Source: Carboxylicivirga fragile | GTDB taxonomy: Bacteria > Bacteroidota > Bacteroidia > Bacteroidales > Marinilabiliaceae | Assembly (NCBI GenBank): GCA_025499625.1 | Contig: JAFMVD010000002.1 | Location: 1 to 64,000 of the forward strand | Reading direction: 5' to 3' | DNA: 64,000 nucleotides | In this document: positions 1 through 64,000 of the stretch, one piece after another | Layout of the letters: each line of letters opens with the position of its first letter | Position numbering within the stretch: position 1 is the first letter of the stretch | Program-made: the position numbers and the translations under genes | Notes under the pieces: model-generated | The model's database searches: none | Seen by the model: only the letters and a program-made list of their open reading frames with translations | What the model was told of the DNA's origin: nothing

Positions 1-74
1 CAATACAAGAACTGCTTACAGAATATCAAATCAATCAAGATGTCAAAGAACAACTAAAATTATTTGGTGACTAA
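1..74 (+). CDS. C-terminal fragment of an unidentified protein
   Basis: An open frame enters from the left edge and ends at a TAA at 72-74. The visible 23 residues are polar and end in KLFGD. The other two forward frames also stay open for much of this stretch (stops at 55-57 and near 70), so the choice of frame rests on the acidic, helix-like composition and on the position upstream of pth. I cannot identify the family. Genes such as rplY often lie in front of pth in this phylum, but this tail does not look like a typical L25 tail. Confidence 0.4.
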   Translation, partial: IQELLTEYQINQDVKEQLKLFGD

Positions 75-168
75 TTTTAACGCATCAGCAGTAATGCATT
101 ATTAATAATGAGAAGGGAATGACTTAGACATTCAAATTAAATGTATGCATTCATAAATTTTGCCGACT

Positions 169-214
169 AACGTGAACAAGCCATAAACCTGTTTGGTTTT
201 GGCTTGTTCAAGTT
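169..214 (+). terminator. Long stem-loop between the upstream gene and pth
   Basis: The arms at 169-189 and 195-214 are complementary over about 20 bases with two interruptions; the core GAACAAGCC pairs with GGCTTGTTC around a loop of about five bases. A run of five T lies about 12 bases after the stem, so it is not a textbook intrinsic terminator. It may end the upstream transcript or act as a leader structure for pth. A separate perfect 14-base palindrome lies at 97-110. Confidence 0.45.
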
Positions 215-316
215 AGGAAGAAGTATTTTTATAAATTTGGTAATCAATTGAACCTTATGTTACAAAAACTACTTTCTTTATTTAGAAAAAGATCAGAGGA
301 AAACGAGGAGACTACA

Positions 317-880
317 ATGAAGTATTTGATTGTTGGACTAGGTAATATTGGGGAAGAATATGCCAAAACCAGGCATAACGTTGGTTTTGATGTACTGGAT
401 GAGCTAGCTGAACAAAGCAAGCTTGAATTTAAGGATCAGCGCTACGGTGCTGTTTGCACTTACAAATTTAAATCACGACAATTTATTCTTTTAAAACCAA
501 ACACCTACGTCAACCTTAGCGGAAGGGCGATTAACTATTGGCTTCAGAAAGAGAAAATAAAAATCAGTAATCTACTGGTTATTGTTGATGATCTGGCATT
601 ACCTTTCGGAACTTTGCGCCTTAAAACCAAGGGTGGTGATGCTGGGCACAATGGCTTAAAAAGCATCCAGGAAACATTAAATACTGGTAATTACAGCCGA
701 TTACGTTTTGGCATTGGTAGTGATTTCTCGAAAGGACAACAAGTTGATTTTGTATTAGGAAAGTGGACTGCAGAAGAGAAACCAACGCTAGAAGCTCGTA
801 AGCAAACCTCAATTGATATTATAAAGGCATTTGGCACCATTGGAGCCAGCATGGCTATGAATCAATTCAATAATAAATAA
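317..880 (+). CDS. pth: Peptidyl-tRNA hydrolase
   Basis: This enzyme cleaves peptidyl-tRNA released from stalled ribosomes so that the tRNA can be reused; it is cytoplasmic. The product opens with MKYLIVGLGNIGEEY and carries the TRHNVGFDVLD segment with the catalytic His, then KPNTYVNLSG and GGDAGHNGLKSI, all hallmarks of the family. From this ATG it is 187 residues, the usual length. An AGGAG box lies just upstream of the ATG at 317. The frame stays open upstream to a TTG at 248 and an ATG at 257, which would add a basic amphipathic leader of 20 or more residues; I favour 317. The stop codon shares one base with the start of the S4-domain gene, so the two are probably translationally coupled. 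Confidence 0.95.
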   Translation: MKYLIVGLGNIGEEYAKTRHNVGFDVLDELAEQSKLEFKDQRYGAVCTYKFKSRQFILLKPNTYVNLSGRAINYWLQKEKIKISNLLVIVDDLALPFGTLRLKTKGGDAGHNGLKSIQETLNTGNYSRLRFGIGSDFSKGQQVDFVLGKWTAEEKPTLEARKQTSIDIIKAFGTIGASMAMNQFNNK

Positions 881-1272
881 TGGAAAAGGGAGTACGAATT
901 GATAAGTTTCTATGGGCTGTTCGCTTGTTTAAAACCAGAAGCATTGCTTCGGAAGCATGCAAGAAAGGACGCGTTACCATGGATAATCAATCGATCAAAT
1001 CATCGCGAACCATTAAAATTGGCGATAAGATTAGTATTCGCGTTCCTCCTATTATAAGAACATACGAGGTACTTGATGTAGCAGAAAAACGAATGGGCGC
1101 TAAATTAACTCCTGACTTTATAAAAGACATTACCGCACCAGATCAACTTGAAACACTGGAACTAGCCAAGTTAGCAAGTAGCTCAGGAAGAAACAAAGGC
1201 CTTGGCAGACCTACCAAAAAAGACAGACGAGACATTGAACGCCTCCAAGAAGGTGATTGGGATAATTTCTAA
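880..1272 (+). CDS. hslR: S4-domain RNA-binding protein, Hsp15 family
   Basis: The N-terminal 65 residues form an S4 RNA-binding domain, seen as RIDKFLWAVRLFKTRS followed by ACKKGRVTMD and a short basic beta segment. Hsp15-type proteins bind the 50S subunit carrying nascent peptidyl-tRNA and help recycle stalled ribosomes, which matches the neighbouring peptidyl-tRNA hydrolase. The C-terminal 50 residues are basic, with GRPTKKDRRDIERL, a tail common in this family. At 130 residues it has the expected size. The ATG overlaps the pth stop by one base. Confidence 0.9.
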   Translation: MEKGVRIDKFLWAVRLFKTRSIASEACKKGRVTMDNQSIKSSRTIKIGDKISIRVPPIIRTYEVLDVAEKRMGAKLTPDFIKDITAPDQLETLELAKLASSSGRNKGLGRPTKKDRRDIERLQEGDWDNF

Positions 1273-1284
1273 AGATAAAAAAAC

Positions 1285-1830
1285 ATGATAGTTGCACGCC
1301 AAAAGAAAAAGGAAAACATAGCTGAATACATTTTATACATGTGGCAAATCGAAGATCTTATTCGTGCCAATGAACTTAAAATGGAGAACATCGACAAAAA
1401 TATTATCCGCAGCTATCAGCAAAGTGAAGATGTAATTCTTGAAATAAGAGACTGGTGGGCCAATCTATGCGAAATGATGACACTTGAAAACAAGCAAACA
1501 AGTGGACATTTGCAGATTAACATCAATACTGTCAACGATGTTTATCAATTACACCTTCGCTTAATGAAGGCGCCAAACGAAGTTGCGTACCAGCACTTAT
1601 ACAACTCGGTAGCAGGCACCATTGAGGAATTCAATAAAAAGACAGGAGAAAAGCTTTCGAATGCCATCGAAGTTTGCCTAACTGCTATCTACAGCTCTTT
1701 CTTAATGAAATTAAAACAACAAACTGTTACAAAAGAGACCGAGGATGCCATTAAAATTTTCAGCAAATTATTGGCTACTTTATCAAAGAAATACAAAGAA
1801 GAACAAGAGGGGCAGCTAGATCTTAGGTAA
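1285..1830 (+). CDS. DUF4924 family protein
   Basis: The 181-residue product matches my memory of DUF4924, a Bacteroidota family of unknown function. Recognisable parts are the start MIVARQKKKENIAEYILYM, then WQIEDLIRAN and the Trp-rich RDWWANLCEMM. It is predicted to be all-helical, soluble and without a signal peptide. It begins 12 bases after hslR and is probably the third gene of that operon. Its 3' end overlaps the convergent DCC-family gene by 15 bases, so the two messages are complementary at their ends. No function can be assigned from the sequence. Confidence 0.85.
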   Translation: MIVARQKKKENIAEYILYMWQIEDLIRANELKMENIDKNIIRSYQQSEDVILEIRDWWANLCEMMTLENKQTSGHLQININTVNDVYQLHLRLMKAPNEVAYQHLYNSVAGTIEEFNKKTGEKLSNAIEVCLTAIYSSFLMKLKQQTVTKETEDAIKIFSKLLATLSKKYKEEQEGQLDLR

Positions 1831-2217
1831 GGCGCAATGCACCCGCCCAAAAATACGATAGCGATAGCGTGCAATCAACCGATATAGCCAATTATTAAAA
1901 GAAGAAGGAAGATAGCTTAAAGTTATTCCAATAACATTAGCAACTCCCCCTAATGTTTTTAAAACCTCAATCACTGCATTAGCGCCAGTAAAAACGTTCT
2001 CATTTTTCAGCAGAATAACTTCATCCATATTGAGTTGTGGCTTAATCACAACTGCTTCTTGTGTTTTGACTCCAACATCAAGACTTTGAAGCGGAACAAA
2101 TTGAATTCTTCCGAACTTATCCAATCTTGCCAAGCGCCCCACAAACCCGGTGCACAACCTACACCACCCATCATAATAAATGGTGATATTATTTTTATGG
2201 GAATCACTTGCTTTCAT
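1816..2217 (-). CDS. DCC family thiol-disulfide oxidoreductase (DUF393)
   Basis: The protein begins with a beta strand leading into YYDGWCRLC, the DCC-type motif, with Cys19 and Cys22 in a thioredoxin-like CxxC position. RIQFVPLQS follows, where this family has a conserved Pro. At 133 residues it has the family length. DUF393 proteins are thought to be thiol oxidoreductases, but their substrates are mostly unknown. A 65-codon cysteine-containing ORF ends two bases upstream of its start and is probably co-transcribed. Its 3' end overlaps the DUF4924 gene. Confidence 0.85.
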   Translation of the reverse strand: MKASDSHKNNITIYYDGWCRLCTGFVGRLARLDKFGRIQFVPLQSLDVGVKTQEAVVIKPQLNMDEVILLKNENVFTGANAVIEVLKTLGGVANVIGITLSYLPSSFNNWLYRLIARYRYRIFGRVHCALPKI

Positions 2218-2219
2218 AA

Positions 2220-2417
2220 TTAATCAACAGCACATTCGTCACAATCAAATTGGGTAGTACGCTCCTTATTAACATTCTCTCCTCCTGAAACAGAACTGCT
2301 GTTCGTATTTAAAAAGCCATTGGCATTATCAACAAATCCTTTATCCGAAAACACATTAAATATAAAATCTTTGTCACTAAAACCTTCGCAAAAACAAATC
2401 TTATCTTCTTTAGTCAT
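2220..2417 (-). CDS. Small cysteine-containing hypothetical protein
   Basis: This 65-residue acidic ORF stops two bases before the DCC-family gene. It has two cysteine clusters, CFCEG near the N-terminus and CDEC near the C-terminus, with a Ser/Gly-rich linker between them. No domain is recognised. Support for its being real comes from the tight spacing, the same strand as the DCC gene and a composition that looks protein-like. It could be a substrate or partner of the DCC thiol protein, but that is inference. An intergenic stretch with a chance ORF remains possible. Confidence 0.5.
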   Translation of the reverse strand: MTKEDKICFCEGFSDKDFIFNVFSDKGFVDNANGFLNTNSSSVSGGENVNKERTTQFDCDECAVD

Positions 2418-2515
2418 CTGTACAATTTAAAATTATAAATATCCCCAATCTACATCAAAACCATTAAACCAACCTTAGCTCAAAGTTAAATGTAACGCAA
2501 CTGAGAAAACGAGAC

Positions 2516-2546
2516 AAAAAAAGGCGGGTTCAATTAGAACACCGCC
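2516..2546 (-). terminator. Intrinsic terminator of the OmpA-pair operon
   Basis: Read on the minus strand, a GC-rich stem (GGCGGTGTTC pairing with GAACCCGCC, one bulge, arms within 2523-2546) is followed by seven T (2516-2522). It lies 25 bases after the stop codon of the minus-strand OmpA-family gene. Confidence 0.8.
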
Positions 2547-2570
2547 CACCTATAAAAGTTCACTTTCTTT

Positions 2571-3866
2571 CTACTTAATAACCACAACATCTACTCTTTG
2601 ATTAACACTTCGCCTGGCTCCTGAACTTAGCAAATCATCAGACAGTAAATCTTCTTCTCCCTTGGGCTTTAACTCAAACCGACTACTATCTAAACCCAAA
2701 CTTTTTACATAAAAATCTAATATTCGCTGACAGCGCAACTCACTAATCGAATAATTTTCATCGGCCTGATCTACATCATCAGCGTAACCATAGATAACAG
2801 CTTTCCATTCTGGATTCTGTAACATATTAAGTGCCAAAGTAGCCATTTCAATCTTACTTTCTGTATCTAAATTATTTGCTTTCTTGTGCTCAAAAAACAC
2901 AGACACAATACTTGCTGATCCATATATTTTTTGAGTATGATTAATAATCGTAATTGAATCCGTTTTAACCGTTCTTCCTTCCGCATATTCCAAAAGCTGC
3001 TGTTCCAACAATCTCACTTCATTCTTTAACGGATCTTTTTTTGGAGCCCCAAACACATTAAATCCATACCCCCTATAAGTCCATTTGGAATGTCGCTTGT
3101 TCTTTTTACCAATCTTATAGGATATACTAATGCTTGTACTCCAATATTTATCATTCTCGGAACCAACCAAGATATTATCCAACTTATCTTCCAAAGACAA
3201 ACGCATTGTAGATTCAAGCCCAATATCAAAACTTCGGTTAAGTCGATACTGAACCCCAAAACCAATTGGAATAATTAGTTCCTTGGCACGGTCAATCTTT
3301 TTATAAGGATCATGCTTATCCCAACCCAATACAATGTAACCATCATCCTCATTTTCCTCACCAAAATCACCAAAATGAACTACTTCATCATTATGCGAAT
3401 AATGTACCCTGGTACGAAAGGCTGTCATACCTAGACCCAGTTTAAAATAGAAATTCCAATGGTCATTAATAGGCCCAGGCATTGCCAGCAATTGATTAAT
3501 ATAGGTTCGGCTATTAATGGAAAAATCCAATAGATCACCTTCACTATAGTAGGTTGAATTACCCGCTCGGTAGTTGCCTGACAAAAACTGCAGATCAAAA
3601 GCCCATGCGGGAAATAATTGTTTGCTCACCATAATGTTTGGCCCAAATTTCCAGTGGGTCGGGAAGATAGTATATGAGGCCAAATCGTTGTACATGATTA
3701 AGGGGCCATATCCCAATGACACGGACCAAGTATTAAAGGCCTTGTCATTCGAATAACGCATGTGCTCTTCTATAATTCTATTATCAGTTGAGTATTGCGC
3801 CTGAACAGAAAAAGTAACTACAAGCACCCCTAACAGCAACGCATATTTAGCTTTACTTATTTGCAT
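2571..3866 (-). CDS. Outer-membrane beta-barrel protein with divergent OmpA domain
   Basis: The 431-residue protein has a signal peptide (hydrophobic residues about 7-23, cleaved near VQAQ). A beta-barrel-like region follows, with alternating aromatic strands such as WKFGPNIMVSKQ and DLLDFSINSRTYINQ, then a coiled linker, then a C-terminal OmpA-like domain of about 110 residues. In that domain the usual GHTDxxG turn is changed to GYADDVDQ, while SELRC and NQRVDVVV remain, so peptidoglycan binding may be weakened. It is a clear paralogue of the next gene upstream, with the same barrel motifs in order, and starts two bases after that gene ends. Its role is probably outer-membrane structural; the specific function is unknown. 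Confidence 0.85.
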   Translation of the reverse strand: MQISKAKYALLLGVLVVTFSVQAQYSTDNRIIEEHMRYSNDKAFNTWSVSLGYGPLIMYNDLASYTIFPTHWKFGPNIMVSKQLFPAWAFDLQFLSGNYRAGNSTYYSEGDLLDFSINSRTYINQLLAMPGPINDHWNFYFKLGLGMTAFRTRVHYSHNDEVVHFGDFGEENEDDGYIVLGWDKHDPYKKIDRAKELIIPIGFGVQYRLNRSFDIGLESTMRLSLEDKLDNILVGSENDKYWSTSISISYKIGKKNKRHSKWTYRGYGFNVFGAPKKDPLKNEVRLLEQQLLEYAEGRTVKTDSITIINHTQKIYGSASIVSVFFEHKKANNLDTESKIEMATLALNMLQNPEWKAVIYGYADDVDQADENYSISELRCQRILDFYVKSLGLDSSRFELKPKGEEDLLSDDLLSSGARRSVNQRVDVVVIK

Positions 3867-3868
3867 AC

Positions 3869-5215
3869 CTATTCTATTATTACAAACATATCAACTCGTC
3901 GATTCACCAAGTGTAAACCATTCTCAAGCTTCTCTGTATCTGAGAGCAACTCACTTTCACCTTTGGGATCTGTTTGGAAACGATCACGGGCAAGTTTATA
4001 GTCATTCACCAAAACATCCAAAACAGCTTTACAGCGCCGTTGACTTAATCGTAGATTATAATCAACCGATCCTCTTGCATCGCAATAACCAACAATTCGT
4101 ATTCTTATTTGATCATTTTGCTGTAAAACACGAGCTAATTTAGCTAAACTACGATGCGAACGACGTGTTATTTCAGATTTATCGAAATCAAAATAAACCG
4201 ATTCTGAAATGCCCTCCTGATACATTACAGTCTCAGTATAAATGGTAGTTGTATCGGCACTCAAAGAATCGCTCGCAGCGAGTAAAGCAATTTCCTGTTT
4301 CAGCGAATCTAATCGATGCGCCAATGGATCATGTTGCCTTTGGCGTTTGTATTGGAAATTAAAATCTTTATAAGTCCATGCTGCATGTCTCTTATTTTTC
4401 TTGCCAATTTTATAAGTGAGATTAAAAGAGGTAGACATATAACTATCATTATCTGCGCCACTTAGATTTACATCCAGATTATCGGCATTCATGCTACGCA
4501 TCAACACTTCGGCACCGATATCAAAATTTTTATTAATTCGATACTTCACGCCAAACCCAAAGGGAATAACAATTTCATTTTTTCTAGTGGTTTCATTAAC
4601 TGGCAAACCTCCTCGTCGATTGTAACCAATGGCCAGATAGTCATCCGCCTCCCAGCCATGCGGATCAGGATAACCAGATATAAATGGGTATACATGTTTT
4701 ACTTGCAAATATTGATCTTTGGCTACATCTTCGCCACTAATGTTTCGATCGTACAAGCTTTGTTGGCGACTACGAAAATACACCAAGCCAAATCCCAATT
4801 TTCCATATATATTCCATCGGTCATTGATAGGCCCAAATATGGCAAACTGATTTATTGAGAAAGTAACGTTTAAAGAGAAATCAAGTAAATCACCACTAAA
4901 GTATCGACCATTTTTCTCACCATACATGTCTGCCATTAAAAACTGCGCATCGAGTCCCCAAGGTCGATTGAACTGCTTACTCAGCATTAATGTAGGACCA
5001 AACTTCCAATTATGACTTGGGAAAACAGTATAATCTATTACATCAACATAATAGATAACGGGGCCAAAACCCGCCGTAACTGACCATGTGTTGTATTTAT
5101 TGCCCTTCCGATAAATTTGCTCTTCTTCCAAGCTGCCGAAATCTATCTGCGCCTTAACATGAGAAGAAAGCAATACGAAACATATTACAAGACTAAGGGT
5201 AACTATTCTTTTCAT
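3869..5215 (-). CDS. Outer-membrane beta-barrel protein with canonical OmpA domain
   Basis: The start at 5215 is chosen because it gives a good signal peptide (MKRIVTLSLVICFVLLSS, cleaved near VKAQ); an in-frame extension to 5242 looks artificial. A barrel-like region covers about residues 30-290, with FGPTLMLSKQF and DLLDFSLNVTFSINQ. The C-terminal OmpA domain is canonical: VYFDFDKSEI, then GYCDARGSVDYNLRLSQRRC and NRRVDMFV, the residues expected to bind peptidoglycan diaminopimelate. It probably links the outer membrane to the wall. It is first in a two-gene operon with its paralogue, and the dispersed repeat element lies upstream. Confidence 0.88.
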   Translation of the reverse strand: MKRIVTLSLVICFVLLSSHVKAQIDFGSLEEEQIYRKGNKYNTWSVTAGFGPVIYYVDVIDYTVFPSHNWKFGPTLMLSKQFNRPWGLDAQFLMADMYGEKNGRYFSGDLLDFSLNVTFSINQFAIFGPINDRWNIYGKLGFGLVYFRSRQQSLYDRNISGEDVAKDQYLQVKHVYPFISGYPDPHGWEADDYLAIGYNRRGGLPVNETTRKNEIVIPFGFGVKYRINKNFDIGAEVLMRSMNADNLDVNLSGADNDSYMSTSFNLTYKIGKKNKRHAAWTYKDFNFQYKRQRQHDPLAHRLDSLKQEIALLAASDSLSADTTTIYTETVMYQEGISESVYFDFDKSEITRRSHRSLAKLARVLQQNDQIRIRIVGYCDARGSVDYNLRLSQRRCKAVLDVLVNDYKLARDRFQTDPKGESELLSDTEKLENGLHLVNRRVDMFVIIE

Positions 5216-5242
5216 ATGATTATATTTTCTTTCAATTGCCAT

Positions 5243-5318
5243 ATGAAACTCGCCTCCCGATAGCTATCGGGATTAATCATCCTCGTGTGTGAGAACTTAC
5301 ACTCATGGCTCGTTTCAT
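5243..5318 (-). repeat. Dispersed ~77 bp element, copy 1
   Basis: The ends are ATGAAACTCGCC (5243-5254) and GGCTCGTTTCAT (5307-5318), which are inverted repeats with 10 of 12 matches. Inside is a perfect 16-base palindrome CCCGATAGCTATCGGG (5256-5271). A second copy in the opposite orientation lies at 12935-13012. It lies directly upstream of the OmpA-family operon, within its likely leader. It resembles a MITE-like or REP-like element; no transposase is visible in the window. Confidence 0.75.
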
Positions 5319-5470
5319 AGAAGTTACTTAAACGCCAATACCAGCACATTTTACAATTTACTGGTATAACAACTAAAATTAAGACTATTTAATCCGCTTA
5401 TTAAACCTTGTTGTTCTATTTTTTACCAAAGTACCAATATATTACACCAACACACATCCTTACCAAATAA

Positions 5471-5500
5471 AAAGCTCCCATCATAACGACAGGAGCTTTT
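5471..5500 (-). terminator. Intrinsic terminator of the DsbD-like gene
   Basis: On the minus strand AAAGCTCC pairs with GGAGCTTT around a loop of about 13 bases, and a T-rich stretch follows. It lies 23 bases beyond the stop of the DsbD-like gene. Confidence 0.75.
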
Positions 5501-5522
5501 CTACAATTCAATTACAAAGTTA

Positions 5523-7472
5523 TTACTTTGTTTTATATTTTTCAATACCATCATCTAACCAGCTCTTATATCTGGCAATATCCGGATCATAAGCTACTGG
5601 TGTGTTTAGGGTATTTTCGTTTTCGTCGATGATTACATAATATGGCTGACCTTGTTGTTGGTAGCGCTCCATTTGAAACTCAGCCCATTTTTGCCCTACT
5701 GTTCTTATTTTTTTGCCAGTCACCTCCGAAATATAAGGTTCGTCTAATTTCTCGCGAATATCAACATACAACGAAACCAAAATATAATCGTTGGTCAGCA
5801 TATTTTTGATTTGCGGATTAGACCATACTTTGTCCTCCATCTTACGGCAATTAGTACATCCCTTTCCAGTAAAATCAAGAAGTAGTGGCTTATTAACCTT
5901 CTTCGAATAAGCCAATGCTAATTCGTAATCTTCGAAGGCAGGAATACCTTGTGGTCCATAATGCATTCCATCCGGCATACCACCATGATTATCTGAGCTA
6001 ACGAATCCTGCTGTTGGTGTTTGATCACCCACTCCAAACGGAGATTCAGCGTAATCTTTTGGAGGTGGGAAACCACTAATTAAATTAACCGGCGCTCCCC
6101 ATAAACCAGGGATAAGATATATTGTAAAACTAAACACAAGCAAAGCCATTAAGAAACGCGAAACTGGTGTATGATCCATTGGTGAATCATGCGGCAATCG
6201 AATTTTTCCGAGTAAATAAAAACCCATTGCTCCAAAAATAGCTACCCAAATTGCGATAAACACTTCGCGTTCTAATATATGCCATCCCATAGTCATATCA
6301 GCAATCGATAAGAATTTGAATGCAAATGCTAATTCTAAGAAACCTAGGATCACTTTAACAGAATTCAACCAACCACCGGATTTTGGTAAAGAATTAAGGT
6401 AACCTGGGAAAGCAGCAAACAAAGCAAATGGTAATGCTAATGCCGATGAGAATCCTAACATCCCAACAATAGGCCCCATATAACCACCAGTTGCAGCCTT
6501 TACGAGTAATGCGCCAACAATTGGTCCAGTACAACTAAACGACACCAAGGCTAAAGTAAAGGCCATGAAAAAGATACCTATTAAACCACCCTTATCTTCA
6601 TTCTTTGTTGTAAAGTTGATTAATGAACTTGGCATTACTATTTCAAACGCTCCAAAGAAAGAAGCGGCAAAAATCACCAGGAGAAGGAAAAAGAATATAT
6701 TAAACCAAACATTGGTAGATAATTCGTTTAGTGCACTTGCGCCAAAAATAGCGGAAACAGCCACACCTAGAATTACATAGATTACCATAATGGACAAACC
6801 ATAAGTAATAGCATTGCGAATACCGGCTGCTTTAGTCTTACTTTGCTTCGTAAAGAAGCTAACCGTCATTGGTATCATAGGAAATACACAAGGCGTAAGC
6901 AAGGCAGCTAATCCACCTCCAAAGGCCAATAGGAAGATTCCCCAATAGGACTCATCAGACTCGTCATCAGCTTCAGTTTTTGCAGATTCAAGCTCTGTAG
7001 CAACATCGGCCTCACCTATATTTACTTTTAATTCAAAATCAACCATTTCAGGTGGCATGCAAGTTTCATCGTTGCAAATCATTGATTCAATGTAACCTTT
7101 GATTACAACATCTCCCTTTTGCTTAATCTCAACTACTTTCTTAAAAGTAGCCTTCCCTTCGAACCACTGAAGTTCCGCCTTATAAGTTTCGTCGTAATGC
7201 TTTGTTGGAATTGGTGTTTCAACTATGCCCTCCAAAATAGTATAAGCATCGTTTTCTTCCACCTCTATAGTGGTTGGTATAGCTGTATTCTCAGGCAATA
7301 CAGATGAATAAACATGCCAACCTTCATCCACAGAAGCTTCGCAAATGATTTCTACTTTGTTTCCGTCAAGATTCTTTGTAGAAAACTTCCAATTAATATG
7401 TTGCTCCATTTGCGCAAAAAGCGATCCTAATATGGACAACAATAGTACAACCGTTGTTAGCGTTTTTTTCAT
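5523..7472 (-). CDS. dsbD: Thiol:disulfide interchange protein, DsbD family
   Basis: This inner-membrane enzyme carries reducing power from cytoplasmic thioredoxin to the periplasm. After a signal peptide (residues about 1-22), the N-terminal periplasmic domain holds a cysteine pair in ICNDETC. A membrane domain of about eight helices (roughly residues 175-450) contains LTPCVFPMIPM and SFSCTGPIVG, the redox cysteines of the transmembrane step. The C-terminal thioredoxin-like domain has GKGCTNCRKME. All three cysteine pairs are present. At about 650 residues it is slightly longer than E. coli DsbD. The ATG at 7472 replaces an upstream TTG that would only add three residues. It appears to be a single-gene transcript with its own terminator. 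Confidence 0.92.
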   Translation of the reverse strand: MKKTLTTVVLLLSILGSLFAQMEQHINWKFSTKNLDGNKVEIICEASVDEGWHVYSSVLPENTAIPTTIEVEENDAYTILEGIVETPIPTKHYDETYKAELQWFEGKATFKKVVEIKQKGDVVIKGYIESMICNDETCMPPEMVDFELKVNIGEADVATELESAKTEADDESDESYWGIFLLAFGGGLAALLTPCVFPMIPMTVSFFTKQSKTKAAGIRNAITYGLSIMVIYVILGVAVSAIFGASALNELSTNVWFNIFFFLLLVIFAASFFGAFEIVMPSSLINFTTKNEDKGGLIGIFFMAFTLALVSFSCTGPIVGALLVKAATGGYMGPIVGMLGFSSALALPFALFAAFPGYLNSLPKSGGWLNSVKVILGFLELAFAFKFLSIADMTMGWHILEREVFIAIWVAIFGAMGFYLLGKIRLPHDSPMDHTPVSRFLMALLVFSFTIYLIPGLWGAPVNLISGFPPPKDYAESPFGVGDQTPTAGFVSSDNHGGMPDGMHYGPQGIPAFEDYELALAYSKKVNKPLLLDFTGKGCTNCRKMEDKVWSNPQIKNMLTNDYILVSLYVDIREKLDEPYISEVTGKKIRTVGQKWAEFQMERYQQQGQPYYVIIDENENTLNTPVAYDPDIARYKSWLDDGIEKYKTK

Positions 7473-7822
7473 TTTGTTCAAATTGACATTAAAGATATAT
7501 TACATATCTAATTCTATACATATTCACAAAGCTAAGAATTTATATTTCTAAAAAACCTGATTAAGGTTGTGTTAAAAACGAAAACTATAAACTTTATGAC
7601 TCAAACCAATCGCATCGCTTACAATTTAACACCTTTTTAACTTCGCGTTAAATCTCAAGAATCATGCTCTTTAGCCTCTCTTCACCTTAAAGACACTTAT
7701 TATTTAATAGAGGGTGACTCAAAGTTGAAAAAATATTGCATGACATTGATCAATTTGTCGTAAGGCTAAGTTAAGCCTTACAAAACCAACAACGAAAAAA
7801 AAGCACAAAAAAAAAGGTTGAC
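7473..7822. other. Intergenic region between dsbD and rng
   Basis: This 350-base AT-rich stretch has no convincing ORF. It holds the rng terminator at its right edge and a separate 8-bp stem-loop at 7760-7781 (GTAAGGCT pairing with AGCCTTAC, six-base loop). The left part should contain the dsbD promoter on the minus strand; a TATCTTTA stretch about 20 bases before the dsbD start is only a weak match to the TAnnTTTG consensus. Confidence 0.6.
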
Positions 7823-7838
7823 CTAAGTTAGGTCAACC
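7807..7838 (-). terminator. Intrinsic terminator of rng
   Basis: A near-perfect stem at 7816-7838 (GGTTGACCTAA with its complement) is followed on the minus strand by a run of nine to ten T. The stem overlaps the rng stop codon region, so the last codons of the gene are part of the terminator. Confidence 0.9.
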
Positions 7839-9373
7839 TCATTATCTTCTTTATCTACAATCTTGAACTCTAATAAGCCGAGTGAGTCGGAAGGAAATAC
7901 TTTTAGTCCTCTGCTATATTTAAATTTCCACTTTAATGCTAAAGATGGAAATCCTTTTTTAAGGTAAGCATAAACCAAAGGATTAACCTTCAGGATCAAA
8001 TTCTTCATTTTCAGCCCTTGCACTGCTTTCTTCACAGCATCTTCTAATGTTTTTGGCCAGAATATTGCTGGCTCAATTTTTCCGGTTCCATTACAGGTAG
8101 GACATCCTTCCTGTGTTTGAATATGCAATTCAGGTCTTACACGTTGGCGAGTAATCTGCATCAAACCAAACTTGCTTAAAGGCAAGATATTGTGCTTGGT
8201 ACGATCGGGCGCCATGGCCTGTTTCATTTTATCAAAAACCTTTTGACGGTTTTCGTTAAGTTGCATATCTATGAAATCGACGACAATAATACCTCCCATG
8301 TCTCTTAGTCGAAGCTGACGAGCAATTTCATCAGCCGCTGCCAGATTGACCTCCAGGGCATTATTCTCTTGATTAGAAGCAGATTTTGAACGGTTTCCGC
8401 TGTTAACATCAATTACATGAAGAGCTTCAGTATGTTCGATAATTAAATAAGCTCCGCTTTTAAACGAAACAGTTCTACCAAACAATGCCTTTATTTGACG
8501 GTGTACATGAAACTGGTCAAATATTGGCGCATCACCTCTATAATGCTTTACAATCTTTTGTCGGTCAGGGGCTATCATACCCACATATTCCTTAATCTCG
8601 TGACAAACCTCTTCATCGTTTACATAAATGGTATTAAACGAAGGATTGAGAATATCCCTTATTAATGCCGAGGTGCGTCCAATTTCTCCAATAACTAGTC
8701 CTGGTGCTTTTACATCTCTGATACGCGAGGTATTTTCTTCCCATCGCTTCACTAATGTTCTAAGCTCTTTATCGAGCTCGGCTACCATTTTTCCTTCAGC
8801 TACCGTTCTAATAATTACACCAAAACTTTTTGGTTTGATACTTAGAAGTAAGCGCTTCAGTCTGTTCCTCTCCTCGGTAGATGATATTTTCTGACTAACT
8901 GATACTTTGTCAGAGAACGGAAGAAGAACCATGTTTCTGCCAGCTATGGATAATTCTGATGTTAACCGTGGTCCTTTAGTTGATATGGGCTCTTTAGCAA
9001 CCTGTACCAACACATTCTGACCTGCTGTGAGAACTTCCGGAATGGTCCCGTTTTTATTAATGTCGGGTTCCGATTTAAGCTTGTGCAATGCTACAACTCC
9101 TTTTTTATTAGAAGCAATGTTTAAAAATTTCTGTAGGGATCGAAACTGAGGTCCAAGATCTAGATAATGTAAAAAGGCATCCTTTTCATATCCTACATCA
9201 ACAAAAGCGGCGTTTAGTCCGGGCATGATTTTTTTCACTCTACCCAAATACACATCACCAACCGCAAATTTAACATTACTTGTCTCCGTACGGAGCTCTA
9301 CTAATCGTTTATCTTCCAATAATGCTATCGAAAGATGATCGGGAGTAACATCTACAAACAGTTCTGCATTCAC
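7823..9373 (-). CDS. rng: Ribonuclease E/G family protein
   Basis: This endoribonuclease processes 5S/16S rRNA precursors and decays mRNA. The 516-residue protein has an S1-type RNA-binding region at about residues 37-130 (VGDVYLGRVKKIMPGLNAAFVDVG). The catalytic core has the metal-binding aspartates in VIDVNSGNR and GGIIVVDFIDM. A zinc-link motif CPTCNGTG lies near residue 420. The length suits RNase G, without the long scaffold tail of RNase E. It lies downstream of HU and the 30-residue basic protein on the same strand, an arrangement I recall from other Bacteroidota. Terminators occur between them (9426-9454) and after rng. Confidence 0.95.
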   Translation of the reverse strand: MNAELFVDVTPDHLSIALLEDKRLVELRTETSNVKFAVGDVYLGRVKKIMPGLNAAFVDVGYEKDAFLHYLDLGPQFRSLQKFLNIASNKKGVVALHKLKSEPDINKNGTIPEVLTAGQNVLVQVAKEPISTKGPRLTSELSIAGRNMVLLPFSDKVSVSQKISSTEERNRLKRLLLSIKPKSFGVIIRTVAEGKMVAELDKELRTLVKRWEENTSRIRDVKAPGLVIGEIGRTSALIRDILNPSFNTIYVNDEEVCHEIKEYVGMIAPDRQKIVKHYRGDAPIFDQFHVHRQIKALFGRTVSFKSGAYLIIEHTEALHVIDVNSGNRSKSASNQENNALEVNLAAADEIARQLRLRDMGGIIVVDFIDMQLNENRQKVFDKMKQAMAPDRTKHNILPLSKFGLMQITRQRVRPELHIQTQEGCPTCNGTGKIEPAIFWPKTLEDAVKKAVQGLKMKNLILKVNPLVYAYLKKGFPSLALKWKFKYSRGLKVFPSDSLGLLEFKIVDKEDNEVDLT

Positions 9374-9425
9374 TATATGATCGCAATTTTATTTCAAAGA
9401 ACGTTGTATACGAATATACAAACAA

Positions 9426-9454
9426 CAAACAGAAAGTGAATCACTTTCTGTTTG
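9426..9454. terminator. Bidirectional-looking stem-loop after the 30-residue gene
   Basis: A perfect inverted repeat of 14 bases each side (arm CAAACAGAAAGTGA) surrounds a single central base, so a few inner bases must form the loop. On the minus strand it follows the small basic gene by about 22 bases and leads into a T-rich stretch. It would end the HU/small-protein transcript before rng. Confidence 0.75.
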
Positions 9455-9476
9455 CTTAATTTTTCAGACCAAAGAA

Positions 9477-9569
9477 TTATTTCTTCTTCTTATGACGGTT
9501 CTTTCTTAACCTCTTCTTACGCTTGTGCGTAGCCATCTTATGTCTTTTTCTCTTTTTTCCACTTGGCAT
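9477..9569 (-). CDS. 30-residue basic ribosome-associated protein (AURKAIP1/COX24-like)
   Basis: An ATG at 9569 opens a 30-codon frame whose product begins MPSGKKRKRHKMATHKRKKR and ends in a tract of lysines; more than half of the residues are Lys, Arg or His. The pattern of basic residues resembles the AURKAIP1/COX24 domain, found in mitochondrial ribosomal protein mS38 and in the very small actinobacterial bS22 protein. I recall near-identical peptides annotated in many Bacteroidota at this place between HU and rng. It probably binds rRNA. It lies 24 bases after the HU stop on the same strand and is followed by a terminator. Most gene callers would miss it because of its length. Confidence 0.8.
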   Translation of the reverse strand: MPSGKKRKRHKMATHKRKKRLRKNRHKKKK

Positions 9570-9593
9570 GGCGTAACGTTTTAATTGTTAAAC

Positions 9594-9878
9594 TTATTTT
9601 ACGTTATTCTTCACTTTTGTAACGAAGCTCTTAGAAGGCTTGAAAGAAGGGATGAAGTGCGCAGGAATAATAATAGTTGTATTCTTTGAGATATTACGAG
9701 CAGTTTTCTCAGCTCTTTGCTTAACAACAAATGAACCAAACCCTCTCAAATATACGTTCTTACCTTTTACCAATGAACCTTTAATAGTGTCCATAAACGC
9801 TTCTACAGTCTTCTGAACTGTAACCTTTTCAATTCCAGTATTTTTTGAAATCTCGTTAACGATATCAGCCTTTGTCAT
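9594..9878 (-). CDS. hup: HU-family DNA-binding protein
   Basis: This 94-residue nucleoid protein binds and bends DNA as a dimer. It has the family start MTKADIVNEISKNTGI, the central GSFVVKQRAEKTARN segment, and a PAHFIPSFKPSKSF region matching the DNA-binding arm and its conserved prolines. The length is typical of HU. A TATCTTTG box (9938-9945 on the minus strand) lies about 60 bases before the start. The small basic protein follows and is probably on the same message. Confidence 0.95.
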   Translation of the reverse strand: MTKADIVNEISKNTGIEKVTVQKTVEAFMDTIKGSLVKGKNVYLRGFGSFVVKQRAEKTARNISKNTTIIIPAHFIPSFKPSKSFVTKVKNNVK

Positions 9879-9937
9879 TTTCTCTTAAAATTATTTATTA
9901 TCAATTGTTTACAGCTAATTCTCTAAAATTCAGAATG

Positions 9938-9945
9938 CAAAGATA
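9938..9945 (-). promoter_or_regulatory. Candidate promoter -7 box for hup
   Basis: Read on the minus strand the bases are TATCTTTG, an exact match to the Bacteroidota -7 consensus TAnnTTTG. A TTTG lies about 23 bases further upstream, slightly beyond the usual 19-21 spacing. The HU start codon is 60 bases downstream. Confidence 0.5.
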
Positions 9946-9977
9946 TATGAAATCTCAAGATAAAAAAACAAAAGCAT

Positions 9978-9985
9978 TACTTTTG
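9978..9985 (+). promoter_or_regulatory. Candidate promoter -7 box for mutY
   Basis: TACTTTTG matches TAnnTTTG exactly and lies 17 bases before the mutY ATG, implying a very short leader. No clear TTTG element is seen at the -33 position. Confidence 0.4.
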
Positions 9986-10002
9986 CATAAAAAATTACAC
10001 AA

Positions 10003-11034
10003 ATGGATTTCAGAAAACAATTAATAGACTGGTATTTGGCTATGCATCGCCCCTTACCTTGGCGACAAACAAACGACCCTTATAAGATTTGGATTTCTGA
10101 AATTATACTTCAACAAACACAAGTAATTCAAGGCACTGCTTATTATCATCGATTCATTGATACCTTCCCGAACGTACAGGAATTAGCCAAAGCAAATGAA
10201 GACAAAGTATTAAAACTATGGGAAGGATTGGGTTATTATTCAAGAGCCAGAAATCTTCATACTGCCGCAAAAATGATTGTGGCAGATTTTAATGGCATTT
10301 TCCCAAATGACTACAAGAGCATCATTAGCCTAAAAGGTATCGGCCCATATACTGCTGCGGCCATTGCTTCGTTTGCATTTAAGCTGCCCTATGCTGTTAT
10401 TGATGGTAATGTGTATCGATTTATTTCACGCTTGCATGGCATTACAACTCCTATTGACACAACAGAAGGGAAAAAACTATTTGAGCAAAAAGCGAGTGAA
10501 CTTTTAAATCCCAAACAGCCTGACCTCCATAACCAAGCAATGATGGAAATGGGAGCCACTGTTTGTAAAGCCACAGCTCCACTCTGTAACGACTGCGTTT
10601 TTAATAAAGAATGTGTCGCTTATCAAACTGGCCAACACCTTGAATTACCAATCAAAATCAAAAAAGTAAAACAACGCCACCGATACTTTAATTATTTTCT
10701 GATCAATAATGAAGAAGGCATCATTCTGAACCAAAGAACAAAAAGTGACATTTGGCAAAAACTATATGAATTGCCTTTATTCGAGTCAAGTAAAAAACTT
10801 AGCGCTAGTCAGCTAAAAAAAGACTTTCAAGAATCTTTTAAGATGATAGCTGAAATAAAACATATCTTGAGCCATCAAATTATTCATGCTCGTTTTTTCA
10901 GAACAAACATCAAAATTCTAGATAAAATACCTAACAAGGGCATGACATTCTTTAACACTCACAAGCATAAGGACTATGCCTTCCCTCAATTAATTGTGAA
11001 CTTTCTAAATGAGCAAGATCTGCCAATTAGATAG
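10003..11034 (+). CDS. mutY: A/G-specific adenine DNA glycosylase
   Basis: MutY removes adenine mispaired with 8-oxoguanine. The N-terminal HhH-GPD domain carries EIILQQTQV with the catalytic Glu, and LKGIGPYTAAAIASFAF followed by VIDGNVYR with the catalytic Asp. A [4Fe-4S] cluster motif with spacing C-x6-C-x2-C-x5-C lies near residues 188-204. The C-terminal third resembles the NUDIX-like domain that recognises oxoG. At 343 residues it is full length. It is divergent from HU and upstream of ssb and the gld genes, an order I recall from other Bacteroidota. Confidence 0.95.
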   Translation: MDFRKQLIDWYLAMHRPLPWRQTNDPYKIWISEIILQQTQVIQGTAYYHRFIDTFPNVQELAKANEDKVLKLWEGLGYYSRARNLHTAAKMIVADFNGIFPNDYKSIISLKGIGPYTAAAIASFAFKLPYAVIDGNVYRFISRLHGITTPIDTTEGKKLFEQKASELLNPKQPDLHNQAMMEMGATVCKATAPLCNDCVFNKECVAYQTGQHLELPIKIKKVKQRHRYFNYFLINNEEGIILNQRTKSDIWQKLYELPLFESSKKLSASQLKKDFQESFKMIAEIKHILSHQIIHARFFRTNIKILDKIPNKGMTFFNTHKHKDYAFPQLIVNFLNEQDLPIR

Positions 11035-11045
11035 CATTCAGAGCA

Positions 11046-11076
11046 TTTGTTTTAAGCTGAAAGTTTTGTACTTTTA
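11046..11076 (+). promoter_or_regulatory. Candidate promoter of ssb
   Basis: TTTG at 11046-11049 and TACTTTTA at 11069-11076 are separated by 19 bases. This fits the Bacteroidota TTTG-N19-TAnnTTTG pattern except for the last base of the -7 box. The ssb ATG is 30 bases downstream. Confidence 0.5.
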
Positions 11077-11105
11077 AATCGTAAAAATTAACAAAAATAA
11101 AAGCC

Positions 11106-11588
11106 ATGTCGGTTAACAAAGTAATATTAGTTGGAAACGTAGGGAAAGACCCTGAAGTGAGATACCTAGATAATGATGTTGCAGTTGCAAATTTCAGCAT
11201 TGCAACCACTGAACGAGGTTTTACTTCACGTGATGGACAAACGGTTCCGGACAGAACTGAATGGCATAACATTGTTGCATGGAGAGGCTTGGCAAAAGTT
11301 GTAGAGAACTACGTTAAAAAAGGCACTCAAATTTACATCGAGGGAAAAATAAGAACTCGCTCATATGACGATAAAGATGGCATTAAGCGCTATACAACTG
11401 AAATATTTACTGATAATCTTCAATTGCTAGGACGTAAATCAGATAATCCAGGAGCTGGTGCGGACTCACCAAATCCTCAACAGAATGCGACTTCAAATGC
11501 AAGTAATCAATCAAACCAGGCCATTTCATCACCTCCTCAGAATGACGATTTCTTGAAGGAAGATGAAACGGATGATTTACCATTTTAA
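11106..11588 (+). CDS. ssb: Single-stranded DNA-binding protein
   Basis: The first 110 residues form an OB-fold: MSVNKVILVGNVGKDPEVRY, then TEWHNIVAWRGLAKV and YVKKGTQIYIEGKIRTRSY, all family hallmarks. A Gly/Asn/Gln-rich linker follows. The acidic tip ends in DDLPF, the conserved C-terminal motif that recruits replication and repair partners. At 160 residues it is typical. It lies between mutY and gldE on the same strand and ends 18 bases before the gldE start. Confidence 0.95.
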   Translation: MSVNKVILVGNVGKDPEVRYLDNDVAVANFSIATTERGFTSRDGQTVPDRTEWHNIVAWRGLAKVVENYVKKGTQIYIEGKIRTRSYDDKDGIKRYTTEIFTDNLQLLGRKSDNPGAGADSPNPQQNATSNASNQSNQAISSPPQNDDFLKEDETDDLPF

Positions 11589-11606
11589 TTTATAAAATCT
11601 TTCTGA

Positions 11607-12932
11607 TTGGAAGCAGATAGTATTAACCTTGTGTTAGGAGCATCATCAAAAGGCATTGAATTTTTAACTCCCTCAACAGGAACATTTATTGCCCTTGTAA
11701 TCAATGCATTTCTTTTATTATCGTCTGCGCTAATATCAGGGTCGGAAGTAGCCTTCTTTTCGCTTGAGCCTAAAGACTTAGACATCTTAAAAGAAAAGAA
11801 ATCAAAGAATAGCAAGCTCATTTTAAAACATTTAAAAAACAAAGAACTCTTATTAGCTACCATTTTAATTAGCAATAACTTTGTTAACGTTGCCATTGTA
11901 ATTCTAACTTCGCTAATTGCTAGTGAGCTAATACTAATTGATGGCAATACAACTTTAAAGTTTCTAGTTGAGATAGTTTTCATTACAGGTATAATCCTGT
12001 TCTTTGGTGAAATATTACCAAAAGTATACGCCTCTAAATCACCTTCGAAGTTTGCAAGTGTAATGGCTTACCCGCTGTGGATATTGACCAAACTATTAAA
12101 ACCCATCAGTCTTATCTTAACCAAGTCTACCCAGTTTGTAAATAGGCGAATGGCTCGAAAGGTAAAGAACCTTTCGATGGACGATATTTCGCATGCTCTG
12201 GAGCTTACTGGAAATGATATTTCGGATGAAAAAGATATACTGGAAGGCATTGTTAAATTCGGAAACATTGACGTATCAGAAATTATGACTGCCAGAGTGG
12301 ATGTGATGGATGTTGAAATCAAAAGTGATTACAATAAAGTTTTGCAAATCATTATTGATTCGGGTTATTCACGACTTCCAGTTTTTGAAGAAACACCTGA
12401 TAATGTTAAAGGATTGCTTTACGTTAAAGATTTGTTAGCTCACTTAAACGAGACAAACGAGTACAAGTGGCAAGATCTTATAAGAAAAGCCTACTATGTA
12501 CCCGAAACCAAAATGATCAATGATCTGTTAGAGGAATTTCAATCACAGAAAATCCACATGGCAATAGTTGTAGATGAATACGGGGGCACATCAGGCATTG
12601 TAACCTTAGAAGATATATTAGAAGAAATTGTTGGTGACATAAGCGATGAGCTAGATGAGGATGAAGATGTTTTCAGTAGATTACCCGATGGTTCTTTTGT
12701 ATTTGAAGCGAAAATTTTGCTCAATGATTTTCATAAAGTAACAGAAACAGACGAAACTTTATTTGACTCAATACGAGGTGACGCTGAAACCTTAGCAGGT
12801 TTAATACTGGAACTAAAAGGCGAAATCCCTAAAAAAGACGACACAATAGAGTTTAATAATTTCAAGTTTACGATATTGGCGGCCGATAACCGACGCATCA
12901 AGAAGGTGAAGCTCGAGTTGAAAAAGAAATAA
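11607..12932 (+). CDS. gldE: Gliding motility-associated protein GldE (CNNM/CBS/CorC_HlyC family)
   Basis: The protein has an N-terminal CNNM-type membrane domain of about four helices (residues roughly 27-170, with [19 protein letters not shown]). A CBS pair follows ([11 protein letters not shown] and [20 protein letters not shown]), then a C-terminal CorC/HlyC transporter-associated domain. Similar proteins move Mg2+ or Co2+. In Flavobacterium johnsoniae the gldE gene is linked to gldD and is involved in gliding and type IX secretion. The position right before gldD supports the GldE name over a generic hemolysin. The start is a TTG; no ATG nearby keeps the first helix intact. Confidence 0.9.
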
Positions 12933-12934
12933 AG

Positions 12935-13012
12935 ATGAAACGAGCCATGAGAGAGTTTTATCTCACACAAAAGTTTGACTAATCCCAATAGCTATCGGGA
13001 GGCGAGTTACAT
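12935..13012 (+). repeat. Dispersed ~77 bp element, copy 2
   Basis: The element runs from ATGAAACGAGCC (12935-12946) to GGCGAGTTACAT (13001-13012). It contains CCCAATAGCTATCGGG (12984-12999), the copy 1 palindrome with one change. Its reverse complement aligns with 5243-5318 over the whole length, with the two ends and the palindrome best conserved. It fills the gap between gldE and gldD, two bases after the gldE stop. Confidence 0.75.
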
Positions 13013-13041
13013 GTGGCCATTAAAAAGCAAAATATAAACAG

Positions 13042-13641
13042 ATGAAAACAATATACACATCCTTGCTATACAAACTCTGCTTTGCTATATGCTTAGTTGT
13101 ATTCGTTAGCACTAGTTGCCGCAGACACCAGGCTCCGAAACCAAGAGCTTACTTCAGAATTGAAATGCCCGAAAAAGAGTATCAATCGTTTCAATCTGCC
13201 TTTCCATACACATTTAGCTACCCCAAATATGCCGAAGTTATAATTGACTCCTCAAAGAATGCCGAGGATTACTGGCTAAACTTATCGTTTCCTCAATTCA
13301 ATAGCCAGATACACGTGAGCTATAAAAGCATTGACGATAACTTTGTTGAATTGTTAGAAGACAGTAGAAGGTTGGCCTATAAACACACGATCAAAGCTGA
13401 TGCCATTAATGAGCTCTTGTTCGAAAACAAAGAACATCAGGTATTAAGCATATTATACGACATTCAAGGCGACGCAGCCTCTCCCGTTCAATTTCTTGCC
13501 ACCGACAGTGTTCATCATTTTTTAAGAGGATCATTGTATTTTAACTCCATCCCAAATAAGGATAGCTTAGCTCCTGTAATTGATTTCATAAAGGAAGACA
13601 TGATTCACCTTATTGAAACCATCGAATGGAAAAATAATTAA
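13042..13641 (+). CDS. gldD: Gliding motility lipoprotein GldD
   Basis: This 199-residue protein has a lipoprotein signal ending in a STSC lipobox with acylated Cys at about residue 26. It is followed by the GldD-type segment PKPRAYFRIEMPEKEYQSF and a central FPYTFSYPKYAEV. GldD is required for gliding and for secretion through the type IX system in Flavobacterium. Its neighbours gldE and ssb match the arrangement known there. The dispersed repeat separates it from gldE, so it may be transcribed separately. Confidence 0.92.
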   Translation: MKTIYTSLLYKLCFAICLVVFVSTSCRRHQAPKPRAYFRIEMPEKEYQSFQSAFPYTFSYPKYAEVIIDSSKNAEDYWLNLSFPQFNSQIHVSYKSIDDNFVELLEDSRRLAYKHTIKADAINELLFENKEHQVLSILYDIQGDAASPVQFLATDSVHHFLRGSLYFNSIPNKDSLAPVIDFIKEDMIHLIETIEWKNN

Positions 13642-13643
13642 GC

Positions 13644-14279
13644 ATGCCTTTAGAACGCATCATCGAACATGACCAGCACAACAAGGTTGCGGTCTGGCAT
13701 CTCACAGAATCATTAGAGCAACTTCATTCACTTATTCATTTAAGTGCTGAAGACCGGAAAACATTTGAAAAATTTCGGATTGAAAAACGAAAGAAGGAAT
13801 GGCTTTGTTCTCGCATATTGCTTCAAGAAATACTCGAACACTATCCTGCCATTGACTATACTTCGAATGGTAAGCCATTTTTGAGTAATAGCGACAAACA
13901 CATCAGCATTTCACATACATTTGGCTATGTAGCTGTTACTGTTTCAGACGATACGACCGCTCTAGATATTGAATTATGTACGGATAGAATTGACAAACTT
14001 GCCGATAAATTCGTTCACGAAAAAGAAGAATTATTTTTTACCGAAAAGGATAGAAGAACTTTTTTAACTTTAATTTGGTCAGCCAAAGAGAGCCTTTACA
14101 AGTACTTTGATGAATATGGTGTTATCTTTAAAAATGATTTTAGAATACTACCATTCGAACTAAAAACGAAAAGTAGTTTTGACACTCATACCTGGTTCAA
14201 ACAAATTGACAAGCAATTAAAGCTTAATTACGAGGTGAACAACAATTACATATTAGTTTATCACCTTTCAACATGCTAA
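13644..14279 (+). CDS. 4'-phosphopantetheinyl transferase superfamily protein
   Basis: Enzymes of this type attach the phosphopantetheine arm of CoA to carrier proteins. The 211-residue product shows the Sfp-type motifs: SISHTFGYVAVTVSDD, then ALDIELCTDRI with the Mg2+-binding acidic residue, and IWSAKESLYKYFDE with the conserved W-x-x-K-E. It starts two bases after gldD and overlaps the next gene by seven bases. No carrier-protein gene is nearby, so its target is probably a fatty-acid or other carrier elsewhere in the genome. The exact target cannot be read from sequence. Confidence 0.88.
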   Translation: MPLERIIEHDQHNKVAVWHLTESLEQLHSLIHLSAEDRKTFEKFRIEKRKKEWLCSRILLQEILEHYPAIDYTSNGKPFLSNSDKHISISHTFGYVAVTVSDDTTALDIELCTDRIDKLADKFVHEKEELFFTEKDRRTFLTLIWSAKESLYKYFDEYGVIFKNDFRILPFELKTKSSFDTHTWFKQIDKQLKLNYEVNNNYILVYHLSTC

Positions 14280-15016
14280 CAACAATGGTTTACGATCAAA
14301 TAATTTCGAAATATAAAAGAGGTGAAAAGCAACTTGCTATTTTATTGGATCCTGATAAACTACCAAATAAATCGCTCACTCAGCTTAGTCAAGTACTTCA
14401 AAAAGTTACACCCGACATCATACTAGTTGGTGGCAGCTTAGTGAGTACCGACACCTTCGATTTTATTAATAATCTTAAAAAAGTGATCGATCAACCCATC
14501 ATCTTATACCCAGGCTCTTCATCACAATACGCTTCAAATGCCGATGCTCTTTTGTATATCTCTTTATTATCAGGCAGAAATCCAGAATTTTTAATAAGTC
14601 ATCACGTAGCTTCTGCCCCTTTGATTAAAGCTAATGATACAGAAGCTATTTCAACAGGTTATCTTTTAATAGATGGAGGACGCATAACTTCGGTTCAATA
14701 TGTAAGCCAAACGCTTCCAATTCCTGCAGATAAAAGTGACATTGCTGTAGCGACGGCTTTGGCTGGGCAATACCTAGGCATGAAGTTAATATACATGGAT
14801 GCTGGGAGTGGTGCTATTAATCCCATTCCGAAAAAGATGATCGAAGACGTAAAAAACCAAATAGACATTCCTTTAATGATAGGCGGCGGTTTAAATTCCA
14901 AAGAAAAAATTGCTTCTGCCTGTCAAGCCGGTGCCGACATTATTGTGGTTGGAAATGCTTTGGAGAAAGATGTGTCCTTGCTTAAAGAATTCTACCAGTC
15001 AGTTAAAGCTCACTAA
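14273..15016 (+). CDS. Geranylgeranylglyceryl/heptaprenylglyceryl phosphate synthase family protein
   Basis: This TIM-barrel prenyltransferase joins glycerol-1-phosphate to a polyprenyl diphosphate. The sequence shows LAILLDPDKLP, DIILVGGSLV, YPGSSSQYASNADALLYIS and YMDAGSGAINPI near the active site, then IGGGLNSKEKIASACQAGAD with the phosphate-binding glycines. It is 247 residues, standard for the family. Characterised Bacteroidota members, such as the one from Flavobacterium johnsoniae, are of the archaeal-like GGGP synthase group. The ATG at 14273 overlaps the transferase gene; an in-frame ATG at 14285 is an alternative start. Confidence 0.9.
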   Translation: MLTTMVYDQIISKYKRGEKQLAILLDPDKLPNKSLTQLSQVLQKVTPDIILVGGSLVSTDTFDFINNLKKVIDQPIILYPGSSSQYASNADALLYISLLSGRNPEFLISHHVASAPLIKANDTEAISTGYLLIDGGRITSVQYVSQTLPIPADKSDIAVATALAGQYLGMKLIYMDAGSGAINPIPKKMIEDVKNQIDIPLMIGGGLNSKEKIASACQAGADIIVVGNALEKDVSLLKEFYQSVKAH

Positions 15017-15179
15017 TTCGGTCAACACCAAAGCTTCAAGCATTAAGATTGGAAGCATTGATCAACACATTCTGACGGCAAACTCAATAATCAAGAAAAT
15101 TATAATATCTTTAAGTAAAGTCGGTAATCACACGTGCTAACTATCCGAGTTTGAAAATAGTCGATCACAAAACAAATGA

Positions 15180-16643
15180 ATGTTAATGGCTAAGAAGACT
15201 GCAATCAAAGATATAAAACATCGAATCATCGACTATTCCATTCTATTTGGAGGATGTGCGGGTCTACTCATCACAATCATACAGAACATTCTGGCCAAAG
15301 AACACAATCCTGACATTCGTTTACTTATTGATATCGTAGCAATATCAACACTTTGGATAGTATGGTATTTTCGACATAAAGTTTCGCTAGTACTCAAATC
15401 ATTAATTGTAATAACAGCCGTATTTCTTTTATGGGCACAAGGAATCTTTCATGTTGGATTCCATTCGCACAACACGATGTTGTTTATATTACTACCATTA
15501 TTTCTAACCTTAGCAATAAATTATCGCCTCAACCTACTACTTACAATACTTTTTGTGGCATTTTATATCGGAATAGCCTACGCATTTACTTCTGATACAT
15601 TAAGAATTAACGTGGATTTGAGCGAACGCGTCAATAGCATTTCGCATTGGATCATACACCTTCTGATTCTAGCAATTTTATCATTCGTTATTATTATAAT
15701 TCTTGACTCTTATAAAAACTACTTTAAGAAACTCATTACTAAACTTGAAAAGCAAAACCTGGAGTTAAACAAACACCAAAAACATTTAAACGAACTTGTA
15801 GAAGAGCGGACAAATAAGCTTAATCAGGCTTATGAAGCACTATCGACAACTAACAATGAACTTGAGCAAAAAAATAAGCTTATTAACGATCAAAATAACG
15901 AATTAAAAAACACATTAATTTACCTAAAGAACACCCAAGCAAAACTGATTGAGTCGGAGAAAATGGCTTCACTAGGTACGCTAACTGCTGGCGTCGCCCA
16001 TGAAATCAATAATCCTTTAAACTACATTATGGGAGCACATGTTGGCCTTAGCAATTATTTTGAGAAATATGGAAGTAATGAGCAAGACAATACAGATGTA
16101 TTCCTTAACAGCATACATACCGGAATAGAGAGAGTAACAAATATTGTATCGGGGCTCAACCAATTTAATCGTACCAACAGCAGTTTTAATGAAGTCTGTG
16201 ACATACACTCCATCATCGATAACTGCTTAGTGATGTTACACAATCAACTCAAACACAAAATAGAAGTAATAAAGACTTACCATAGTGAAACACCGCATAT
16301 TAAAGGAAATATTGGTAAACTTCATCAGGCCATTTTTAATATCTTAAACAATAGCATTCAGGCGATAAATAACAATGGGAAAATTACCATATGGACCTCT
16401 CTTAACCCCAACAATATCGTCCTTAAAATTACTGACAACGGTTGCGGCATCAAGGCTGAACACCTGACTAAAGTTACTGATCCTTTCTTCACCACAAAGC
16501 CTCCAGGTAAAGGCACAGGACTAGGCTTATCAATATGCTATTCAATCATTCAGAGCCACAATGGTACTCTGGAAATTACATCGGAACCGAACATTGAAAC
16601 ACAAGTTATTGTTCAACTACCAAAGGAAAATGACAATGAATAA
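15180..16643 (+). CDS. Membrane sensor histidine kinase
   Basis: The 487-residue protein has about six membrane helices in residues 15-175 with little periplasmic sequence, so it probably senses a membrane or intracellular cue. A long coiled coil (about 180-260) leads to the HisKA box MASLGTLTAGVAHEINNPLN with the phosphorylated His. The ATPase domain follows with NNSIQAI (N box), DNGCGI (G1) and GKGTGLGLSICY (G2). A single-domain receiver gene overlaps its last bases, so the two form a pair. An in-frame ATG at 15186 is an equally possible start. The signal is unknown. Confidence 0.9.
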   Translation: MLMAKKTAIKDIKHRIIDYSILFGGCAGLLITIIQNILAKEHNPDIRLLIDIVAISTLWIVWYFRHKVSLVLKSLIVITAVFLLWAQGIFHVGFHSHNTMLFILLPLFLTLAINYRLNLLLTILFVAFYIGIAYAFTSDTLRINVDLSERVNSISHWIIHLLILAILSFVIIIILDSYKNYFKKLITKLEKQNLELNKHQKHLNELVEERTNKLNQAYEALSTTNNELEQKNKLINDQNNELKNTLIYLKNTQAKLIESEKMASLGTLTAGVAHEINNPLNYIMGAHVGLSNYFEKYGSNEQDNTDVFLNSIHTGIERVTNIVSGLNQFNRTNSSFNEVCDIHSIIDNCLVMLHNQLKHKIEVIKTYHSETPHIKGNIGKLHQAIFNILNNSIQAINNNGKITIWTSLNPNNIVLKITDNGCGIKAEHLTKVTDPFFTTKPPGKGTGLGLSICYSIIQSHNGTLEITSEPNIETQVIVQLPKENDNE

Positions 16644-17013
16644 CAAAGCAAAAATTTTATACGTTGATGACGAAGCCATAAACCTTACGCTATTCGAAAT
16701 TAATTTCAAACAACATTATGATGTTTATACCGCCGAAAATGGTTCTAAAGGCCTGGAAATTCTTAAAGAGAATCCGGACACATTGATTATTGTAAGTGAC
16801 ATGAAAATGCCAGGAATGAACGGTATTGAATTTATTAAAAAAGCCAAAGAACAGTTCCCAAATAAAAAATACTTCATTTTAACTGGTTTTGAAATAAATG
16901 ATGAAATCACGCACGCGATTGAAAGTGGATTAATTATCAAATATTTCAGAAAACCATTCAATATAAAAGATATTCAATCATCTATAGACTCAGCAATTGC
17001 GCAATGCAATTAG
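16636..17013 (+). CDS. Single-domain response regulator (CheY-like receiver)
   Basis: The product is only a receiver domain of about 125 residues. ILYVDDEAIN provides the acidic pocket, IIVSDMKMPGMNG the phosphorylated Asp, FILTGFE the conserved Thr, and KYFRKPF the switch Lys. There is no output domain, so it must act by protein contact or pass phosphate on. It begins inside the kinase gene (eight-base overlap); another ATG at 16630 is possible. The frame is open further upstream, but that part is out of frame with the kinase and not plausible protein. Confidence 0.9.
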   Translation: MNNKAKILYVDDEAINLTLFEINFKQHYDVYTAENGSKGLEILKENPDTLIIVSDMKMPGMNGIEFIKKAKEQFPNKKYFILTGFEINDEITHAIESGLIIKYFRKPFNIKDIQSSIDSAIAQCN

Positions 17014-17027
17014 GTTCCCTTCTATCA

Positions 17028-18611
17028 TTAAGGAAGCAGGTCTTCCAAAGGCTCACCTTCACAAGCATTCGGAAAAGGAATTTCCAAGAAGGAACTGATG
17101 GTTGGAGCTACATCTGCCATCGATACCGGCTTGCGAACATCTTGCCTGTCGACCTTCCAACCGTAAAAAACCAAAGGCAAACGAGCATCGGTCCAATGGC
17201 GATTTACGGTCGAATTATCAGGCAATAATTCGTTCCATCCTGGTTGTAATCTTATTAATATGTCACCCGATCGCTTTGGATGGTAATTCAATTTCAAACT
17301 TTGCATTGCGGCTAAATCAGATGTTGAAGCCATTAATTCAGTAGCTGGCATGGCATAAGCAATACCTTCCACCTGCATCAAGAATTTTGCAGATTGCTCC
17401 AAAATATTTTGAGCGGGTACTTTCGATTGTTCCAACAGTTCATGATTTAAATACACCTGACCATCGTGGTAGGCCTTTACCCATTTTCCCTGTCCATAAA
17501 TTGCCATCAAATACAAATTAAGTAGCGAGGCCGCTTTTTTACCATTAAACAAACCGCTGGATAATTGGCCACGCTGATTTTCTTCGAGTGAGCGAACAGG
17601 TGCACCGATTGCAGAAGTTACAATCAATGTATTTTCCATTCCCACTTCTTCATCCAAAATTCGTATCAAATCAGCAATTTCTTCATCTAGCCTAATTAGC
17701 ATATCCTCGGTTTCTGCCTCAAAAGCAGATGCTGATTTGCGCATAGCTGACCTTGCTGTAAACTGTAAGGTTAAAATATCTGTTACATCATCCGCACCAA
17801 AATCTTCATTTATAACATGTGCAACAGCAAAATCACGAACCAGCTTATTTCCGTATGGTGAGCGCAATACCGCATTGTATGGCGTATCACTTTTATCTTT
17901 TTTCAAGGAATATAAAAAACTATGCCCCTCGGGTAGCTCTTTGCTATAATACTTTAGCTGATGATATTCATTCAAATCAGATTTTGGCCCCCATTGTCGT
18001 TCACAATAAACATCCAGCAAATTCTTACCATTAAAATCTTCGACCCATTCTGGCATTGCTACTACAGCCGTATCAGCATTTAATTGAAAATGCCCAGTAG
18101 CAAAATTCACATTATATAGATAATCCGGCGAATGTCCGCCTGTCCAAATCAAAAAATCTTTATCAAAACCGATAGAGGTCACCTTTGAAGCGCCATTATA
18201 CATCCACTTTAACTCATCAACTAAAGTAGATGCCAACATGTTTTTTGCAGATGGATATGCCGAATCAGTTTCTAAACCATCCGCATGTACCTCTATGGAT
18301 CTCAACCGATCGTACCACTTATCGGAAATGACACCATGCGTTGCAGCATACGAGCCACTATAAAAAGTTGACAAGCTACTTCCTGCATAAACTGATCCCG
18401 CAGGAAAAGATGCATGGCGATAAAACGAGCCACCCGAGATTATTCGATTAAAACCATCGTCCGAAAACTTATCTCGAAAAGCAATTAGCTGATCAGTGCT
18501 CAACTCATCCACCAATATAAAAACCACCAACTTTGGCTTAGGTGAAGCAATGCGTTGCGCATGACTATAAAATGAAGAAACAAACAAGAATACTATCAAT
18601 AATCGCCACAT
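17028..18611 (-). CDS. Secreted alkaline-phosphatase-superfamily protein with degenerate active site
   Basis: The 527-residue product has a signal peptide (residues 1-18, ending SHAQ) and aligns by eye with PafA-type alkaline phosphatases. It shares KPKLVVFILVDE with Asp35, the GSYAATHGVISDKWYD block, LPLVFYGWKV and the C-terminal MADVAPTISSFLEIPFPNA. Several catalytic positions look changed. The nucleophile region, normally T-A-P-G-H, reads AGSSLS; the metal-binding DH of TADHG is SAI in VTSAIGAP; and the late His of THGS is absent near VNRHWTDARLP. I therefore think it is inactive as a phosphatase or has a changed chemistry. It is convergent with the receiver gene (14-base gap). Confidence 0.8.
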   Translation of the reverse strand: MWRLLIVFLFVSSFYSHAQRIASPKPKLVVFILVDELSTDQLIAFRDKFSDDGFNRIISGGSFYRHASFPAGSVYAGSSLSTFYSGSYAATHGVISDKWYDRLRSIEVHADGLETDSAYPSAKNMLASTLVDELKWMYNGASKVTSIGFDKDFLIWTGGHSPDYLYNVNFATGHFQLNADTAVVAMPEWVEDFNGKNLLDVYCERQWGPKSDLNEYHQLKYYSKELPEGHSFLYSLKKDKSDTPYNAVLRSPYGNKLVRDFAVAHVINEDFGADDVTDILTLQFTARSAMRKSASAFEAETEDMLIRLDEEIADLIRILDEEVGMENTLIVTSAIGAPVRSLEENQRGQLSSGLFNGKKAASLLNLYLMAIYGQGKWVKAYHDGQVYLNHELLEQSKVPAQNILEQSAKFLMQVEGIAYAMPATELMASTSDLAAMQSLKLNYHPKRSGDILIRLQPGWNELLPDNSTVNRHWTDARLPLVFYGWKVDRQDVRKPVSMADVAPTISSFLEIPFPNACEGEPLEDLLP

Positions 18612-18655
18612 GGTAAATCAAATTTGCGCCAAATATAATCATACCACAACGGGAA

Positions 18656-18686
18656 TAAAAAAAGGCCACTGAAAAATTCAGCAGCC
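18656..18686 (-). terminator. Intrinsic terminator of the DUF5723 gene
   Basis: On the minus strand GGCTGCTGAA pairs with TTCAGTGGCC around a three-base loop (8 of 10 pairs), followed by a run of about seven T. It lies 22 bases after the stop codon. Confidence 0.75.
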
Positions 18687-18708
18687 TAGCATATCTTTAG
18701 GTGTTTTA

Positions 18709-20073
18709 CTAGTCGAAAATCAAGTTGATACCCAGACGAGCATTTACATACTTAGCCGTTTCCGGTGTCATGAGCGATCCCAGGTTATCAGTCACAAAAT
18801 ATAATTGAACAGGACCACCTCGAAGAGCTAAACCAGCGCCAAAATTAGCGGGTGCATTTTTCCTCAGCGAATAGGTAAATACCGTAGAAAGAGCATTACC
18901 AGGAGTTAAAGCTGCAGCCAAAGTCGTTTCCGGTATCCATTTACCATCTACAATATAACTTTTTGAAACGATACCAGCGTTAAACCAATTTCGATGCTGA
19001 TAATTAGCAGTTAGATTAAAACTACCCATTAATCCAGTCTTATAACTTATCTCTTCTTCGGATACCTTAAAAGAATCCTTAAAGTCATCTGCTAACTGAT
19101 CCCAATAGTCTTCCTCATCATCATTTTCTTCGCCACTAATTTCATCGGAAATATCAACGCCATCAAATTCAAAAACGCCATCGGTATAAAATCGAGTAGT
19201 ACGAGTTTTCCAATTAATATAACCAAGATCGTTAACCGCCGCTCCAATTGTTAAGTTGGTCATCGGCTTCCAGGTTATACCAAGATCAACTCCCCAACCC
19301 CGGTTTTCATTTGTAAATAAATCCCCTCTGTCTATATCATCATCATAACTCAAAGAAGAAACATAGCCCTCATCATCATATTCTATTTTCATTGGCAATG
19401 AGGTAAGGAAAGAAGCATTTGAACGCACTTGCATTGAACCATCATCAAAAGTTTGTACACCCACATCAAAGTATTCTGACTCTACATTAGCTACACCAAA
19501 CAAGTATTTAATGCGTGCACCAATCATGATATTATCAGTAATTGGTCGATTATACCCTATTGCAAATTCGGTGTAGTTCATCCCATTCACATACAAATCA
19601 GACAAACTATGGTTGATGGGTTTATCATTCTCATAATCCCAATTCCCATGTCGTAAATCCATTATTGATCCAGGGTATTGAATTTTAGCTTTTAATTTAT
19701 GATTAATGTCAAAAGATAAATAGCTCTCACCAAGTTCAAAACCAAATCCAATAATTTGAACAGAAGCCTCCGTGGCCAAAAGGTTATTATCCTGTAATGA
19801 ATTGGCCAAATTGTCGATGTTTATGATTGAAGAATCTTGCTGTAAACCTTGACCTTTTGTAATAATTTCAGACCACGAGAACCCCGTATTTTGCCCATTA
19901 ATCTGAACACTACCCAGTGCTGGCAAAGCAAAGTAACTTCCTTTAACTGGTCGAAAAGCAGGGTTTAACTGCATCGATTGCGGCACCCCTCGCAAAAACA
20001 ACATGGCATTATCCTGGGCTTGCATTTCCATGGATGCCAAAAGAAATATTAATAATATATATAGGTATCTCAT
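18709..20073 (-). CDS. DUF5723 family outer-membrane protein
   Basis: The 454-residue product has a signal peptide (residues 1-19, ending MQAQ) and the DUF5723 opening with NAMLFLRGVPQSMQLNPAF. The remainder is beta-strand-rich with GY and AxG turns (AIGYNRPITDNIMIGARIKY, LGITWKPMTNLTIGAAVNDL), like FadL/PorV-type barrels. It ends in RLGINLIFD, an aromatic C-terminus typical of outer-membrane barrels. An acidic insertion rich in Asp and Glu lies near residues 315-340. It follows a lipoprotein gene by 39 bases on the same strand, and the two are probably one operon. The function is unknown. Confidence 0.85.
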   Translation of the reverse strand: MRYLYILLIFLLASMEMQAQDNAMLFLRGVPQSMQLNPAFRPVKGSYFALPALGSVQINGQNTGFSWSEIITKGQGLQQDSSIINIDNLANSLQDNNLLATEASVQIIGFGFELGESYLSFDINHKLKAKIQYPGSIMDLRHGNWDYENDKPINHSLSDLYVNGMNYTEFAIGYNRPITDNIMIGARIKYLFGVANVESEYFDVGVQTFDDGSMQVRSNASFLTSLPMKIEYDDEGYVSSLSYDDDIDRGDLFTNENRGWGVDLGITWKPMTNLTIGAAVNDLGYINWKTRTTRFYTDGVFEFDGVDISDEISGEENDDEEDYWDQLADDFKDSFKVSEEEISYKTGLMGSFNLTANYQHRNWFNAGIVSKSYIVDGKWIPETTLAAALTPGNALSTVFTYSLRKNAPANFGAGLALRGGPVQLYFVTDNLGSLMTPETAKYVNARLGINLIFD

Positions 20074-20112
20074 TTTTGTAAATTCTAATTGATAAGCTTA
20101 AACTTTACTCCA

Positions 20113-21618
20113 CTAATAATTGATTACACCTTTCAATGAAATCTGTATTGCTAATTCATTCTCCTTCAACAACACAACAACTTGCTTATCGGCATAATTT
20201 GTTGTTTGAAGTGTCATTCGCACAAAAAGCTTATCGGCTGTTCTCAATTTCTCAAGCTGCTCATTCGTCAAGCCTATTTCTTCTTTCCCTTCCGTAATTG
20301 ACGAAACGATACCCTCATCGTTAATTCCAGCGGCATTAATAGCTTTAATCTGAATCGTCTCGGTCATTTCATCACCTTCATAAAACTCAATAAAAGCTGT
20401 TGCTTCAAAAGGAAAGCCATTTTGACTATTAATCTGCAATTTTGCCCTTGAAAGATCTTGCAAGAAATCGTTATCATCTAAATCGATCGTATCAACATCG
20501 AAACTAGAATTAATAACAACCTCGATTGGTATTTCAATGACATAGCCCATATAGATGCGGCTCTTTTGATCTAGCTCAACTTCCTCGGTTAGCGTTCCTC
20601 CTGGATTTAGAACCAACTCGCCAGAGTATTCAAAAGTCTCTGGAACGTCATACAAAAAGTCCTTTAGGTTCGAATTATTCTTATCTATGGTTAAAGTATC
20701 AGACTTCACACTTTGAGAAGTAGGACATGCAGGCATACTAATCAAAGGTGTAATTAAATCCATGTATTCATTCTCCGCAAGCTTTCCTTTTATTTTGGTA
20801 TCAATCAAGCCAGAAAAAGGAGTAGAATTATTGGTAAGGATTTTAAATCTCGGATTATCAAACTCCACTCCATCAGGAAAAGTCTCAAAAATATCCATCT
20901 CCAGATTATGCATTCCGTTATCAATGTCTATCCTGCTCTCGGCCATTGAGCCTTTCACATATGAGATAGCGAACTCACTCATTTCAATAGTAATATTACC
21001 AAGCTGATCAGTGAATGTTGTGCCGCTTGTCAGAGGCCTTATACTCAACTCAACTGGCACTTCGTTATTGACTAGATTTATACGCTGATTCTCGATCACA
21101 TTTGTCACTGCGTTTCCATTTCGAACTTCTATTTCAACATCCTGAGTGCCAGATGCTGTTGGGAAACTAATAAGTAAGCGCATCGGTTCAAGCAAATTAG
21201 ACCCATTTACACTTAGTGTATAATTCAAATCAATTGTACTAACCGTAGCATTTGGCAACGATAGAGGTATGCTAGCCGATTGACTTATTTCTGATTGCAT
21301 ATTAAAAACCGCATAAGGAATTGGTATATCAATGGATTGTGATGACAACTTAAAAAAATCATCCAGACCAACATATGCCAATGAATCCGCATCCTGAAAT
21401 AACATAATACGTTCATTTCCTTGCTCATCCTTAAAATACTTTACAAAATCAGTATCTTCCGAGAGAATATCTCCCATTGTAAGTTGTGCCTTTGCCAACG
21501 GTAAGGCAATACCAGATGAAAAATCCATCTCATCCGAAATTCGATCTGTGTCGAACTCATCTCCAATACATCCTGCTAACAAAGGTATCGCTAGCAGATA
21601 TAACCACATTCTTTTCAT
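20113..21618 (-). CDS. Hypothetical secreted lipoprotein (501 residues)
   Basis: The protein begins MKRMWLYLLAIPLLAGCIGD, with a clear lipobox (LAGC) and Cys16 as the likely lipidation site. The body is made of repeated beta-strand segments with many Ile/Val/Thr alternations (SIPLSLPNATVSTIDLNYTL, YMGYVIEIPIEVVINSSF), as expected for Ig-like or beta-sandwich modules. No enzymatic motif is seen. It lies directly upstream of the DUF5723 barrel gene, and I infer that lipoprotein and barrel work together at the outer membrane. I do not recognise the family. Confidence 0.75.
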   Translation of the reverse strand: MKRMWLYLLAIPLLAGCIGDEFDTDRISDEMDFSSGIALPLAKAQLTMGDILSEDTDFVKYFKDEQGNERIMLFQDADSLAYVGLDDFFKLSSQSIDIPIPYAVFNMQSEISQSASIPLSLPNATVSTIDLNYTLSVNGSNLLEPMRLLISFPTASGTQDVEIEVRNGNAVTNVIENQRINLVNNEVPVELSIRPLTSGTTFTDQLGNITIEMSEFAISYVKGSMAESRIDIDNGMHNLEMDIFETFPDGVEFDNPRFKILTNNSTPFSGLIDTKIKGKLAENEYMDLITPLISMPACPTSQSVKSDTLTIDKNNSNLKDFLYDVPETFEYSGELVLNPGGTLTEEVELDQKSRIYMGYVIEIPIEVVINSSFDVDTIDLDDNDFLQDLSRAKLQINSQNGFPFEATAFIEFYEGDEMTETIQIKAINAAGINDEGIVSSITEGKEEIGLTNEQLEKLRTADKLFVRMTLQTTNYADKQVVVLLKENELAIQISLKGVINY

Positions 21619-21815
21619 CCTTGAGTATTTAAAAGGTATATTTCAAACTAAATATCCTCACGGTATTTTCTTATTCCGATTATAAAAACATATTTACCCG
21701 AGCATCTATATTTGAATAACAGGTTTAACGGAGATTATTTTGATTTGTTTCAATATTTGACCTTGACTATTTCTCTAATATTTCTTATCATTCGCATTTA
21801 CTAATTGTAAGAAAT

Positions 21816-22205
21816 ATGGATCTAAAACAAAACATGGTTGCCTGGTTTGAAATACCTGTACAGGACCTAGACAGAGCTACAAGATTTTATGAAGAAGTCT
21901 TTGATATAACACTTTTACCCCAAGACTTGGGACCGGTAAAAATGTCATTTTTTCCGTATAACGATGATTTACCCGGTTCTCCAGGTGGACTTATGTATTA
22001 TCCCGAAGAATATCAGGTATCGAAAGATGGTGTACTCATATATTTCAGCTCTCTGGCCGGCGATTTAAATACTGAGCTATCAAGAGTAGAAAAAGCTGGA
22101 GGTCAGATTTTATCTTCCAAACGCTTGATTAGTGAAGAAATTGGATACATGGCCGTCTTTATTGATTCGGAAGGCAATCGCATTGCCCTATATAACAAGG
22201 CATAA
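21816..22205 (+). CDS. VOC (glyoxalase/bleomycin-resistance fold) family protein
   Basis: At 129 residues this is a single VOC domain made of two beta-alpha-beta-beta-beta repeats. The first opens with WFEIPVQDLDRATRFYEEVF, and the second carries LSRVEKAGGQILSSKRLI and ends with FIDSEGNRIALYNK, the usual closing strand with a metal-ligand-type region. Members include glyoxalases and small-molecule binding proteins; the substrate cannot be told. It is a lone plus-strand gene, divergent from the lipoprotein/DUF5723 operon, and is followed directly by the palindromic element. Confidence 0.88.
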   Translation: MDLKQNMVAWFEIPVQDLDRATRFYEEVFDITLLPQDLGPVKMSFFPYNDDLPGSPGGLMYYPEEYQVSKDGVLIYFSSLAGDLNTELSRVEKAGGQILSSKRLISEEIGYMAVFIDSEGNRIALYNKA

Positions 22206-22408
22206 AAAAAAGAGGCTGTCTCAAAAGTCAAAAAAGAATCTTTGAAACATATAATTTATAACTAGCTTCAATATATGTTACCCCTAAATCCCCTGAAGGG
22301 GACTTAAGCCTCCACTTTAGTGGAGGTTTGGAGGGGTAGAAATAAAGGATAAGTTTTAATTTATAAGTTGTCTAGATTTTAAATTCACTTTTGAGACAGC
22401 CCCTTTTT
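22206..22408. repeat. ~200 bp palindromic element between convergent genes
   Basis: The outer ends are inverted repeats: GGCTGTCTCAAAAGT (22214-22228) matches ACTTTTGAGACAGCC (22387-22401) perfectly, and pairing extends outward through A/T runs with one mismatch. The middle (about 22280-22338) has a nested structure: ACCCCT...AGGGGT encloses the hairpins TCCCCTGAAGGGGA and CCTCCACTTTAGTGGAGG. It sits between the VOC gene and dnaJ, which converge, so it could also act as a terminator in both directions. I regard it as a MITE-like or repeat-derived element; there is no transposase. Confidence 0.7.
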
Positions 22409-22425
22409 AAATATAGTTGATTCAA

Positions 22426-23595
22426 TTATTCAAACATATTACGCATACGGCTGAAAAAACCTTCACCATCTCCATTTGATGGATCAAAGCTTTCAGCTGT
22501 TTGTAGTTTCTCAACCACTTTTCGTTCATCCTTATTTATGTTTTTAGGAATGAACACTTGGATATGCACCAACAAATCTCCACGTCCATAACCATTCACC
22601 TCAGGTAATCCTTTACCGCGAAGACGCAATACTTTTCCTGGCTGAGTTCCAGGATCAATCTTAACTTTTACGCGACCTTCTACCGTTGGAATTTCTACTG
22701 CCTTTCCTAGTATAGCATCTGGCACGCTAACATTCAAGTTATAAATAAGGTTATTACCATCACGAATTAACTCCGGATGTTTCTCTTCTTCGATCAATAC
22801 CAACAAATCACCATTGATACCACCACGTCGCGCAGCATTGCCCTTACCAGAAACCGATAACTGCATTCCCTCTTCAACTCCCGCAGGTATATTTAATGAA
22901 ATAACTTCTTCATCGCGTATTACACCTTCACCAGCACATGGCGCACACTTATTGGTAATAATTTTGCCCTCACCTCCACAAGTTGGACAGGTAGATGCGG
23001 TTTGCATCTGACCCAATATTGTATTTGAGATACGTGTAACCTGGCCTGAACCATGACAAGTAGAACAGTTACTATACGAACTATTATTCTCAGCTCCTGA
23101 TCCACTACACGAGCTACACTCGACGTATTTCTTTACCTTAATTTTCTTTTCTGCACCATTAGCAATTTCGCTTAAGTTAAGTTTTACCTTAACACGAAGA
23201 TTGGAGCCTTTATTGACTCTGCGGCCTCCACGGGATGAACCTCCACCAAAGCCACCGAATCCACTAAAACCGCCAAAGCCACCACCTCCGCCGCCAAATA
23301 TATCTCCGAAATGAGAGAAGATATCATCCATTGACATTCCAGCGCCACCAAAGCCACCACCTGAAGCTCCGCCTACACCAGCATGACCAAACTGATCGTA
23401 ACGCTGACGTTTTTCTGCGTTAGATAGAATCTCATATGCCTCTGCTGCCTCTTTGAATTTCTCCTCTGCGGCTTTATCACCTTGATTTTTATCCGGGTGA
23501 TACTTAATGGCTTTCTTACGATAAGCCTTTTTAATCTCTTCTGCAGAAGCACTTTTTGATACTTCTAATATTTCGTAAAAATCTCTTTTTGACAT
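22426..23595 (-). CDS. dnaJ: Chaperone protein DnaJ
   Basis: DnaJ stimulates DnaK ATPase and delivers unfolded substrates. The 389-residue protein has the full type I layout. The J domain (residues 1-70) contains YHPDKN. A Gly/Phe-rich stretch runs to about residue 125. The zinc-binding domain has four CxxCxGxG-type repeats ([32 protein letters not shown]). Two C-terminal beta domains follow, with the conserved GDLLV segments. It follows grpE by 11 bases on the same strand, so the two form a grpE-dnaJ operon; dnaK is not in the window. Confidence 0.97.
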
Positions 23596-23606
23596 GTCTT
23601 TGCTGT

Positions 23607-24230
23607 TTACTCACCAACTACAACCTTCGAGAAACGAACAACTTTCTCGTGAAGTGTATAACCTTTTTCGATGCAATCAATAACTTTTCCTTTCAATTCA
23701 TCAGTTGGTGCCGGTATTTTCGTTACCGCCTCGTGAACATCAGTATCAAATGGTTTTTCTTTAGCTTCAATCTCTTTAAGCCCTTGCTGTGTAAGATATT
23801 CGCTAAACTTATTATAGATTAACGCAATACCTTCTTTCAAGGCATCGATATCTTTTGCTTCATCCATGTGCGCTTGGGCTCTATCAAAATCGTCGATCAC
23901 TGGCAACAAGGCTAAGAGCATGCTCTCTCCTGCCGTTTTTGTCAGCTCCATTTTTTCCTTAAGCGTACGACGGCGATAATTGTCAAACTCAGCACTTAGG
24001 CGCAGGTATTTATCATTGAGCTCAGCCAATTTAATATTTTGCTTTTCCTCTTCCGATAATTCAGGTTCCTTTTCTTCTTCTACTTCTTCCTCAACCTGAT
24101 CTTTTACTTCCTCCTGATCCTTCACCTCTTCCTGCTCATCAGCAGCTACTTCATTTTCAAGCAATTCTTTTTCCACCTCTTTGGCCTTTTGCGCTTTGGC
24201 ATCTTGCTTTTTCGATGACTTCTTAACCAT
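23607..24230 (-). CDS. grpE: Nucleotide exchange factor GrpE
   Basis: GrpE releases ADP from DnaK. The 207-residue protein starts with a Lys-rich segment and a highly acidic stretch (residues about 15-65, mostly Glu, Asp, Val and Gln). A coiled coil follows ([20 protein letters not shown]), then the C-terminal beta domain with [15 protein letters not shown] and [19 protein letters not shown]. The last block is diagnostic. The acidic N-terminus is longer than in E. coli but common in this phylum. It is first in the operon with dnaJ. Confidence 0.95.
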
Positions 24231-24292
24231 TTATATCGTATTTTTTATTATTCCAATTAACACTTCGTTCAGACACATTATTCTGTGCGACG

Positions 24293-24300
24293 CAAAATTA
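24293..24300 (-). promoter_or_regulatory. Candidate promoter -7 box for grpE-dnaJ
   Basis: On the minus strand the bases read TAATTTTG, matching TAnnTTTG. It is about 62 bases before the grpE start. No clear -33 TTTG was found at the expected distance, and no CIRCE-type inverted repeat is seen. Confidence 0.4.
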
Positions 24301-24382
24301 CACAAATATTCTGCCAACTTAAGCTTATTAGTCAAATTGGCAGAGTTTGATAATTCACCTGTCAGGTTTCGGCTATAATGAC

Positions 24383-24417
24383 AAAAGGCAACTCCTTTTT
24401 TCAAAGAAACTGCCTTT
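24383..24417 (-). terminator. Terminator-like hairpin after the TlpA gene pair
   Basis: The arms AAAGGCAACTCCTTT and AAAGAAACTGCCTTT pair at 12 of 15 positions with a short loop. It lies 24 bases after the stop codon of the 24441-24968 gene on the minus strand. Confidence 0.6.
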
Positions 24418-24440
24418 GTATATTTTAAAACTAGTTAAGT

Positions 24441-24968
24441 CTACTTTTTAAGTAACTCCTTTAATTTTGCTTCCAAAGCAGAGCCACGCAAATTTTTTGC
24501 AAGAATTACACCGTCTGAATTAATCAGGAAATTACTTGGAATGCCTCTAACTCCGTATACAACTGCCGGTCTGGTATTCCAAGCCGCAAAATCGCATACA
24601 TGATATGGCCAAGTCAATTTATCTGCTTTAATGGCATCCTCCCAGGCTTTCTGTTTCTTGTCAAGCGATACACTAAATATTGTAAAACCTTCACCGCCTT
24701 CAAAACTCTTATCTTTATAGCTATTAAAAGCCTTAACAACATGAGGGTTTTCATGACGACAAGGTCCACACCAACTCGCCCAAAAATCAATCAAAACTAA
24801 TTTACCCTTAATATCAGACAATGAAATGTTTTCACCATCTTGATTTTTCATTTTAATATCAGGAGCAATCTCACCTACTCTATTGCCTTCTTTAGTCTGC
24901 GCCTGAGCTGACACAATACTAGTCAAAGCAAATAGCATTATAAATAAAGAGCGTACTAATAGTTTCAT
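24441..24968 (-). CDS. TlpA-like thioredoxin-fold protein with intact CxxC
   Basis: The 175-residue protein has a signal peptide (residues 1-24, ending AQAQ) and a TlpA/ResA-type fold. VGEIAPDIKMKNQDG opens the domain, and FWASWCGPCRHENPH carries the redox pair Cys67 and Cys70. The cis-Pro region is GVRGIPSNFLI. Proteins of this group reduce periplasmic disulfides, for example during cytochrome maturation. It lies 12 bases downstream of a paralogue that has lost the cysteines, on the same strand and probably the same message. The physiological substrate is unknown. Confidence 0.88.
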   Translation of the reverse strand: MKLLVRSLFIMLFALTSIVSAQAQTKEGNRVGEIAPDIKMKNQDGENISLSDIKGKLVLIDFWASWCGPCRHENPHVVKAFNSYKDKSFEGGEGFTIFSVSLDKKQKAWEDAIKADKLTWPYHVCDFAAWNTRPAVVYGVRGIPSNFLINSDGVILAKNLRGSALEAKLKELLKK

Positions 24969-24980
24969 AGGCTTATGAGT

Positions 24981-25508
24981 TTAAATTGATGACAGAAAGT
25001 TTAAGGATTTCTCAATTTTAGAATAACCAACATCTTTAGCTAAGATACGGCCATCACCATCAATTAAGATATTAATAGGCTCATCAATGTTATACAATTT
25101 TGACAAGTCACCTTCCATTCCTTTGAAATCACAGATATGTTTAAAGTTCTCCGTTTCATCTTGCTCAATAGCCAGGTTCAATGGCGAACGAAAACGATCT
25201 AAAGAAATACTAAGAACAACTAACTCCTCCCCGTTGTGGAAATGAGTACCGGTATTCTTTTCAAACAATTGATTTAAGTAGAAGTTGTTCATGCGCGATG
25301 GTGCATGGTACGATGCCCAAAAATTGATGATTACCATCTTTCCTTTAAGGTCTTCCAGCTTTAATGGCGTTCCATCAATAAGCTCTGCTTGAATACCGGG
25401 TGCTTCATTGCCAATCTCAAGACCTATCTCAGCCCTTTGATTATCATCCATAAAGGACAAAAAACCGACTCCAATAATGATTGTAGCTAATATTAATTTT
25501 AGCTTCAT
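24981..25508 (-). CDS. TlpA-like protein lacking the redox cysteines
   Basis: This paralogue has the same length (175) and architecture as its neighbour, including an N-terminal hydrophobic segment. The active-site loop reads FWASYHAPSRMN, so the CxxC becomes His68-Ala-Pro-Ser71. NEAPGIQAELIDG and the Pro-containing IDEPINILIDGDGRIL still match the fold. It contains no cysteine in that loop and so cannot do dithiol chemistry there. It could bind a partner, hold a substrate, or assist the adjacent active copy. Its reading frame is intact, which argues against decay to a pseudogene. Confidence 0.82.
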   Translation of the reverse strand: MKLKLILATIIIGVGFLSFMDDNQRAEIGLEIGNEAPGIQAELIDGTPLKLEDLKGKMVIINFWASYHAPSRMNNFYLNQLFEKNTGTHFHNGEELVVLSISLDRFRSPLNLAIEQDETENFKHICDFKGMEGDLSKLYNIDEPINILIDGDGRILAKDVGYSKIEKSLNFLSSI

Positions 25509-25861
25509 ATGAATTTAATTTCGTTTAAAATCGAGGTAAAGTTTCAAAAAAAAAGCTTGCCTTGCTTTAGTTTTAGATGAACATGCAGTATTAAGTGATT
25601 AGCGTATTAAATGATGACACAAAGCTATGCTGTGAAGCAGAAAAAAACAATTCATAAGGACTTGGATATAGTCTTTATATTTTTATATTAGTGTTTGATA
25701 AAAACGCAACAGCCTTACCACTAATTGATTAAGTAAAAATACACGCTTGAAAAAGTGCATTATTTTGCTTAGAAGGATTCTAAACAAGACAATAAGTTAT
25801 ATAATAAAAGTTAAATAACTCACAAAAAAGTTTAATTCTGAGCGGTTAAAAGTCAGATTAT
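25509..25861. other. Gene-free AT-rich interval upstream of the TlpA pair
   Basis: These 353 bases lie between the murA stop side and the start of the TlpA pair, both on the minus strand. I see no ORF with coding character, no strong hairpin and no repeat shared with the rest of the window. The promoter of the TlpA pair is expected in the left part, but no clear TAnnTTTG box stands out. Confidence 0.5.
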
Positions 25862-27166
25862 TTAAACCCTTGTAATTTTAGCACCTAATTTCTGAAGTCG
25901 AAGGTCGATATTTTGGTACCCTCGATCTATCTGTTCAATGTTTTGGATCGTACTTTTTCCCTTAGCTGATAATGCAGAAATTAGAAGTGCAACTCCAGCT
26001 CTGATATCAGGCGAGGTTAATTTTGCTCCACGCAATGCTGTTTCCTTATTTAAACCAATCACAGTAGCTCTGTGCGGATCACATAATATAATACGTGCAC
26101 CCATATCAATGAGCTTATCAACGAAAAACAAGCGACTCTCAAACATTTTTTGATGAATCAGAACGCTTCCTTTTGCCTGTGTTGCAACAACTAAGAAAAC
26201 ACTTAGTAGATCGGGTGTTAATCCTGGCCATGGCGCATCGGCTATGGTCATAATAGAACCATCGATAAAGGTTTCTATTTCATAGGTTTCCTGAGAAGGA
26301 ATATAAATATCATCTCCCTTTATTTGCAAATCAATACCCATGCGTTGAAATGCCATTGGTATTACACCCAAATGCTCAACACCACAATTCTTGATGGTAA
26401 TTTCAGAACTGGTCATAGCTGCCATTCCAATAAAACTACCCACCTCTATCATATCTGGTAAAATTGTATGCGCACAAGCACTTAAGCGCTTAACCCCCTC
26501 AATCACCAATAAATTAGATCCAATGCCTGAAATCTTAGCTCCCATACTTACAGCCATTCGGCACAACTGTTGTAAATAAGGCTCACATGCAGCATTGTAG
26601 ATTGTAGTGGTTCCTGGCGTTAAAACCGCTGCCATAACCACATTTGCAGTTCCTGTTACCGACGCTTCATCGAGCAACATGTAACAGCCTTTCATTTCAG
26701 ATGCTTCTACAGTATAAAATACATCTTGTGCATCGAAATTAAACTTAGCACCAAGTTTTTGAAAGCCAATGAAATGAGTATCTAATCGTCTACGGCCAAT
26801 CTTATCTCCACCCGGTTTAGGAAAATAAGCTTTCCCAAAACGAGCCAATAAAGGTCCCATTATCATGATAGAACCACGTAATGAAGAGGCGCGCTTTTTA
26901 AATTCTGGACTTTGAAGAAAATCAAGATTGACTTGACTGGCAGTAAACTCACACGTGTTACGATCAATACGATTAATCGTAACCCCCATTTGTTCTAACA
27001 GATCGATCAGGTTATTAACATCAACAATGTCTGGAATATTATTAATACGTACGGTTTGCTCCGTTAAAAGTACGGCACATATTACCTGTAAGGCTTCATT
27101 TTTAGCGCCCTGAGGAGTGATTTCGCCAGATAAGCGATGACCACCTTCAATTTCAAAACTGTTCAT
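25862..27166 (-). CDS. murA: UDP-N-acetylglucosamine 1-carboxyvinyltransferase
   Basis: MurA makes the first committed step of peptidoglycan synthesis by adding enolpyruvate to UDP-GlcNAc. The 434-residue protein has the family GAKNEALQVI (Lys22-Asn23), the RGSIMIMGPLLARFG stretch and PGGDKIGRRRLDTH, followed by repeated inside-out barrel motifs. The loop residue that is Cys115 in E. coli and is alkylated by fosfomycin is Asp121 here. Such Cys-to-Asp enzymes are active but fosfomycin-insensitive. It lies 34 bases after the DUF4290 gene on the same strand and is likely co-transcribed with it. Confidence 0.96.
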   Translation of the reverse strand: MNSFEIEGGHRLSGEITPQGAKNEALQVICAVLLTEQTVRINNIPDIVDVNNLIDLLEQMGVTINRIDRNTCEFTASQVNLDFLQSPEFKKRASSLRGSIMIMGPLLARFGKAYFPKPGGDKIGRRRLDTHFIGFQKLGAKFNFDAQDVFYTVEASEMKGCYMLLDEASVTGTANVVMAAVLTPGTTTIYNAACEPYLQQLCRMAVSMGAKISGIGSNLLVIEGVKRLSACAHTILPDMIEVGSFIGMAAMTSSEITIKNCGVEHLGVIPMAFQRMGIDLQIKGDDIYIPSQETYEIETFIDGSIMTIADAPWPGLTPDLLSVFLVVATQAKGSVLIHQKMFESRLFFVDKLIDMGARIILCDPHRATVIGLNKETALRGAKLTSPDIRAGVALLISALSAKGKSTIQNIEQIDRGYQNIDLRLQKLGAKITRV

Positions 27167-27200
27167 TCAAAGGGTATTTTTGTAACACGCTTAAAAGTAC

Positions 27201-27806
27201 CTATTTTTTATCGTTATTGCGCTTAGGTGAACGTTTTTTTCTATTACGATTTTGTACGGCCTCTTTGAATTCAGGAAGCTTAGATCCCGGTTCTACACTA
27301 AGTTTACCACCCGATAAACGAACTAAATCATTGAAAATCTTCTCATCTGTTACCGAATCTTTATTCCATTGAAACAAAGATTTTTTCATATGACCAGCAA
27401 TGAGTAAAATCAAGTGCTTTTTCTCTTCTTCATTTTCATGAACAATAGCTTTAGCAATCATCTGCTCCACTAGTTCACCATAATGCTTGAATGAGATTTT
27501 AGTATTCTTATATGGCACTTTCTCAGGGCGAGCATTAAGCGTTTCGATCTCAGGGAGCTCGTAGGGCGCATCAATGTTCATCTTAAAATCAGACATTATT
27601 GCCAAATGATCCCACAACTTATGTTTGAAGTCATTTACATCGCGAAGATGGGGGAACATATTCCCCATAATACCTATAATTGTTTTCGCACAACGCGTGC
27701 GCTCTTCCTGGTCTTCAATGCTCACGGCATGCTCTACCATTTTTTGAATATGGCGACCATATTCAGGTAAGACCAAATCTTTACGATTAGAATTGTAATC
27801 CATCAA
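27201..27806 (-). CDS. DUF4290 family protein
   Basis: The 201-residue product matches my memory of DUF4290: LVLPEYGRHIQKMVEHAVSI, then GNMFPHLRDVNDFKHKLWDH and a basic C-terminus. It is predicted to be mostly helical, with no signal peptide and no enzymatic motif. The last 25 residues are very basic (RNRKKRSPKRNN), suggesting nucleic-acid or surface contacts. The family is found in Bacteroidota next to murA, as here, with the stop 34 bases before the murA start. Its function is unknown. Confidence 0.88.
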   Translation of the reverse strand: MMDYNSNRKDLVLPEYGRHIQKMVEHAVSIEDQEERTRCAKTIIGIMGNMFPHLRDVNDFKHKLWDHLAIMSDFKMNIDAPYELPEIETLNARPEKVPYKNTKISFKHYGELVEQMIAKAIVHENEEEKKHLILLIAGHMKKSLFQWNKDSVTDEKIFNDLVRLSGGKLSVEPGSKLPEFKEAVQNRNRKKRSPKRNNDKK

Positions 27807-27937
27807 TACGAAGTTATGCTACTTTAAATTCTTTATATTCCTAACGGTTGGTTGTTCAACGGAATTCTTTATTAATCCTTTTCGGAGGTAAGCTCCCTGC
27901 AAACATAATTCCCCACAGGCAACTGTATGTGACAAAA

Positions 27938-30223
27938 CTAAGTCAAAATTTTAAGTTTGGCAAATTTGAGTAGTAATTGTTTTTGTCCAGCATTCTCAAA
28001 TACAACAGTTGCTTTTCTATTTGTATCATTCCCCTCAACATTAAGCACTTTGCCTTTTCCAAATCGCTCATGCTCCACCATTAAGCCAGCTGTTATTTTA
28101 TCCGAAGAAGCTGCTCCAAAATTAAGTTTTACTTTTGGTTCACTTTTTTCGGCCGAATAATTCATCTTAATTCTAGCTTGAGAACTGCCTATAGAGCCTT
28201 GACTACTCCTACTCTTAAAGTTTGAAGGAGGCGTATTACTCTTCTTTATGAAAACATCCTCAGCATTCATCTCAAGGTATTTCTGATCAATCTCACCAAT
28301 AAAACGACTCGGTCGGCTATGAATCAGTTCGCCATATTTATAGCGGGATCGGGCAAACGAAATTGTTGCCACATTTTCGGCTCGTGTAACCGCAACATAA
28401 AATAAACGTCGCTCTTCTTCAAGTGCTTTTTCACTATCCACCGATTGAAGCGAAGGAAATAAGCCCTCCTCAACACCAACAATGTAAACATTCTTAAACT
28501 CAAGTCCCTTTGCCGAGTGAATGGTCATCAAGGTTATTTTATCAATATCATCAGGATTTTCATTGTCCTGATCGGTCAATAACGATACTTCTTCAAGAAA
28601 ATTCACAAGATTAACCGATAAACCTTCTTCCTTCTTGCTATCACTAAAATCTTTTATGCCATTTAGCAGTTCGTTGATATTATCAATGCGACCTTGCCCT
28701 TCAATGGATTTATCGCCATGCAAATCGTGCATTAAACCACTCGCGGAAGCGATTTCAGCAGCTAACTCATACGCCGTCATTTGAGGCAACTGTGCCGCAA
28801 ACCGAGAAATAAGTGCAGCAAAGGCATGCAACTTTTTAAGCGTACCTGCATTCAAGCCAGTCTGAACACCACTTGTATTACAGATAACTTGCCATATGGT
28901 TTGATTACTCGTATCAGCGGCTAAAACTAATTTTTCCATTGTAGTTTTACCAATACCACGAGCCGGATAATTTATAACACGTTTTAAGGCTTCCTGATCA
29001 GCTGGATTAACAGTTAGTCGAAAATAAGCCAAAAGATCTTTAATCTCTTTTCGCTGATAAAACGAAAGGCCGCCGTAAATTTTATAAGGAAGGTTTTTCT
29101 TACGGAATGCCTCCTCAAATACCCTTGATTGCGCATTGGTGCGATACAGAATTGCAAAATCCTTATAATCTTGCTGCTGGCGCATGCGTCGTTCAAAAAT
29201 ATCATTGGTAATTAAAAAGCCTTCTTCCACATCTGAATAGGCTTTCAATACTTTAATAGGACTTCCTACTTCATTATCCGAGAATACATTTTTTTGTATC
29301 TGACCTTGATTATTTGCAATGATACTATTAGCTGCATTAACTATATTCTGCGATGAGCGATAGTTTTGCTCAAGCTTGAATATTTGATAACCCGGATAAT
29401 CATTTCTAAAATTAAGTATGTTTTCAATTTTAGCACCTCGAAAACTATATATACTCTGTGCATCATCACCTACTACACAAATGTTATTGTGTTTCTCAGC
29501 AAGCTTTTTAATAATTAAGTACTGCGAAAAATTGGTATCCTGATACTCATCAACCATTACATAGTCAAACTGGTCTTGGTATTTTTTTAAAACATCAGGA
29601 AAATCGCGAAAAAGAATGTTCGTATTCAACAATAGATCGTCAAAATCCATAACACCCGATTTGTAACACTCGCGCATATAACGTGCGTATATTTCATGCA
29701 CCATTGGCATCTGAGCGGCCTTATCAGCTGATGTACGATTGGCATCGCGTGCATAGGCAACAGGAGTTATCAAATCATTTTTAGCCGATGATATTCGAGA
29801 CAAAACACCTCCCGGCTTATAGGCTTTATCATTTAACTTCATTTTTTTAACAATACTCTTTACCAAATTTTTTGAGTCAGAGCTATCGTATATCGTAAAC
29901 GACGATGGATAACCAAGGTGTTTCGATTCAAAACGAAGAATACGAGCAAAAATGGAGTGAAAGGTTCCCATCCATAAAATACTGGCATTATTTTGACCAA
30001 CAACAGCTCCAATACGCTCCTTCATCTCCTTGGCAGCTTTATTGGTAAAGGTCAGCGACAATATTCTGTAGGGCTTTACACCCTTCTCGAGCAAATGAGC
30101 AATGCGATAAGTTAATACACGTGTCTTCCCTGAGCCTGCTCCTGCAATTACCAAAGAGGGGCCATCCGTTTGCACAACAGCTTCTCGCTGCGCTTCATTC
30201 AATTCTTCTAAATAACTTTGCAC
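27938..30223 (-). CDS. uvrD: UvrD/PcrA-type DNA helicase
   Basis: This superfamily 1A 3'-to-5' helicase acts in DNA repair and in removing stalled complexes. The motifs are all present: Walker A AGAGSGKTRVLTYRIA (motif I), DEYQDTNFSQY (II), VGDDAQSIYSFRGA (III), EQNYRSS (IV), TIHSAKGLEFKNV (V) and LFYVAVTRA (VI). At 761 residues it is full length, and the C-terminal tail includes a Tudor-like segment (LMVEHERFGKGKVLNVEG) seen in PcrA/UvrD. It is transcribed alone, divergent from the secreted-protein gene. Confidence 0.96.
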   Translation of the reverse strand: MQSYLEELNEAQREAVVQTDGPSLVIAGAGSGKTRVLTYRIAHLLEKGVKPYRILSLTFTNKAAKEMKERIGAVVGQNNASILWMGTFHSIFARILRFESKHLGYPSSFTIYDSSDSKNLVKSIVKKMKLNDKAYKPGGVLSRISSAKNDLITPVAYARDANRTSADKAAQMPMVHEIYARYMRECYKSGVMDFDDLLLNTNILFRDFPDVLKKYQDQFDYVMVDEYQDTNFSQYLIIKKLAEKHNNICVVGDDAQSIYSFRGAKIENILNFRNDYPGYQIFKLEQNYRSSQNIVNAANSIIANNQGQIQKNVFSDNEVGSPIKVLKAYSDVEEGFLITNDIFERRMRQQQDYKDFAILYRTNAQSRVFEEAFRKKNLPYKIYGGLSFYQRKEIKDLLAYFRLTVNPADQEALKRVINYPARGIGKTTMEKLVLAADTSNQTIWQVICNTSGVQTGLNAGTLKKLHAFAALISRFAAQLPQMTAYELAAEIASASGLMHDLHGDKSIEGQGRIDNINELLNGIKDFSDSKKEEGLSVNLVNFLEEVSLLTDQDNENPDDIDKITLMTIHSAKGLEFKNVYIVGVEEGLFPSLQSVDSEKALEEERRLFYVAVTRAENVATISFARSRYKYGELIHSRPSRFIGEIDQKYLEMNAEDVFIKKSNTPPSNFKSRSSQGSIGSSQARIKMNYSAEKSEPKVKLNFGAASSDKITAGLMVEHERFGKGKVLNVEGNDTNRKATVVFENAGQKQLLLKFAKLKILT

Positions 30224-30340
30224 TTCTTAATCTTGAGATGAAAATATCAAAGATGCAAAAATAAACCTTCAATTGAGAAAAACTGAAGGTTTTGAAATCA
30301 TTTTTAAGCTTAGTTCTATCAAATAGTAATATTAAGCCCG

Positions 30341-30372
30341 TTTTTATCGTTTAAAGAAATATTATAGCTTTG
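30341..30372 (+). promoter_or_regulatory. Candidate promoter of the T9SS-type secreted protein
   Basis: TTTT at 30341-30344 and TAGCTTTG at 30365-30372 (exact TAnnTTTG) are 20 bases apart. It lies 25 bases before the ATG at 30398 and supports that start over an upstream TTG at 30380. Confidence 0.5.
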
Positions 30373-30397
30373 AATAAAATTGTATCGATCAACTCAC

Positions 30398-31645
30398 ATG
30401 TCTATTTTGATGAAACCAATACATAAAATTTTAGTTCTTGTTTTGATAAGCCTATTATCTTCAGGAATAAATGCCCAAATAAGTGCCCCAGACCGCTTTT
30501 ATGAAGAATTAACATCGTACCCGGATGGTAATAACGATCCCATTTTCTATTTTGAGGACATTAATTCGGCACGCCTAATTGCACCAACAGGCGCTACTTA
30601 TCAATGGTTTCGATACTCAAACACAAGCAATAGCTTTGAACCTTTGGTAGGCGAAAATGGGAATACACTTAATAGTGTTGGCGAATATGGTTATCGTGTA
30701 CAAGTGGATAATGGAGTCGGAACGATTAGTGATTATTATTGCTGGGCTTTTGTGCCAATGATTACAGATGCATCTATTAATATTGAACTTGCAAACTGCA
30801 ACAACTTACGTCAATTAGCCAGTACGAATTTTAAAAATCTGGTTTATTTTAACCATAAAGGAGATAACTCAAGCATAGCTGTTGATTATGAATTTGTTTA
30901 CAATTGGTCGTCAATTCCTGTTGGTCCAATCGAAGGCATAGGCACACAAAGCATTGAGATAGACGCACCAACTGAGGATACAGAGTATCATATTTCTATA
31001 TCAAATAAGTTTACACCTACCATTGAGGCTGTTGAAGCAACAAACGACTATATAGCCATTGCCGTGAGTGCAGATTTTGTTGCTATATCAAATGATCCTG
31101 AAGATAATGAAATAAAAGAAGCCTCTGCTGCGATTGATCTCAAACTATATGCCGACGTAAATCCTGATACTAAAGAAGTTTTATCAAGAGGTCATATTAG
31201 TGAATATAAATTTACCGATGACGATGTATTAATTGACTATGCTGCTCAAATTCAAAGTCATATTATTAAAGACTTAGGAGAAAATGTAATATTGTTAGAA
31301 GTTGTTAATTTAGATTCTGGATGCGAATCTGTAAGTGCACCACAAACTTTTACTATTAAAGAAATGGTTGTAAAGGTGCCTGGTGCCTTTTCACCTTTTA
31401 GTAGTCCTAACCAAAATGACGAATTCAAAGTACTATATCGTTCGGTTGCTAAGTTCAATATGCTTATTTACAACCGCTGGGGAAGAATGGTTTACAAAGG
31501 CACAAACCCAGCAGAAGGTTGGGATGGTAGAATTAATGGCAGAAAAGCCGAACCTGGTGTATATTTCTACATGATCGAAGCTGAAGGGTATAACAAAGAT
31601 GAACGCACAAAACTGGAAGGCGCTGTTCATTTAATAATTAATTAA
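30398..31645 (+). CDS. Secreted protein with gliding-motility-type C-terminal sorting domain
   Basis: A signal peptide (MKPIHKILVLVLISLLSS, ending INAQ) is followed by about 300 residues of beta-sandwich-like sequence without a recognised enzyme. The last 90 residues contain VPGAFSPFSSPNQNDEF, FNMLIYNRWGRMVYKG, GWDGRINGRKAEPGVYFYMI and a final EGAVHLIIN. These match the 'gliding motility-associated C-terminal domain' that targets proteins to the type IX secretion system. Such cargo is usually attached to or released at the cell surface. The presence of this signal fits gldD/gldE elsewhere in the window. The start could also be ATG 30410. The natural role is unknown. Confidence 0.9.
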   Translation: MSILMKPIHKILVLVLISLLSSGINAQISAPDRFYEELTSYPDGNNDPIFYFEDINSARLIAPTGATYQWFRYSNTSNSFEPLVGENGNTLNSVGEYGYRVQVDNGVGTISDYYCWAFVPMITDASINIELANCNNLRQLASTNFKNLVYFNHKGDNSSIAVDYEFVYNWSSIPVGPIEGIGTQSIEIDAPTEDTEYHISISNKFTPTIEAVEATNDYIAIAVSADFVAISNDPEDNEIKEASAAIDLKLYADVNPDTKEVLSRGHISEYKFTDDDVLIDYAAQIQSHIIKDLGENVILLEVVNLDSGCESVSAPQTFTIKEMVVKVPGAFSPFSSPNQNDEFKVLYRSVAKFNMLIYNRWGRMVYKGTNPAEGWDGRINGRKAEPGVYFYMIEAEGYNKDERTKLEGAVHLIIN

Positions 31646-31674
31646 ACCTCCCAAACCATAAAGTACAAATGGAA

Positions 31675-31707
31675 CGAAAAAAGCCAGGCACCTTTCGATA
31701 CCTGGCT
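31675..31707 (-). terminator. Terminator between convergent genes
   Basis: AGCCAGG (31682-31688) pairs with CCTGGCT (31701-31707) around a 12-base loop. On the minus strand it is followed by six T, and it lies 21 bases after the EF-G2 stop. Read on the plus strand it is weaker, but it may also serve the secreted-protein gene. Confidence 0.8.
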
Positions 31708-31727
31708 TACTATTTAATTACATTAAC

Positions 31728-33884
31728 TTAATCTTCCTTTTCTTCTTCTTCAAAGGCCTTCATCAATTCAACCTGAATTTCTGGTGGCACTTTATCGTAT
31801 TGAGCAAACGACATGCTATAAAAAGCACGACCGCCTGTAATACTGCTCAATGAAGTAGAATACTTATTCATCTCTTTCAAAGGCACCTTGGCTTTAATTA
31901 CCTCAAAACCTTTTTCACTTGCCATACCCTCGATTAATGCACGGCGACCTTGCAGATCACTCATCACATCACCCATACGATCACTTGGCACTTTCACCTC
32001 AACATTATAAATCGGTTCAAGAATTTTTGGCTTGGCATTTTTAAAGGCTTCGCTAAAGGCATGGCGTCCCGCCAATTTAAACGATATCTCATTTGAATCG
32101 ACCGCATGCATTTTACCATCGTAAACAAACACTCGAATATCGCGGGCATAAGAACCAGTTAAAGGCCCTTGGTCCATTTTTTCCATTATACCCTTAAGAA
32201 TAGCTGGTAAGAAACGAGCATCAATAGCTCCACCAACAATACACGAATTAAAGACTAACTTTCCTCCCCAAGGAAGATCATGCACTTCTTCGTTCTTAAT
32301 GTTCAGCTTTATTTCCTGGCCATCAACCTTCATGGTAGCTGGCGTCTCCATACCTTCGTAATAAGGCTCAATAATCATGTGAACTTCACCAAACTGACCT
32401 GAACCACCACTTTGCTTTTTGTGACGATAATCGGCCCGTGCCACCTTTGTAATTGTTTCACGATAAGGAATCTTTGGATCGTGGAAGGTAATATCAATTT
32501 TGTCATTGTGCTCAAGTCGCCATTTCATGGTATTAAGATGAAACTCGCCCTGACCAAATACAATTATCTGTTTTAATTCTTTTGAATATTCAACACTTAA
32601 AGTTGGATCTTCTTCGTGCATACGCTGAAGTACTTCACCTAACTTTTCATCATCTGCATCATTTACCGTTTTAATGGCAGTTCTATATTTTGGATTTGGA
32701 TAATGAATGGCATCAAACAAATACTCAGTACCTTTTTCGTTTAATGTATGATTGGTATGTGTTTCTTTTAACTTAACAGTTGCTCCAATATCACCAGCAA
32801 CCAATTCTGATATTTTATGTCGATTATTACCAGCTACACAATATAATTGTGCAATACGTTCTTTAGCCGAACGATTGGCATTAATCAGATCCATGCCTTC
32901 TGTTATTTTACCAGACTGCACTTTAAAATAAGATACTTCACCTAAATGTGGTTCGATGGAAGTTTTAAATACGAAAATAGAAGTTGGTCCGGCCGGATCA
33001 CATTTAACTTCAGTTCCATCAGCTGTTTTTGGAACAGGCATTTCTGACACATTTGGCACTACATTACCCAAGAACTCCATCAAACGACGGCCTCCCATGT
33101 CTTTCTTAGCAGAAACACAAAATACGGGGAACATATCGCGGGCAATTAATCCTTTCTTAATACCCTGACGCATTTGGTCTTCATTCAAAGTACCTTCTTC
33201 AAAAAACAATTCCATTAATGGCTCATCGTTTTCTGCAGCAGCTTCAACCAAGGTATTATGTAATTCGTTTGCTTTGTCTTTTTGATCATCTGGAATTTCC
33301 AGAATTTGAGGTTCTCCTCCATCGGCACCCCACTGGTACATTTTCATTTTCAATACATCAATAACTGCATTGAATCCTTCACCCACAGTTACCGGATATT
33401 GAACAACCACTACTTTACTACCAAAAGCATCAATGGCGTTCTCCAATGTTTGCTCATAATTGGCTTTCTCGTGATCAAGTTGATTCATCACAAAAATAAC
33501 CGGCTTACTATACTCTTCTGTATATCTAAACAAGTTTTCGGTTCCAACCTCTACGCCTTGTGTTGTATTCAACAACATCAATGCCGTATCAGTTACATTT
33601 AACGAAGTGATAGCACCTCCAATAAAATCATCGGAACCCGGGCAATCTATAAAATTAAATTTACGATTTTGATACTCGGTAAACAATACAGATGAAAAAA
33701 CCGAGTAACCATATTCATGCTCCACTCGGTTATAATCGGAAACCGTACTGTTGTTTTCTATGTCTCCACGTCTACTAATTACACCACCTTCAAAAAGCAT
33801 TGCTTCTGCGAGGGTGGTTTTACCCGAGCCGCTACTTCCAAGCAGCGCCAGGTTTTTGATTTGATCAGCTTGATATACTTTCAT
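31728..33884 (-). CDS. EF-G paralogue (EF-G2 type) with altered GTPase motifs
   Basis: The 718-residue protein has the EF-G five-domain layout, with a C-terminal domain IV/V (KSGAYLI-like segments absent, RYHKKQSGGSGQF-like loop seen as KKQSGGSGQFGEVHM). The G domain differs from EF-G1. Walker A is GSSGSGKT (16-23). Switch I lacks the usual GITIT threonine, with YGYSVFSS instead. The G3 motif is DCPGSDDF, so the catalytic His after DxPG is Ser84. G4 is NQLD. Published work on Bacteroides EF-G2 reports translocation without GTP hydrolysis and a role in starvation and gut colonisation; I infer this is its counterpart. Its terminator lies at 31675-31707. Confidence 0.9.
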   Translation of the reverse strand: MKVYQADQIKNLALLGSSGSGKTTLAEAMLFEGGVISRRGDIENNSTVSDYNRVEHEYGYSVFSSVLFTEYQNRKFNFIDCPGSDDFIGGAITSLNVTDTALMLLNTTQGVEVGTENLFRYTEEYSKPVIFVMNQLDHEKANYEQTLENAIDAFGSKVVVVQYPVTVGEGFNAVIDVLKMKMYQWGADGGEPQILEIPDDQKDKANELHNTLVEAAAENDEPLMELFFEEGTLNEDQMRQGIKKGLIARDMFPVFCVSAKKDMGGRRLMEFLGNVVPNVSEMPVPKTADGTEVKCDPAGPTSIFVFKTSIEPHLGEVSYFKVQSGKITEGMDLINANRSAKERIAQLYCVAGNNRHKISELVAGDIGATVKLKETHTNHTLNEKGTEYLFDAIHYPNPKYRTAIKTVNDADDEKLGEVLQRMHEEDPTLSVEYSKELKQIIVFGQGEFHLNTMKWRLEHNDKIDITFHDPKIPYRETITKVARADYRHKKQSGGSGQFGEVHMIIEPYYEGMETPATMKVDGQEIKLNIKNEEVHDLPWGGKLVFNSCIVGGAIDARFLPAILKGIMEKMDQGPLTGSYARDIRVFVYDGKMHAVDSNEISFKLAGRHAFSEAFKNAKPKILEPIYNVEVKVPSDRMGDVMSDLQGRRALIEGMASEKGFEVIKAKVPLKEMNKYSTSLSSITGGRAFYSMSFAQYDKVPPEIQVELMKAFEEEEKED

Positions 33885-34125
33885 AAAGCTTGATTTAAGA
33901 GTTTGTAATTATTTTAGGTAAATTCTGGGTATGACTGTAAAATTAATAATATTTAAATAACAAGCAAATGAATGGATACTGAACTAAAATGACTATCGCT
34001 TATTTATTTTCGATATAAAATATGTCTATCATCATCTTTTAAAAGAATAAGACAATACCACAGCAAATAAAATCAACATTGCAAAATCAATATGTTGAGA
34101 TTGTTAGTAATATATCGTAATTTGA

Positions 34126-34503
34126 ATGGGACATCATAAAACCTCACACATTATGGTATTAGAAGGAGAAGCTAAAAAGCTAAAGATAATCCTGGGACAA
34201 GATGGACGAGTATACCAGCGACCGCTTTACGAAGCTATTTTATTTGCAGCAAAGAAATACCAACTAGCAGGCGTTACAATCACCAAAGGGATATTGTCAT
34301 ATGGAGGTGACAGCATAGAGCACAATGCAAAAGTTTTTGACATATCAGAAGACTTACCCATCATTATTGAAATGGTGGATAAGGAAGAACGCATTTATGA
34401 TTTCGCAGATATAGTTTCTAAACTTATGGATAAAGCTAATGTTGGAGGAATAATCTTTACTGAAGATGTAGAAGTTATAGCCTATAAGAAGACTAAAGAA
34501 TAG
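34126..34503 (+). CDS. DUF190 family (PII-like) protein
   Basis: The 125-residue protein has the ferredoxin-like fold of DUF190 proteins, which resemble PII signalling proteins. The opening strand leads into LKIILGQDGRVYQRPLYEAI; AGVTITKGILSYGG and DLPIIIEMVDKEERI follow, with the final VEVIAYK strand. Some family members occur with CrcB-type fluoride channels, but none is seen here. It is divergent from EF-G2 across 241 bases. Its ligand is unknown. Confidence 0.88.
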   Translation: MGHHKTSHIMVLEGEAKKLKIILGQDGRVYQRPLYEAILFAAKKYQLAGVTITKGILSYGGDSIEHNAKVFDISEDLPIIIEMVDKEERIYDFADIVSKLMDKANVGGIIFTEDVEVIAYKKTKE

Positions 34504-34510
34504 AAAATTA

Positions 34511-34544
34511 AAAAGCGCCCTCCATTTAGGAAGACGCTTTTAAG
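34511..34544 (+). terminator. Terminator after the DUF190 gene
   Basis: AAAGCG (34512-34517) pairs with CGCTTT (34535-34540), with further partial pairing inside and a short T run after the stem. It lies about 10 bases beyond the DUF190 stop codon. Confidence 0.6.
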
Positions 34545-34654
34545 AAACACACCAAATAGCTATAACAAATTGCTTAAGAACTTTTTCCTTCAATTTGAAA
34601 AGCCCCACCAAAAAGAATGGTTTTTTAATTATACTATACTAAATACCAACACAA

Positions 34655-34684
34655 TCAAAGCATGACATTTTTATCATGCTTTGA
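34655..34684 (-). terminator. Stem-loop after the GH20 gene
   Basis: A perfect 11-base stem, TCAAAGCATGA (34655-34665) with TCATGCTTTGA (34674-34684), encloses an eight-base loop. It lies 13 bases beyond the hexosaminidase stop on the minus strand. No long T run follows, so it may also stabilise the 3' end. Confidence 0.6.
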
Positions 34685-34697
34685 TCGGCAATCGGTA

Positions 34698-36962
34698 TTA
34701 TTCAACAATAATTTCATCAGAGAATAACCAAGCCTTACCTCCAGCTGCAGGATGCCAATCAGGACAAACGCCTACACTTTCAGCTACAATTTTTACATAC
34801 TTGGCCTGTACTGGTTCAAATTCTTTAGGATACTCCAGCACCTCATTCACATCACTCTCTATAACACCCGGACTAAAAACAGCCACCTCAGTATAGTTCT
34901 CACCATCAAGCGACACTAAATAACGCACTTCCTTTGGGCCAAATACCCAACCCATAGGCTGGTTTTTAAAACGTGTAGTGATTTTTGAAACTTCAGTCAC
35001 TTCACCTAAGTCAATGTTTACATCCACTGGCTTTTCTTCAACACCAACCATTACACCTAAAAAGCCATTGGTTAAACCATACTTACCCCCACCATCGTAC
35101 TGTGGTGCATAAGCATGTTTAAGCTCATAGGGCTTACCAAAAGCTTTATGAAACTTTATTTCTTTCTCAGAAATCATATTAACCTCACCATTTTCTTTGA
35201 ACTGGCAAGCTTTGATATGAACATTCTTATTGATAACAAATGATTCCGAATATATTTGACTTGCCTTAGTTGGCGTTGATCCATCCGTTTCAAAAAAGAT
35301 TGGATCTGGTCGCTCAGCTATAAACTCAATCTTTGCAGACTTATCAGCATAGTTAGGTTCCACGTTGATGCCTACATGATAACTTATATCACCAGGAATA
35401 ATATTGTATTTCTCCAATGTCTTTAATTTAGACTGAACACGTCCGTAAAACTCTTCCCATGGTCGTTGTGCAGGACTCCATCCCACTTCGGCAATAGCAT
35501 AAACACGTGGGAATAAATTATACTCGATATGCTTAAATTTAGGCATGTACTCCGACCACATGTTTCCTTGAACACCTATGATATGAGCACGGTTACCTTC
35601 TGAAATATCTGCAGGAATAACCGGAAAAGTATATACATCGCGAAGTGTGCGTATACCCGGATGTCCAGGCGACTCTTCTCTGTGATTCTGTGTATGGTTA
35701 AAGTAATATGGAAACATCGGAGTCATCACCACATCATGACCTGCCTGAGCTGCCTTAATACCACCTGCTACTCCTCGCCACGACATAACAGCAGCATTAG
35801 GAGCCAATCCACCGTCTAGTATCTCATCCCAACCAATCAATCGACGACCGTTAGCATTCAAATATTTTTCAATACGTTTCACAAAATAACTCTGCAACTC
35901 ATGCTCGTCGTGTGCACCTTCAGCTTCCATACGCTTTCGGCAATCGGGGCAAGCTAACCAAGTATCTTTTGGTGTTTCATCACCACCAATGTGTATAAAC
36001 TCTGCTGGAAACAATTCAAGTGTTTCAGCTAAAACATCTTCTAAGAATTGAAAAGTTGACTCTTTACCAGCACAATAAACACCAGCTGACACACCTGCCT
36101 GATCCCAAATCTCAAGATCGCCAGCATTGTCGCAATAATACTCAGGATAGGCTACCAATGCAGCTGCCGAATGGCCAGGCAATTCTATCTCGGGAACAAC
36201 CGTGATATTACGTTGAGCAGCATAGGCAACAATATCCTTAACTTGATCTTGTGTGTAGAAACCACCATATGGCTCCGTGTTGGCTGTATTCAACCCTTTT
36301 TTCTGATTTGCTTCAAAGCCAACTTTCTCCCGCCACGCTCCTATCTCAGTAAGCTTAGGATACTTTTTTATCTCAAGTCTCCATCCTTGATCATCCATTA
36401 AGTGCCAATGAAATGTATTGAGCTTATTCATTGCCATGTAATCAAGAAAGCGTTTAATTTCATTTACCGTAAAGAAGTGACGAGACACATCAAAGTGCAT
36501 TCCCCTCCATTTAAAACGAGGATAATCCGTTATTTCAAGGAATGGAATTTTAACAACATTGTTCTCATCAACACTTATCAATTGACGTAATGTTTGTGCA
36601 GCATACACCAAACCTCCCTGATCTTTTGCCTTTGCGGTTACCCCTTGGTTTGAAATACTAAGCAGATAACCTTCATTTTTAACATCAAGGTCCTGATTTA
36701 GTTCAAAGCGTATTTTTCCTGTTTCAGAAAACTTAAACTCAATACCCGATTCTTGCTTAACTAGTCCATTAAGGTATTGTCCAAAGGCTGGATCAATGTT
36801 TTGTAAACTCACATTGAGGTCTGCTGAACTCAAGAGCAATGCACCTTCCGCCTGCTCCAACTCCACTGGGTAAGGTATTAAATTCAACTCTTCTACTTTT
36901 TGTTTAGTTGTGCATGCAGCCAATAAAACACCAGCTATCACAATCAAAAGAAAATGTCTCAT
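34698..36962 (-). CDS. Beta-N-acetylhexosaminidase, GH20 family, lipoprotein
   Basis: The enzyme removes terminal GlcNAc or GalNAc from glycans such as chitin oligomers or host mucins. A lipoprotein signal (MRHFLLIVIAGVLLAACTTK, Cys17) is followed by the GH20b-type N-terminal domain with LIPYPVELEQAEGALLLSS. The catalytic barrel contains FHWHLMDDQGWRLEI and HIGGDETPKDTW with the Asp-Glu catalytic pair. The C-terminal part, after about residue 540, has a chitobiase-type segment and a F5/8-type C module (MGWVFGPKEVRYLVSLDG). At 754 residues it is typical for Bacteroidota. It lies 65 bases after a second glycosidase-like lipoprotein gene on the same strand. Confidence 0.95.
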   Translation of the reverse strand: MRHFLLIVIAGVLLAACTTKQKVEELNLIPYPVELEQAEGALLLSSADLNVSLQNIDPAFGQYLNGLVKQESGIEFKFSETGKIRFELNQDLDVKNEGYLLSISNQGVTAKAKDQGGLVYAAQTLRQLISVDENNVVKIPFLEITDYPRFKWRGMHFDVSRHFFTVNEIKRFLDYMAMNKLNTFHWHLMDDQGWRLEIKKYPKLTEIGAWREKVGFEANQKKGLNTANTEPYGGFYTQDQVKDIVAYAAQRNITVVPEIELPGHSAAALVAYPEYYCDNAGDLEIWDQAGVSAGVYCAGKESTFQFLEDVLAETLELFPAEFIHIGGDETPKDTWLACPDCRKRMEAEGAHDEHELQSYFVKRIEKYLNANGRRLIGWDEILDGGLAPNAAVMSWRGVAGGIKAAQAGHDVVMTPMFPYYFNHTQNHREESPGHPGIRTLRDVYTFPVIPADISEGNRAHIIGVQGNMWSEYMPKFKHIEYNLFPRVYAIAEVGWSPAQRPWEEFYGRVQSKLKTLEKYNIIPGDISYHVGINVEPNYADKSAKIEFIAERPDPIFFETDGSTPTKASQIYSESFVINKNVHIKACQFKENGEVNMISEKEIKFHKAFGKPYELKHAYAPQYDGGGKYGLTNGFLGVMVGVEEKPVDVNIDLGEVTEVSKITTRFKNQPMGWVFGPKEVRYLVSLDGENYTEVAVFSPGVIESDVNEVLEYPKEFEPVQAKYVKIVAESVGVCPDWHPAAGGKAWLFSDEIIVE

Positions 36963-37027
36963 ATCAATTCTTCTTTATAGTTGCTTTGCCAAAAACAACA
37001 CTCTCCATTAATATATAATATTCTACT

Positions 37028-38101
37028 CTACCAATTATCTATTTCATATGCCAGCGCTTCCCAATGCTTATCGCTAAAGCTATAAGGCGTAAATAAACAT
37101 ACACCTTTGGCTCCGCCCTTCTTAGATGATCGGATGGCTGTTTTAAAATCCTTTATGTTCTGTAAGGATGGAACGAATATCCCACTGTACAAAGGCTTAT
37201 TATTACCAATAGCCATTGTCCCCTCTGCACATGCAGTCCTAATCCAATCTGGCGATTCTTCATAAAAACTATGATAGTTCATCGGATAATAGGCGTCCAG
37301 ATTCCAAGAACTCCAATCTTGACGAACCAGATTACGAGCAATATCAGGCGTTGGAAAAACAGCAGCCGTTACCTTAATGCCTTTGGCACGCACAGCCTTG
37401 GTCAACTGCTCAACGGTTTCATTCACCATGTCGTATCTAAACTGTCGCCATTTTTCATTGTCAGGTGCCGAATCTCCCAATCTTGATGCATCTTCACCTG
37501 TCTTAAGTTTATAAGTTTCCACACAATTATCGCAATAGCAAAAGTCAAATTCGGCATGCTCCTTATCCATCACCAAATTGTATTTCTCCCAAAGTTGAGT
37601 TGGTAAAATTACATCGGAATGCCTAATGTAATCCAAATGTACACCATCTATATTTGGAACACTAGCCAAATCTTCAACTAACTCCGTTAAATAATCTCGT
37701 ACTTCCTGTTTGCTCGGGCAAAGCCATTTATAATAATATACGTAGGGTTGATCTTCGGCTGTTGATTTTCCATCACGACTAACGGTATACCAATCTTTAT
37801 GCTCATTTAATAAGGTATTATCATATCTGCGCATAATATTTTGCCAAGCATGCAATTCTAAACCATGCTTGTGTGCCAAGCTTACAACTTTTGGATATTT
37901 CTGTAGTGTTGTTTGATACATCACCCCGGTTATACCCGCATCTTTAAGTTTCACAAACATCTTCTCCAGCTCAACATTATTCTCAATCTTCCCTTCTCCC
38001 ATCCAAACGTAATGTTGCGACAACTGCTTTTGGCAAGCCGTCAGAAATAACAACATTACAATTATTACGAGACCCAATAATTTGTTCCACCACTTCATCA
38101 T
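37028..38101 (-). CDS. Glycosidase-like lipoprotein (GHL10/family 10-like TIM barrel)
   Basis: A lipoprotein signal (LVIIVMLLFLTAC, Cys23) is followed by a TIM-barrel protein. Segments such as GVMYQTTLQKYPKVV, HAWQNIMRRYDN, GVHLDYIRHSDVI and DAYYPMNYHSFYEESPDW recall the putative GHL10/DUF187-like glycosidases. HLDYIR includes an Asp at the position often catalytic in such barrels. A cysteine cluster FCYCDNC lies near residue 190. At 357 residues it fits one barrel. It precedes the GH20 gene by 65 bases on the same strand. I infer a role in hydrolysing an N-acetylhexosamine-containing glycan, with the substrate unproven. Confidence 0.7.
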   Translation of the reverse strand: MMKWWNKLLGLVIIVMLLFLTACQKQLSQHYVWMGEGKIENNVELEKMFVKLKDAGITGVMYQTTLQKYPKVVSLAHKHGLELHAWQNIMRRYDNTLLNEHKDWYTVSRDGKSTAEDQPYVYYYKWLCPSKQEVRDYLTELVEDLASVPNIDGVHLDYIRHSDVILPTQLWEKYNLVMDKEHAEFDFCYCDNCVETYKLKTGEDASRLGDSAPDNEKWRQFRYDMVNETVEQLTKAVRAKGIKVTAAVFPTPDIARNLVRQDWSSWNLDAYYPMNYHSFYEESPDWIRTACAEGTMAIGNNKPLYSGIFVPSLQNIKDFKTAIRSSKKGGAKGVCLFTPYSFSDKHWEALAYEIDNW

Positions 38102-38387
38102 GTCATTTTATGCATTGAGTTCACAATTTCAAACAATAAATTTGAAGTTGGAAATATACAGGCGATTGATTTAGGTAAATTGTAATCTTGTTACAGATAA
38201 TTGCACAATTGTGCCAAGTGCAACACAAATGCTATTTGCATGTTTACATTACCACAGCAAGTCTATACTTTTAGTTAAAGTTACCCCATTAGAGCATCAT
38301 ATTTTATTTCTATTTTCGTTGTGATTTTAAACAAAATACTCAAAGCATTGTACAAATTGTAATATCGTACTAAAATCGATCGTTCTA

Positions 38388-39944
38388 ATGATAAACCTGA
38401 ATAATAAAAAACACATATACAGTATCGCTTGGTTGGCTGGTGTGTTACCTGTTGTATATTTAATGTGCAATACCTCTTTAAGAGAACGAAACTGTTTGCC
38501 CAACAAACCTATACTTCTTAAACTGACAGCTTATCTTTTTGCAGCGGGCACCTATTATGCTTTAATTCTTTTGGGCAAACAACTTGTTATTGACACCAGT
38601 TTGTTTGATTCCAAATACCTTTCCATTGCTGCCATATTTTTACTTTTCATGGCTTTACAGTTACTTTTGTCCTCGTTATTTTTAAAAATAAGCGAAAGAT
38701 TCTTTGCTGATGCCTTTGACTTTTCCGATACCATTTCTAATAAAACGCTTTGGTTCTATTTCATACTTACAAGCTCTGTAAGCATTGCGATGACCGCTTA
38801 TTTATTTAATTACGGCCCCTTCCAATTTACATTTTCGGCCATTTATGTTGTCGCTAACATTTACTTATACTCACAGATAAAACATGTCTTTAAAACAAAT
38901 GTCCAAACATATGTTTTTACAACTCTGTTTGTTATTATAAGCAGTGCCTTTCCTATTAGTAACAGTGCTTTTGCACACATCGAAATTCCAATTGCCAAAG
39001 CAATCGTTTTTGTTGGATACTACTATGCGCCATTTATACTGTATGCTATTTTATTGTTTCTAGTATGGAATGGTATTAAGCACTCTATCTTACTTATTTC
39101 AAAGAACAAAAAACTACGCAGCACATTGCAAACCAATAAAAGGATAATTGCTTTAATCATTTTAGGCACTACCCTTGCAATTGAAATATTTGGCATATTT
39201 AATTTTAACAACACCAGAATTATCTCCTACAAAATAGAGCTAGCTAATAAGACAAGTGAGCTAAAAGATTTTAAAATTATTTTCGCTGCCGATAGCCACT
39301 TTAGCGAAATCACCAACCATTATTTTATCGAACAATTTATTGATAAAATAAATGCTCAGAACGCTGATATCATATTCTTTGTAGGTGATATATTTGAATC
39401 GAGCAGGGCAAATGAAGAAATGGCATTTATTCAAAATCAACTAAAGCAAATTAAATCAAAATACGGAGTATTTGCAGTTGAGGGGAATCACGAAAATTAC
39501 AACAAAATAAATAATGCGGCCTATTTTGCCAACTCTAACATAGAACTCTTAAGCGACACTACAATTATTATTAACAATACCATTCAAGTAATTGGCAGAC
39601 TCGACAAACGTAATCCCAAGCGAAGAGAACTTGATGAACTTACAAATGATATTCGATCAGATCTGCCTACCATATTATTGGACCATCAACCCCCAAATAA
39701 ATTAGAAGCCTATCCCAAAGCCGATATTTCTTTATCTGGCCATACACACAATGGACAGTTGTTTCCTCTAAATTTTATTGTTGATTATATTTACGAATTA
39801 TCGTGGGGACATCAGAAAGTTGAGAATACTCACTTCTTTGTTACCTGTGGTGCACAAGGCTGGGGACCGCAAGTCAAGATAGGTAGTCGTTCCGAAATAG
39901 TAGAATTAAACATCAACTCTTCAACTCAAACGGTTTCAAATTAA
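38388..39944 (+). CDS. Membrane-anchored metallophosphoesterase
   Basis: The N-terminal half (about residues 10-270) has seven or eight predicted membrane helices. The C-terminal half is a calcineurin-type phosphoesterase: IIFAADSHFSEI (first Asp/His), FFVGDIFES (bridging Asp), VEGNHENYN, LLDHQPP and SGHTHNGQLFPLNF. The metal-binding pattern D-x-H / GD / GNHE / GHTH is complete. Similar membrane-bound proteins include the YaeI/YkuE type, which act on lipid substrates. At 518 residues it is long because of the membrane domain. It is separated from the glycosidase-like gene by 286 bases (divergent). Confidence 0.85.
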   Translation: MINLNNKKHIYSIAWLAGVLPVVYLMCNTSLRERNCLPNKPILLKLTAYLFAAGTYYALILLGKQLVIDTSLFDSKYLSIAAIFLLFMALQLLLSSLFLKISERFFADAFDFSDTISNKTLWFYFILTSSVSIAMTAYLFNYGPFQFTFSAIYVVANIYLYSQIKHVFKTNVQTYVFTTLFVIISSAFPISNSAFAHIEIPIAKAIVFVGYYYAPFILYAILLFLVWNGIKHSILLISKNKKLRSTLQTNKRIIALIILGTTLAIEIFGIFNFNNTRIISYKIELANKTSELKDFKIIFAADSHFSEITNHYFIEQFIDKINAQNADIIFFVGDIFESSRANEEMAFIQNQLKQIKSKYGVFAVEGNHENYNKINNAAYFANSNIELLSDTTIIINNTIQVIGRLDKRNPKRRELDELTNDIRSDLPTILLDHQPPNKLEAYPKADISLSGHTHNGQLFPLNFIVDYIYELSWGHQKVENTHFFVTCGAQGWGPQVKIGSRSEIVELNINSSTQTVSN

Positions 39945-39949
39945 AGATT

Positions 39950-39957
39950 TATCTTTG
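39950..39957 (+). promoter_or_regulatory. Candidate promoter -7 box for the nitrilase gene
   Basis: TATCTTTG matches TAnnTTTG exactly and lies 51 bases before the nitrilase ATG. No TTTG is seen at the proper distance upstream. If it is used, the nitrilase-NudC block starts its own transcript. Confidence 0.45.
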
Positions 39958-40008
39958 CAATAGGTATCAACTGATATCGTATGAGATAAAACTTAAACCT
40001 GAACCAAA

Positions 40009-40950
40009 ATGAATTTAGCTGTTGCTCAATTTCAACCCAAAGATGGGGATAAAACCTACAATCTTTCAGTTATTCGTAATTTAACAAAGAAAGCAAAGGA
40101 AGAAGGGGCTGATGTAATTAGCTTTCATGAAATGTCGATTACTGCCTACACTTTCACAAAGGATCTTACTTTTGATGAAATAAGCGAGTTGGCTGAAGAA
40201 GTGCCAAATGGAAGCAGTACTAATGCCCTCATAAACATCTCGAAAGAATTTGATATTCCTATCCTGGCAGGGCTCGTAGAAAAAGAAAACAAGCATATCT
40301 ACAACACATACATTTGCGTAGATAAAAAAGGAGTCGTCGCTAAATTTCGAAAAATTCATCCATTCATAAGCAAACACATGTCGGCAGGCAATGAGTATTG
40401 CGTGTTTGATTTATTGGGATGGAAGTGTGGCATACTAATTTGTTACGACAATAATGTGGTTGAAAACGTAAGAGCCACAAGCCTACTTGGTGCTGAATTA
40501 ATATTTGCCCCGCATGTTACCGGATGTACACCATCGGCGATGCCTGGCCGCGATTATGTAGACGACAAACTTTGGCAAAACCGGGAAACTGATCCTGTTG
40601 CATTACGCTTAGAATTTGATGGCCCCAAAGGAAGACGATGGCTGATGCGTTGGCTCCCGGCACGCGCCTACGATAATGGTGTATTTTATGCTTTTACTAA
40701 CCCCATTGGCTACGATGGCGAGCATTTGAAAAATGGCAACTCAATGATTCTCGACCCATATGGAGAAGTATTATCCGAAATTAAATCATTTGACGACGCC
40801 ATCACCATTGCCAAAATCAACAAAGAAAAGATTGAGCTTTCTGGTGGACATAGATACAAAAAAGCGCGTAGGCCAGAACTCTATAAAAACATTATTGGAG
40901 CCAATCACACACCCGACACAACACCCGTTTGGTTAAACGACGATAAATAA
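40009..40950 (+). CDS. Nitrilase-superfamily carbon-nitrogen hydrolase
   Basis: The Glu-Lys-Cys triad of the superfamily is visible: ISFHEMSITAY contains the Glu, VVAKFRKIHPF the Lys, and GILICYDNNVVENVR the nucleophilic Cys. AELIFAPHVTGC and a conserved RAYDNGVFYAFTNPIGYDG segment follow. At 313 residues it is standard for aliphatic amidase or N-carbamoyl hydrolase-type members. The substrate cannot be decided. It ends seven bases before the NudC gene, so the two are one message. Confidence 0.88.
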   Translation: MNLAVAQFQPKDGDKTYNLSVIRNLTKKAKEEGADVISFHEMSITAYTFTKDLTFDEISELAEEVPNGSSTNALINISKEFDIPILAGLVEKENKHIYNTYICVDKKGVVAKFRKIHPFISKHMSAGNEYCVFDLLGWKCGILICYDNNVVENVRATSLLGAELIFAPHVTGCTPSAMPGRDYVDDKLWQNRETDPVALRLEFDGPKGRRWLMRWLPARAYDNGVFYAFTNPIGYDGEHLKNGNSMILDPYGEVLSEIKSFDDAITIAKINKEKIELSGGHRYKKARRPELYKNIIGANHTPDTTPVWLNDDK

Positions 40951-40957
40951 ACACTTA

Positions 40958-41785
40958 ATGATCCAGGATATATTTCCACACACATTGAATAATGAATACA
41001 TAGCTACGAAGGATATCCGAGATGAAGACTATGTGTTTTATTTTAGGGATAAATCGTTGTTGCTATTACAAAATAGCAATACACTTAAACTCCCAAGGAA
41101 AAGTGATTTTGAGAACATTGGCACCAATGGGGTATTTATTTTTAAGCTAGATGGTTTTAATTGCTTCTTAGTTTGGGATTGCCCAACTCATATTACAACA
41201 AAATTCAGCTACCATGAAATTAATTCAGACACAATAAAAACTCACAAAACGATTGACTACACCAGCATGGTTGCTTATCAACTGTGCACATGGTACAGGC
41301 AACATAAATTTTGTGGTTCATGTGGTTCACCAACGCAATTAAAAACTGATGAAAGAGCCATCGTATGTCCATCATGCAAAACAACTCAATACCCTCAAAT
41401 TTCACCAGCCATTATAGTTGGCATTTTTAGTAAGGATAAAATTTTGCTTGCTAGAGGTAAAAATTTTAGAAACAATATGTATTCGCTGGTAGCTGGTTAT
41501 GTTGATATTGGCGAATCGATAGAAGATACCGTAAAGCGCGAGGTAAAAGAAGAAGTCGGACTTGACATTGCAAATATCCGTTATTACAGCAGCCAACCTT
41601 GGCCTTATTCTGGTTCAATGATGATTGGTTTTATTGCGGATGGTGACGATACGCAAGCCATAAAAGTAGACGACAAGGAAATAGTAGATGCAGCATGGTT
41701 CTCTCGGGATAATTTACCCAATTACCCAACTGAAAGAAGTATTGCAGGTGAAATAATTAATAAGTTTATTAGGAAACAATTATAA
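40958..41785 (+). CDS. nudC: NADH pyrophosphatase NudC (NUDIX hydrolase)
   Basis: NudC hydrolyses NAD(H) to NMN(H) and AMP and can decap NAD-capped RNA. The zinc ribbon is FCGSCGSP and later VCPSCK. The NUDIX box is GYVDIGESIEDTVKREVKEE, with the required REVKEE glutamates. Just after it comes SQPWPYSGS, the signature that separates NudC from other NUDIX enzymes. At 275 residues it is full length. It follows the nitrilase by seven bases. Confidence 0.95.
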   Translation: MIQDIFPHTLNNEYIATKDIRDEDYVFYFRDKSLLLLQNSNTLKLPRKSDFENIGTNGVFIFKLDGFNCFLVWDCPTHITTKFSYHEINSDTIKTHKTIDYTSMVAYQLCTWYRQHKFCGSCGSPTQLKTDERAIVCPSCKTTQYPQISPAIIVGIFSKDKILLARGKNFRNNMYSLVAGYVDIGESIEDTVKREVKEEVGLDIANIRYYSSQPWPYSGSMMIGFIADGDDTQAIKVDDKEIVDAAWFSRDNLPNYPTERSIAGEIINKFIRKQL

Positions 41786-41821
41786 GAATACGGACAACAT
41801 CTGTATTTTTAACGATCAGTT

Positions 41822-42169
41822 ATGAGCGACTTAGTAAAAAATATCACAAACGGCAGAATGCTTAAAAATAATGGAAGCTGGATGTATTGCGACAAATGCA
41901 ATAAAACCATAGGCTACCTTTGTTATTCTACCTACCAATCTTTTAATTATCGCTTTAAATGCAAATGTGGTTCTGAGGGATCATTTTACCTCTCCTACCC
42001 ATCTGACAAAGTAGAATCTAACTCCGACAATGCTCTTAAACAAATTAAAAATAGGCTTTGCTGTCCCAACGATGATTCACCATTATTCACCATCGTAAGT
42101 AAAAACATTGATTCAGTCGATTATTCCGTTACTTGCAAAAAGTGCCTAAAAAACTACACAAATGAATGA
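41822..42169 (+). CDS. Zinc-ribbon hypothetical protein
   Basis: The 115-residue product contains a zinc-ribbon-like arrangement: MYCDKCNKTI near residue 22, then FKCKCGSE, and at the C-terminus LCCPND and VTCKKCLKNY. It probably binds one or two zinc ions as a small nucleic-acid or protein adaptor. I do not recognise a family. Its 3' end overlaps the DUF3795 gene by eight bases, so the two are likely translationally coupled. Confidence 0.7.
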   Translation: MSDLVKNITNGRMLKNNGSWMYCDKCNKTIGYLCYSTYQSFNYRFKCKCGSEGSFYLSYPSDKVESNSDNALKQIKNRLCCPNDDSPLFTIVSKNIDSVDYSVTCKKCLKNYTNE

Positions 42170-42497
42170 GCCATATTTCAAATACGTTGGTTTTGTTCCT
42201 CCTTGTGGCATATACTGTGGGAGCTGCCCCAATTATGTTCGGAAAAAGAATACTTGCGAAGGAGCCCAAATAGCTTGTAAAGAAAGAAAATGCAAAAACA
42301 TATACCATTGCTGCATTGAAAAAAAAGGACTTGAGTTCTGCCACGAATGCAACTCATACCCCTGCAGCAAATTCAAAACCTTTGCTCATCGTTGGCTAAA
42401 ATATGGCCAAAACCTAATAATCAATCAGGAAAGAATTAAAAAAATAGGAAAAGAGCAGTTTCTGAGTGAAATGAACAAAGTGAATAAAATTTCATAA
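42162..42497 (+). CDS. DUF3795 family cysteine-rich protein
   Basis: The 111-residue protein begins FVPPCGIYCGSCPNYVRKK and continues with CEGAQIACKERKCKNIYHC and FCHECNSYPCSKF. The many paired cysteines match DUF3795, a family presumed to bind metal or an iron-sulfur cluster. No further function is known. It overlaps the zinc-ribbon gene at its start. The start at 42162 is supported by the overlap and by the conserved early Cys. Confidence 0.85.
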   Translation: MNEPYFKYVGFVPPCGIYCGSCPNYVRKKNTCEGAQIACKERKCKNIYHCCIEKKGLEFCHECNSYPCSKFKTFAHRWLKYGQNLIINQERIKKIGKEQFLSEMNKVNKIS

Positions 42498-42561
42498 AAA
42501 CATACAAAGCTTGTAAGGTTTTAGCTTTAATTGCGACTCAATACCAATTAAAGTTGAAACC

Positions 42562-43278
42562 ATGCACATATCATTTGCTTCAATAATACTATTTCTATTT
42601 CATCAAACGGCAATAACGCTACCTGTCGAGCTAGTACAACTCAGCTCCAAAAGCTTTAGTCAATATACGAGCAACAAGCAAGTTACTTTAATAGATGTAA
42701 GAACCATCGGTGAATACAAAAATGGACACATAGAAAATTCAAATCAATTAAACTTCTACTCACCCAACTTTAAACGTAAACTTCTTTTGCTTCCGAAAGA
42801 AGAAGCCATATTCCTATACTGCAACACTGGTTATCGTAGCGAACGTGCCGCTAAATATCTAGTGAAAAATGGATACTCGAAAGTGTATAATCTGGAGTTT
42901 GGAATTATGGAGTGGCAAGCTCAGGATAAACCCATCATAATCGATAAAGATGCTAGTCCAGATATTACCGACAAATATACGCCAGATGAGTTTGAAACAC
43001 TTATCAAGTCTCATCCTCAAGTGTTAATCGACTTCTATGCGCCTTGGTGTGCCCCCTGTCAAAAAATGCTCCCTTTGATCGACAGTTTAAAAACTAATTA
43101 TCATGGTAAAATCAACATCGTTAAAATCAATGCTGACGCCAGCAAGCGTCTGATGAAGAAATTAAACATTGTTGGTGTCCCTCGCCTTTACTTTTATAAG
43201 GAAGGTAATCTACAATACATTCACAAAGGCGCCTCAAACAGAAAAGACATAGAAACTCTGATAAGAGATAATTTTTAA
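42562..43278 (+). CDS. Periplasmic rhodanese-thioredoxin fusion
   Basis: The protein has an N-terminal hydrophobic segment (about residues 5-20) that looks like a signal peptide. A rhodanese domain follows (VTLIDVRTIGEYKNGHIENS, active site LYCNTGYRSERA with catalytic Cys). A thioredoxin domain ends the protein (DFYAPWCAPCQKMLPLID, with Pro in IVGVPRLYFYK). The active CxxC is present. The fusion would let a persulfide on the rhodanese be reduced by the attached thioredoxin. At 238 residues both domains are complete. It is upstream of the peroxiredoxin gene by 12 bases. Confidence 0.9.
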   Translation: MHISFASIILFLFHQTAITLPVELVQLSSKSFSQYTSNKQVTLIDVRTIGEYKNGHIENSNQLNFYSPNFKRKLLLLPKEEAIFLYCNTGYRSERAAKYLVKNGYSKVYNLEFGIMEWQAQDKPIIIDKDASPDITDKYTPDEFETLIKSHPQVLIDFYAPWCAPCQKMLPLIDSLKTNYHGKINIVKINADASKRLMKKLNIVGVPRLYFYKEGNLQYIHKGASNRKDIETLIRDNF

Positions 43279-43290
43279 AAGAACTATATC

Positions 43291-43896
43291 ATGAAGACAA
43301 TACAGCTCATAACAATACTAGCACTATTCAGCATAAATGCAATTGGTCAGGAAAAAAGGTCAGCCAAAGATGCTGTTGGATTACAAGTAGGCGATGCGGT
43401 TAAGAACTTTTCAGCAAAAGACATGAATGGGGATATGTACGAACTAAAAGAAGAACTTAAAAAAGGCCCAATTGTGGTTATCTTCTATCGTGGCCAATGG
43501 TGCCCTGTCTGCAATCGCCACCTAAATACTCTACAAGAAAACTTGCAACTAATCTATGACAAAGGAGCTTCCGTGATAGCAATTTCGCCTGAAAAACCAG
43601 AATACCTTAAGATTAGCGCTGAGAAAACTAAAGCATCTTTTTCGCTACTTTACGACGAAGCATATGTAATTTCTGATATTTTCGATGTAACTTTCAGTCC
43701 GGACGCATTTACTAAGGCAAGCTACAATACTGTACTTGGGGCTAATTTAAAAAATGCCCATTCAGATGAGAGTCAGCGCTTACCCATACCTGCAACCTTT
43801 ATTATTGGGCAGGATGAAAAAATTATTTGGAGGCATTTTGATCCGAATTATAAAGAGCGATCAACTGTTGAAGACATAGTGAGTAATATCAAATAA
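43291..43896 (+). CDS. Secreted peroxiredoxin-like protein (AhpC/TSA)
   Basis: A signal peptide (MKTIQLITILALFSINAIG, cleaved near GQEKR) is followed by an AhpC/TSA fold. The opening QVGDAVKNFSAKDMNGD leads to VVIFYRGQWCPVCNRHLN, where the first Cys of CPVC is the likely peroxidatic residue. At 201 residues it suits an alkyl hydroperoxide reductase or bacterioferritin-comigratory-like protein. It lies between the rhodanese-thioredoxin fusion and the cupin gene with small gaps (12 and 10 bases), which places it in the same redox operon. Confidence 0.88.
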   Translation: MKTIQLITILALFSINAIGQEKRSAKDAVGLQVGDAVKNFSAKDMNGDMYELKEELKKGPIVVIFYRGQWCPVCNRHLNTLQENLQLIYDKGASVIAISPEKPEYLKISAEKTKASFSLLYDEAYVISDIFDVTFSPDAFTKASYNTVLGANLKNAHSDESQRLPIPATFIIGQDEKIIWRHFDPNYKERSTVEDIVSNIK

Positions 43897-43906
43897 AAGT
43901 GCTAAT

Positions 43907-44587
43907 ATGGGAAAACCGATTTCACAATCTTTACAAAACCTTATTGAAAGCATTAATAATGAGTGTGTATTGAACAACACCATCATAACTAACATCATTA
44001 AACAAAACAAGATTGTAGAAAAAGATATTGAGCCATTTACAACATTTGACCATCCTGACTGCATGAGTTATGGACGAGAACTCATTTTTAAAAACGAACA
44101 GTTCAAAATACTGCTTATGTCGTGGAAACCGGGTGACTTTACGGCCATCCATAACCATGGGGAAACAGAATGGGGCTGTGTTTGTTTTTTTGGCGAAGCC
44201 GTTCATCGTTTGTATTCTACCAAAAACAATGAACTAAAACTCATTAAAAAAGATAAGATTAGCTCCGGTCAGGTTTTAGCGGTAAAAGGCAGCGTTACAC
44301 ATATGATGGGCAATGCAGGCGAAAAGTCATTTGTGACGCTACATATTTATGGCAGTAACACAAAAAATAAATGTGGATCAGAAGTAACAGTCTACATGCC
44401 TGAGTTTCAGAAAATGGTATCAACATCGGGGTCGGCATATATTAATATGCCTAATAATCTGATTTTAACAGAAAGTGCGTTCTCAAAAACTCAAAACGAA
44501 ACACTAGTTGATTATCTTCAATTAATAAAACCCTTTTACAAGCGTAACAACAATATCGCAACACTAAACAAACTAACACACTCATAA
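43907..44587 (+). CDS. Cysteine dioxygenase-type cupin
   Basis: Enzymes of this family oxidise cysteine or a related thiol to the sulfinic acid with non-haem iron. The protein has a single cupin with three metal-binding histidines: His82 and His84 in IHNHGETEWGC, and His132 in KGSVTHMMGN. WKPGDFTAIHNH is a family signature. A substrate carboxylate-binding Arg is plausible at RELIF. At 226 residues it is typical of bacterial CDO-like enzymes. The next gene, 11 bases on, is a CSAD-like decarboxylase, which makes cysteine the likely substrate; other thiols such as 3-mercaptopropionate are possible. Confidence 0.85.
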   Translation: MGKPISQSLQNLIESINNECVLNNTIITNIIKQNKIVEKDIEPFTTFDHPDCMSYGRELIFKNEQFKILLMSWKPGDFTAIHNHGETEWGCVCFFGEAVHRLYSTKNNELKLIKKDKISSGQVLAVKGSVTHMMGNAGEKSFVTLHIYGSNTKNKCGSEVTVYMPEFQKMVSTSGSAYINMPNNLILTESAFSKTQNETLVDYLQLIKPFYKRNNNIATLNKLTHS

Positions 44588-44598
44588 GTCTAAACCTC

Positions 44599-45999
44599 AT
44601 GGACAACTTAAGAATATTAGAAAGTAGTTTTGAAAAAATCAGAACATACATTCGAAACAACAATAACTCAGACTCAATTGTAAAATTCAAAAAACCGTCG
44701 GAGTTAAATACCTTAATTGGCGTGCAAGTTGAAGAACAAAACGTAACTGAAAACGAATTCCTAGATCTGATTGATAAGTACCTTGACTACTCAGTTAAAA
44801 CAGGCAATAAACAATTTCTCAATCAACTTTATTCAGGCTTCAACTTCCCAGCTTTTATTGGTGAAGTATTTAGTGCGCTTGCCAATACATCGATGTATAC
44901 CTACGAAGTAGCTCCCGTAGCTACAGTTATTGAAACAGAAATGGTGCGTTTGATGAATAGCTATGCTGGATATAAAAATGGGGACGGTATTTTTGTGAGT
45001 GGTGGCAGTAATGCTAACCTGATAGCAATGTTTTCGGCTCGTAACAGAATAATCCCTGAATGTCGGGTTGATGGCTACGATACAAAGCACAAACTGAAAG
45101 CCTTTGTTAACGAACAGGCTCATTATTCCTTTGAAACAGCTGCCAATATTTTAGGCATAGGCGCCAAGAATGTAGTTAAGGTAAAGTCTGATGCCAAGGG
45201 CAAAATGATACCTGACGAATTACAAAAAGAAATTAACGAATGCATTGATCGTGGCAAAAAACCCTTTTTTGTAGTAGCAACTTGTGCAACCACTTTGCTG
45301 GGTGCCTACGATCCAATTCCTCAACTGGCTGACATTTGTGAAAAGCACAAGTTATGGCTTCATGCCGATGGCTCCTTCGGCGGATCACTAATTCTAAGTG
45401 AAACCCATCGTCATTTAATGAAGGATATTGAACGGACAGATTCCTTTGCTTGGAACCCTCACAAACTAATGAACATTCCGCTTATTTGCTCAGCTTTACT
45501 TGTTAAAAAACGAGGCACACTTCAGCATAACATTACGGATATCAATACCGACTATATCTATCACGACATTGATCAAATTGAAGACCTGGGAAAAAAGTCC
45601 ATACAGTGTGGCCGTAAAGTGGATGCTGTTAAACTTTGGTTTGCCTGGAAATACTTTGGCTTAAAAGGGTACAAACAGCGAATTGATAACCTTATTAATA
45701 TGGCTACCTACGCTGAAAGCATAGTGGCAAATCACCCGCAACTCGAATTGATGTCGGAGCGCCAGTCCTTCTCAGTTTGCTTTAGATATCTACCTAAAAA
45801 AGGTGGCGATTTAAATAAATTTAATCTTGAGCTACGTGAAAATCTGCGCAAAAGCGGAAAATCAATAGTGAACTACAGTTACCTCAACAAACAACTCACT
45901 ATTCGTTTAATCACGGCAAATGGTGAATTAGCTAAGTCTGACATTGATTTATTCTTTGAGAACCTATTATCCGAAGCACAGAACCTGGAAGCGAAGTAA
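44599..45999 (+). CDS. PLP-dependent decarboxylase, cysteine-sulfinate/glutamate decarboxylase group
   Basis: This group II PLP decarboxylase aligns by eye with animal CSAD/GADL1 over its length. Matching blocks are FVSGGSNANLIAMFSARN, NEQAHYSFETAANILGIG, HADGSFGG (Asp257, PLP pyridine contact), SFAWNPHKLMNIPLICSALL (Lys289 is the PLP lysine) and QCGRKVDAVKLWFAWKYFG. Such enzymes remove CO2 from cysteine sulfinate, aspartate or glutamate. The CDO gene 11 bases upstream favours cysteine sulfinate, giving hypotaurine. At 466 residues it is full length. It ends three bases before a papain-like gene. Confidence 0.88.
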   Translation: MDNLRILESSFEKIRTYIRNNNNSDSIVKFKKPSELNTLIGVQVEEQNVTENEFLDLIDKYLDYSVKTGNKQFLNQLYSGFNFPAFIGEVFSALANTSMYTYEVAPVATVIETEMVRLMNSYAGYKNGDGIFVSGGSNANLIAMFSARNRIIPECRVDGYDTKHKLKAFVNEQAHYSFETAANILGIGAKNVVKVKSDAKGKMIPDELQKEINECIDRGKKPFFVVATCATTLLGAYDPIPQLADICEKHKLWLHADGSFGGSLILSETHRHLMKDIERTDSFAWNPHKLMNIPLICSALLVKKRGTLQHNITDINTDYIYHDIDQIEDLGKKSIQCGRKVDAVKLWFAWKYFGLKGYKQRIDNLINMATYAESIVANHPQLELMSERQSFSVCFRYLPKKGGDLNKFNLELRENLRKSGKSIVNYSYLNKQLTIRLITANGELAKSDIDLFFENLLSEAQNLEAK

Positions 46000-46002
46000 A
46001 GA

Positions 46003-46977
46003 ATGACCCAAAACAAAAAGCATACAGGTTTTGCCATAGCCATTGCCTGGCCCGAAACCTTCTGCAAGCAACCAGGCTATTGGTACGACAACTTTTGCAA
46101 TGCCATTGGCCTGAGCAAGAATCATTATTATAAAGTGGGGCATGCAGCACTTGTATTAATAAATGGCGAAACAAAAACATGCCATTACTTTGATTTTGGA
46201 CGCTATCATACACCCTTCCAACATGGTAGAGTAAGAGGTGAGCTTACGGATCATAAACTAAAAATGAGTACACGTGCAATACCGTCGGTTGATGGTAAAA
46301 GCATTCGTAATTTTGAGGAGATACTAACGGAATTGCAACACAATGCCGAATGCCATGGCGAAGGAGCTATACATGCATCGTATTGTTCCATCTCTTTTGA
46401 AAGTGGCCTAAAAAAAGTAAAACAGATGCAAGCCAAAGGGCCCATTCCTTATGGCCCTTTTAAATATGGGGGAAGTAATTGTTCACGCTTTGTACAATCC
46501 GCCATATTAGCTGGCAAACCGAATTCCTCCTTAAGGCTCAAATTAAAGTACGCTGTCTATTTAACTCCAACCCCTTTGAACAATGTCAATGCGCTTCACG
46601 ATAAAAAGGTATTGCCAAAACTTTTAAAAACCCAGGCATTTTGCCCGGTACCAATTAAAGATAAGACTCTATTAAAACAAACACTCATTGAACCCACTAA
46701 GCCTAACAACATCCCGACCAACTCACAATGGTTAAGTGGTGAAGGTGCCGGCTCGTGGTTTGCTCTAAAATCAGTTAATGGGGAATACCATATAATACGT
46801 TTTAGCCCCGATGGCCAATTGGAATGTGATGGTTTCTTCGAAATTAAGAATGGGGCAAAATTCGACCTAAACAAACCATATCAGTTTGTACACCTTAGCC
46901 ATTGCCAAACAGTTAAAATCAAACAGAGTGATAAACTAATTACCTTTGAAAGGTCACAGCCCCAATCGAAAAGCTGA
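46003..46977 (+). CDS. DUF6695-type protein, permuted papain-like fold
   Basis: The 324-residue protein starts with HTGFAIAIAWPETFCKQPG and carries KVGHAALVLINGETK (His47), HYFDFGRYHTPFQHGR, ECHGEGAIHASYC and GPFKYGGSNCSRFVQSAILA (Cys160). His before Cys is the order of circularly permuted NlpC/P60-like enzymes. I recall this layout as DUF6695 in Bacteroidota. The C-terminal 80 residues include a WLSGEGAGSWFALKS module. No signal peptide is seen, so it may be cytoplasmic. It starts three bases after the decarboxylase stop, so it is the last gene of the redox/sulfur operon. Confidence 0.75.
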   Translation: MTQNKKHTGFAIAIAWPETFCKQPGYWYDNFCNAIGLSKNHYYKVGHAALVLINGETKTCHYFDFGRYHTPFQHGRVRGELTDHKLKMSTRAIPSVDGKSIRNFEEILTELQHNAECHGEGAIHASYCSISFESGLKKVKQMQAKGPIPYGPFKYGGSNCSRFVQSAILAGKPNSSLRLKLKYAVYLTPTPLNNVNALHDKKVLPKLLKTQAFCPVPIKDKTLLKQTLIEPTKPNNIPTNSQWLSGEGAGSWFALKSVNGEYHIIRFSPDGQLECDGFFEIKNGAKFDLNKPYQFVHLSHCQTVKIKQSDKLITFERSQPQSKS

Positions 46978-46980
46978 CAC

Positions 46981-48627
46981 TTATTCAAACTGTTTATCTC
47001 TGATGGCTTTGAATTCAGCACCTTCTTTCCATTGTGGATAAACATCGCTATTGGCAATTCTCCAACCAACTCTAAACAGCAACTTAGCGTCTTCCTCCAC
47101 ACCTGAGAGATCCCACCAATCTTCGTATTCATCATCGGGTTTATGATAGCAATTGTCGATCCAGAACTGCTCTCTTTCAGCCATATATTCTTTCCCTTTT
47201 TCCCAATGATCGTTATTACCACGGGCAAAAGCAGCAGGAATACCAACCCTTGCAAAACTAAAATGATCCGATCGGTAATACATGCCGGTATGTGCGTTAG
47301 GATCAGGTAAAACATAGCGTCCTTTTTTCTCTGCTTCTTCACTAATAATATCATCCAAATCAGACTTTCCATAACCCGTAATCATCACGTCTTTGCATCG
47401 TCCAAAAGGAAGCATGAGATCATTATTAATGTTAGCAACGGTTTTATTTATAGGGAAAATCGGATTATCGGCATAATACCCCGAACCATTTAGGCCCGAC
47501 TCTTCAGCCGTTGGTGCAAAAAACACGATAGAACGACGAGATGACACAGGCATAGCTTTAAATGCTTTGGCAATCTCCATCATCCAGGCAAGTGAAGTTC
47601 CATTATCAACAGCACCATTATATATCGAATCGCCATTCATTACATTACCTATCCCCAAATGATCCCAATGGGCGGAATAAAATAAGTATTCGTCTGCCAA
47701 ATCGGTACCTGGTATTACACCAAGTACGTTATGCGAATCATCTTTCTTCCACGAATTTGTGATTGACAAGTCGACTTTCGCCTTTAATTCGAAACCTTTA
47801 AAGCCTTCTGTTTTTGCCTGTGTAATTACATCTGCCATATCCATATCTACGGCCTCGAATAATTGATTGGCTACTGATGCTTGAATCCATCCCTCTATTT
47901 TACATCTATCCAAATAATTGTTCTCAACCACAGGGTAGACCTTAGCAACCGCCGCCGAATTATCAACTACCGACCAGTTATAACCTGCTCCCTTATCATC
48001 ATGAACAATGAGAATACCTTCAGCTCCTTGTCGTGCTGCTTCCTCATATTTATATTTCCATCGACCGTAATAGGTCATAGCGTCACCCGTAAAAAAGTTA
48101 TCGCGACCCGAATCCAAACCCGGATCATTAACCAATACAACTACCGTCTTTCCCTTCACATCCAGGCCCTCGTAATCATTCCAGTTATACTCAGCAGCAA
48201 CAATACCATAACCAGCAAATACCAAATCCGATTCCTTAAGCTCCAAGTCTTTCTCAATTCGTTGTGAGAAAGCCACGAAATCATTGGAGTTGCTGAAAGA
48301 TAATACACCTTTGCCATCAACAGAAATATCTAAACTTGAATTCACATCACGAGTTACCTTTATGAGCGGGACTTTCTGAAAGTAACTATTCCCATTGGCT
48401 GGTTCCAAACCAATATCTTGAAAGCACTTTTCCAAATAGGCAATTGTTAAGTTTTCAGCCTCTCCAAAAGGTTTACGCCCCATGTATTCATCACTACCAA
48501 GCTCCTTGACATAGCTTATCATGGCCTCAGTGGAGATAACAGATTCGGCTTTCTCAAGTTGTTGCTCTTCGCTTTGACATGAGATAATAATGATAACAAC
48601 AAGGAAACTTAAAAGATATTTAAACAT
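46981..48627 (-). CDS. M28-family metallopeptidase, lipoprotein
   Basis: This is a probable aminopeptidase at the outer membrane or periplasmic face. The ATG at 48627 gives MFKYLLSFLVVIIIISC, a lipobox with the Cys at about residue 17. The M28 catalytic domain shows YLFYSAHWDHLGIG (first zinc His and Asp), GAVDNGTSLAWMMEIAKAF (bridging Asp), FFAPTAEESGLNGS (catalytic Glu and ligand Glu) and later YYRSDHFSFARVGIPA (last His). A PA-domain-like insertion (residues about 145-250) precedes. At about 548 residues it fits the family. It converges with the papain-like gene, only three bases apart, so transcription is expected to read into each other. Confidence 0.93.
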   Translation of the reverse strand: MFKYLLSFLVVIIIISCQSEEQQLEKAESVISTEAMISYVKELGSDEYMGRKPFGEAENLTIAYLEKCFQDIGLEPANGNSYFQKVPLIKVTRDVNSSLDISVDGKGVLSFSNSNDFVAFSQRIEKDLELKESDLVFAGYGIVAAEYNWNDYEGLDVKGKTVVVLVNDPGLDSGRDNFFTGDAMTYYGRWKYKYEEAARQGAEGILIVHDDKGAGYNWSVVDNSAAVAKVYPVVENNYLDRCKIEGWIQASVANQLFEAVDMDMADVITQAKTEGFKGFELKAKVDLSITNSWKKDDSHNVLGVIPGTDLADEYLFYSAHWDHLGIGNVMNGDSIYNGAVDNGTSLAWMMEIAKAFKAMPVSSRRSIVFFAPTAEESGLNGSGYYADNPIFPINKTVANINNDLMLPFGRCKDVMITGYGKSDLDDIISEEAEKKGRYVLPDPNAHTGMYYRSDHFSFARVGIPAAFARGNNDHWEKGKEYMAEREQFWIDNCYHKPDDEYEDWWDLSGVEEDAKLLFRVGWRIANSDVYPQWKEGAEFKAIRDKQFE

Positions 48628-48790
48628 CGTCAAATGGATTTATTAATACTTAAACGTAAATATAACATTTCATTCATAAAAGCGACTTGACATTTAGCAC
48701 ATTGAATAGAATACATCGATCTCAATAATTTTGGCTTTTCATTATTACTTTCACAAATCAATTATTTTTCACTGTACACCCCTTTCTCCC

Positions 48791-48821
48791 TTTTATTACA
48801 TGCAATCTTTTCATATATTTG
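48791..48821 (+). promoter_or_regulatory. Candidate promoter of the PspA/polyamine cluster
   Basis: TTTT (48791-48794) and TATATTTG (48814-48821, exact TAnnTTTG) are 19 bases apart, the expected Bacteroidota spacing. It is 35 bases before the first gene of the cluster (ATG at 48856). Confidence 0.6.
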
Positions 48822-48855
48822 ATAAGTCCCATTACCAATCATAAATCAAACAAAC

Positions 48856-49251
48856 ATGAGTGAAGATTTTAACAAGGTGAAAGACTTTTTGCTTGACCTT
48901 GAATATGAGATTGTGTCAGAAGACACTAAGGAAGAATTATTTGTTATTGAAAAAGCCGAAGACGGTATTTCAAACCTAATTATCGATTGCGAAGATTCCA
49001 TCTTAATAATAGAAGGTTTACTTTTTGAAGTAAATAAGGGTTCTGAAGACTTATACAAGTCCTTACTTATAATGAACCGCCAAATTGTGCATGGGGCTTT
49101 TGTGTTGGATGAAGATGCCAAGCGTGTCATTTTCCGCGACACATTGCAACTAGAAAACCTTGACTTAAACGAATTAGAAGGAAGTTTGAATTCGCTTAAG
49201 CTTTTATTATCAGAGTACTCTGATAAATTAATCGAATTTTCAAAATTATAA
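48856..49251 (+). CDS. YbjN/YjfI-like protein (first gene of PspA cluster)
   Basis: The 131-residue protein is soluble and acidic, with alternating strands and helices: FNKVKDFLLDLEYEIVSED, IIDCEDSILIIEGLLFEV, LLIMNRQIVHGAFVLDED and VIFRDTLQLENLDLNELEGS. This is the pattern of YbjN and type III-secretion-chaperone-like folds. Its place in front of PspA matches yjfI (DUF2170) in E. coli. I do not claim sequence homology to YjfI with confidence. It is 12 bases from the pspA-like gene. Confidence 0.7.
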   Translation: MSEDFNKVKDFLLDLEYEIVSEDTKEELFVIEKAEDGISNLIIDCEDSILIIEGLLFEVNKGSEDLYKSLLIMNRQIVHGAFVLDEDAKRVIFRDTLQLENLDLNELEGSLNSLKLLLSEYSDKLIEFSKL

Positions 49252-49263
49252 AAGAAACAAACA

Positions 49264-49971
49264 ATGGGAATTTTCAATAGAATATTTCGAGTTGGTAAAG
49301 CCGAAACTCACGCCATAATTGACAAATTAGAAGATCCGATCAAAATGACCGAGCAAGGTATTCGCGATCTTAAAGTTGATCTAGACAAAAGCCTTCAGGC
49401 CTTAGCCGAAGTTAAAGCAATGGCAATTCGCAGCAAAAAAGACCTTAGTCAGAATAAATCTTTGGCTAAAAATTACGAACAGAAAGCCGTTTTACTACTC
49501 CAGAAAGCCGAGAAAGGTGAATTGGACGTGGCAGAAGCAGATCGTTTAGCTACTGAAGCTCTAACAAAAAAGGAAGAAGCTGTTGAAGCTGCAACTCGTG
49601 CTCAGGATGAAGTTACTCGTTTTGACAATAACATAGCTGGACTCGACAAAAATGTTAAAAAACTGAAGAGCACCATCTCAAGTTATGAGAATGAACTTCG
49701 TACGCTTAAGGCTCGTGCTCGTGTGAGCAGTGCTACACAAAAAATCAACAAGCAATTAAGCGGAATTGATAGTTCTGGAACAGTATCGATGCTTGAGAAA
49801 ATGAAAGAGAAAGTTGCTCAACAAGAAGCTTTATCGGAAGCTTACGGTGAAATTAGTAATGAAAACCGCAGTTTAGACGATGAAATTGATGATGTACTTT
49901 CTGAAAAAAATGTGAAAGCTTCAAATTCATTGGAAGAACTAAAAGCTAAGCTTAAGGACAAAAGTGAATAA
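49264..49971 (+). CDS. PspA/IM30 (Vipp1) family membrane-stress protein
   Basis: The 235-residue protein is a long helical coil: MGIFNRIFRVGKAETHAII, then LEDPIKMTEQGIRDLKVDLDK and heptad-like repeats through about residue 190. This is the PspA/IM30 pattern, in which helices form ESCRT-III-like assemblies that bind damaged membrane. The amphipathic start GIFNRIFR should insert in lipid. It is about the length of E. coli PspA (222). E. coli YjfJ, the PspA paralogue in the yjf cluster, is the best positional match. It follows the YbjN-like gene by 12 bases. Confidence 0.92.
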   Translation: MGIFNRIFRVGKAETHAIIDKLEDPIKMTEQGIRDLKVDLDKSLQALAEVKAMAIRSKKDLSQNKSLAKNYEQKAVLLLQKAEKGELDVAEADRLATEALTKKEEAVEAATRAQDEVTRFDNNIAGLDKNVKKLKSTISSYENELRTLKARARVSSATQKINKQLSGIDSSGTVSMLEKMKEKVAQQEALSEAYGEISNENRSLDDEIDDVLSEKNVKASNSLEELKAKLKDKSE

Positions 49972-49992
49972 GTAGCGTCAAGCATTCAAACT

Positions 49993-50541
49993 ATGGGATT
50001 ATTCGATATTTTTAAAAAGAAAGAAGCACATTACGATAGCACCAACATCAGGGTTCAAGACCTTGATGTTGGTTTTGTATTTGAATACGACTTATCAACT
50101 TGGATAGTTGAGGCTATAATGGAATACGATTGGGGAGATAATTATTTCACCCGCGAATTTCAGATTAACAATGGCAGCGAGACTCGATTCCTTGGAATAG
50201 AAGATGACGATGAGTTGTCAATTTCTTTTATGCAAAAGGTTAAAGTAAGAGCATTACAAGACGATTTAACCGACATCTTAATCTCTCGCCAGCAACCACC
50301 TAAAAAAATTACGTACAAAGGCGTTGTTTATTTCCTTGAAAAGGAATCACCGGGCTATTTTCATAACATCACCAAAGGTGGTGAGTGGGAAGAGTTTCGC
50401 TCGTGGGATTTTGAAGATGAAGACGGTAAGCAGCTTTTGTGCATTGAACAATGGGATGAAAAAGAATTTGAAGCTTCGATTGGACTTAGCTTAAAAGAAT
50501 TTGAAATCTCAAACATATTACCTGGCGAAGACAATAAATAA
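49993..50541 (+). CDS. DUF4178 domain protein
   Basis: The 182-residue product begins MGLFDIFKKKEAHYDS and contains LDVGFVFEYDLSTWIVEAIMEYDWGD and FQINNGSETRFLGIEDDDE. A beta-rich GVVYFLEKESPGYF region follows. These match DUF4178, a domain I recall near PspA, DUF350 and polyamine enzymes. In the E. coli yjf cluster YjfK occupies this position. No enzymatic residues are evident; it is probably an adaptor. It starts 21 bases after the PspA-type gene. Confidence 0.8.
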   Translation: MGLFDIFKKKEAHYDSTNIRVQDLDVGFVFEYDLSTWIVEAIMEYDWGDNYFTREFQINNGSETRFLGIEDDDELSISFMQKVKVRALQDDLTDILISRQQPPKKITYKGVVYFLEKESPGYFHNITKGGEWEEFRSWDFEDEDGKQLLCIEQWDEKEFEASIGLSLKEFEISNILPGEDNK

Positions 50542-50574
50542 GAATAATATAGTGGTACCCAAACCCAAATAATT

Positions 50575-51390
50575 ATGAGTAACGGAATTGCAAAAATTAT
50601 AATCGCCGTTATTATCGGTTTTTTTGTATTAAGATCGTGTAATAACTGCACAGGAAGTAGCAGCAGTCGCTCTTCTTCGACGACACAAAAATGGCAAAAA
50701 ACGCCTGTTGATAAACTCATTACTTCGCTCAATAGCGAGCAGAACTATTCCATCATCTTATTAGATATGGATTCGAGAAGTAGTAAATACTATCATCAAT
50801 ACAACATCATTGTTGAAAAAGCTGATACCGTAGTTTCTAAAACCACAGACTGGGAAGAAGTACCAGATGTGTTTTTCGATGCTAATGTGGATAACATGGG
50901 CATGGAAATAGTAACTCGTAAAGATGGTGTACTAAGCAAAACGGCTAGTCCTGCAGGATATAACCACTATGTGGGCAATCCAAAATACGGACAGTGGGAA
51001 GAACGCAATGGTTCTTCATTCTGGTCGTTCTATGGAAAATATGCCTTTATGTCTTCCATGTTTAACATGATGACCTATCCAGCGCGTCGTTCGTATTACA
51101 ACGATTATTATGGCGGTGGCTATTACGGATCACGTCCTTATTATGGTCCATCAGGTCGTAATGTATATGGCACCAACACCTACACTTCATCTGGCGCAGG
51201 TAAGAGTAGCACATGGGGCAACAAACCATCAAGCTTCAAACAAAGTGTAAGAAGTGATGTAAAACGATCGGCCACAAGGAGCAGTTCTCGTTCCTACTCT
51301 TCAAGTTCGAGTTATTCGAAGAAAAGCCGTAGTTCGAGTCGTTACAGCAGTTCATCATCTCGCAGTCGCAGTGGCGGATTTGGCAAATAA
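50575..51390 (+). CDS. Membrane-anchored Ser/Arg/Tyr-rich protein ending in GGFGK
   Basis: The 271-residue protein has one N-terminal membrane segment (IAKIIIAVIIGFFVL) followed by a Cys pair (SCNNC) that could be a lipoprotein-like anchor. A globular part spans about residues 45-165. The last 100 residues are rich in Gly, Tyr, Ser and Arg: YYGGGYYGSRPYYGPSG, then KRSATRSSSRSYSSSSSYS and a C-terminus SRSRSGGFGK. The KRSATRSSSRS and GGFG pieces resemble the tail of E. coli YgiB/YjfM (DUF1190) as I remember it. I infer a possible target of modification in this cluster. It lies 33 bases after the DUF4178 gene. Confidence 0.7.
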   Translation: MSNGIAKIIIAVIIGFFVLRSCNNCTGSSSSRSSSTTQKWQKTPVDKLITSLNSEQNYSIILLDMDSRSSKYYHQYNIIVEKADTVVSKTTDWEEVPDVFFDANVDNMGMEIVTRKDGVLSKTASPAGYNHYVGNPKYGQWEERNGSSFWSFYGKYAFMSSMFNMMTYPARRSYYNDYYGGGYYGSRPYYGPSGRNVYGTNTYTSSGAGKSSTWGNKPSSFKQSVRSDVKRSATRSSSRSYSSSSSYSKKSRSSSRYSSSSSRSRSGGFGK

Positions 51391-51410
51391 TCACCCAAAA
51401 CTTGATAAAC

Positions 51411-52280
51411 ATGACATTTTCAGATATTTCAACAATACTATATGATGCCGTTGCTTACATAGCTGTTGGCTTTATTATCTTTTTCGTGGGTAAGTTAGTT
51501 TACCAATTAGTTAATCGCGATTTTAACATTAAAGAAGAATTAGTTGAGAAAGACAACCTGGCATTTTCATTTGCCCATGTTGGTTATTTCATTGGTTTGT
51601 TATTGGCGGTTGGTAGCGCCATTGTTGGGCCAACACAAGGTTTAGTAAACGACATTATTGACATTGCCATTTATGGTGGACTAGGTATCATTTTACTAAA
51701 CCTTTCTATTTGGCTCAACGATAAAATAATTCTTCGTAAGTTCTCCGTTAAAAAGGAAATCATCGAAGATCGCAATGCTGGGACGGGTGTTATTGAAGGT
51801 GCCATCTCTATTGCATCGGGTTTAATAATTTTTGGCGCAGTTACTGGCGAAAGTGGCAACCTTACACAAGGCATAAGTTCGGCTGTTGTTTTTTGGTTAG
51901 CTGGTCAAGTAGCCTTATTTATTACTGCTGCTGCTTATCAACTTATCACGCCTTACGATGTACATGAGCACATCGAGAAAGACAATGTAGCTGTTGGAGT
52001 AGGTTTTGCGGGTGCACTAATCGCCATTGCTAACCTAATTCGCCATGCCATTACAGGTGATTTCGAAGGTTGGGGACTTACTTTTGGAGAAGCAGGCTTT
52101 GAATTAGTGCTAGGTATCATCTTATTACCTGTCATGCGCTTCTTAACCGATAAGATTCTTTTACCGGGTCAGCGTTTAACTGACGAAATTATCAATCAGG
52201 AACACCCAAACATTGGTGCTTCTATTATTGAGGCCTTTGCTTACATAGGCGGCTCCATAATGATTACATGGTGCCTGTAA
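51411..52280 (+). CDS. Tandem DUF350 membrane protein
   Basis: The 289-residue protein is almost all membrane-embedded, with about eight helices in two similar halves. The first has YIAVGFIIFFVGKLVYQLV, ELVEKDNLAFSFAHVGYFIG and YGGLGIILLNLSIWLNDKI. The second repeats the pattern with FWLAGQVALFITAAAYQLI, HIEKDNVAVGVGFAGALIAI and LGIILLPVMRFLTDKI. The repeated EKDNxAxxxxxxG box is diagnostic of DUF350. YjfL is the E. coli counterpart. The ATG at 51411 is chosen over a TTG three codons earlier. A strong terminator follows. Confidence 0.88.
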   Translation: MTFSDISTILYDAVAYIAVGFIIFFVGKLVYQLVNRDFNIKEELVEKDNLAFSFAHVGYFIGLLLAVGSAIVGPTQGLVNDIIDIAIYGGLGIILLNLSIWLNDKIILRKFSVKKEIIEDRNAGTGVIEGAISIASGLIIFGAVTGESGNLTQGISSAVVFWLAGQVALFITAAAYQLITPYDVHEHIEKDNVAVGVGFAGALIAIANLIRHAITGDFEGWGLTFGEAGFELVLGIILLPVMRFLTDKILLPGQRLTDEIINQEHPNIGASIIEAFAYIGGSIMITWCL

Positions 52281-52321
52281 AAGGAGATCTCTAGATTATA
52301 GATTACAAGAATATAGACTTA

Positions 52322-52355
52322 AATTAACCCTGGAGCAATCTAGGGTTAATTTTTT
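52322..52355 (+). terminator. Intrinsic terminator after DUF350
   Basis: AATTAACCCT (52322-52331) pairs perfectly with AGGGTTAATT (52342-52351) around a ten-base loop, and the stem runs into T6. It divides the cluster into a five-gene PspA/DUF350 unit and a three-gene polyamine/channel unit. Confidence 0.85.
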
Positions 52356-52390
52356 GTCATATCATTTGATGACATTGAATAAGCTCAATA

Positions 52391-53944
52391 ATGTTTAAGA
52401 TCCAAAATAAATATTCGGCCATTTTAAAAGCTGCCATCTTTGCAACTGGCTTTAGTGGCATTGTTGCCGAATATCTTCTTTCAACCTTGGCCACCTATTT
52501 TTTAGGCGATTCCATTTTTCAATGGGCCATGATTGTTTCAACCATGCTCTTCACAATGGGTATTGGTAGTCGTATCAGTAAAGTTTTTAAAACACGCTTA
52601 ACCGAAAAGTTTCTCATTCTTGAGTTTGCCTTATCGCTAGTAGTTGCTTTTTCTCCTCTGATTGTATATACGGCATCGGCCTACACCAATTCCATTGGCA
52701 TACTTATCTATTTTTTCTGTATGCTAATTGGAACATTAATTGGAATGGAAATTCCATTAGTGATGCGCATCAACGATGAATACGAAGATCTACGCATTAA
52801 CATCTCAAATGTGCTTGAAAAAGATTACTACGGCAGCTTGCTCGGAGGTATCTTCTTTGCTTTTATCGGACTACCCATAATGGGATTGACTTACACGCCC
52901 TTTCTATTAGGAGTTGTTAATTTTACGGTTGCACTTGCAGTTTTCTTTTTTCTTCGCAAGATGATTAAGCCTAGTTACCGAAAGGCTTTAAGCATATCGA
53001 TGGTCGCTATATCACTCATAATTGTTGCTGGTGTATACTTGGCTGACCCAATCATACAATATGGCGAACAGAAAAAATACAAGGACAAAGTAATTTACGC
53101 AGAACAAACACGTTATCAACGCATCGTTATCACCCAATGGGAAGATAACCATTGGCTGTACTTAAATGGCAATCAGCAACTATGCTCCATGGATGAAGTT
53201 ATGTATCACGAGCCATTGGTTCATCCGGCCATGTCACTTCACCCTCACCCAGTCAATATTCTAGTTTTAGGTGGTGGCGATGGTTGCGCTGTTCGTGAGA
53301 TATTAAAATACCCGAGTGTTCAGTCAATTAAATTGGTGGATTTAGATCCAGCCATGACTAACTTAGGTAAAGAACATCCTGTTCTGCTTGATATGAATAA
53401 AAACTCCATGCATCATCCAAAGTTGGAGATTATTAATACAGATGGCTATCAGTACATTTCAGACAATCAAGATTTTTACGATGTCATCATCATAGATTTG
53501 CCCGATCCTCGATCTGTTGAACTAGGCCGCTTATATTCGAGCGAATTCTACAGCATATGCCATAAACATTTGCGGCCGGAAGGTATGATTGTTACGCAGG
53601 CTGGCAGCCCTTACTTTGCAACAAAAGCTTATAATTGCATACAAAAAACCATGAGGGATGCTGGATTCAAAACCATACCCTTACATAACCAAGTATTAAC
53701 ACTGGGCGAATGGGGTTGGTCTTTGGGAATTAAAACAGAACGTGAAATTGATTTGAAAAAGCAATTACAATCCTTAACTTATGACGGAATTTCGACCCAA
53801 TGGATTAATCACGAAGCCATGCAACTAATTACGTCGTTTGGTAAGGATTTCTTTCCGGGAGCTAGTGATTCAGTTAGAGTTAACCGAATTCACGACCCGG
53901 TTTTATATAAGTATTATTTAAAGGGCAATTGGGATTTGTATTAA
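52391..53944 (+). CDS. Membrane-anchored spermidine synthase-like aminopropyltransferase
   Basis: The N-terminal 225 residues contain about seven membrane helices (AIFATGFSGIVAEYLLSTL, FCMLIGTLIGMEIPLVM, FLLGVVNFTVALAVFFFL). The rest is a spermidine-synthase fold: VLVLGGGDGCAVREILKY-type glycine loop (LVLGGGDGCAVREIL), LVDLDPAMTNLG binding the nucleoside, and IIDLPDPRSVELGRLYSSEF with the catalytic Asp. Spermidine synthases transfer aminopropyl from decarboxylated SAM. The next gene, an AdoMet decarboxylase, would supply it. The polyamine acceptor is unknown. At 517 residues it is almost twice the size of SpeE because of the membrane part. Confidence 0.9.
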   Translation: MFKIQNKYSAILKAAIFATGFSGIVAEYLLSTLATYFLGDSIFQWAMIVSTMLFTMGIGSRISKVFKTRLTEKFLILEFALSLVVAFSPLIVYTASAYTNSIGILIYFFCMLIGTLIGMEIPLVMRINDEYEDLRINISNVLEKDYYGSLLGGIFFAFIGLPIMGLTYTPFLLGVVNFTVALAVFFFLRKMIKPSYRKALSISMVAISLIIVAGVYLADPIIQYGEQKKYKDKVIYAEQTRYQRIVITQWEDNHWLYLNGNQQLCSMDEVMYHEPLVHPAMSLHPHPVNILVLGGGDGCAVREILKYPSVQSIKLVDLDPAMTNLGKEHPVLLDMNKNSMHHPKLEIINTDGYQYISDNQDFYDVIIIDLPDPRSVELGRLYSSEFYSICHKHLRPEGMIVTQAGSPYFATKAYNCIQKTMRDAGFKTIPLHNQVLTLGEWGWSLGIKTEREIDLKKQLQSLTYDGISTQWINHEAMQLITSFGKDFFPGASDSVRVNRIHDPVLYKYYLKGNWDLY

Positions 53945-53973
53945 AACCAACGAAGCTTAACAGAAACAACGCA

Positions 53974-54345
53974 ATGAACAACATAAATCCAGTAAATCTG
54001 CCACCACAAGTTTTTAACCTTAAAGGTTGGATAGAATTAACTGAATCCTCACAGTTGAAAACCTTATTTGGTGAACAATTAAAAAATGCCGATTTTAAAG
54101 TATTAAACTTTTCAGATCATCATTTTCCGCTGAATGGCTACACGGCTTTTTGGCTTTTAGCCGAATCGCATTTGGCATTACACACATTTACTGAAAGCGG
54201 TTGGTGCTACATCGAGTTAAGCAGTTGCAACAAAGAAAAAGCACAGCTCTTCAAAGCGGCATGCGAAAAACTGCCTCATGCACTAAAATGGGATAGCGAT
54301 GTGGAAGAGCTAAGTTGCGAGACTAACAATAACGTTCACTCATAA
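53974..54345 (+). CDS. speD: Minimal S-adenosylmethionine decarboxylase
   Basis: The ATG at 53974 gives 123 residues; the frame is open to an upstream TTG that overlaps the previous gene and looks unreal. The protein contains LLAESHLALHTFTESGWCY, in which Glu64-Ser65 is the expected self-cleavage site that leaves a pyruvoyl group on Ser65. His70 and Cys85 (IELSSCNKEK) sit at the same spacing as Ser63, His68 and Cys83 of the Thermotoga enzyme. It makes decarboxylated SAM for the adjacent aminopropyltransferase. It lies 29 bases after that gene and 11 bases before a channel gene. Confidence 0.9.
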   Translation: MNNINPVNLPPQVFNLKGWIELTESSQLKTLFGEQLKNADFKVLNFSDHHFPLNGYTAFWLLAESHLALHTFTESGWCYIELSSCNKEKAQLFKAACEKLPHALKWDSDVEELSCETNNNVHS

Positions 54346-54356
54346 CACAATTTGCT

Positions 54357-55382
54357 ATGAAGAAAAAACTTGGTTTAGCTGTTGGTTTTGTCATATACCT
54401 CTGCCTCATCTACGTTATATCGGTGCTTGAAAGAGGCGATGCCAATGCCAATATCAAATCGCTAACCGATGCCCTTTGGTATGCCATTGTTACCTTGACG
54501 ACCGTAGGCTATGGTGACTTTTACCCTGTTACACCCTGGGGTAAAGTAGTAGGATTATTTGTAATACTTGGTAGTCTGGGTGTAATCGGCTACTTCATTG
54601 GTGAAATAAGCAGTAGAATAAACATTTATATGGAAAAGAAGAAAACAGGGTTCTTCGGAACAGATTTCGAAGACCATTACCTAATTATTGGATGGAGTGA
54701 ATTTGGACGAAAAGTTGCTGATCAGGTTTTTCCAGCTGGACATAAAATTGCCTTCGTAACAAACTCAAAAAACGACCTTGAACTCCTCAAGGATTTATAC
54801 CCTCACGAACAATGTTTCGGAATGTTTGCCGATTATAACAACATGCAAGCTTACGAAAAAGCAAACATCCTAAAGAGTAAAGCTGTATTTATCAACTTCA
54901 CCGAAGATACCGAAACACTGGTATTTGTTCTTAATCTTAAAAAGGCATTTCCAAATCTCAACATCATTGTCAATTGCAGCAACCCCGATCTGAAAGAAAC
55001 ATTGATTAGCACTGGCATAACACATGTAGTGTCTCGCAGCGAAGTAGCTTCACGAATGGTGGCTAGTTACCTGTTTGAGCCACATGTGGCAGAATATACG
55101 GAAGATTTGATTGCAACTAGCATTGCTCACGACGATCAGGATATTCAGCAATTTAAAGTCACCCAAAACAACCCCTATCTAGGCAAAAAATATTTCGATG
55201 CCTTTGTAGAGATGAAGAAAGATCTTAACGTCATTTTAATTGGTTTGGTCATCGACAATAAGGTTGACAAAAACCCAAGCGACGATCAAAAAATAGAGCT
55301 CGACCAATACATCATAGTTATTTCATGCGGAAGTGACAAGAAAGCTTTGGAGAGTACCTTTGGAGTACAAGAGGGAGTGTAG
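54357..55382 (+). CDS. Two-helix potassium channel with RCK/TrkA domains
   Basis: The 341-residue protein has TM1 (GLAVGFVIYLCLIYVISVL), a pore helix with the selectivity filter TTVGYGDFYPV, and TM2 (VVGLFVILGSLGVIGYFIG). The filter TVGYGD is that of K+ channels. A TrkA-N/RCK domain follows (DHYLIIGWSEFGRKVADQV, nucleotide-binding Gly motif), then a TrkA-C-like part from about residue 255. Regulation by a bound ligand (NAD(H), Ca2+ or another) is inferred from the family. It starts 11 bases after the decarboxylase gene, so channel and polyamine enzymes are transcribed together; polyamines are known blockers of some K+ channels. Confidence 0.93.
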   Translation: MKKKLGLAVGFVIYLCLIYVISVLERGDANANIKSLTDALWYAIVTLTTVGYGDFYPVTPWGKVVGLFVILGSLGVIGYFIGEISSRINIYMEKKKTGFFGTDFEDHYLIIGWSEFGRKVADQVFPAGHKIAFVTNSKNDLELLKDLYPHEQCFGMFADYNNMQAYEKANILKSKAVFINFTEDTETLVFVLNLKKAFPNLNIIVNCSNPDLKETLISTGITHVVSRSEVASRMVASYLFEPHVAEYTEDLIATSIAHDDQDIQQFKVTQNNPYLGKKYFDAFVEMKKDLNVILIGLVIDNKVDKNPSDDQKIELDQYIIVISCGSDKKALESTFGVQEGV

Positions 55383-55445
55383 ATTATAATGGTTAATGAT
55401 AAAAGATTAGTGATTAATTATTAGAAAAACTTAAAGAGCAACTTT

Positions 55446-55529
55446 AATCCCTCTGGGATTTAACAACAATAACCATGGGTGCAACCCATGGTAAACAAAC
55501 AGGTACAAATAGAACCCCGAAGTGGGTTC
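55446..55529. repeat. Triple-palindrome intergenic repeat
   Basis: Three adjacent hairpin-forming blocks occur: AATCCCTCTGGGATT (55446-55460), ACCATGGGTGCAACCCATGGT (55472-55492; nine-base arms around three bases) and GAACCCCGAAGTGGGTTC (55512-55529). The pattern resembles repeats I have seen scattered in environmental Bacteroidota genomes. It lies between convergent transcripts (the channel gene and the LytTR regulator) and may also serve as a terminator. Confidence 0.6.
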
Positions 55530-55628
55530 AACTGTTGATTAACATACTTTTAAAACATAAGCTCGCCATTAGTACAAAACAGGTTCAAGCCGAAACACAA
55601 GAGTAGAAGCCGCAATGCACTTATACTA

Positions 55629-56342
55629 TTACAAACTCTCTAATCGGCTAATCACTTCATTTTTATATCCCCTGCTTATTGGAACGGTAGCATCTTCCAT
55701 CTCAATGTATTCGTGAGTAAAAGAGCTGATGTGGGCTAACGATACCAGATACGAGCGATGTGTTCTAATAAAGGACTTAGCCGGCAACTTGGCTTCAATA
55801 TTTGAAATAGTTTCGCGCGTAACTACCTCCTGATAATCTAAATGTATCTTGATGTAATCACTCAGACTCTCAACGTATTTAATGTCCTTAAAAACGATCT
55901 TTATCATCTTACGATCCGACCGTACAAAAATGAAGTCGCTGGCTTCAGCTTCAATCTTTTCTGGGACATTACTTAAGTTGGGTGTTTCTTCCAGGTATTT
56001 CTGAACCGATTGCAAAAGGCGATTAAAAGCGATGGGTTTAAGTAGGTAGTCAACGGCTTTCAAATCAAAACCTTCAACCGCATAGTCGCGATAAGCTGTG
56101 GTAAAAATGATTTTGATGTTGGGGTTAATGGTTTTAGCAAAGTCCAATCCTGAGATCTCCGGCATATTAATATCCAAAAAAACAAGATCAATCGATTGAG
56201 AACTGATCCATTTAAATGCTTCCAGTGCGTTTTTGCAAGAGGCCACAATATTAATCTGATCGATTTTTTTCAGATGTGTTTCAATCACTTCGCGAGCAGT
56301 GGCTTCATCATCAACAATTATACAGTTTATGACTTTAGACAT
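55629..56342 (-). CDS. LytTR-family response regulator
   Basis: The protein has a receiver domain with CIIVDDEATAREVI, the phosphorylation site LVFLDINMPEISGLDFA and the switch Lys in YLLKPIAF. A LytTR DNA-binding domain follows (IFVRSDRKMIKIVFKDIKYVE, then SFIRTHRSYLVSLAHIS). LytTR regulators bind direct repeats upstream of target genes. At 237 residues it is typical. The ATG at 56342 is favoured over a TTG two codons upstream. It overlaps the kinase gene by eight bases, so the two form a unit; the kinase comes first. Confidence 0.93.
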   Translation of the reverse strand: MSKVINCIIVDDEATAREVIETHLKKIDQINIVASCKNALEAFKWISSQSIDLVFLDINMPEISGLDFAKTINPNIKIIFTTAYRDYAVEGFDLKAVDYLLKPIAFNRLLQSVQKYLEETPNLSNVPEKIEAEASDFIFVRSDRKMIKIVFKDIKYVESLSDYIKIHLDYQEVVTRETISNIEAKLPAKSFIRTHRSYLVSLAHISSFTHEYIEMEDATVPISRGYKNEVISRLESL

Positions 56343-57402
56343 CGGCAAAGGGTTTTAAATCGATGATTAAATGGGCAGTATAGCTATCCTTTTCTCTAGT
56401 TGCTTTTAATTGGTAATTATTAAGGTAATTCAGGTCAAGCCGCTTATTAATATTACTCAAACCAATGCCTTCTTTTGCTTCATCCTCAACAGGTGAACGC
56501 ATACTATTGCTAATTTTAAATTCCATTTGATAATTATCCACTCTTATACTGGCATCAATACGTAGAAAGCCATCCACTAACTCACCATGCTTAAAGGCGT
56601 TTTCTACAAAAGGAATGAGTAACATGGGCGACACTTGAATTGAGGAATCAATGCTAGGAGCATCAAAACGAATAAGCAAACTATCTTTAAACCGGATTTT
56701 CTCCAATTCGATGTATTCCTTAATGTGCAACACCTCCTCTTTTAAAGCCACCTTTGGTTGGTTTATCTGATACAGAATATAATCAAGTAAGTTAGATAGT
56801 TTGAGAATTATCTCCGGTGTGTGCTTCGATTTTTGAAGTGCAAAGCCATAAATAGTATTCAAGGTATTGAAGAGGAAGTGAGGATGAATCTGACGTTTGA
56901 GATAGTGCAATTCTTGTTCTTTTAATTGAAGCTGAGTGGCCAGTATCTTATTTTCCAACTCCTTGTTTTTGGCATCGGTTTTTAATGTATTATTAAGTAT
57001 ACTAATAAAAGAAATAACGCCAACCACAAGGTAAACCAAGATGAGAATGAACAAAAAGTTTTTACTCATTGGTGGCATAATGGCCACATTAAATTTCAAT
57101 AGAAAAATCAAACAGCCATACAGAGCCAATACTATTAAATAAGAAGACACCACAAAGGTATAGAAGGTATAGAGTGCAAACTTTTGATAGTCTCGCTTTA
57201 ATAAAAAACGAGGAATAAGGATGCGTTCCATAAAATAAGTCACCCCCATGGTTAAAGGTAAAAGGCAACTTGAAAACCAGATAATATAAGTATTGTCGTT
57301 AGAGTTGTAGCTAAAAAAATAGAAAAAGAAGAACCATACACCTGTCCAGAATAGTAGGTGTAAGCTTACGGTTTGAACTATTTTAGGCAAACGAAAAGTC
57401 AT
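56335..57402 (-). CDS. LytS-type membrane histidine kinase
   Basis: This kinase has four predicted membrane helices within residues 1-140 (LHLLFWTGVWFFFFYFFSY, FALYTFYTFVVSSYLIVLAL, FLFILILVYLVVGVISFIS). A coiled coil leads to HYLKRQIHPHFLFNTLNTIY, the His_kinase box with the phosphorylated His, followed by LIPFVENAFKHGELVDG (N box) and GIGLSNINKRLD. The ATG at 57402 is chosen because the longer frame to 57498 has no hydrophobic or conserved content. The gene overlaps the LytTR regulator. The signal is not known. Confidence 0.92.
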   Translation of the reverse strand: MTFRLPKIVQTVSLHLLFWTGVWFFFFYFFSYNSNDNTYIIWFSSCLLPLTMGVTYFMERILIPRFLLKRDYQKFALYTFYTFVVSSYLIVLALYGCLIFLLKFNVAIMPPMSKNFLFILILVYLVVGVISFISILNNTLKTDAKNKELENKILATQLQLKEQELHYLKRQIHPHFLFNTLNTIYGFALQKSKHTPEIILKLSNLLDYILYQINQPKVALKEEVLHIKEYIELEKIRFKDSLLIRFDAPSIDSSIQVSPMLLIPFVENAFKHGELVDGFLRIDASIRVDNYQMEFKISNSMRSPVEDEAKEGIGLSNINKRLDLNYLNNYQLKATREKDSYTAHLIIDLKPFADV

Positions 57403-57613
57403 TACTACAATATTACAATTTTTTATGGCTCCTGTGATACAATATCGACCAATGACCATTTTAAGTCCTGATTTTGCAATTTGAGGATTAATTTCCAACT
57501 TACAGATGAAAACTGATGATAAAGGGATGAAGAATGGTAGGTGGTCGAATAAGAAATTTTGGTATTGATTGATGCGCTACATTTGCTTCAGTATTCATTT
57601 AAAAGCAAAAATC

Positions 57614-57991
57614 ATGATTGACAAACTTAACGACGGAGGACCGTTTTTCACCTATCCAATAATGATATTGTTAGTGATCATTATTGCATTGATTGTACGA
57701 GGCTGTTTGAAATCAAATAGCAATGGAAAAATAATCGCACTTATTAAATCCATAAGTTGGTTTACCTTGGCTTGGGGCTTTTTAGGAAGAACTTTCGGAT
57801 TAATTGTAGCTTTTGATAATGTATCAGCCAGCGGAGAACTAACACCAAGCCTATTAGCAGGAGGATTAAAGATGGCCATACTGAACCCACTCTTTGCCAT
57901 TGTCGTTTTTTTAATTGCTCGTGCAGGCGTTATTTACATGTTATCTGTGAAGAAAGAAACAGATTTTGAGCCTAATGGGGAATTAAAATAA
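57614..57991 (+). CDS. MotA/TolQ/ExbB-like small membrane protein
   Basis: The 125-residue protein has three predicted helices: TYPIMILLVIIIALIVRGCL, a middle helix in FTLAWGFLGRTFGLIVAFDN, and MAILNPLFAIVVFLIARAGV. The last two with intervening SGELTPSLLAGGLKM resemble the conserved pore segment of MotA/TolQ/ExbB proteins. It is short and has no ExbD/TolR partner nearby. The ATG at 57614 gives the compact form; an upstream start at 57569 adds a basic leader. It lies between divergent transcripts. It may be a stand-alone ExbB-like channel of unknown use. Confidence 0.75.
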   Translation: MIDKLNDGGPFFTYPIMILLVIIIALIVRGCLKSNSNGKIIALIKSISWFTLAWGFLGRTFGLIVAFDNVSASGELTPSLLAGGLKMAILNPLFAIVVFLIARAGVIYMLSVKKETDFEPNGELK

Positions 57992-57998
57992 TAAATCA

Positions 57999-58027
57999 AA
58001 AGAGTTGGCAATTTCGCCAGCTCTTTT
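57999..58027 (+). terminator. Intrinsic terminator of the ExbB-like gene
   Basis: AAGAGTTGGC pairs with GCCAGCTCTT around a six-base loop, followed by a run of five T. It lies within about 10 bases of the stop codon. Confidence 0.85.
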
Positions 58028-58100
58028 TGTTAATAAGTACATACATAATGATCGGTGATGAAAACCACTACTCACTAATACCTTCGGACTAGCGGACTAA

Positions 58101-58805
58101 TCACATAGCAACACTACCAATTCGTGTCAGCTTTTGAATATTCATTAATCTAATGCGACGACCATTTACCTCTATCAGGTTTTCCTTCTTAAAATCAGCT
58201 AACATCCGAATTACGGACTCAGGTACCGTTCCTACCACATTTGCCAAATCACGTCGGGATAATGGAATTTTAAGATTACAATCATCATCCACATCAAACA
58301 CTTCTTTAAGTTGAACCAAGCCTTCAGCTACACGTTCACGTACTGTTTTCTGCGCCACGTTTAAGATGAATGTTTGCGTTGCACTAAGCTCACCACACAC
58401 ATGTTTCATCATTATCATTGAGAAGTTTGAATTCGATTTCATCAATTGAGTCAAGCACGACCCTTCGATATAGGCCACTTTAACATCTTCCATAACTTCG
58501 GCGGTTGCACAGGCTAATTCTTCCGTTAAAAACGATCTGAACCCAAGAATCTCACCTCCCTTGGCAAAACGAATAATTAATTCCTTGCCTTTTGACCCGC
58601 ACTTTTTTTGCTTGACCACCCCATCGAACAAAAGAATTACTTTATTTAAGTAACAACCTTCACGATAAAGTATATTTCCTTTTCGGAGCTCTTTATAATG
58701 CAGGTTTTCTAACAATAAAGCGGTTTCACTTTCGGATAAATGACGAAAAATCTCCAACTTTTTCAATCTATCCCTTAATACATTAATTGCTACTCGTGTT
58801 TCCAT
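58101..58805 (-). CDS. Crp/Fnr-family transcriptional regulator
   Basis: The N-terminal part is a cyclic-nucleotide-binding-type beta barrel (LRKGNILYREGCYLNKVILLFDG and GGEILGFRSFLTEE). The dimer helix is followed by a winged-helix domain with IPLSRRDLANVVGTVPESVI, the recognition helix region, and LIEVNGRRIRLMN. At 234 residues it is typical. Cysteines occur at three or four places in the N-terminal half but not in the four-Cys Fnr pattern, so an iron-sulfur switch is not supported. Its ligand and targets are unknown. It is followed by a divergent gap with the ExbB-like gene. Confidence 0.92.
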   Translation of the reverse strand: METRVAINVLRDRLKKLEIFRHLSESETALLLENLHYKELRKGNILYREGCYLNKVILLFDGVVKQKKCGSKGKELIIRFAKGGEILGFRSFLTEELACATAEVMEDVKVAYIEGSCLTQLMKSNSNFSMIMMKHVCGELSATQTFILNVAQKTVRERVAEGLVQLKEVFDVDDDCNLKIPLSRRDLANVVGTVPESVIRMLADFKKENLIEVNGRRIRLMNIQKLTRIGSVAM

Positions 58806-59159
58806 ACAACAAATAATATTAAACGTGATAAATACTTACGACGACCTCTGAACGTTTTATTCCAATATTTAAATGAACAACTTCGGTTACAAACATAAAT
58901 GGAATTTTTGTGATTAAACACCCCTTTTCGCAATATTTTACCTAATTTTCAGCAGCTATATGCTATGTTAAAAGTCATGTTTACGATATTAGATATACAA
59001 ATTCACACAGATACCCGAAGTCCTCTTTAAATTCCGACTATAGTTTTGGTGAACAAAAAGCAATTTAGAAAGCACTAGTCAAGGTGACCAGAAAGATACC
59101 CGAACCATTACTTACATAACCCGATAGGTAGATAATAACATATCGGGGTAAATTCAGAC
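58806..59159. other. Interval between chemoreceptor and Crp/Fnr gene
   Basis: These 354 bases contain the promoter side of the Crp/Fnr gene and the 3' end of the chemoreceptor transcript, both minus strand. The only structured element seen is an imperfect inverted repeat at 59119-59148, where CCCGATA (59120-59126) pairs with TATCGGG (59141-59147) over a 14-base loop; it lacks a T run. No ORF with coding character is present. Confidence 0.5.
59119..59148. repeat. Inverted repeat downstream of the chemoreceptor gene
   Basis: CCCGATA and TATCGGG frame a 14-base loop. The arms are the same seven bases as half of the palindrome inside the dispersed ~77 bp elements, but the flanking ends are absent. 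It could be a weak terminator of the chemoreceptor gene. Confidence 0.45.
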
Positions 59160-61037
59160 CTAATTTAATTTAAATCGACCCACCATGTCATTTAATTGAT
59201 CTGCACCTTGCTTCATCTCTGTCGAACTCGAAGCCAATTCTTCTGAGGCAGCAGCATTCGATTGCGTAACCTGATTAAGTTGCTCTATAGCATGGTTTAT
59301 TTGCTGTGCTCCAATCGTCTGTTCTTTACTTGAAGAACTAATTTCCTGTACCATCTGTACAGTCTTATCAATTTGACCGATAGCTTCCTTTAGCTTACCT
59401 CCAGCCTTCTCAGCACCTGATACTCCCTCACTAATCAGACTCGCAATTTCATCAGCTACCACTTTACTTCGTTCAGCCAACTTTCGAACTTCAGTTGCTA
59501 CTACAGCAAAACCTCGCCCTTGCTCTCCAGCTCTGGCGGCCTCAACAGCAGCATTTAAAGCTAAAATATTTGTCTGTTGAGCAATACCAGTCACCATATC
59601 AACCTTCTCTACAATTAACTTCATCAAACGCTCACTTTCCGTTGAAGCAACATTACCTTCCTTAATGCTATCTGCCATAATTAAAGTAACCTGCTCGGCC
59701 TGCTCGCTATATTGCTTGTTTTGCGCAATTGAAGCAGTCATCTCTTCCATTGAAGCTGAAACTTCTTCAGTAGATGAAGCTTGTTCATTAGCTCCCGTTG
59801 AAATATCCTGAGATGTAGTATTCATTTGTGTACTCGCACCAGCCAAAGCATTTGAACTGCGTTTAATTTCTTGCAATAAATTTGAAACCTCATCCACCAT
59901 AAGATTTAAAGCACTGGCTAATTCTCCAATTTCGTCCTCTTGATTAATGTCTAATTTCTGACTCAAATCACCTTTGGCAATAGTTTGCGCAAACACAACC
60001 CCTTTTCTCAACTGTCTCACTAAAAAACCAGATAAGAACATAGCCAATCCGACTCCAGCAACTAACGACAATAGTAAAATAACTATGGTCAAAACACTCG
60101 TACTTCTTGCCTTGCTAACCATTTTACTTTCCGATAATATACTGGCTTCAGAAATATCAATGGAATGATTAAACAACTTACCAATTGTATCCAATTGCAC
60201 AAGGGTTTGCCCAAAAAACACACCGTTAGCTGCTTGCGTTCCTTTAAGTTGCTCCTGATTTCTTTCAATTAATTCATTCAAAATACCCAAAACCTGATCA
60301 GCAGCTCCGGCGGTATTGTTCATATAATAATTTTGAGCTCCAACATAATCGCCAGCAGCAACCATCCGATTAAGCGATCTGGCAGATTGGTGCAAACGTT
60401 CGTGAGGCCGAAGAATGTCGTTAAATTTTTCACTTAGCACCTCATCTTTCTGCAAAAGTTCTTGCGTGTTTGGCAGGTCAAGCCAACTACCCAAACCACA
60501 CTTCGTATGATCCATCTGAACACCTATTTGACTTTTTTTACTCAATATTGCTTCTTCAACTTGCAACATCCACAGCAAATGATCAGATTTAGATTTATTT
60601 AAGGCGATAGATAAACTTACATCAACATGCTCATGCAAATCTTCAATTTCAATTGCCGATTGGTGCAATAACATATGCGGCTCCTCAAAAAGAGGAAATA
60701 CCTCTTTAAGATCCGGTACTAATTCCTCAGCTTGCTTTCGGCCATCTCCATAATACCATTTCCCAAAATCACATTTATGATGATCTGTTTGAACCGCCAA
60801 CTCTAAGGCCTCTGAGCTAGACAGGAATTCACTTACTTGTTTAGCCCATATTAAATGTTGCGTGTATCTGGTCTCCAAGTCACCCTTTAACTTATTACCG
60901 GCAATAACCTGCTCTGCATCTGAAATGATATTTCTTATTCCATTAAATGACAAAAAGCCAACTATAGTAAGCAGCACCAATAAAACTCCAAAGCTGAATA
61001 AAAGCTTAGTTCTAATTTTTAAGTTATTCCAGATCAT
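59160..61037 (-). CDS. Methyl-accepting chemotaxis protein with two CZB-like zinc modules
   Basis: The start at 61037 ([17 protein letters not shown]) gives TM1 at about residues 11-30; the longer frame to 61163 adds no signal. Between TM1 and TM2 (about 300-325) there are two CZB-like modules: [10 protein letters not shown]...[11 protein letters not shown]...PHMLLHQSA and [10 protein letters not shown]...[11 protein letters not shown]...PHERLHQSA, each with the Cys and His residues that bind zinc. HAMP ([20 protein letters not shown]) and the signalling hairpin [20 protein letters not shown] follow. At 625 residues it is complete. Sensing of zinc or of oxidants such as hypochlorite is inferred from the CZB family. 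No che genes lie nearby. Confidence 0.9.
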
Positions 61038-61414
61038 GTTAAAAGTGTTTTTTTCAAGATAATAAGCAAAATGATAATAATCAATTAATTTACCCTGTAT
61101 AACATTTCTTTTACCAGAGTTAAAAACATCAAAACCTAAGGCCAGAAAGCATTTCCCTTTCAAATTAAAAGCTAACTACACTTAACACTCTGCATAAAGT
61201 TGACTTTAATAACTAATTTAATTAACTTATTTACAAATTCACACATTCTTTTTCTTTTGATGTTTAATATCTTATACCAACAACACAACAAGAACAAGGT
61301 AACATTACTAATATATGATAGTAATACGTCATAAAATGGTAAAACTCGAAATTAAAGATTTTGGTATCTTTAATTATTTTTAATACATTTATTGCAACAC
61401 CACACACAAAAGAT
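61038..61414. other. Divergent interval between chemoreceptor and beta-oxidation operon
   Basis: This 377-base AT-rich region should hold the promoters of the chemoreceptor (minus) and the enoyl-CoA hydratase operon (plus). A TATCTTTA at about 61364-61371 is a near match to TAnnTTTG but lacks the final G. I see no hairpin, repeat or small gene. Confidence 0.5.
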
Positions 61415-62176
61415 ATGCAACACATCACTTATTTTGAGAACAATACAATAGCTATCATTACATTTCATCGCCCGGATTCACTTAATGCGCTCAACAGCGA
61501 AGTATTTTCCGAATTCAATCTTTTGCTCGACAAAATCGACTCCTCTGACAATTTGAAAGCAGTAATACTAACTGGAGAAGGAAAAGCGTTTATTGCAGGA
61601 GCCGACATTGCAGAGATGCATGGAAAAACGGAAGTTGAGGCTCGTATTTTTTCGAAAATTGGACAAGATACACTTCTACGCATAGAAAGCATGCCAATAC
61701 CATTTATTGGCGCCATCAACGGCTTTGCGCTAGGCGGCGGTTTAGAAGTAGCCTTGGCTTGCGATTTTCTGCTCGCCAGCGACAAAGCTAAGTTCAGTGC
61801 TCCCGAAGTTAACCTTGGCCTCATACCAGGATTTGGAGGAACGCAGCGCCTTAGTCGAGCCATTGGTTTAAACAATGCTCGATTCTATCTCCATACAGCG
61901 CATATGTTTGACGCCTACGAAGCACAACGAATGGGCTTGGTTCAGCAAATATTTTCAGCCGATGATTTAATGAATGAAGCCATAAAAGTTGCGGAACTTA
62001 TTGCCAACAAAGGGCCACAAGCTACCAAGACGCTTAAGGCTTTAATGAACCAAAGTCAAGACTCTAACCTTGAAACAGGCTCTCAGCAAGAAAGAGAAGC
62101 ATTCAGCAAACTTTTTAATTCAGAAGCACAAGAAGGCATGCAAGCCTTTCTTGAAAAAAGAAAACCCAATTGGTAA
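61415..62176 (+). CDS. Enoyl-CoA hydratase/isomerase family protein
   Basis: Crotonase-fold enzyme of fatty-acid beta-oxidation, adding water to trans-2-enoyl-CoA. It contains FHRPDSLNALNSEVFSEF, LTGEGKAFIAGADIAEM (oxyanion-hole Ala-Gly), FALGGGLEVALACDFLLAS with the catalytic Glu, and PEVNLGLIPGFGGTQRLSRA with the second catalytic Glu. The start at 61415 gives MQHITYFENN and 253 residues, the normal size; the longer frame to 61361 is not conserved-looking. It is first in an operon with a 3-hydroxyacyl-CoA dehydrogenase (22 bases apart) and a thiolase. Confidence 0.95.
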   Translation: MQHITYFENNTIAIITFHRPDSLNALNSEVFSEFNLLLDKIDSSDNLKAVILTGEGKAFIAGADIAEMHGKTEVEARIFSKIGQDTLLRIESMPIPFIGAINGFALGGGLEVALACDFLLASDKAKFSAPEVNLGLIPGFGGTQRLSRAIGLNNARFYLHTAHMFDAYEAQRMGLVQQIFSADDLMNEAIKVAELIANKGPQATKTLKALMNQSQDSNLETGSQQEREAFSKLFNSEAQEGMQAFLEKRKPNW

Positions 62177-62198
62177 GTACACATAAACATTATACATC

Positions 62199-63530
62199 AT
62201 GAATCATCACCTAGAACGATATAAAAACATAAGCGTACTCGGAGCAGCAGGAAAGATGGGCAGTGGCATTTTACTATTAAATGTTCTCCACTCAGCCAAG
62301 TTGATGCATCATCCCGACTATGTTGGCCAAACATTCGTTGTTAATGCCATTGATCAGAGCTTCGAACAGCTTGACAAATTGAACCATTACATTAAGGATC
62401 AAGTAACAAGATGGGCTGAGAAGAACATTATTTGGTTACGCAAAGCCTATAACAACCGACCTCATCTTATTGATAATAAAGATATCATTGACACTTTTGT
62501 GTTTGAAGCTTTATCTCTTATTAAACCCTCTATCAACATCGAACCAACATACCGTTCAACTCTGATATTTGAAGCCATCATTGAAAATGAAGATGTAAAA
62601 ACTAAGCTTTTCAAACAAATAAACGATAACAACCCAAACAAACCATTCTTTTTAAGCAACACAAGCTCAATCCCCATCTCTGTATTAAATGACAAAGCTG
62701 AGTTAAATGGCAATATTATCGGTTGTCATTTTTATAACCCACCTGCAGTTCAAAAATTAATTGAGGTCATCGAAACAGAGAATGGCAACCCTGATTTAAC
62801 CAAATTAGTTTATGGTTTTGCCAATCACATGCAAAAAGTACTAGTCCCATCTAACGATCTTGCCGGATTTATTGGAAATGGCTTTCTAATGCGTGACATT
62901 CTATATGCCGAAAAACAATACAACAACCTTAAACCCGATATGGGCCACAACAAAACAATTTTAAGCATCAATACCATAAGCCACGAATTGTTAATTCGCC
63001 CAATGGGAATATTTCAACTTATCGATTATGTAGGCATCGAAGTTTGCACCTATATCATGAAGGTAATGAATCACTATTTAGAGGATGAACTAATTAGCCC
63101 ATTATTAAATAAGTTACTAAGCCTTGGTATCAAAGGGGGACAAAATCCAGATGGCACACAAAAAGACGGATTCTTTCAATACAGCGAAGGCGATATTGTA
63201 GGAATTTATGACTTAGAATCTAAATCCTATATAAGCACTGGTGATTTAATGGAAGAAGTCAAGCATTTTCTAGCTGTAAAAACAGAAGCTTATTCATGGA
63301 AACAACTGAGTCAATCAAAACGTGCAGCGAAACACCTTGACAACTTCTTTAGTGAGCTTATAAAAGAAAACAGTATTGGTGCAAAAATGGCTTGCAATTA
63401 CATGCGAGCCATGAAAGATCTCGGAATTCAATTACAAGCAGACGGTGTATGCAGTTCTACCGAACATGTAAATACAGTTATGAAGAATGGCTTTTTTCAC
63501 CTCTACGGCCCAGTTAACAACTATATCTAA
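62199..63530 (+). CDS. 3-hydroxyacyl-CoA dehydrogenase
   Basis: The enzyme oxidises 3-hydroxyacyl-CoA with NAD. The Rossmann loop is ISVLGAAGKMGSGILLLN. The catalytic and substrate region is FFLSNTSSIPISVL with NIIGCHFYNPPAVQKLIEVI. Two helical C-terminal domains follow, with GFANHMQKVLVPSNDLAGFIGN and GIFQLIDYVGIEVC. At 443 residues it is longer than single-function enzymes of about 290 residues, because the helical C-terminal domain is duplicated or extended. It lacks a crotonase domain, which is provided by the upstream gene. It precedes a thiolase-family gene by nine bases. Confidence 0.93.
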   Translation: MNHHLERYKNISVLGAAGKMGSGILLLNVLHSAKLMHHPDYVGQTFVVNAIDQSFEQLDKLNHYIKDQVTRWAEKNIIWLRKAYNNRPHLIDNKDIIDTFVFEALSLIKPSINIEPTYRSTLIFEAIIENEDVKTKLFKQINDNNPNKPFFLSNTSSIPISVLNDKAELNGNIIGCHFYNPPAVQKLIEVIETENGNPDLTKLVYGFANHMQKVLVPSNDLAGFIGNGFLMRDILYAEKQYNNLKPDMGHNKTILSINTISHELLIRPMGIFQLIDYVGIEVCTYIMKVMNHYLEDELISPLLNKLLSLGIKGGQNPDGTQKDGFFQYSEGDIVGIYDLESKSYISTGDLMEEVKHFLAVKTEAYSWKQLSQSKRAAKHLDNFFSELIKENSIGAKMACNYMRAMKDLGIQLQADGVCSSTEHVNTVMKNGFFHLYGPVNNYI

Positions 63531-63539
63531 ACCAACATT

Positions 63540-64000
63540 ATGCAAAGAAGAATATTTTTAGTTGCTGGATACAATACAATAGCACTTGGAACAGGTCGTA
63601 AAGAGTTTCATCCTAAAAAGGAGCGTCCAGGAATAGAATACTATATGCAAGAAGCAGGACGGGCAACTCTAAAGAAAATTGGTGGCGCAGGCAATGTGGA
63701 TGAAAGTGTTGTTGGTAATTTTATGGCCTCACGGTTTAACAATCAAGCTCACTTGGGAGCATTTATTCCTTCCATTGACAAAAAATTACAATACAAACCA
63801 GCCATGCGTGTTGAAGGGGCGTGTGCCTCAGGAGGACTAGCTATGATTTCTGGCATCAAGTCAATATTAGCGGGCACAGCCGATGTTGTTTTAGCCATAG
63901 GTGTAGAAGTTCAAAATACGGTTAAAGCGATGTACGGAGCAGATCATTTAGCACTGGCTGGCTATTACAAGAATCGCAAAAATGGTCATGCTTATTTCTT
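63540..64000 (+). CDS. Thiolase-family protein (5' part, cut by the window end)
   Basis: The reading frame opens at ATG 63540 and runs off the right edge, giving 153 codons. It shows MQRRIFLVAGYNTIALGTGR, then VVGNFMASRFNNQAHLGAF and EGACASGGLAMISGIKSILA, in which the Cys of ACASGG is the thiolase acyl-binding nucleophile. AIGVEVQNTV follows. This is the N-terminal half of a thiolase that cleaves 3-ketoacyl-CoA, completing the beta-oxidation set with the two genes before it. The segment resembles the SCP-x/thiolase subgroup. The rest lies outside the window. Confidence 0.9.
   Translation, partial: MQRRIFLVAGYNTIALGTGRKEFHPKKERPGIEYYMQEAGRATLKKIGGAGNVDESVVGNFMASRFNNQAHLGAFIPSIDKKLQYKPAMRVEGACASGGLAMISGIKSILAGTADVVLAIGVEVQNTVKAMYGADHLALAGYYKNRKNGHAYF

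Follow-up and report, generated by a model that had tools for sequence, protein, structure and literature searches.

A co-inherited membrane aminopropyltransferase module in Carboxylicivirga fragile and a candidate acceptor lysine at the end of its tail protein

Related systems and the present locus

Pederick 2023 reportedly described the Escherichia coli yjfIJKLMC and ygiBC systems as peptide-spermidine ligases. The eight-gene block considered here, located in a window of 64,000 nucleotides of Carboxylicivirga fragile (the whole stretch analysed), has in common with them YjfI, PspA and DUF350, as well as a tail of GGFG/GGYG type, borne by the lipoproteins YjfM and YgiB in E. coli and by a predicted lipoprotein here, and the parallel with E. 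coli drawn in a previous sequence-only reading is supported by the gene order yjfIJKLMC. The differences concern the enzymes, an ATP-grasp ligase in E. coli and SpeD plus a membrane aminopropyltransferase (TM-APT) here; the membrane and accessory proteins, a single DUF350 with DUF2491 instead of DUF4178 there and a double DUF350 with DUF4178 in C. fragile; and the tail itself, the E. coli lipoproteins ending in Gly-Gly and the C. fragile tail protein in Gly-Lys. In hypusine and silaffin-type lysine polyamination, a polyamine-like chain is likewise found on a protein lysine side chain; the resemblance is to the product proposed below only, and those systems use other enzymes and internal lysines, with no membrane tails.

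The cluster alone is not new, because this neighbourhood type has been published as the 'second group' of Ravi 2024 (PMC11237479), a CesT/Tir-PspA operon with a membrane spermine synthase (AAN56744-AAN56747). Shared with that group, as far as the available text of the paper goes, are the CesT-PspA dyad, DUF4178, the 8-TM DUF350 and the 7-TM spermine synthase fusion, together with a lipoprotein, which carries the Ctha_1186 domain in theirs and is a predicted lipoprotein here. The same portion of the paper names SpeD and the K+ channel with other groups but not with the second, whereas both are present in C. fragile, and makes no mention of a C-terminal lysine tag. Its third group (ATP-grasp, SpeD, K+ channel; PMC11237479) also has the AdoMet decarboxylase and the channel but includes a GSP-synthetase-like ATP-grasp, and GSP_synth-type matches number 0 in the whole C. 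fragile genome, which bears out the earlier remark that no ATP-grasp partner is found locally. The Pseudomonas aeruginosa operon bacABCDEF, for which the BacA structure is known and genetic tests exist, shares the DUF2170/YjfI and PspA core, and according to its authors, in the part of the article available, a spermidine synthase is neither in nor around it (PMC10948618).

What is new here is that the protein previously labelled 'Ser/Arg-rich' is a predicted lipoprotein with a near-invariant terminal Gly-Lys. Among titles and abstract openings, neither aminopropylation of a protein lysine nor such a lysine at a C-terminus nor an aminopropyltransferase of the periplasm was described, earlier mention being possible in Li 2019, Iyer 2009 and Pederick 2023; at the same depth, the literature on DUF350, DUF4178, SpeD/PspA and the yjf genes did not describe a lysine-tail modification.

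Gene content and co-inheritance of the block

The ORF check of 48856-55382 recovered all eight plus-strand genes at the coordinates read before, running together with short gaps, the largest (110 nt) separating the double DUF350 from the TM-APT gene (Table 1). In the Pfam/NCBIfam comparison the first gene scored 175.5 bits for CesT_Tir_1 (PF22550); its former designation as YbjN-like passes the threshold, but is the weaker label because 23.8 bits barely exceeds the cut-off of 22. PspA (PF04012, 153.8 bits), DUF4178 (PF13785, 85.4 bits) and DUF350 (two stretches, 196.8 bits) were recovered in the same comparison, and the tail protein matched zero families above cut-off. The DUF350 model has eight long helices, with four E/D..N motifs preceding bundle helices 2, 4, 6 and 8, and its fold search returned zero matches at E <= 0.001. 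Elongation factor P, a lysine-modified protein, supplied the top-ranked chains in the fold search with DUF4178 (E 0.048, not significant), its domain I aligning over 63 columns with a TM to target of 0.61 and E 0.57; with zero PDB matches at E <= 0.001, an EF-P-like fold for DUF4178 was dropped.

Table 1. Features of the block, in positions of the window
Feature	Coordinates	Strand	Basis
CesT/Tir-like chaperone, YjfI-type, PF22550	48856..49251	+	ORF + Pfam
PspA/IM30 family, YjfJ-type	49264..49971	+	ORF + Pfam
DUF4178 protein, beta-rich	49993..50541	+	ORF + Pfam; AlphaFold pLDDT 90.6
Tail protein, predicted lipoprotein; tail rich in Ser/Arg/Tyr/Gly	50575..51390	+	ORF + homologue alignment
C-terminal tail tag RSRSGGFGK	51361..51387	+	Homologue comparison
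Double DUF350	51402..52280	+	ORF + Pfam + structure model
Terminator-like hairpin between double DUF350 and TM-APT, 14 pairs	52321..52352	+	Consensus scan only
TM-APT: 7-TM domain (residues ~1-220) + aminopropyltransferase domain (~226-517)	52391..53944	+	ORF + PRK03612
SpeD-type AdoMet decarboxylase	53974..54345	+	ORF + Pfam, start corrected
RCK-gated K+ channel	54357..55382	+	Ion_trans_2 + TrkA_N (RCK)

The eight genes are a genuine co-inherited module. They occur in identical order in nine relatives (with one insert each in L062 and L063), in Plebeiobacterium (one insert) and in Labilibaculum, and the flanking contexts vary among the nine relatives; the block is absent from 6 of the 14 genomes of the genus. 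The single system proposed earlier is supported by the order kept in the nine relatives, where the eight genes were found conserved together and the second half of the block accompanies the first. DUF4178 was detected in 18 of 395 genomes, that of C. fragile included, and both SpeD and TM-APT are present in all 18, SpeD as such occurring in 80 of the 395. The most constant partners of TM-APT are DUF4178, DUF350 and the tail protein, and among 80 TM-APT loci PspA is found in 12 and CesT in 8; the core of the module is therefore TM-APT, DUF350 and DUF4178, often with SpeD, and CesT and PspA are accessory. The previous suggestion that the system senses membrane damage draws on PspA only, an accessory protein.

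With a hairpin between the fifth and sixth genes, the block may be transcribed as two units, and a stress operon containing PspA and a distinct polyamine operon, divided at this point, could be chance neighbours, a reading to which the lack of CesT/PspA at most TM-APT loci and the dispersal of block genes in G051 and G052 would also lend themselves. The evidence from the hairpin is weak, because terminator-like sites in the region number 8 against 4.6 +/- 2.3 in shuffled sequences, and chance adjacency is hardly credible given the preservation of the eight-gene order across several flanking contexts and the fact that DUF4178, DUF350 and the tail protein, all encoded before the hairpin, are the steadiest partners of the TM-APT encoded after it.

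The lysine-ended tail protein

In the aligned homologues of the tail protein Cys22 is invariant (13/13), in a lipobox that is canonical in distant homologues and reads LRSC/LKTC in the C. fragile clade. An exact Gly-Lys end was found in 45 of 46 lipoprotein homologues, compared with 13 of 1062 other ORFs. At loci that lack the lipoprotein, a GK or HK end is usually found on a different protein, in many cases a previously overlooked single-TM microprotein of 45-95 aa adjoining DUF350; the substitute carriers are unrelated proteins, namely the microprotein, Bacillota proteins that begin with a hydrophobic segment, or the DUF4178 protein. An ORF ending in GK or HK was present in 74 of 90 stretches covering the 450 nt before DUF350, versus 4 of 278 stretches of the same type upstream of other cluster genes (Fisher p ~3e-56, for loci that are homologous and hence not independent). 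All 17 loci outside those from which the pattern was derived have a lysine end, namely 10/10 plasmid loci (nine GK/HK, one VK) and 7/7 from Bacteroidota, an eighth, L322, which ends in YHK, being excluded as the genome of L225 again. The constraint acts on the protein, because the last two codons of 93 tails include every possible codon for Gly (four), His (two) and Lys (two), followed by each of the three stops; the same variety rules out an RNA- or DNA-level cause such as the ribosome site of the next gene.

The lysine tail is thus near-universal in clusters of this type. The search yielded no tail for L158 and L177 (contig start), for L172, L181 and L205, which are TM-APT genes without a nearby DUF350, for the TM-APT that comes first in L175 and for the searched part of L223; L176, also without a nearby DUF350, has only a DnaJ-like ORF ending in HK, and the lipoprotein of L218 ends in GGGKN. 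In the viral_contigs set, 27 of the 28 loci from the TM-APT search match the aminopropyltransferase domain only, and no GK- or HK-ending ORF was found in the part examined of the membrane-type viral locus L247.

Lipoproteins beside ATP-grasp ligases end in GG, SS, GS or HA in all 22 readable cases, and in Lys in 0/22; the tail ending therefore follows the enzyme type, Lys with TM-APT and G/S/A with ATP-grasp. The E. coli YjfC profile had 0 matches among the 80 TM-APT loci, so that an ATP-grasp gene lost to an assembly gap was rejected as the main reading, and the earlier view of ATP-grasp as an expected but absent part did not stand, clusters of this type mostly doing without it. Two hybrids found later (L339 and L340) combine TM-APT, SpeD and ATP-grasp with a tail ending in YGG, and neither a lysine tail nor DUF350 was found in them.

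Proposed aminopropyl transfer and polyamine supply

The TM-APT scored 134.1 bits for Spermine_synth and 576.3 bits for the membrane aminopropyltransferase PRK03612 (cut-off 472; Pfam/NCBIfam), and retains the motifs GGGDG, YHE and D..DP, which occur in 107, 109 and 109 of 110 TM-APTs, respectively, the GPA gate loop occurring in 0/110. Its catalytic residues are intact, and score and motifs predict an aminopropyltransferase. Only the positive-inside rule predicts a C-out topology, and the 30 residues that follow TM7 likewise contain about four Lys+Arg.

Taken with the tails, these data are tentatively read, at close to an even chance, as membrane-coupled aminopropylation of the tail protein's terminal lysine. 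SpeD would decarboxylate AdoMet in the cytoplasm, and TM-APT, with DUF350 as a putative membrane partner, would move the aminopropyl group of decarboxylated AdoMet to the terminal lysine of the membrane-anchored tail protein encoded in its own cluster, at the side-chain amine; in C. fragile this protein is the predicted lipoprotein that ends in ...RSRSGGFGK. The product would be a protein-bound polyamine on the outward face of the inner membrane, and CesT, PspA and the K+ channel may couple the tail to the membrane state; we infer the acceptor lysine, the membrane side and what DUF350, DUF4178, PspA and the channel do. For an outer-side acceptor, either decarboxylated AdoMet would have to be outside or the aminopropyltransferase domain inside. 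In the ATP-grasp version (E. coli YjfM/YjfC), a Gly-Gly end amidated with spermidine would give a similar product. Clearly short of even is the wider proposal of a dedicated C-terminal-lysine aminopropylation system across many phyla, with an outward-facing catalytic domain and at least four kinds of carrier, to which ATP-grasp clusters would be the equivalent on Gly-Gly. As to the earlier claim that the system makes or attaches a polyamine derivative, the membrane polyamine link is supported and is narrowed to a candidate acceptor, the terminal lysine.

The intact catalytic motifs would also suit a membrane-bound synthase of free polyamine (spermidine, spermine or aminopropyl-agmatine), with transfer of the product across the membrane. 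The lysine tail would then stay unmodified and serve in docking or sensing, by binding to the enzyme, to DUF350 or to the membrane, and the local polyamine level would be what PspA and the K+ channel respond to. This possibility, which we place some way below even, fits the amine oxidase present in 31 of 54 class-B loci, as expected for a free exported polyamine, 27 of the 32 sequences examined carrying a signal of twin-arginine type (loose pattern), and the TM-APT without lysine tail in L339 and L340. Nevertheless, it accounts neither for Lys as the last residue on unrelated carriers nor for the G/S/A endings beside ATP-grasp ligases, and the genome itself encodes SpeA, agmatinase and a carboxynorspermidine decarboxylase fragment, genes for a SpeD-independent route, so that spermidine need not come from the cluster SpeD.

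The SpeD start is placed at ATG 53974 (123 aa), rather than TTG 53929, because homologues start there. The protein reaches 50.8 bits for Pfam AdoMet_dc (cut-off 25) and 46.2 bits for the NCBIfam equivalog TIGR03330, below the cut-off of 75.65, and keeps the equivalents of Ser63, His68 and Cys83 (class 1b). A Pro conserved in all proven AdoMetDCs, according to the available part of the source (PMC10407285), is Thr in C. fragile at the position that we assign to it, and T, A or D in 10 of 11 SpeDs of an order-level sample that includes C. fragile. These replacements might indicate an arginine decarboxylase-like enzyme (SpeDA) and an agmatine-derived product, which is very unlikely: 46 of 56 motif-readable SpeDs other than that of C. 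fragile retain the Pro, and its loss looks like local drift because the ten exceptions are nine relatives and Plebeiobacterium; furthermore, a normal SpeA is present, and with one SpeD match per genome nothing else would feed TM-APT.

Several observations count against the aminopropylation model, namely the L339/L340 hybrids, the loci without a tail, the L218 ending and the SpeD Pro replacement, as does Corynebacterium glutamicum, which matches DUF4178 and PF01564 without a SpeD match.

TM-APTs with DUF350 and DUF4178 partners are widespread, without proven function in the literature examined, and are named after spermidine synthesis, though this genome has genes of another spermidine route. 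The shared C-terminal lysine, exact in position, provides a substrate hypothesis for membrane aminopropyltransferases, offers a possible identity for an overlooked small ORF of these operons, and connects two versions of PspA-associated operons, those with a spermidine ligase and those with an aminopropyltransferase. That a TM-APT gene almost always adjoins the gene of a lysine-ended membrane-anchored protein suggests a possible decoration of protein tails with polyamine groups in bacteria, which, if true, would add a new modification to the proteins of the bacterial envelope.

Inheritance of the eight-gene block

The eight open reading frames (ORFs) that the sequence-only reading had placed on the plus strand are confirmed at their positions, and most of its family names hold, except that gene 1 encodes a CesT/Tir-type chaperone (PF22550) and not primarily a YbjN-like protein; gene 4, the Ser/Arg-rich protein (a predicted lipoprotein, here the tail lipoprotein), matches no family over cut-off in Pfam or NCBIfam. 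Because terminator-like sites such as the one within the block (see table) are common in shuffled sequence too, the eight genes may form either one or two transcripts.

Among 60 genomes (own included), DUF4178 is found in 14, SpeD (the AdoMet decarboxylase-type protein) in 11 and the full-length seven-TM membrane aminopropyltransferase, TM-APT (>130 bits), in 12. Of the 13 DUF4178-positive genomes besides the own one, nine have all eight genes in order (loci L056–L059 and L061–L065), two of them with one inserted gene, and in L060 a contig edge cuts the region off after TM-APT. The arrangements in three further genomes count against a fixed gene set: in G051, one contig carries DUF4178, the lipoprotein, TM-APT and a 31% identical PspA, a second contig carries SpeD together with CesT, and no DUF350 was seen; in G052, neither CesT nor PspA was found ahead of DUF4178, and the contig stops after DUF350; the G046 contig is short and has PspA, DUF4178 and the lipoprotein. 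Within the genus, the block is present in 8 of 14 genomes, and the other six (G005, G007–G011) gave neither DUF4178 nor SpeD, and their PF01564 matches do not exceed 39.3 bits. The genes flanking the block vary between groups of relatives, so gain or loss affects the block as a whole. The earlier proposal of a single system, which depends on co-conservation of the eight genes, withstands this comparison among relatives. Three neighbouring genes of the own genome encode SpeA, agmatinase and a truncated carboxynorspermidine decarboxylase; the last is cut by the contig edge, which keeps its score (263 bits) under the cut-off of 409. These enzymes form part of a SpeD-free spermidine route.

Core and accessory genes

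In the phylum, 395 genomes (own included) were surveyed; SpeD occurs in 80 and DUF4178 in 18, all 18 of which also carry SpeD and TM-APT (frame >500 aa). In DUF4178-positive genomes SpeD lies within the cluster, divergently next to it or in another part of the genome, and some have it as a SpeD–SpeE fusion; its constant presence, wherever placed, would fit a need of the module for decarboxylated AdoMet. Eleven SpeD-bearing, DUF4178-negative regions were opened and comprise eight TM-APT clusters with a divergent DUF4178, one SpeD–aminopropyltransferase fusion and two others. Among the SpeD-bearing regions, L317 and L318 present a different SpeD context without TM-APT, their SpeD-like ORFs (132 and 123 aa) each adjoining an ORF of 447–474 aa with a similar start; a possible RecF/AAA-like ORF lies upstream in L317.

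The best 80 TM-APT loci among the named matches listed come from Bacteroidota, Acidobacteria, Gemmatimonadetes, Desulfobacter-type bacteria, Proteobacteria, Bacillota and others, and are divided into class A (26 loci, identity ≥46%) and class B (54 loci, ≤40%). Custom profiles, which count anything in the fetched stretch (some contigs are short and some counted genes non-adjacent), give for class A DUF350 in 19, DUF4178 in 18, the lipoprotein in 20, K+ channel in 13, PspA and SpeD in 9 each, CesT in 8 and amine oxidase in 3; for class B, DUF350 and DUF4178 in 49 each, amine oxidase in 31, SpeD in 28, the lipoprotein and K+ channel in 5 each, PspA in 3 and CesT in none. TM-APT, DUF350 and DUF4178 are the core of the module, and PspA and CesT are accessory.

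Coordinates of features in the window and in other fetched loci
Locus	Position	Feature	Remark
Window	52321-52352	Terminator-like hairpin, 14 pairs	Between DUF350x2 and TM-APT, dividing genes 1-5 from 6-8
Window	53974	SpeD start	Most likely start
L162	5731-6654	Dimethylarginine dimethylaminohydrolase-type gene	Upstream of class-B cluster; PF19420 match tested here
L164	8645-9568	Dimethylarginine dimethylaminohydrolase-type gene	Upstream of class-B cluster
L325	2624-3547	Dimethylarginine dimethylaminohydrolase-type gene	Upstream of class-B cluster
L335	6542-7648	"Toxic anion resistance" gene	Alteromonas plasmid cluster, between SpeD and DUF4178, with a hypothetical gene

A C-terminal lysine on putatively anchored proteins

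In the tail lipoprotein the Cys after the N-terminal hydrophobic segment is invariant (13/13 aligned), segment and Cys recur in 39/39 homologues of 200–300 aa, and the low-complexity C-terminal region has a fixed end: exact Gly-Lys closes 45 of 46 homologues, fragments included (exception L069), among them forms of 542–576 aa in L207, L209, L215 and L233. These loci contain 1062 further ORFs of 150 aa or more, of which 13 end GK; not one of the 1062 carries GG[FYW]G in its last 40 residues, versus 28 of 46 tail proteins, counted with a slightly wider pattern ([FYWST]). In ten other families the most frequent last residue accounts for no more than 46% of sequences (TM-APT, Tyr).

In most clusters without the tail lipoprotein, the lysine end is on another carrier. 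In the Bacillota loci L220, L232 and L222, the carrier is an unlabelled protein that has an N-terminal hydrophobic segment and closes with FGK. Class-B clusters have a short ORF between DUF4178 and DUF350 (45–95 aa where the start is clear); this microprotein has one hydrophobic segment and ends mostly in GGK (Acidobacteria, Gemmatimonadetes) or YHK, SHK or HHK (Bacteroidota, others). L201, with two DUF4178–DUF350 pairs, has a microprotein in each. The DUF4178 protein is itself the carrier in L160, L226, L239, L240 and L241, where its last residues are RGFGK, GGHK, GSHK or GGK; a hydrophobic segment precedes the tail in L160, L226, L240 and L241.

Of 90 windows that cover the 450 nt upstream of DUF350 (L201, L220 and L232 entered twice), 74 contain a [GH]K-ending ORF of 40 codons or more, vs 4 of 278 control windows, namely those upstream of K+ channel (0/28), SpeD (1/58), DUF4178 (0/45), long DUF4178 (1/51), PspA (1/27), CesT (1/23), amine oxidase (0/34) and P349 (0/12); the Fisher value of 3e-56 overstates independence, since the sequences are related. 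TM-APT windows (50/110), which largely overlap the same ORF, were kept out of the control. In fourteen of the 16 misses another part of the cluster has a [GH]K end, and in L158 and L177 (contig start) none was found anywhere in it. Outside the formal count, no lysine tail was found in L172, L181 and L205, where TM-APT has no DUF350 nearby, at the first TM-APT of L175 or in the part of L223 searched; L176, also without DUF350 nearby, has only a DnaJ-like ORF ending HK, and the L218 lipoprotein ends GGGKN. In loci not used to find the pattern, a terminal Lys is present in 10/10 plasmid loci (nine GK/HK, one VK in Tritonibacter; three Burkholderia tails were found only on opposite-strand search and the Alteromonas one only in an extended region) and in 7/7 Bacteroidota class-B loci; L322 also fits and is uncounted, having the same microprotein as L225. 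In 93 tails selected by their [GH]K end, codon use at the two final residues varies freely (Gly 22/20/20/7 over four codons, His 13/11, Lys 76/17, three stops).

The ATP-grasp partner reported earlier as missing locally is absent from the own genome as far as the GSP-synthetase family is concerned, and a profile from one E. coli YjfC sequence gave no match within the best 80 TM-APT loci. For contrast, 38 peptide-spermidine ligase loci and two E. coli genes were searched, in which 22 same-strand lipoproteins (20 loci, 2 E. coli), chosen by eye as short anchored neighbours, are readable: 13 end GG (E. coli YjfM and YgiB included), 4 SS, 2 GS and 3 HA, and none (0/22) ends in Lys, while many share an RGGFG-like box further in. 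In 18 loci no short anchored neighbour or no ligase ORF was found, and an opposite-strand lipoprotein ending LRK (L286) was kept out of the count. The hybrid loci L339 and L340 combine ATP-grasp, SpeD and TM-APT, with neither lysine tail nor DUF350 found, and their tail protein ends YGG; the tail end therefore follows the ligase, not TM-APT. This combination can mean that TM-APT extends a ligase-attached amine or that it makes a free polyamine. The gene neighbourhood, including the idea of aminopropylating other substrates, is already published in the available part of Ravi 2024 (PMC11237479); no mention of the lysine tail was found in that part or in titles and abstract openings of related literature.

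Enzymes and predicted membrane side

Among 110 TM-APT sequences, GGGDG (pattern GGG[DE][GS]) is kept in 107, YHE (Y[HN]E) in 109 and D..DP in 109; the GPA gate loop occurs in none and PDP...[RK]LY[STGA] in 100, a contrast visible in comparison with solved spermidine synthases. SpeD keeps its Ser, His and Cys. The Pro after HT[WF], described in the available part of PMC10407285 as the mark of true AdoMetDCs, is missing from the SpeD of the window and from those of nine relatives and Plebeiobacterium, and all 46 other readable SpeDs retain it; the window SpeD (46.2 bits) falls below the NCBI equivalog cut-off of 75.65. The DUF350x2 model has eight long helices (pLDDT 90.1), and four E/D..N motifs ahead of helices 2, 4, 6 and 8 plausibly form a cation-handling face. 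The best Foldseek matches of the DUF4178 model (m81c7faf42259) are elongation factor P chains, non-significant.

The product, acceptor and membrane side of the module are inferred here. TM-APT has seven TM segments (109 sequences), and its Lys+Arg, in loop sums added by hand, amount to about 12.0 per protein for the N-terminal side together with loops 2-3, 4-5 and 6-7, and to about 1.2 for loops 1-2, 3-4 and 5-6; under the positive-inside rule this distribution points to N-in, hence to a catalytic domain outside, although loop 4-5 is as acid-rich as base-rich and about four Lys+Arg lie in the 30 residues after TM7. The predicted outward domain is in line with an external lipoprotein tail and with the amine oxidase's twin-arginine-type signal (27/32, loose pattern), and it would imply export of decarboxylated AdoMet.
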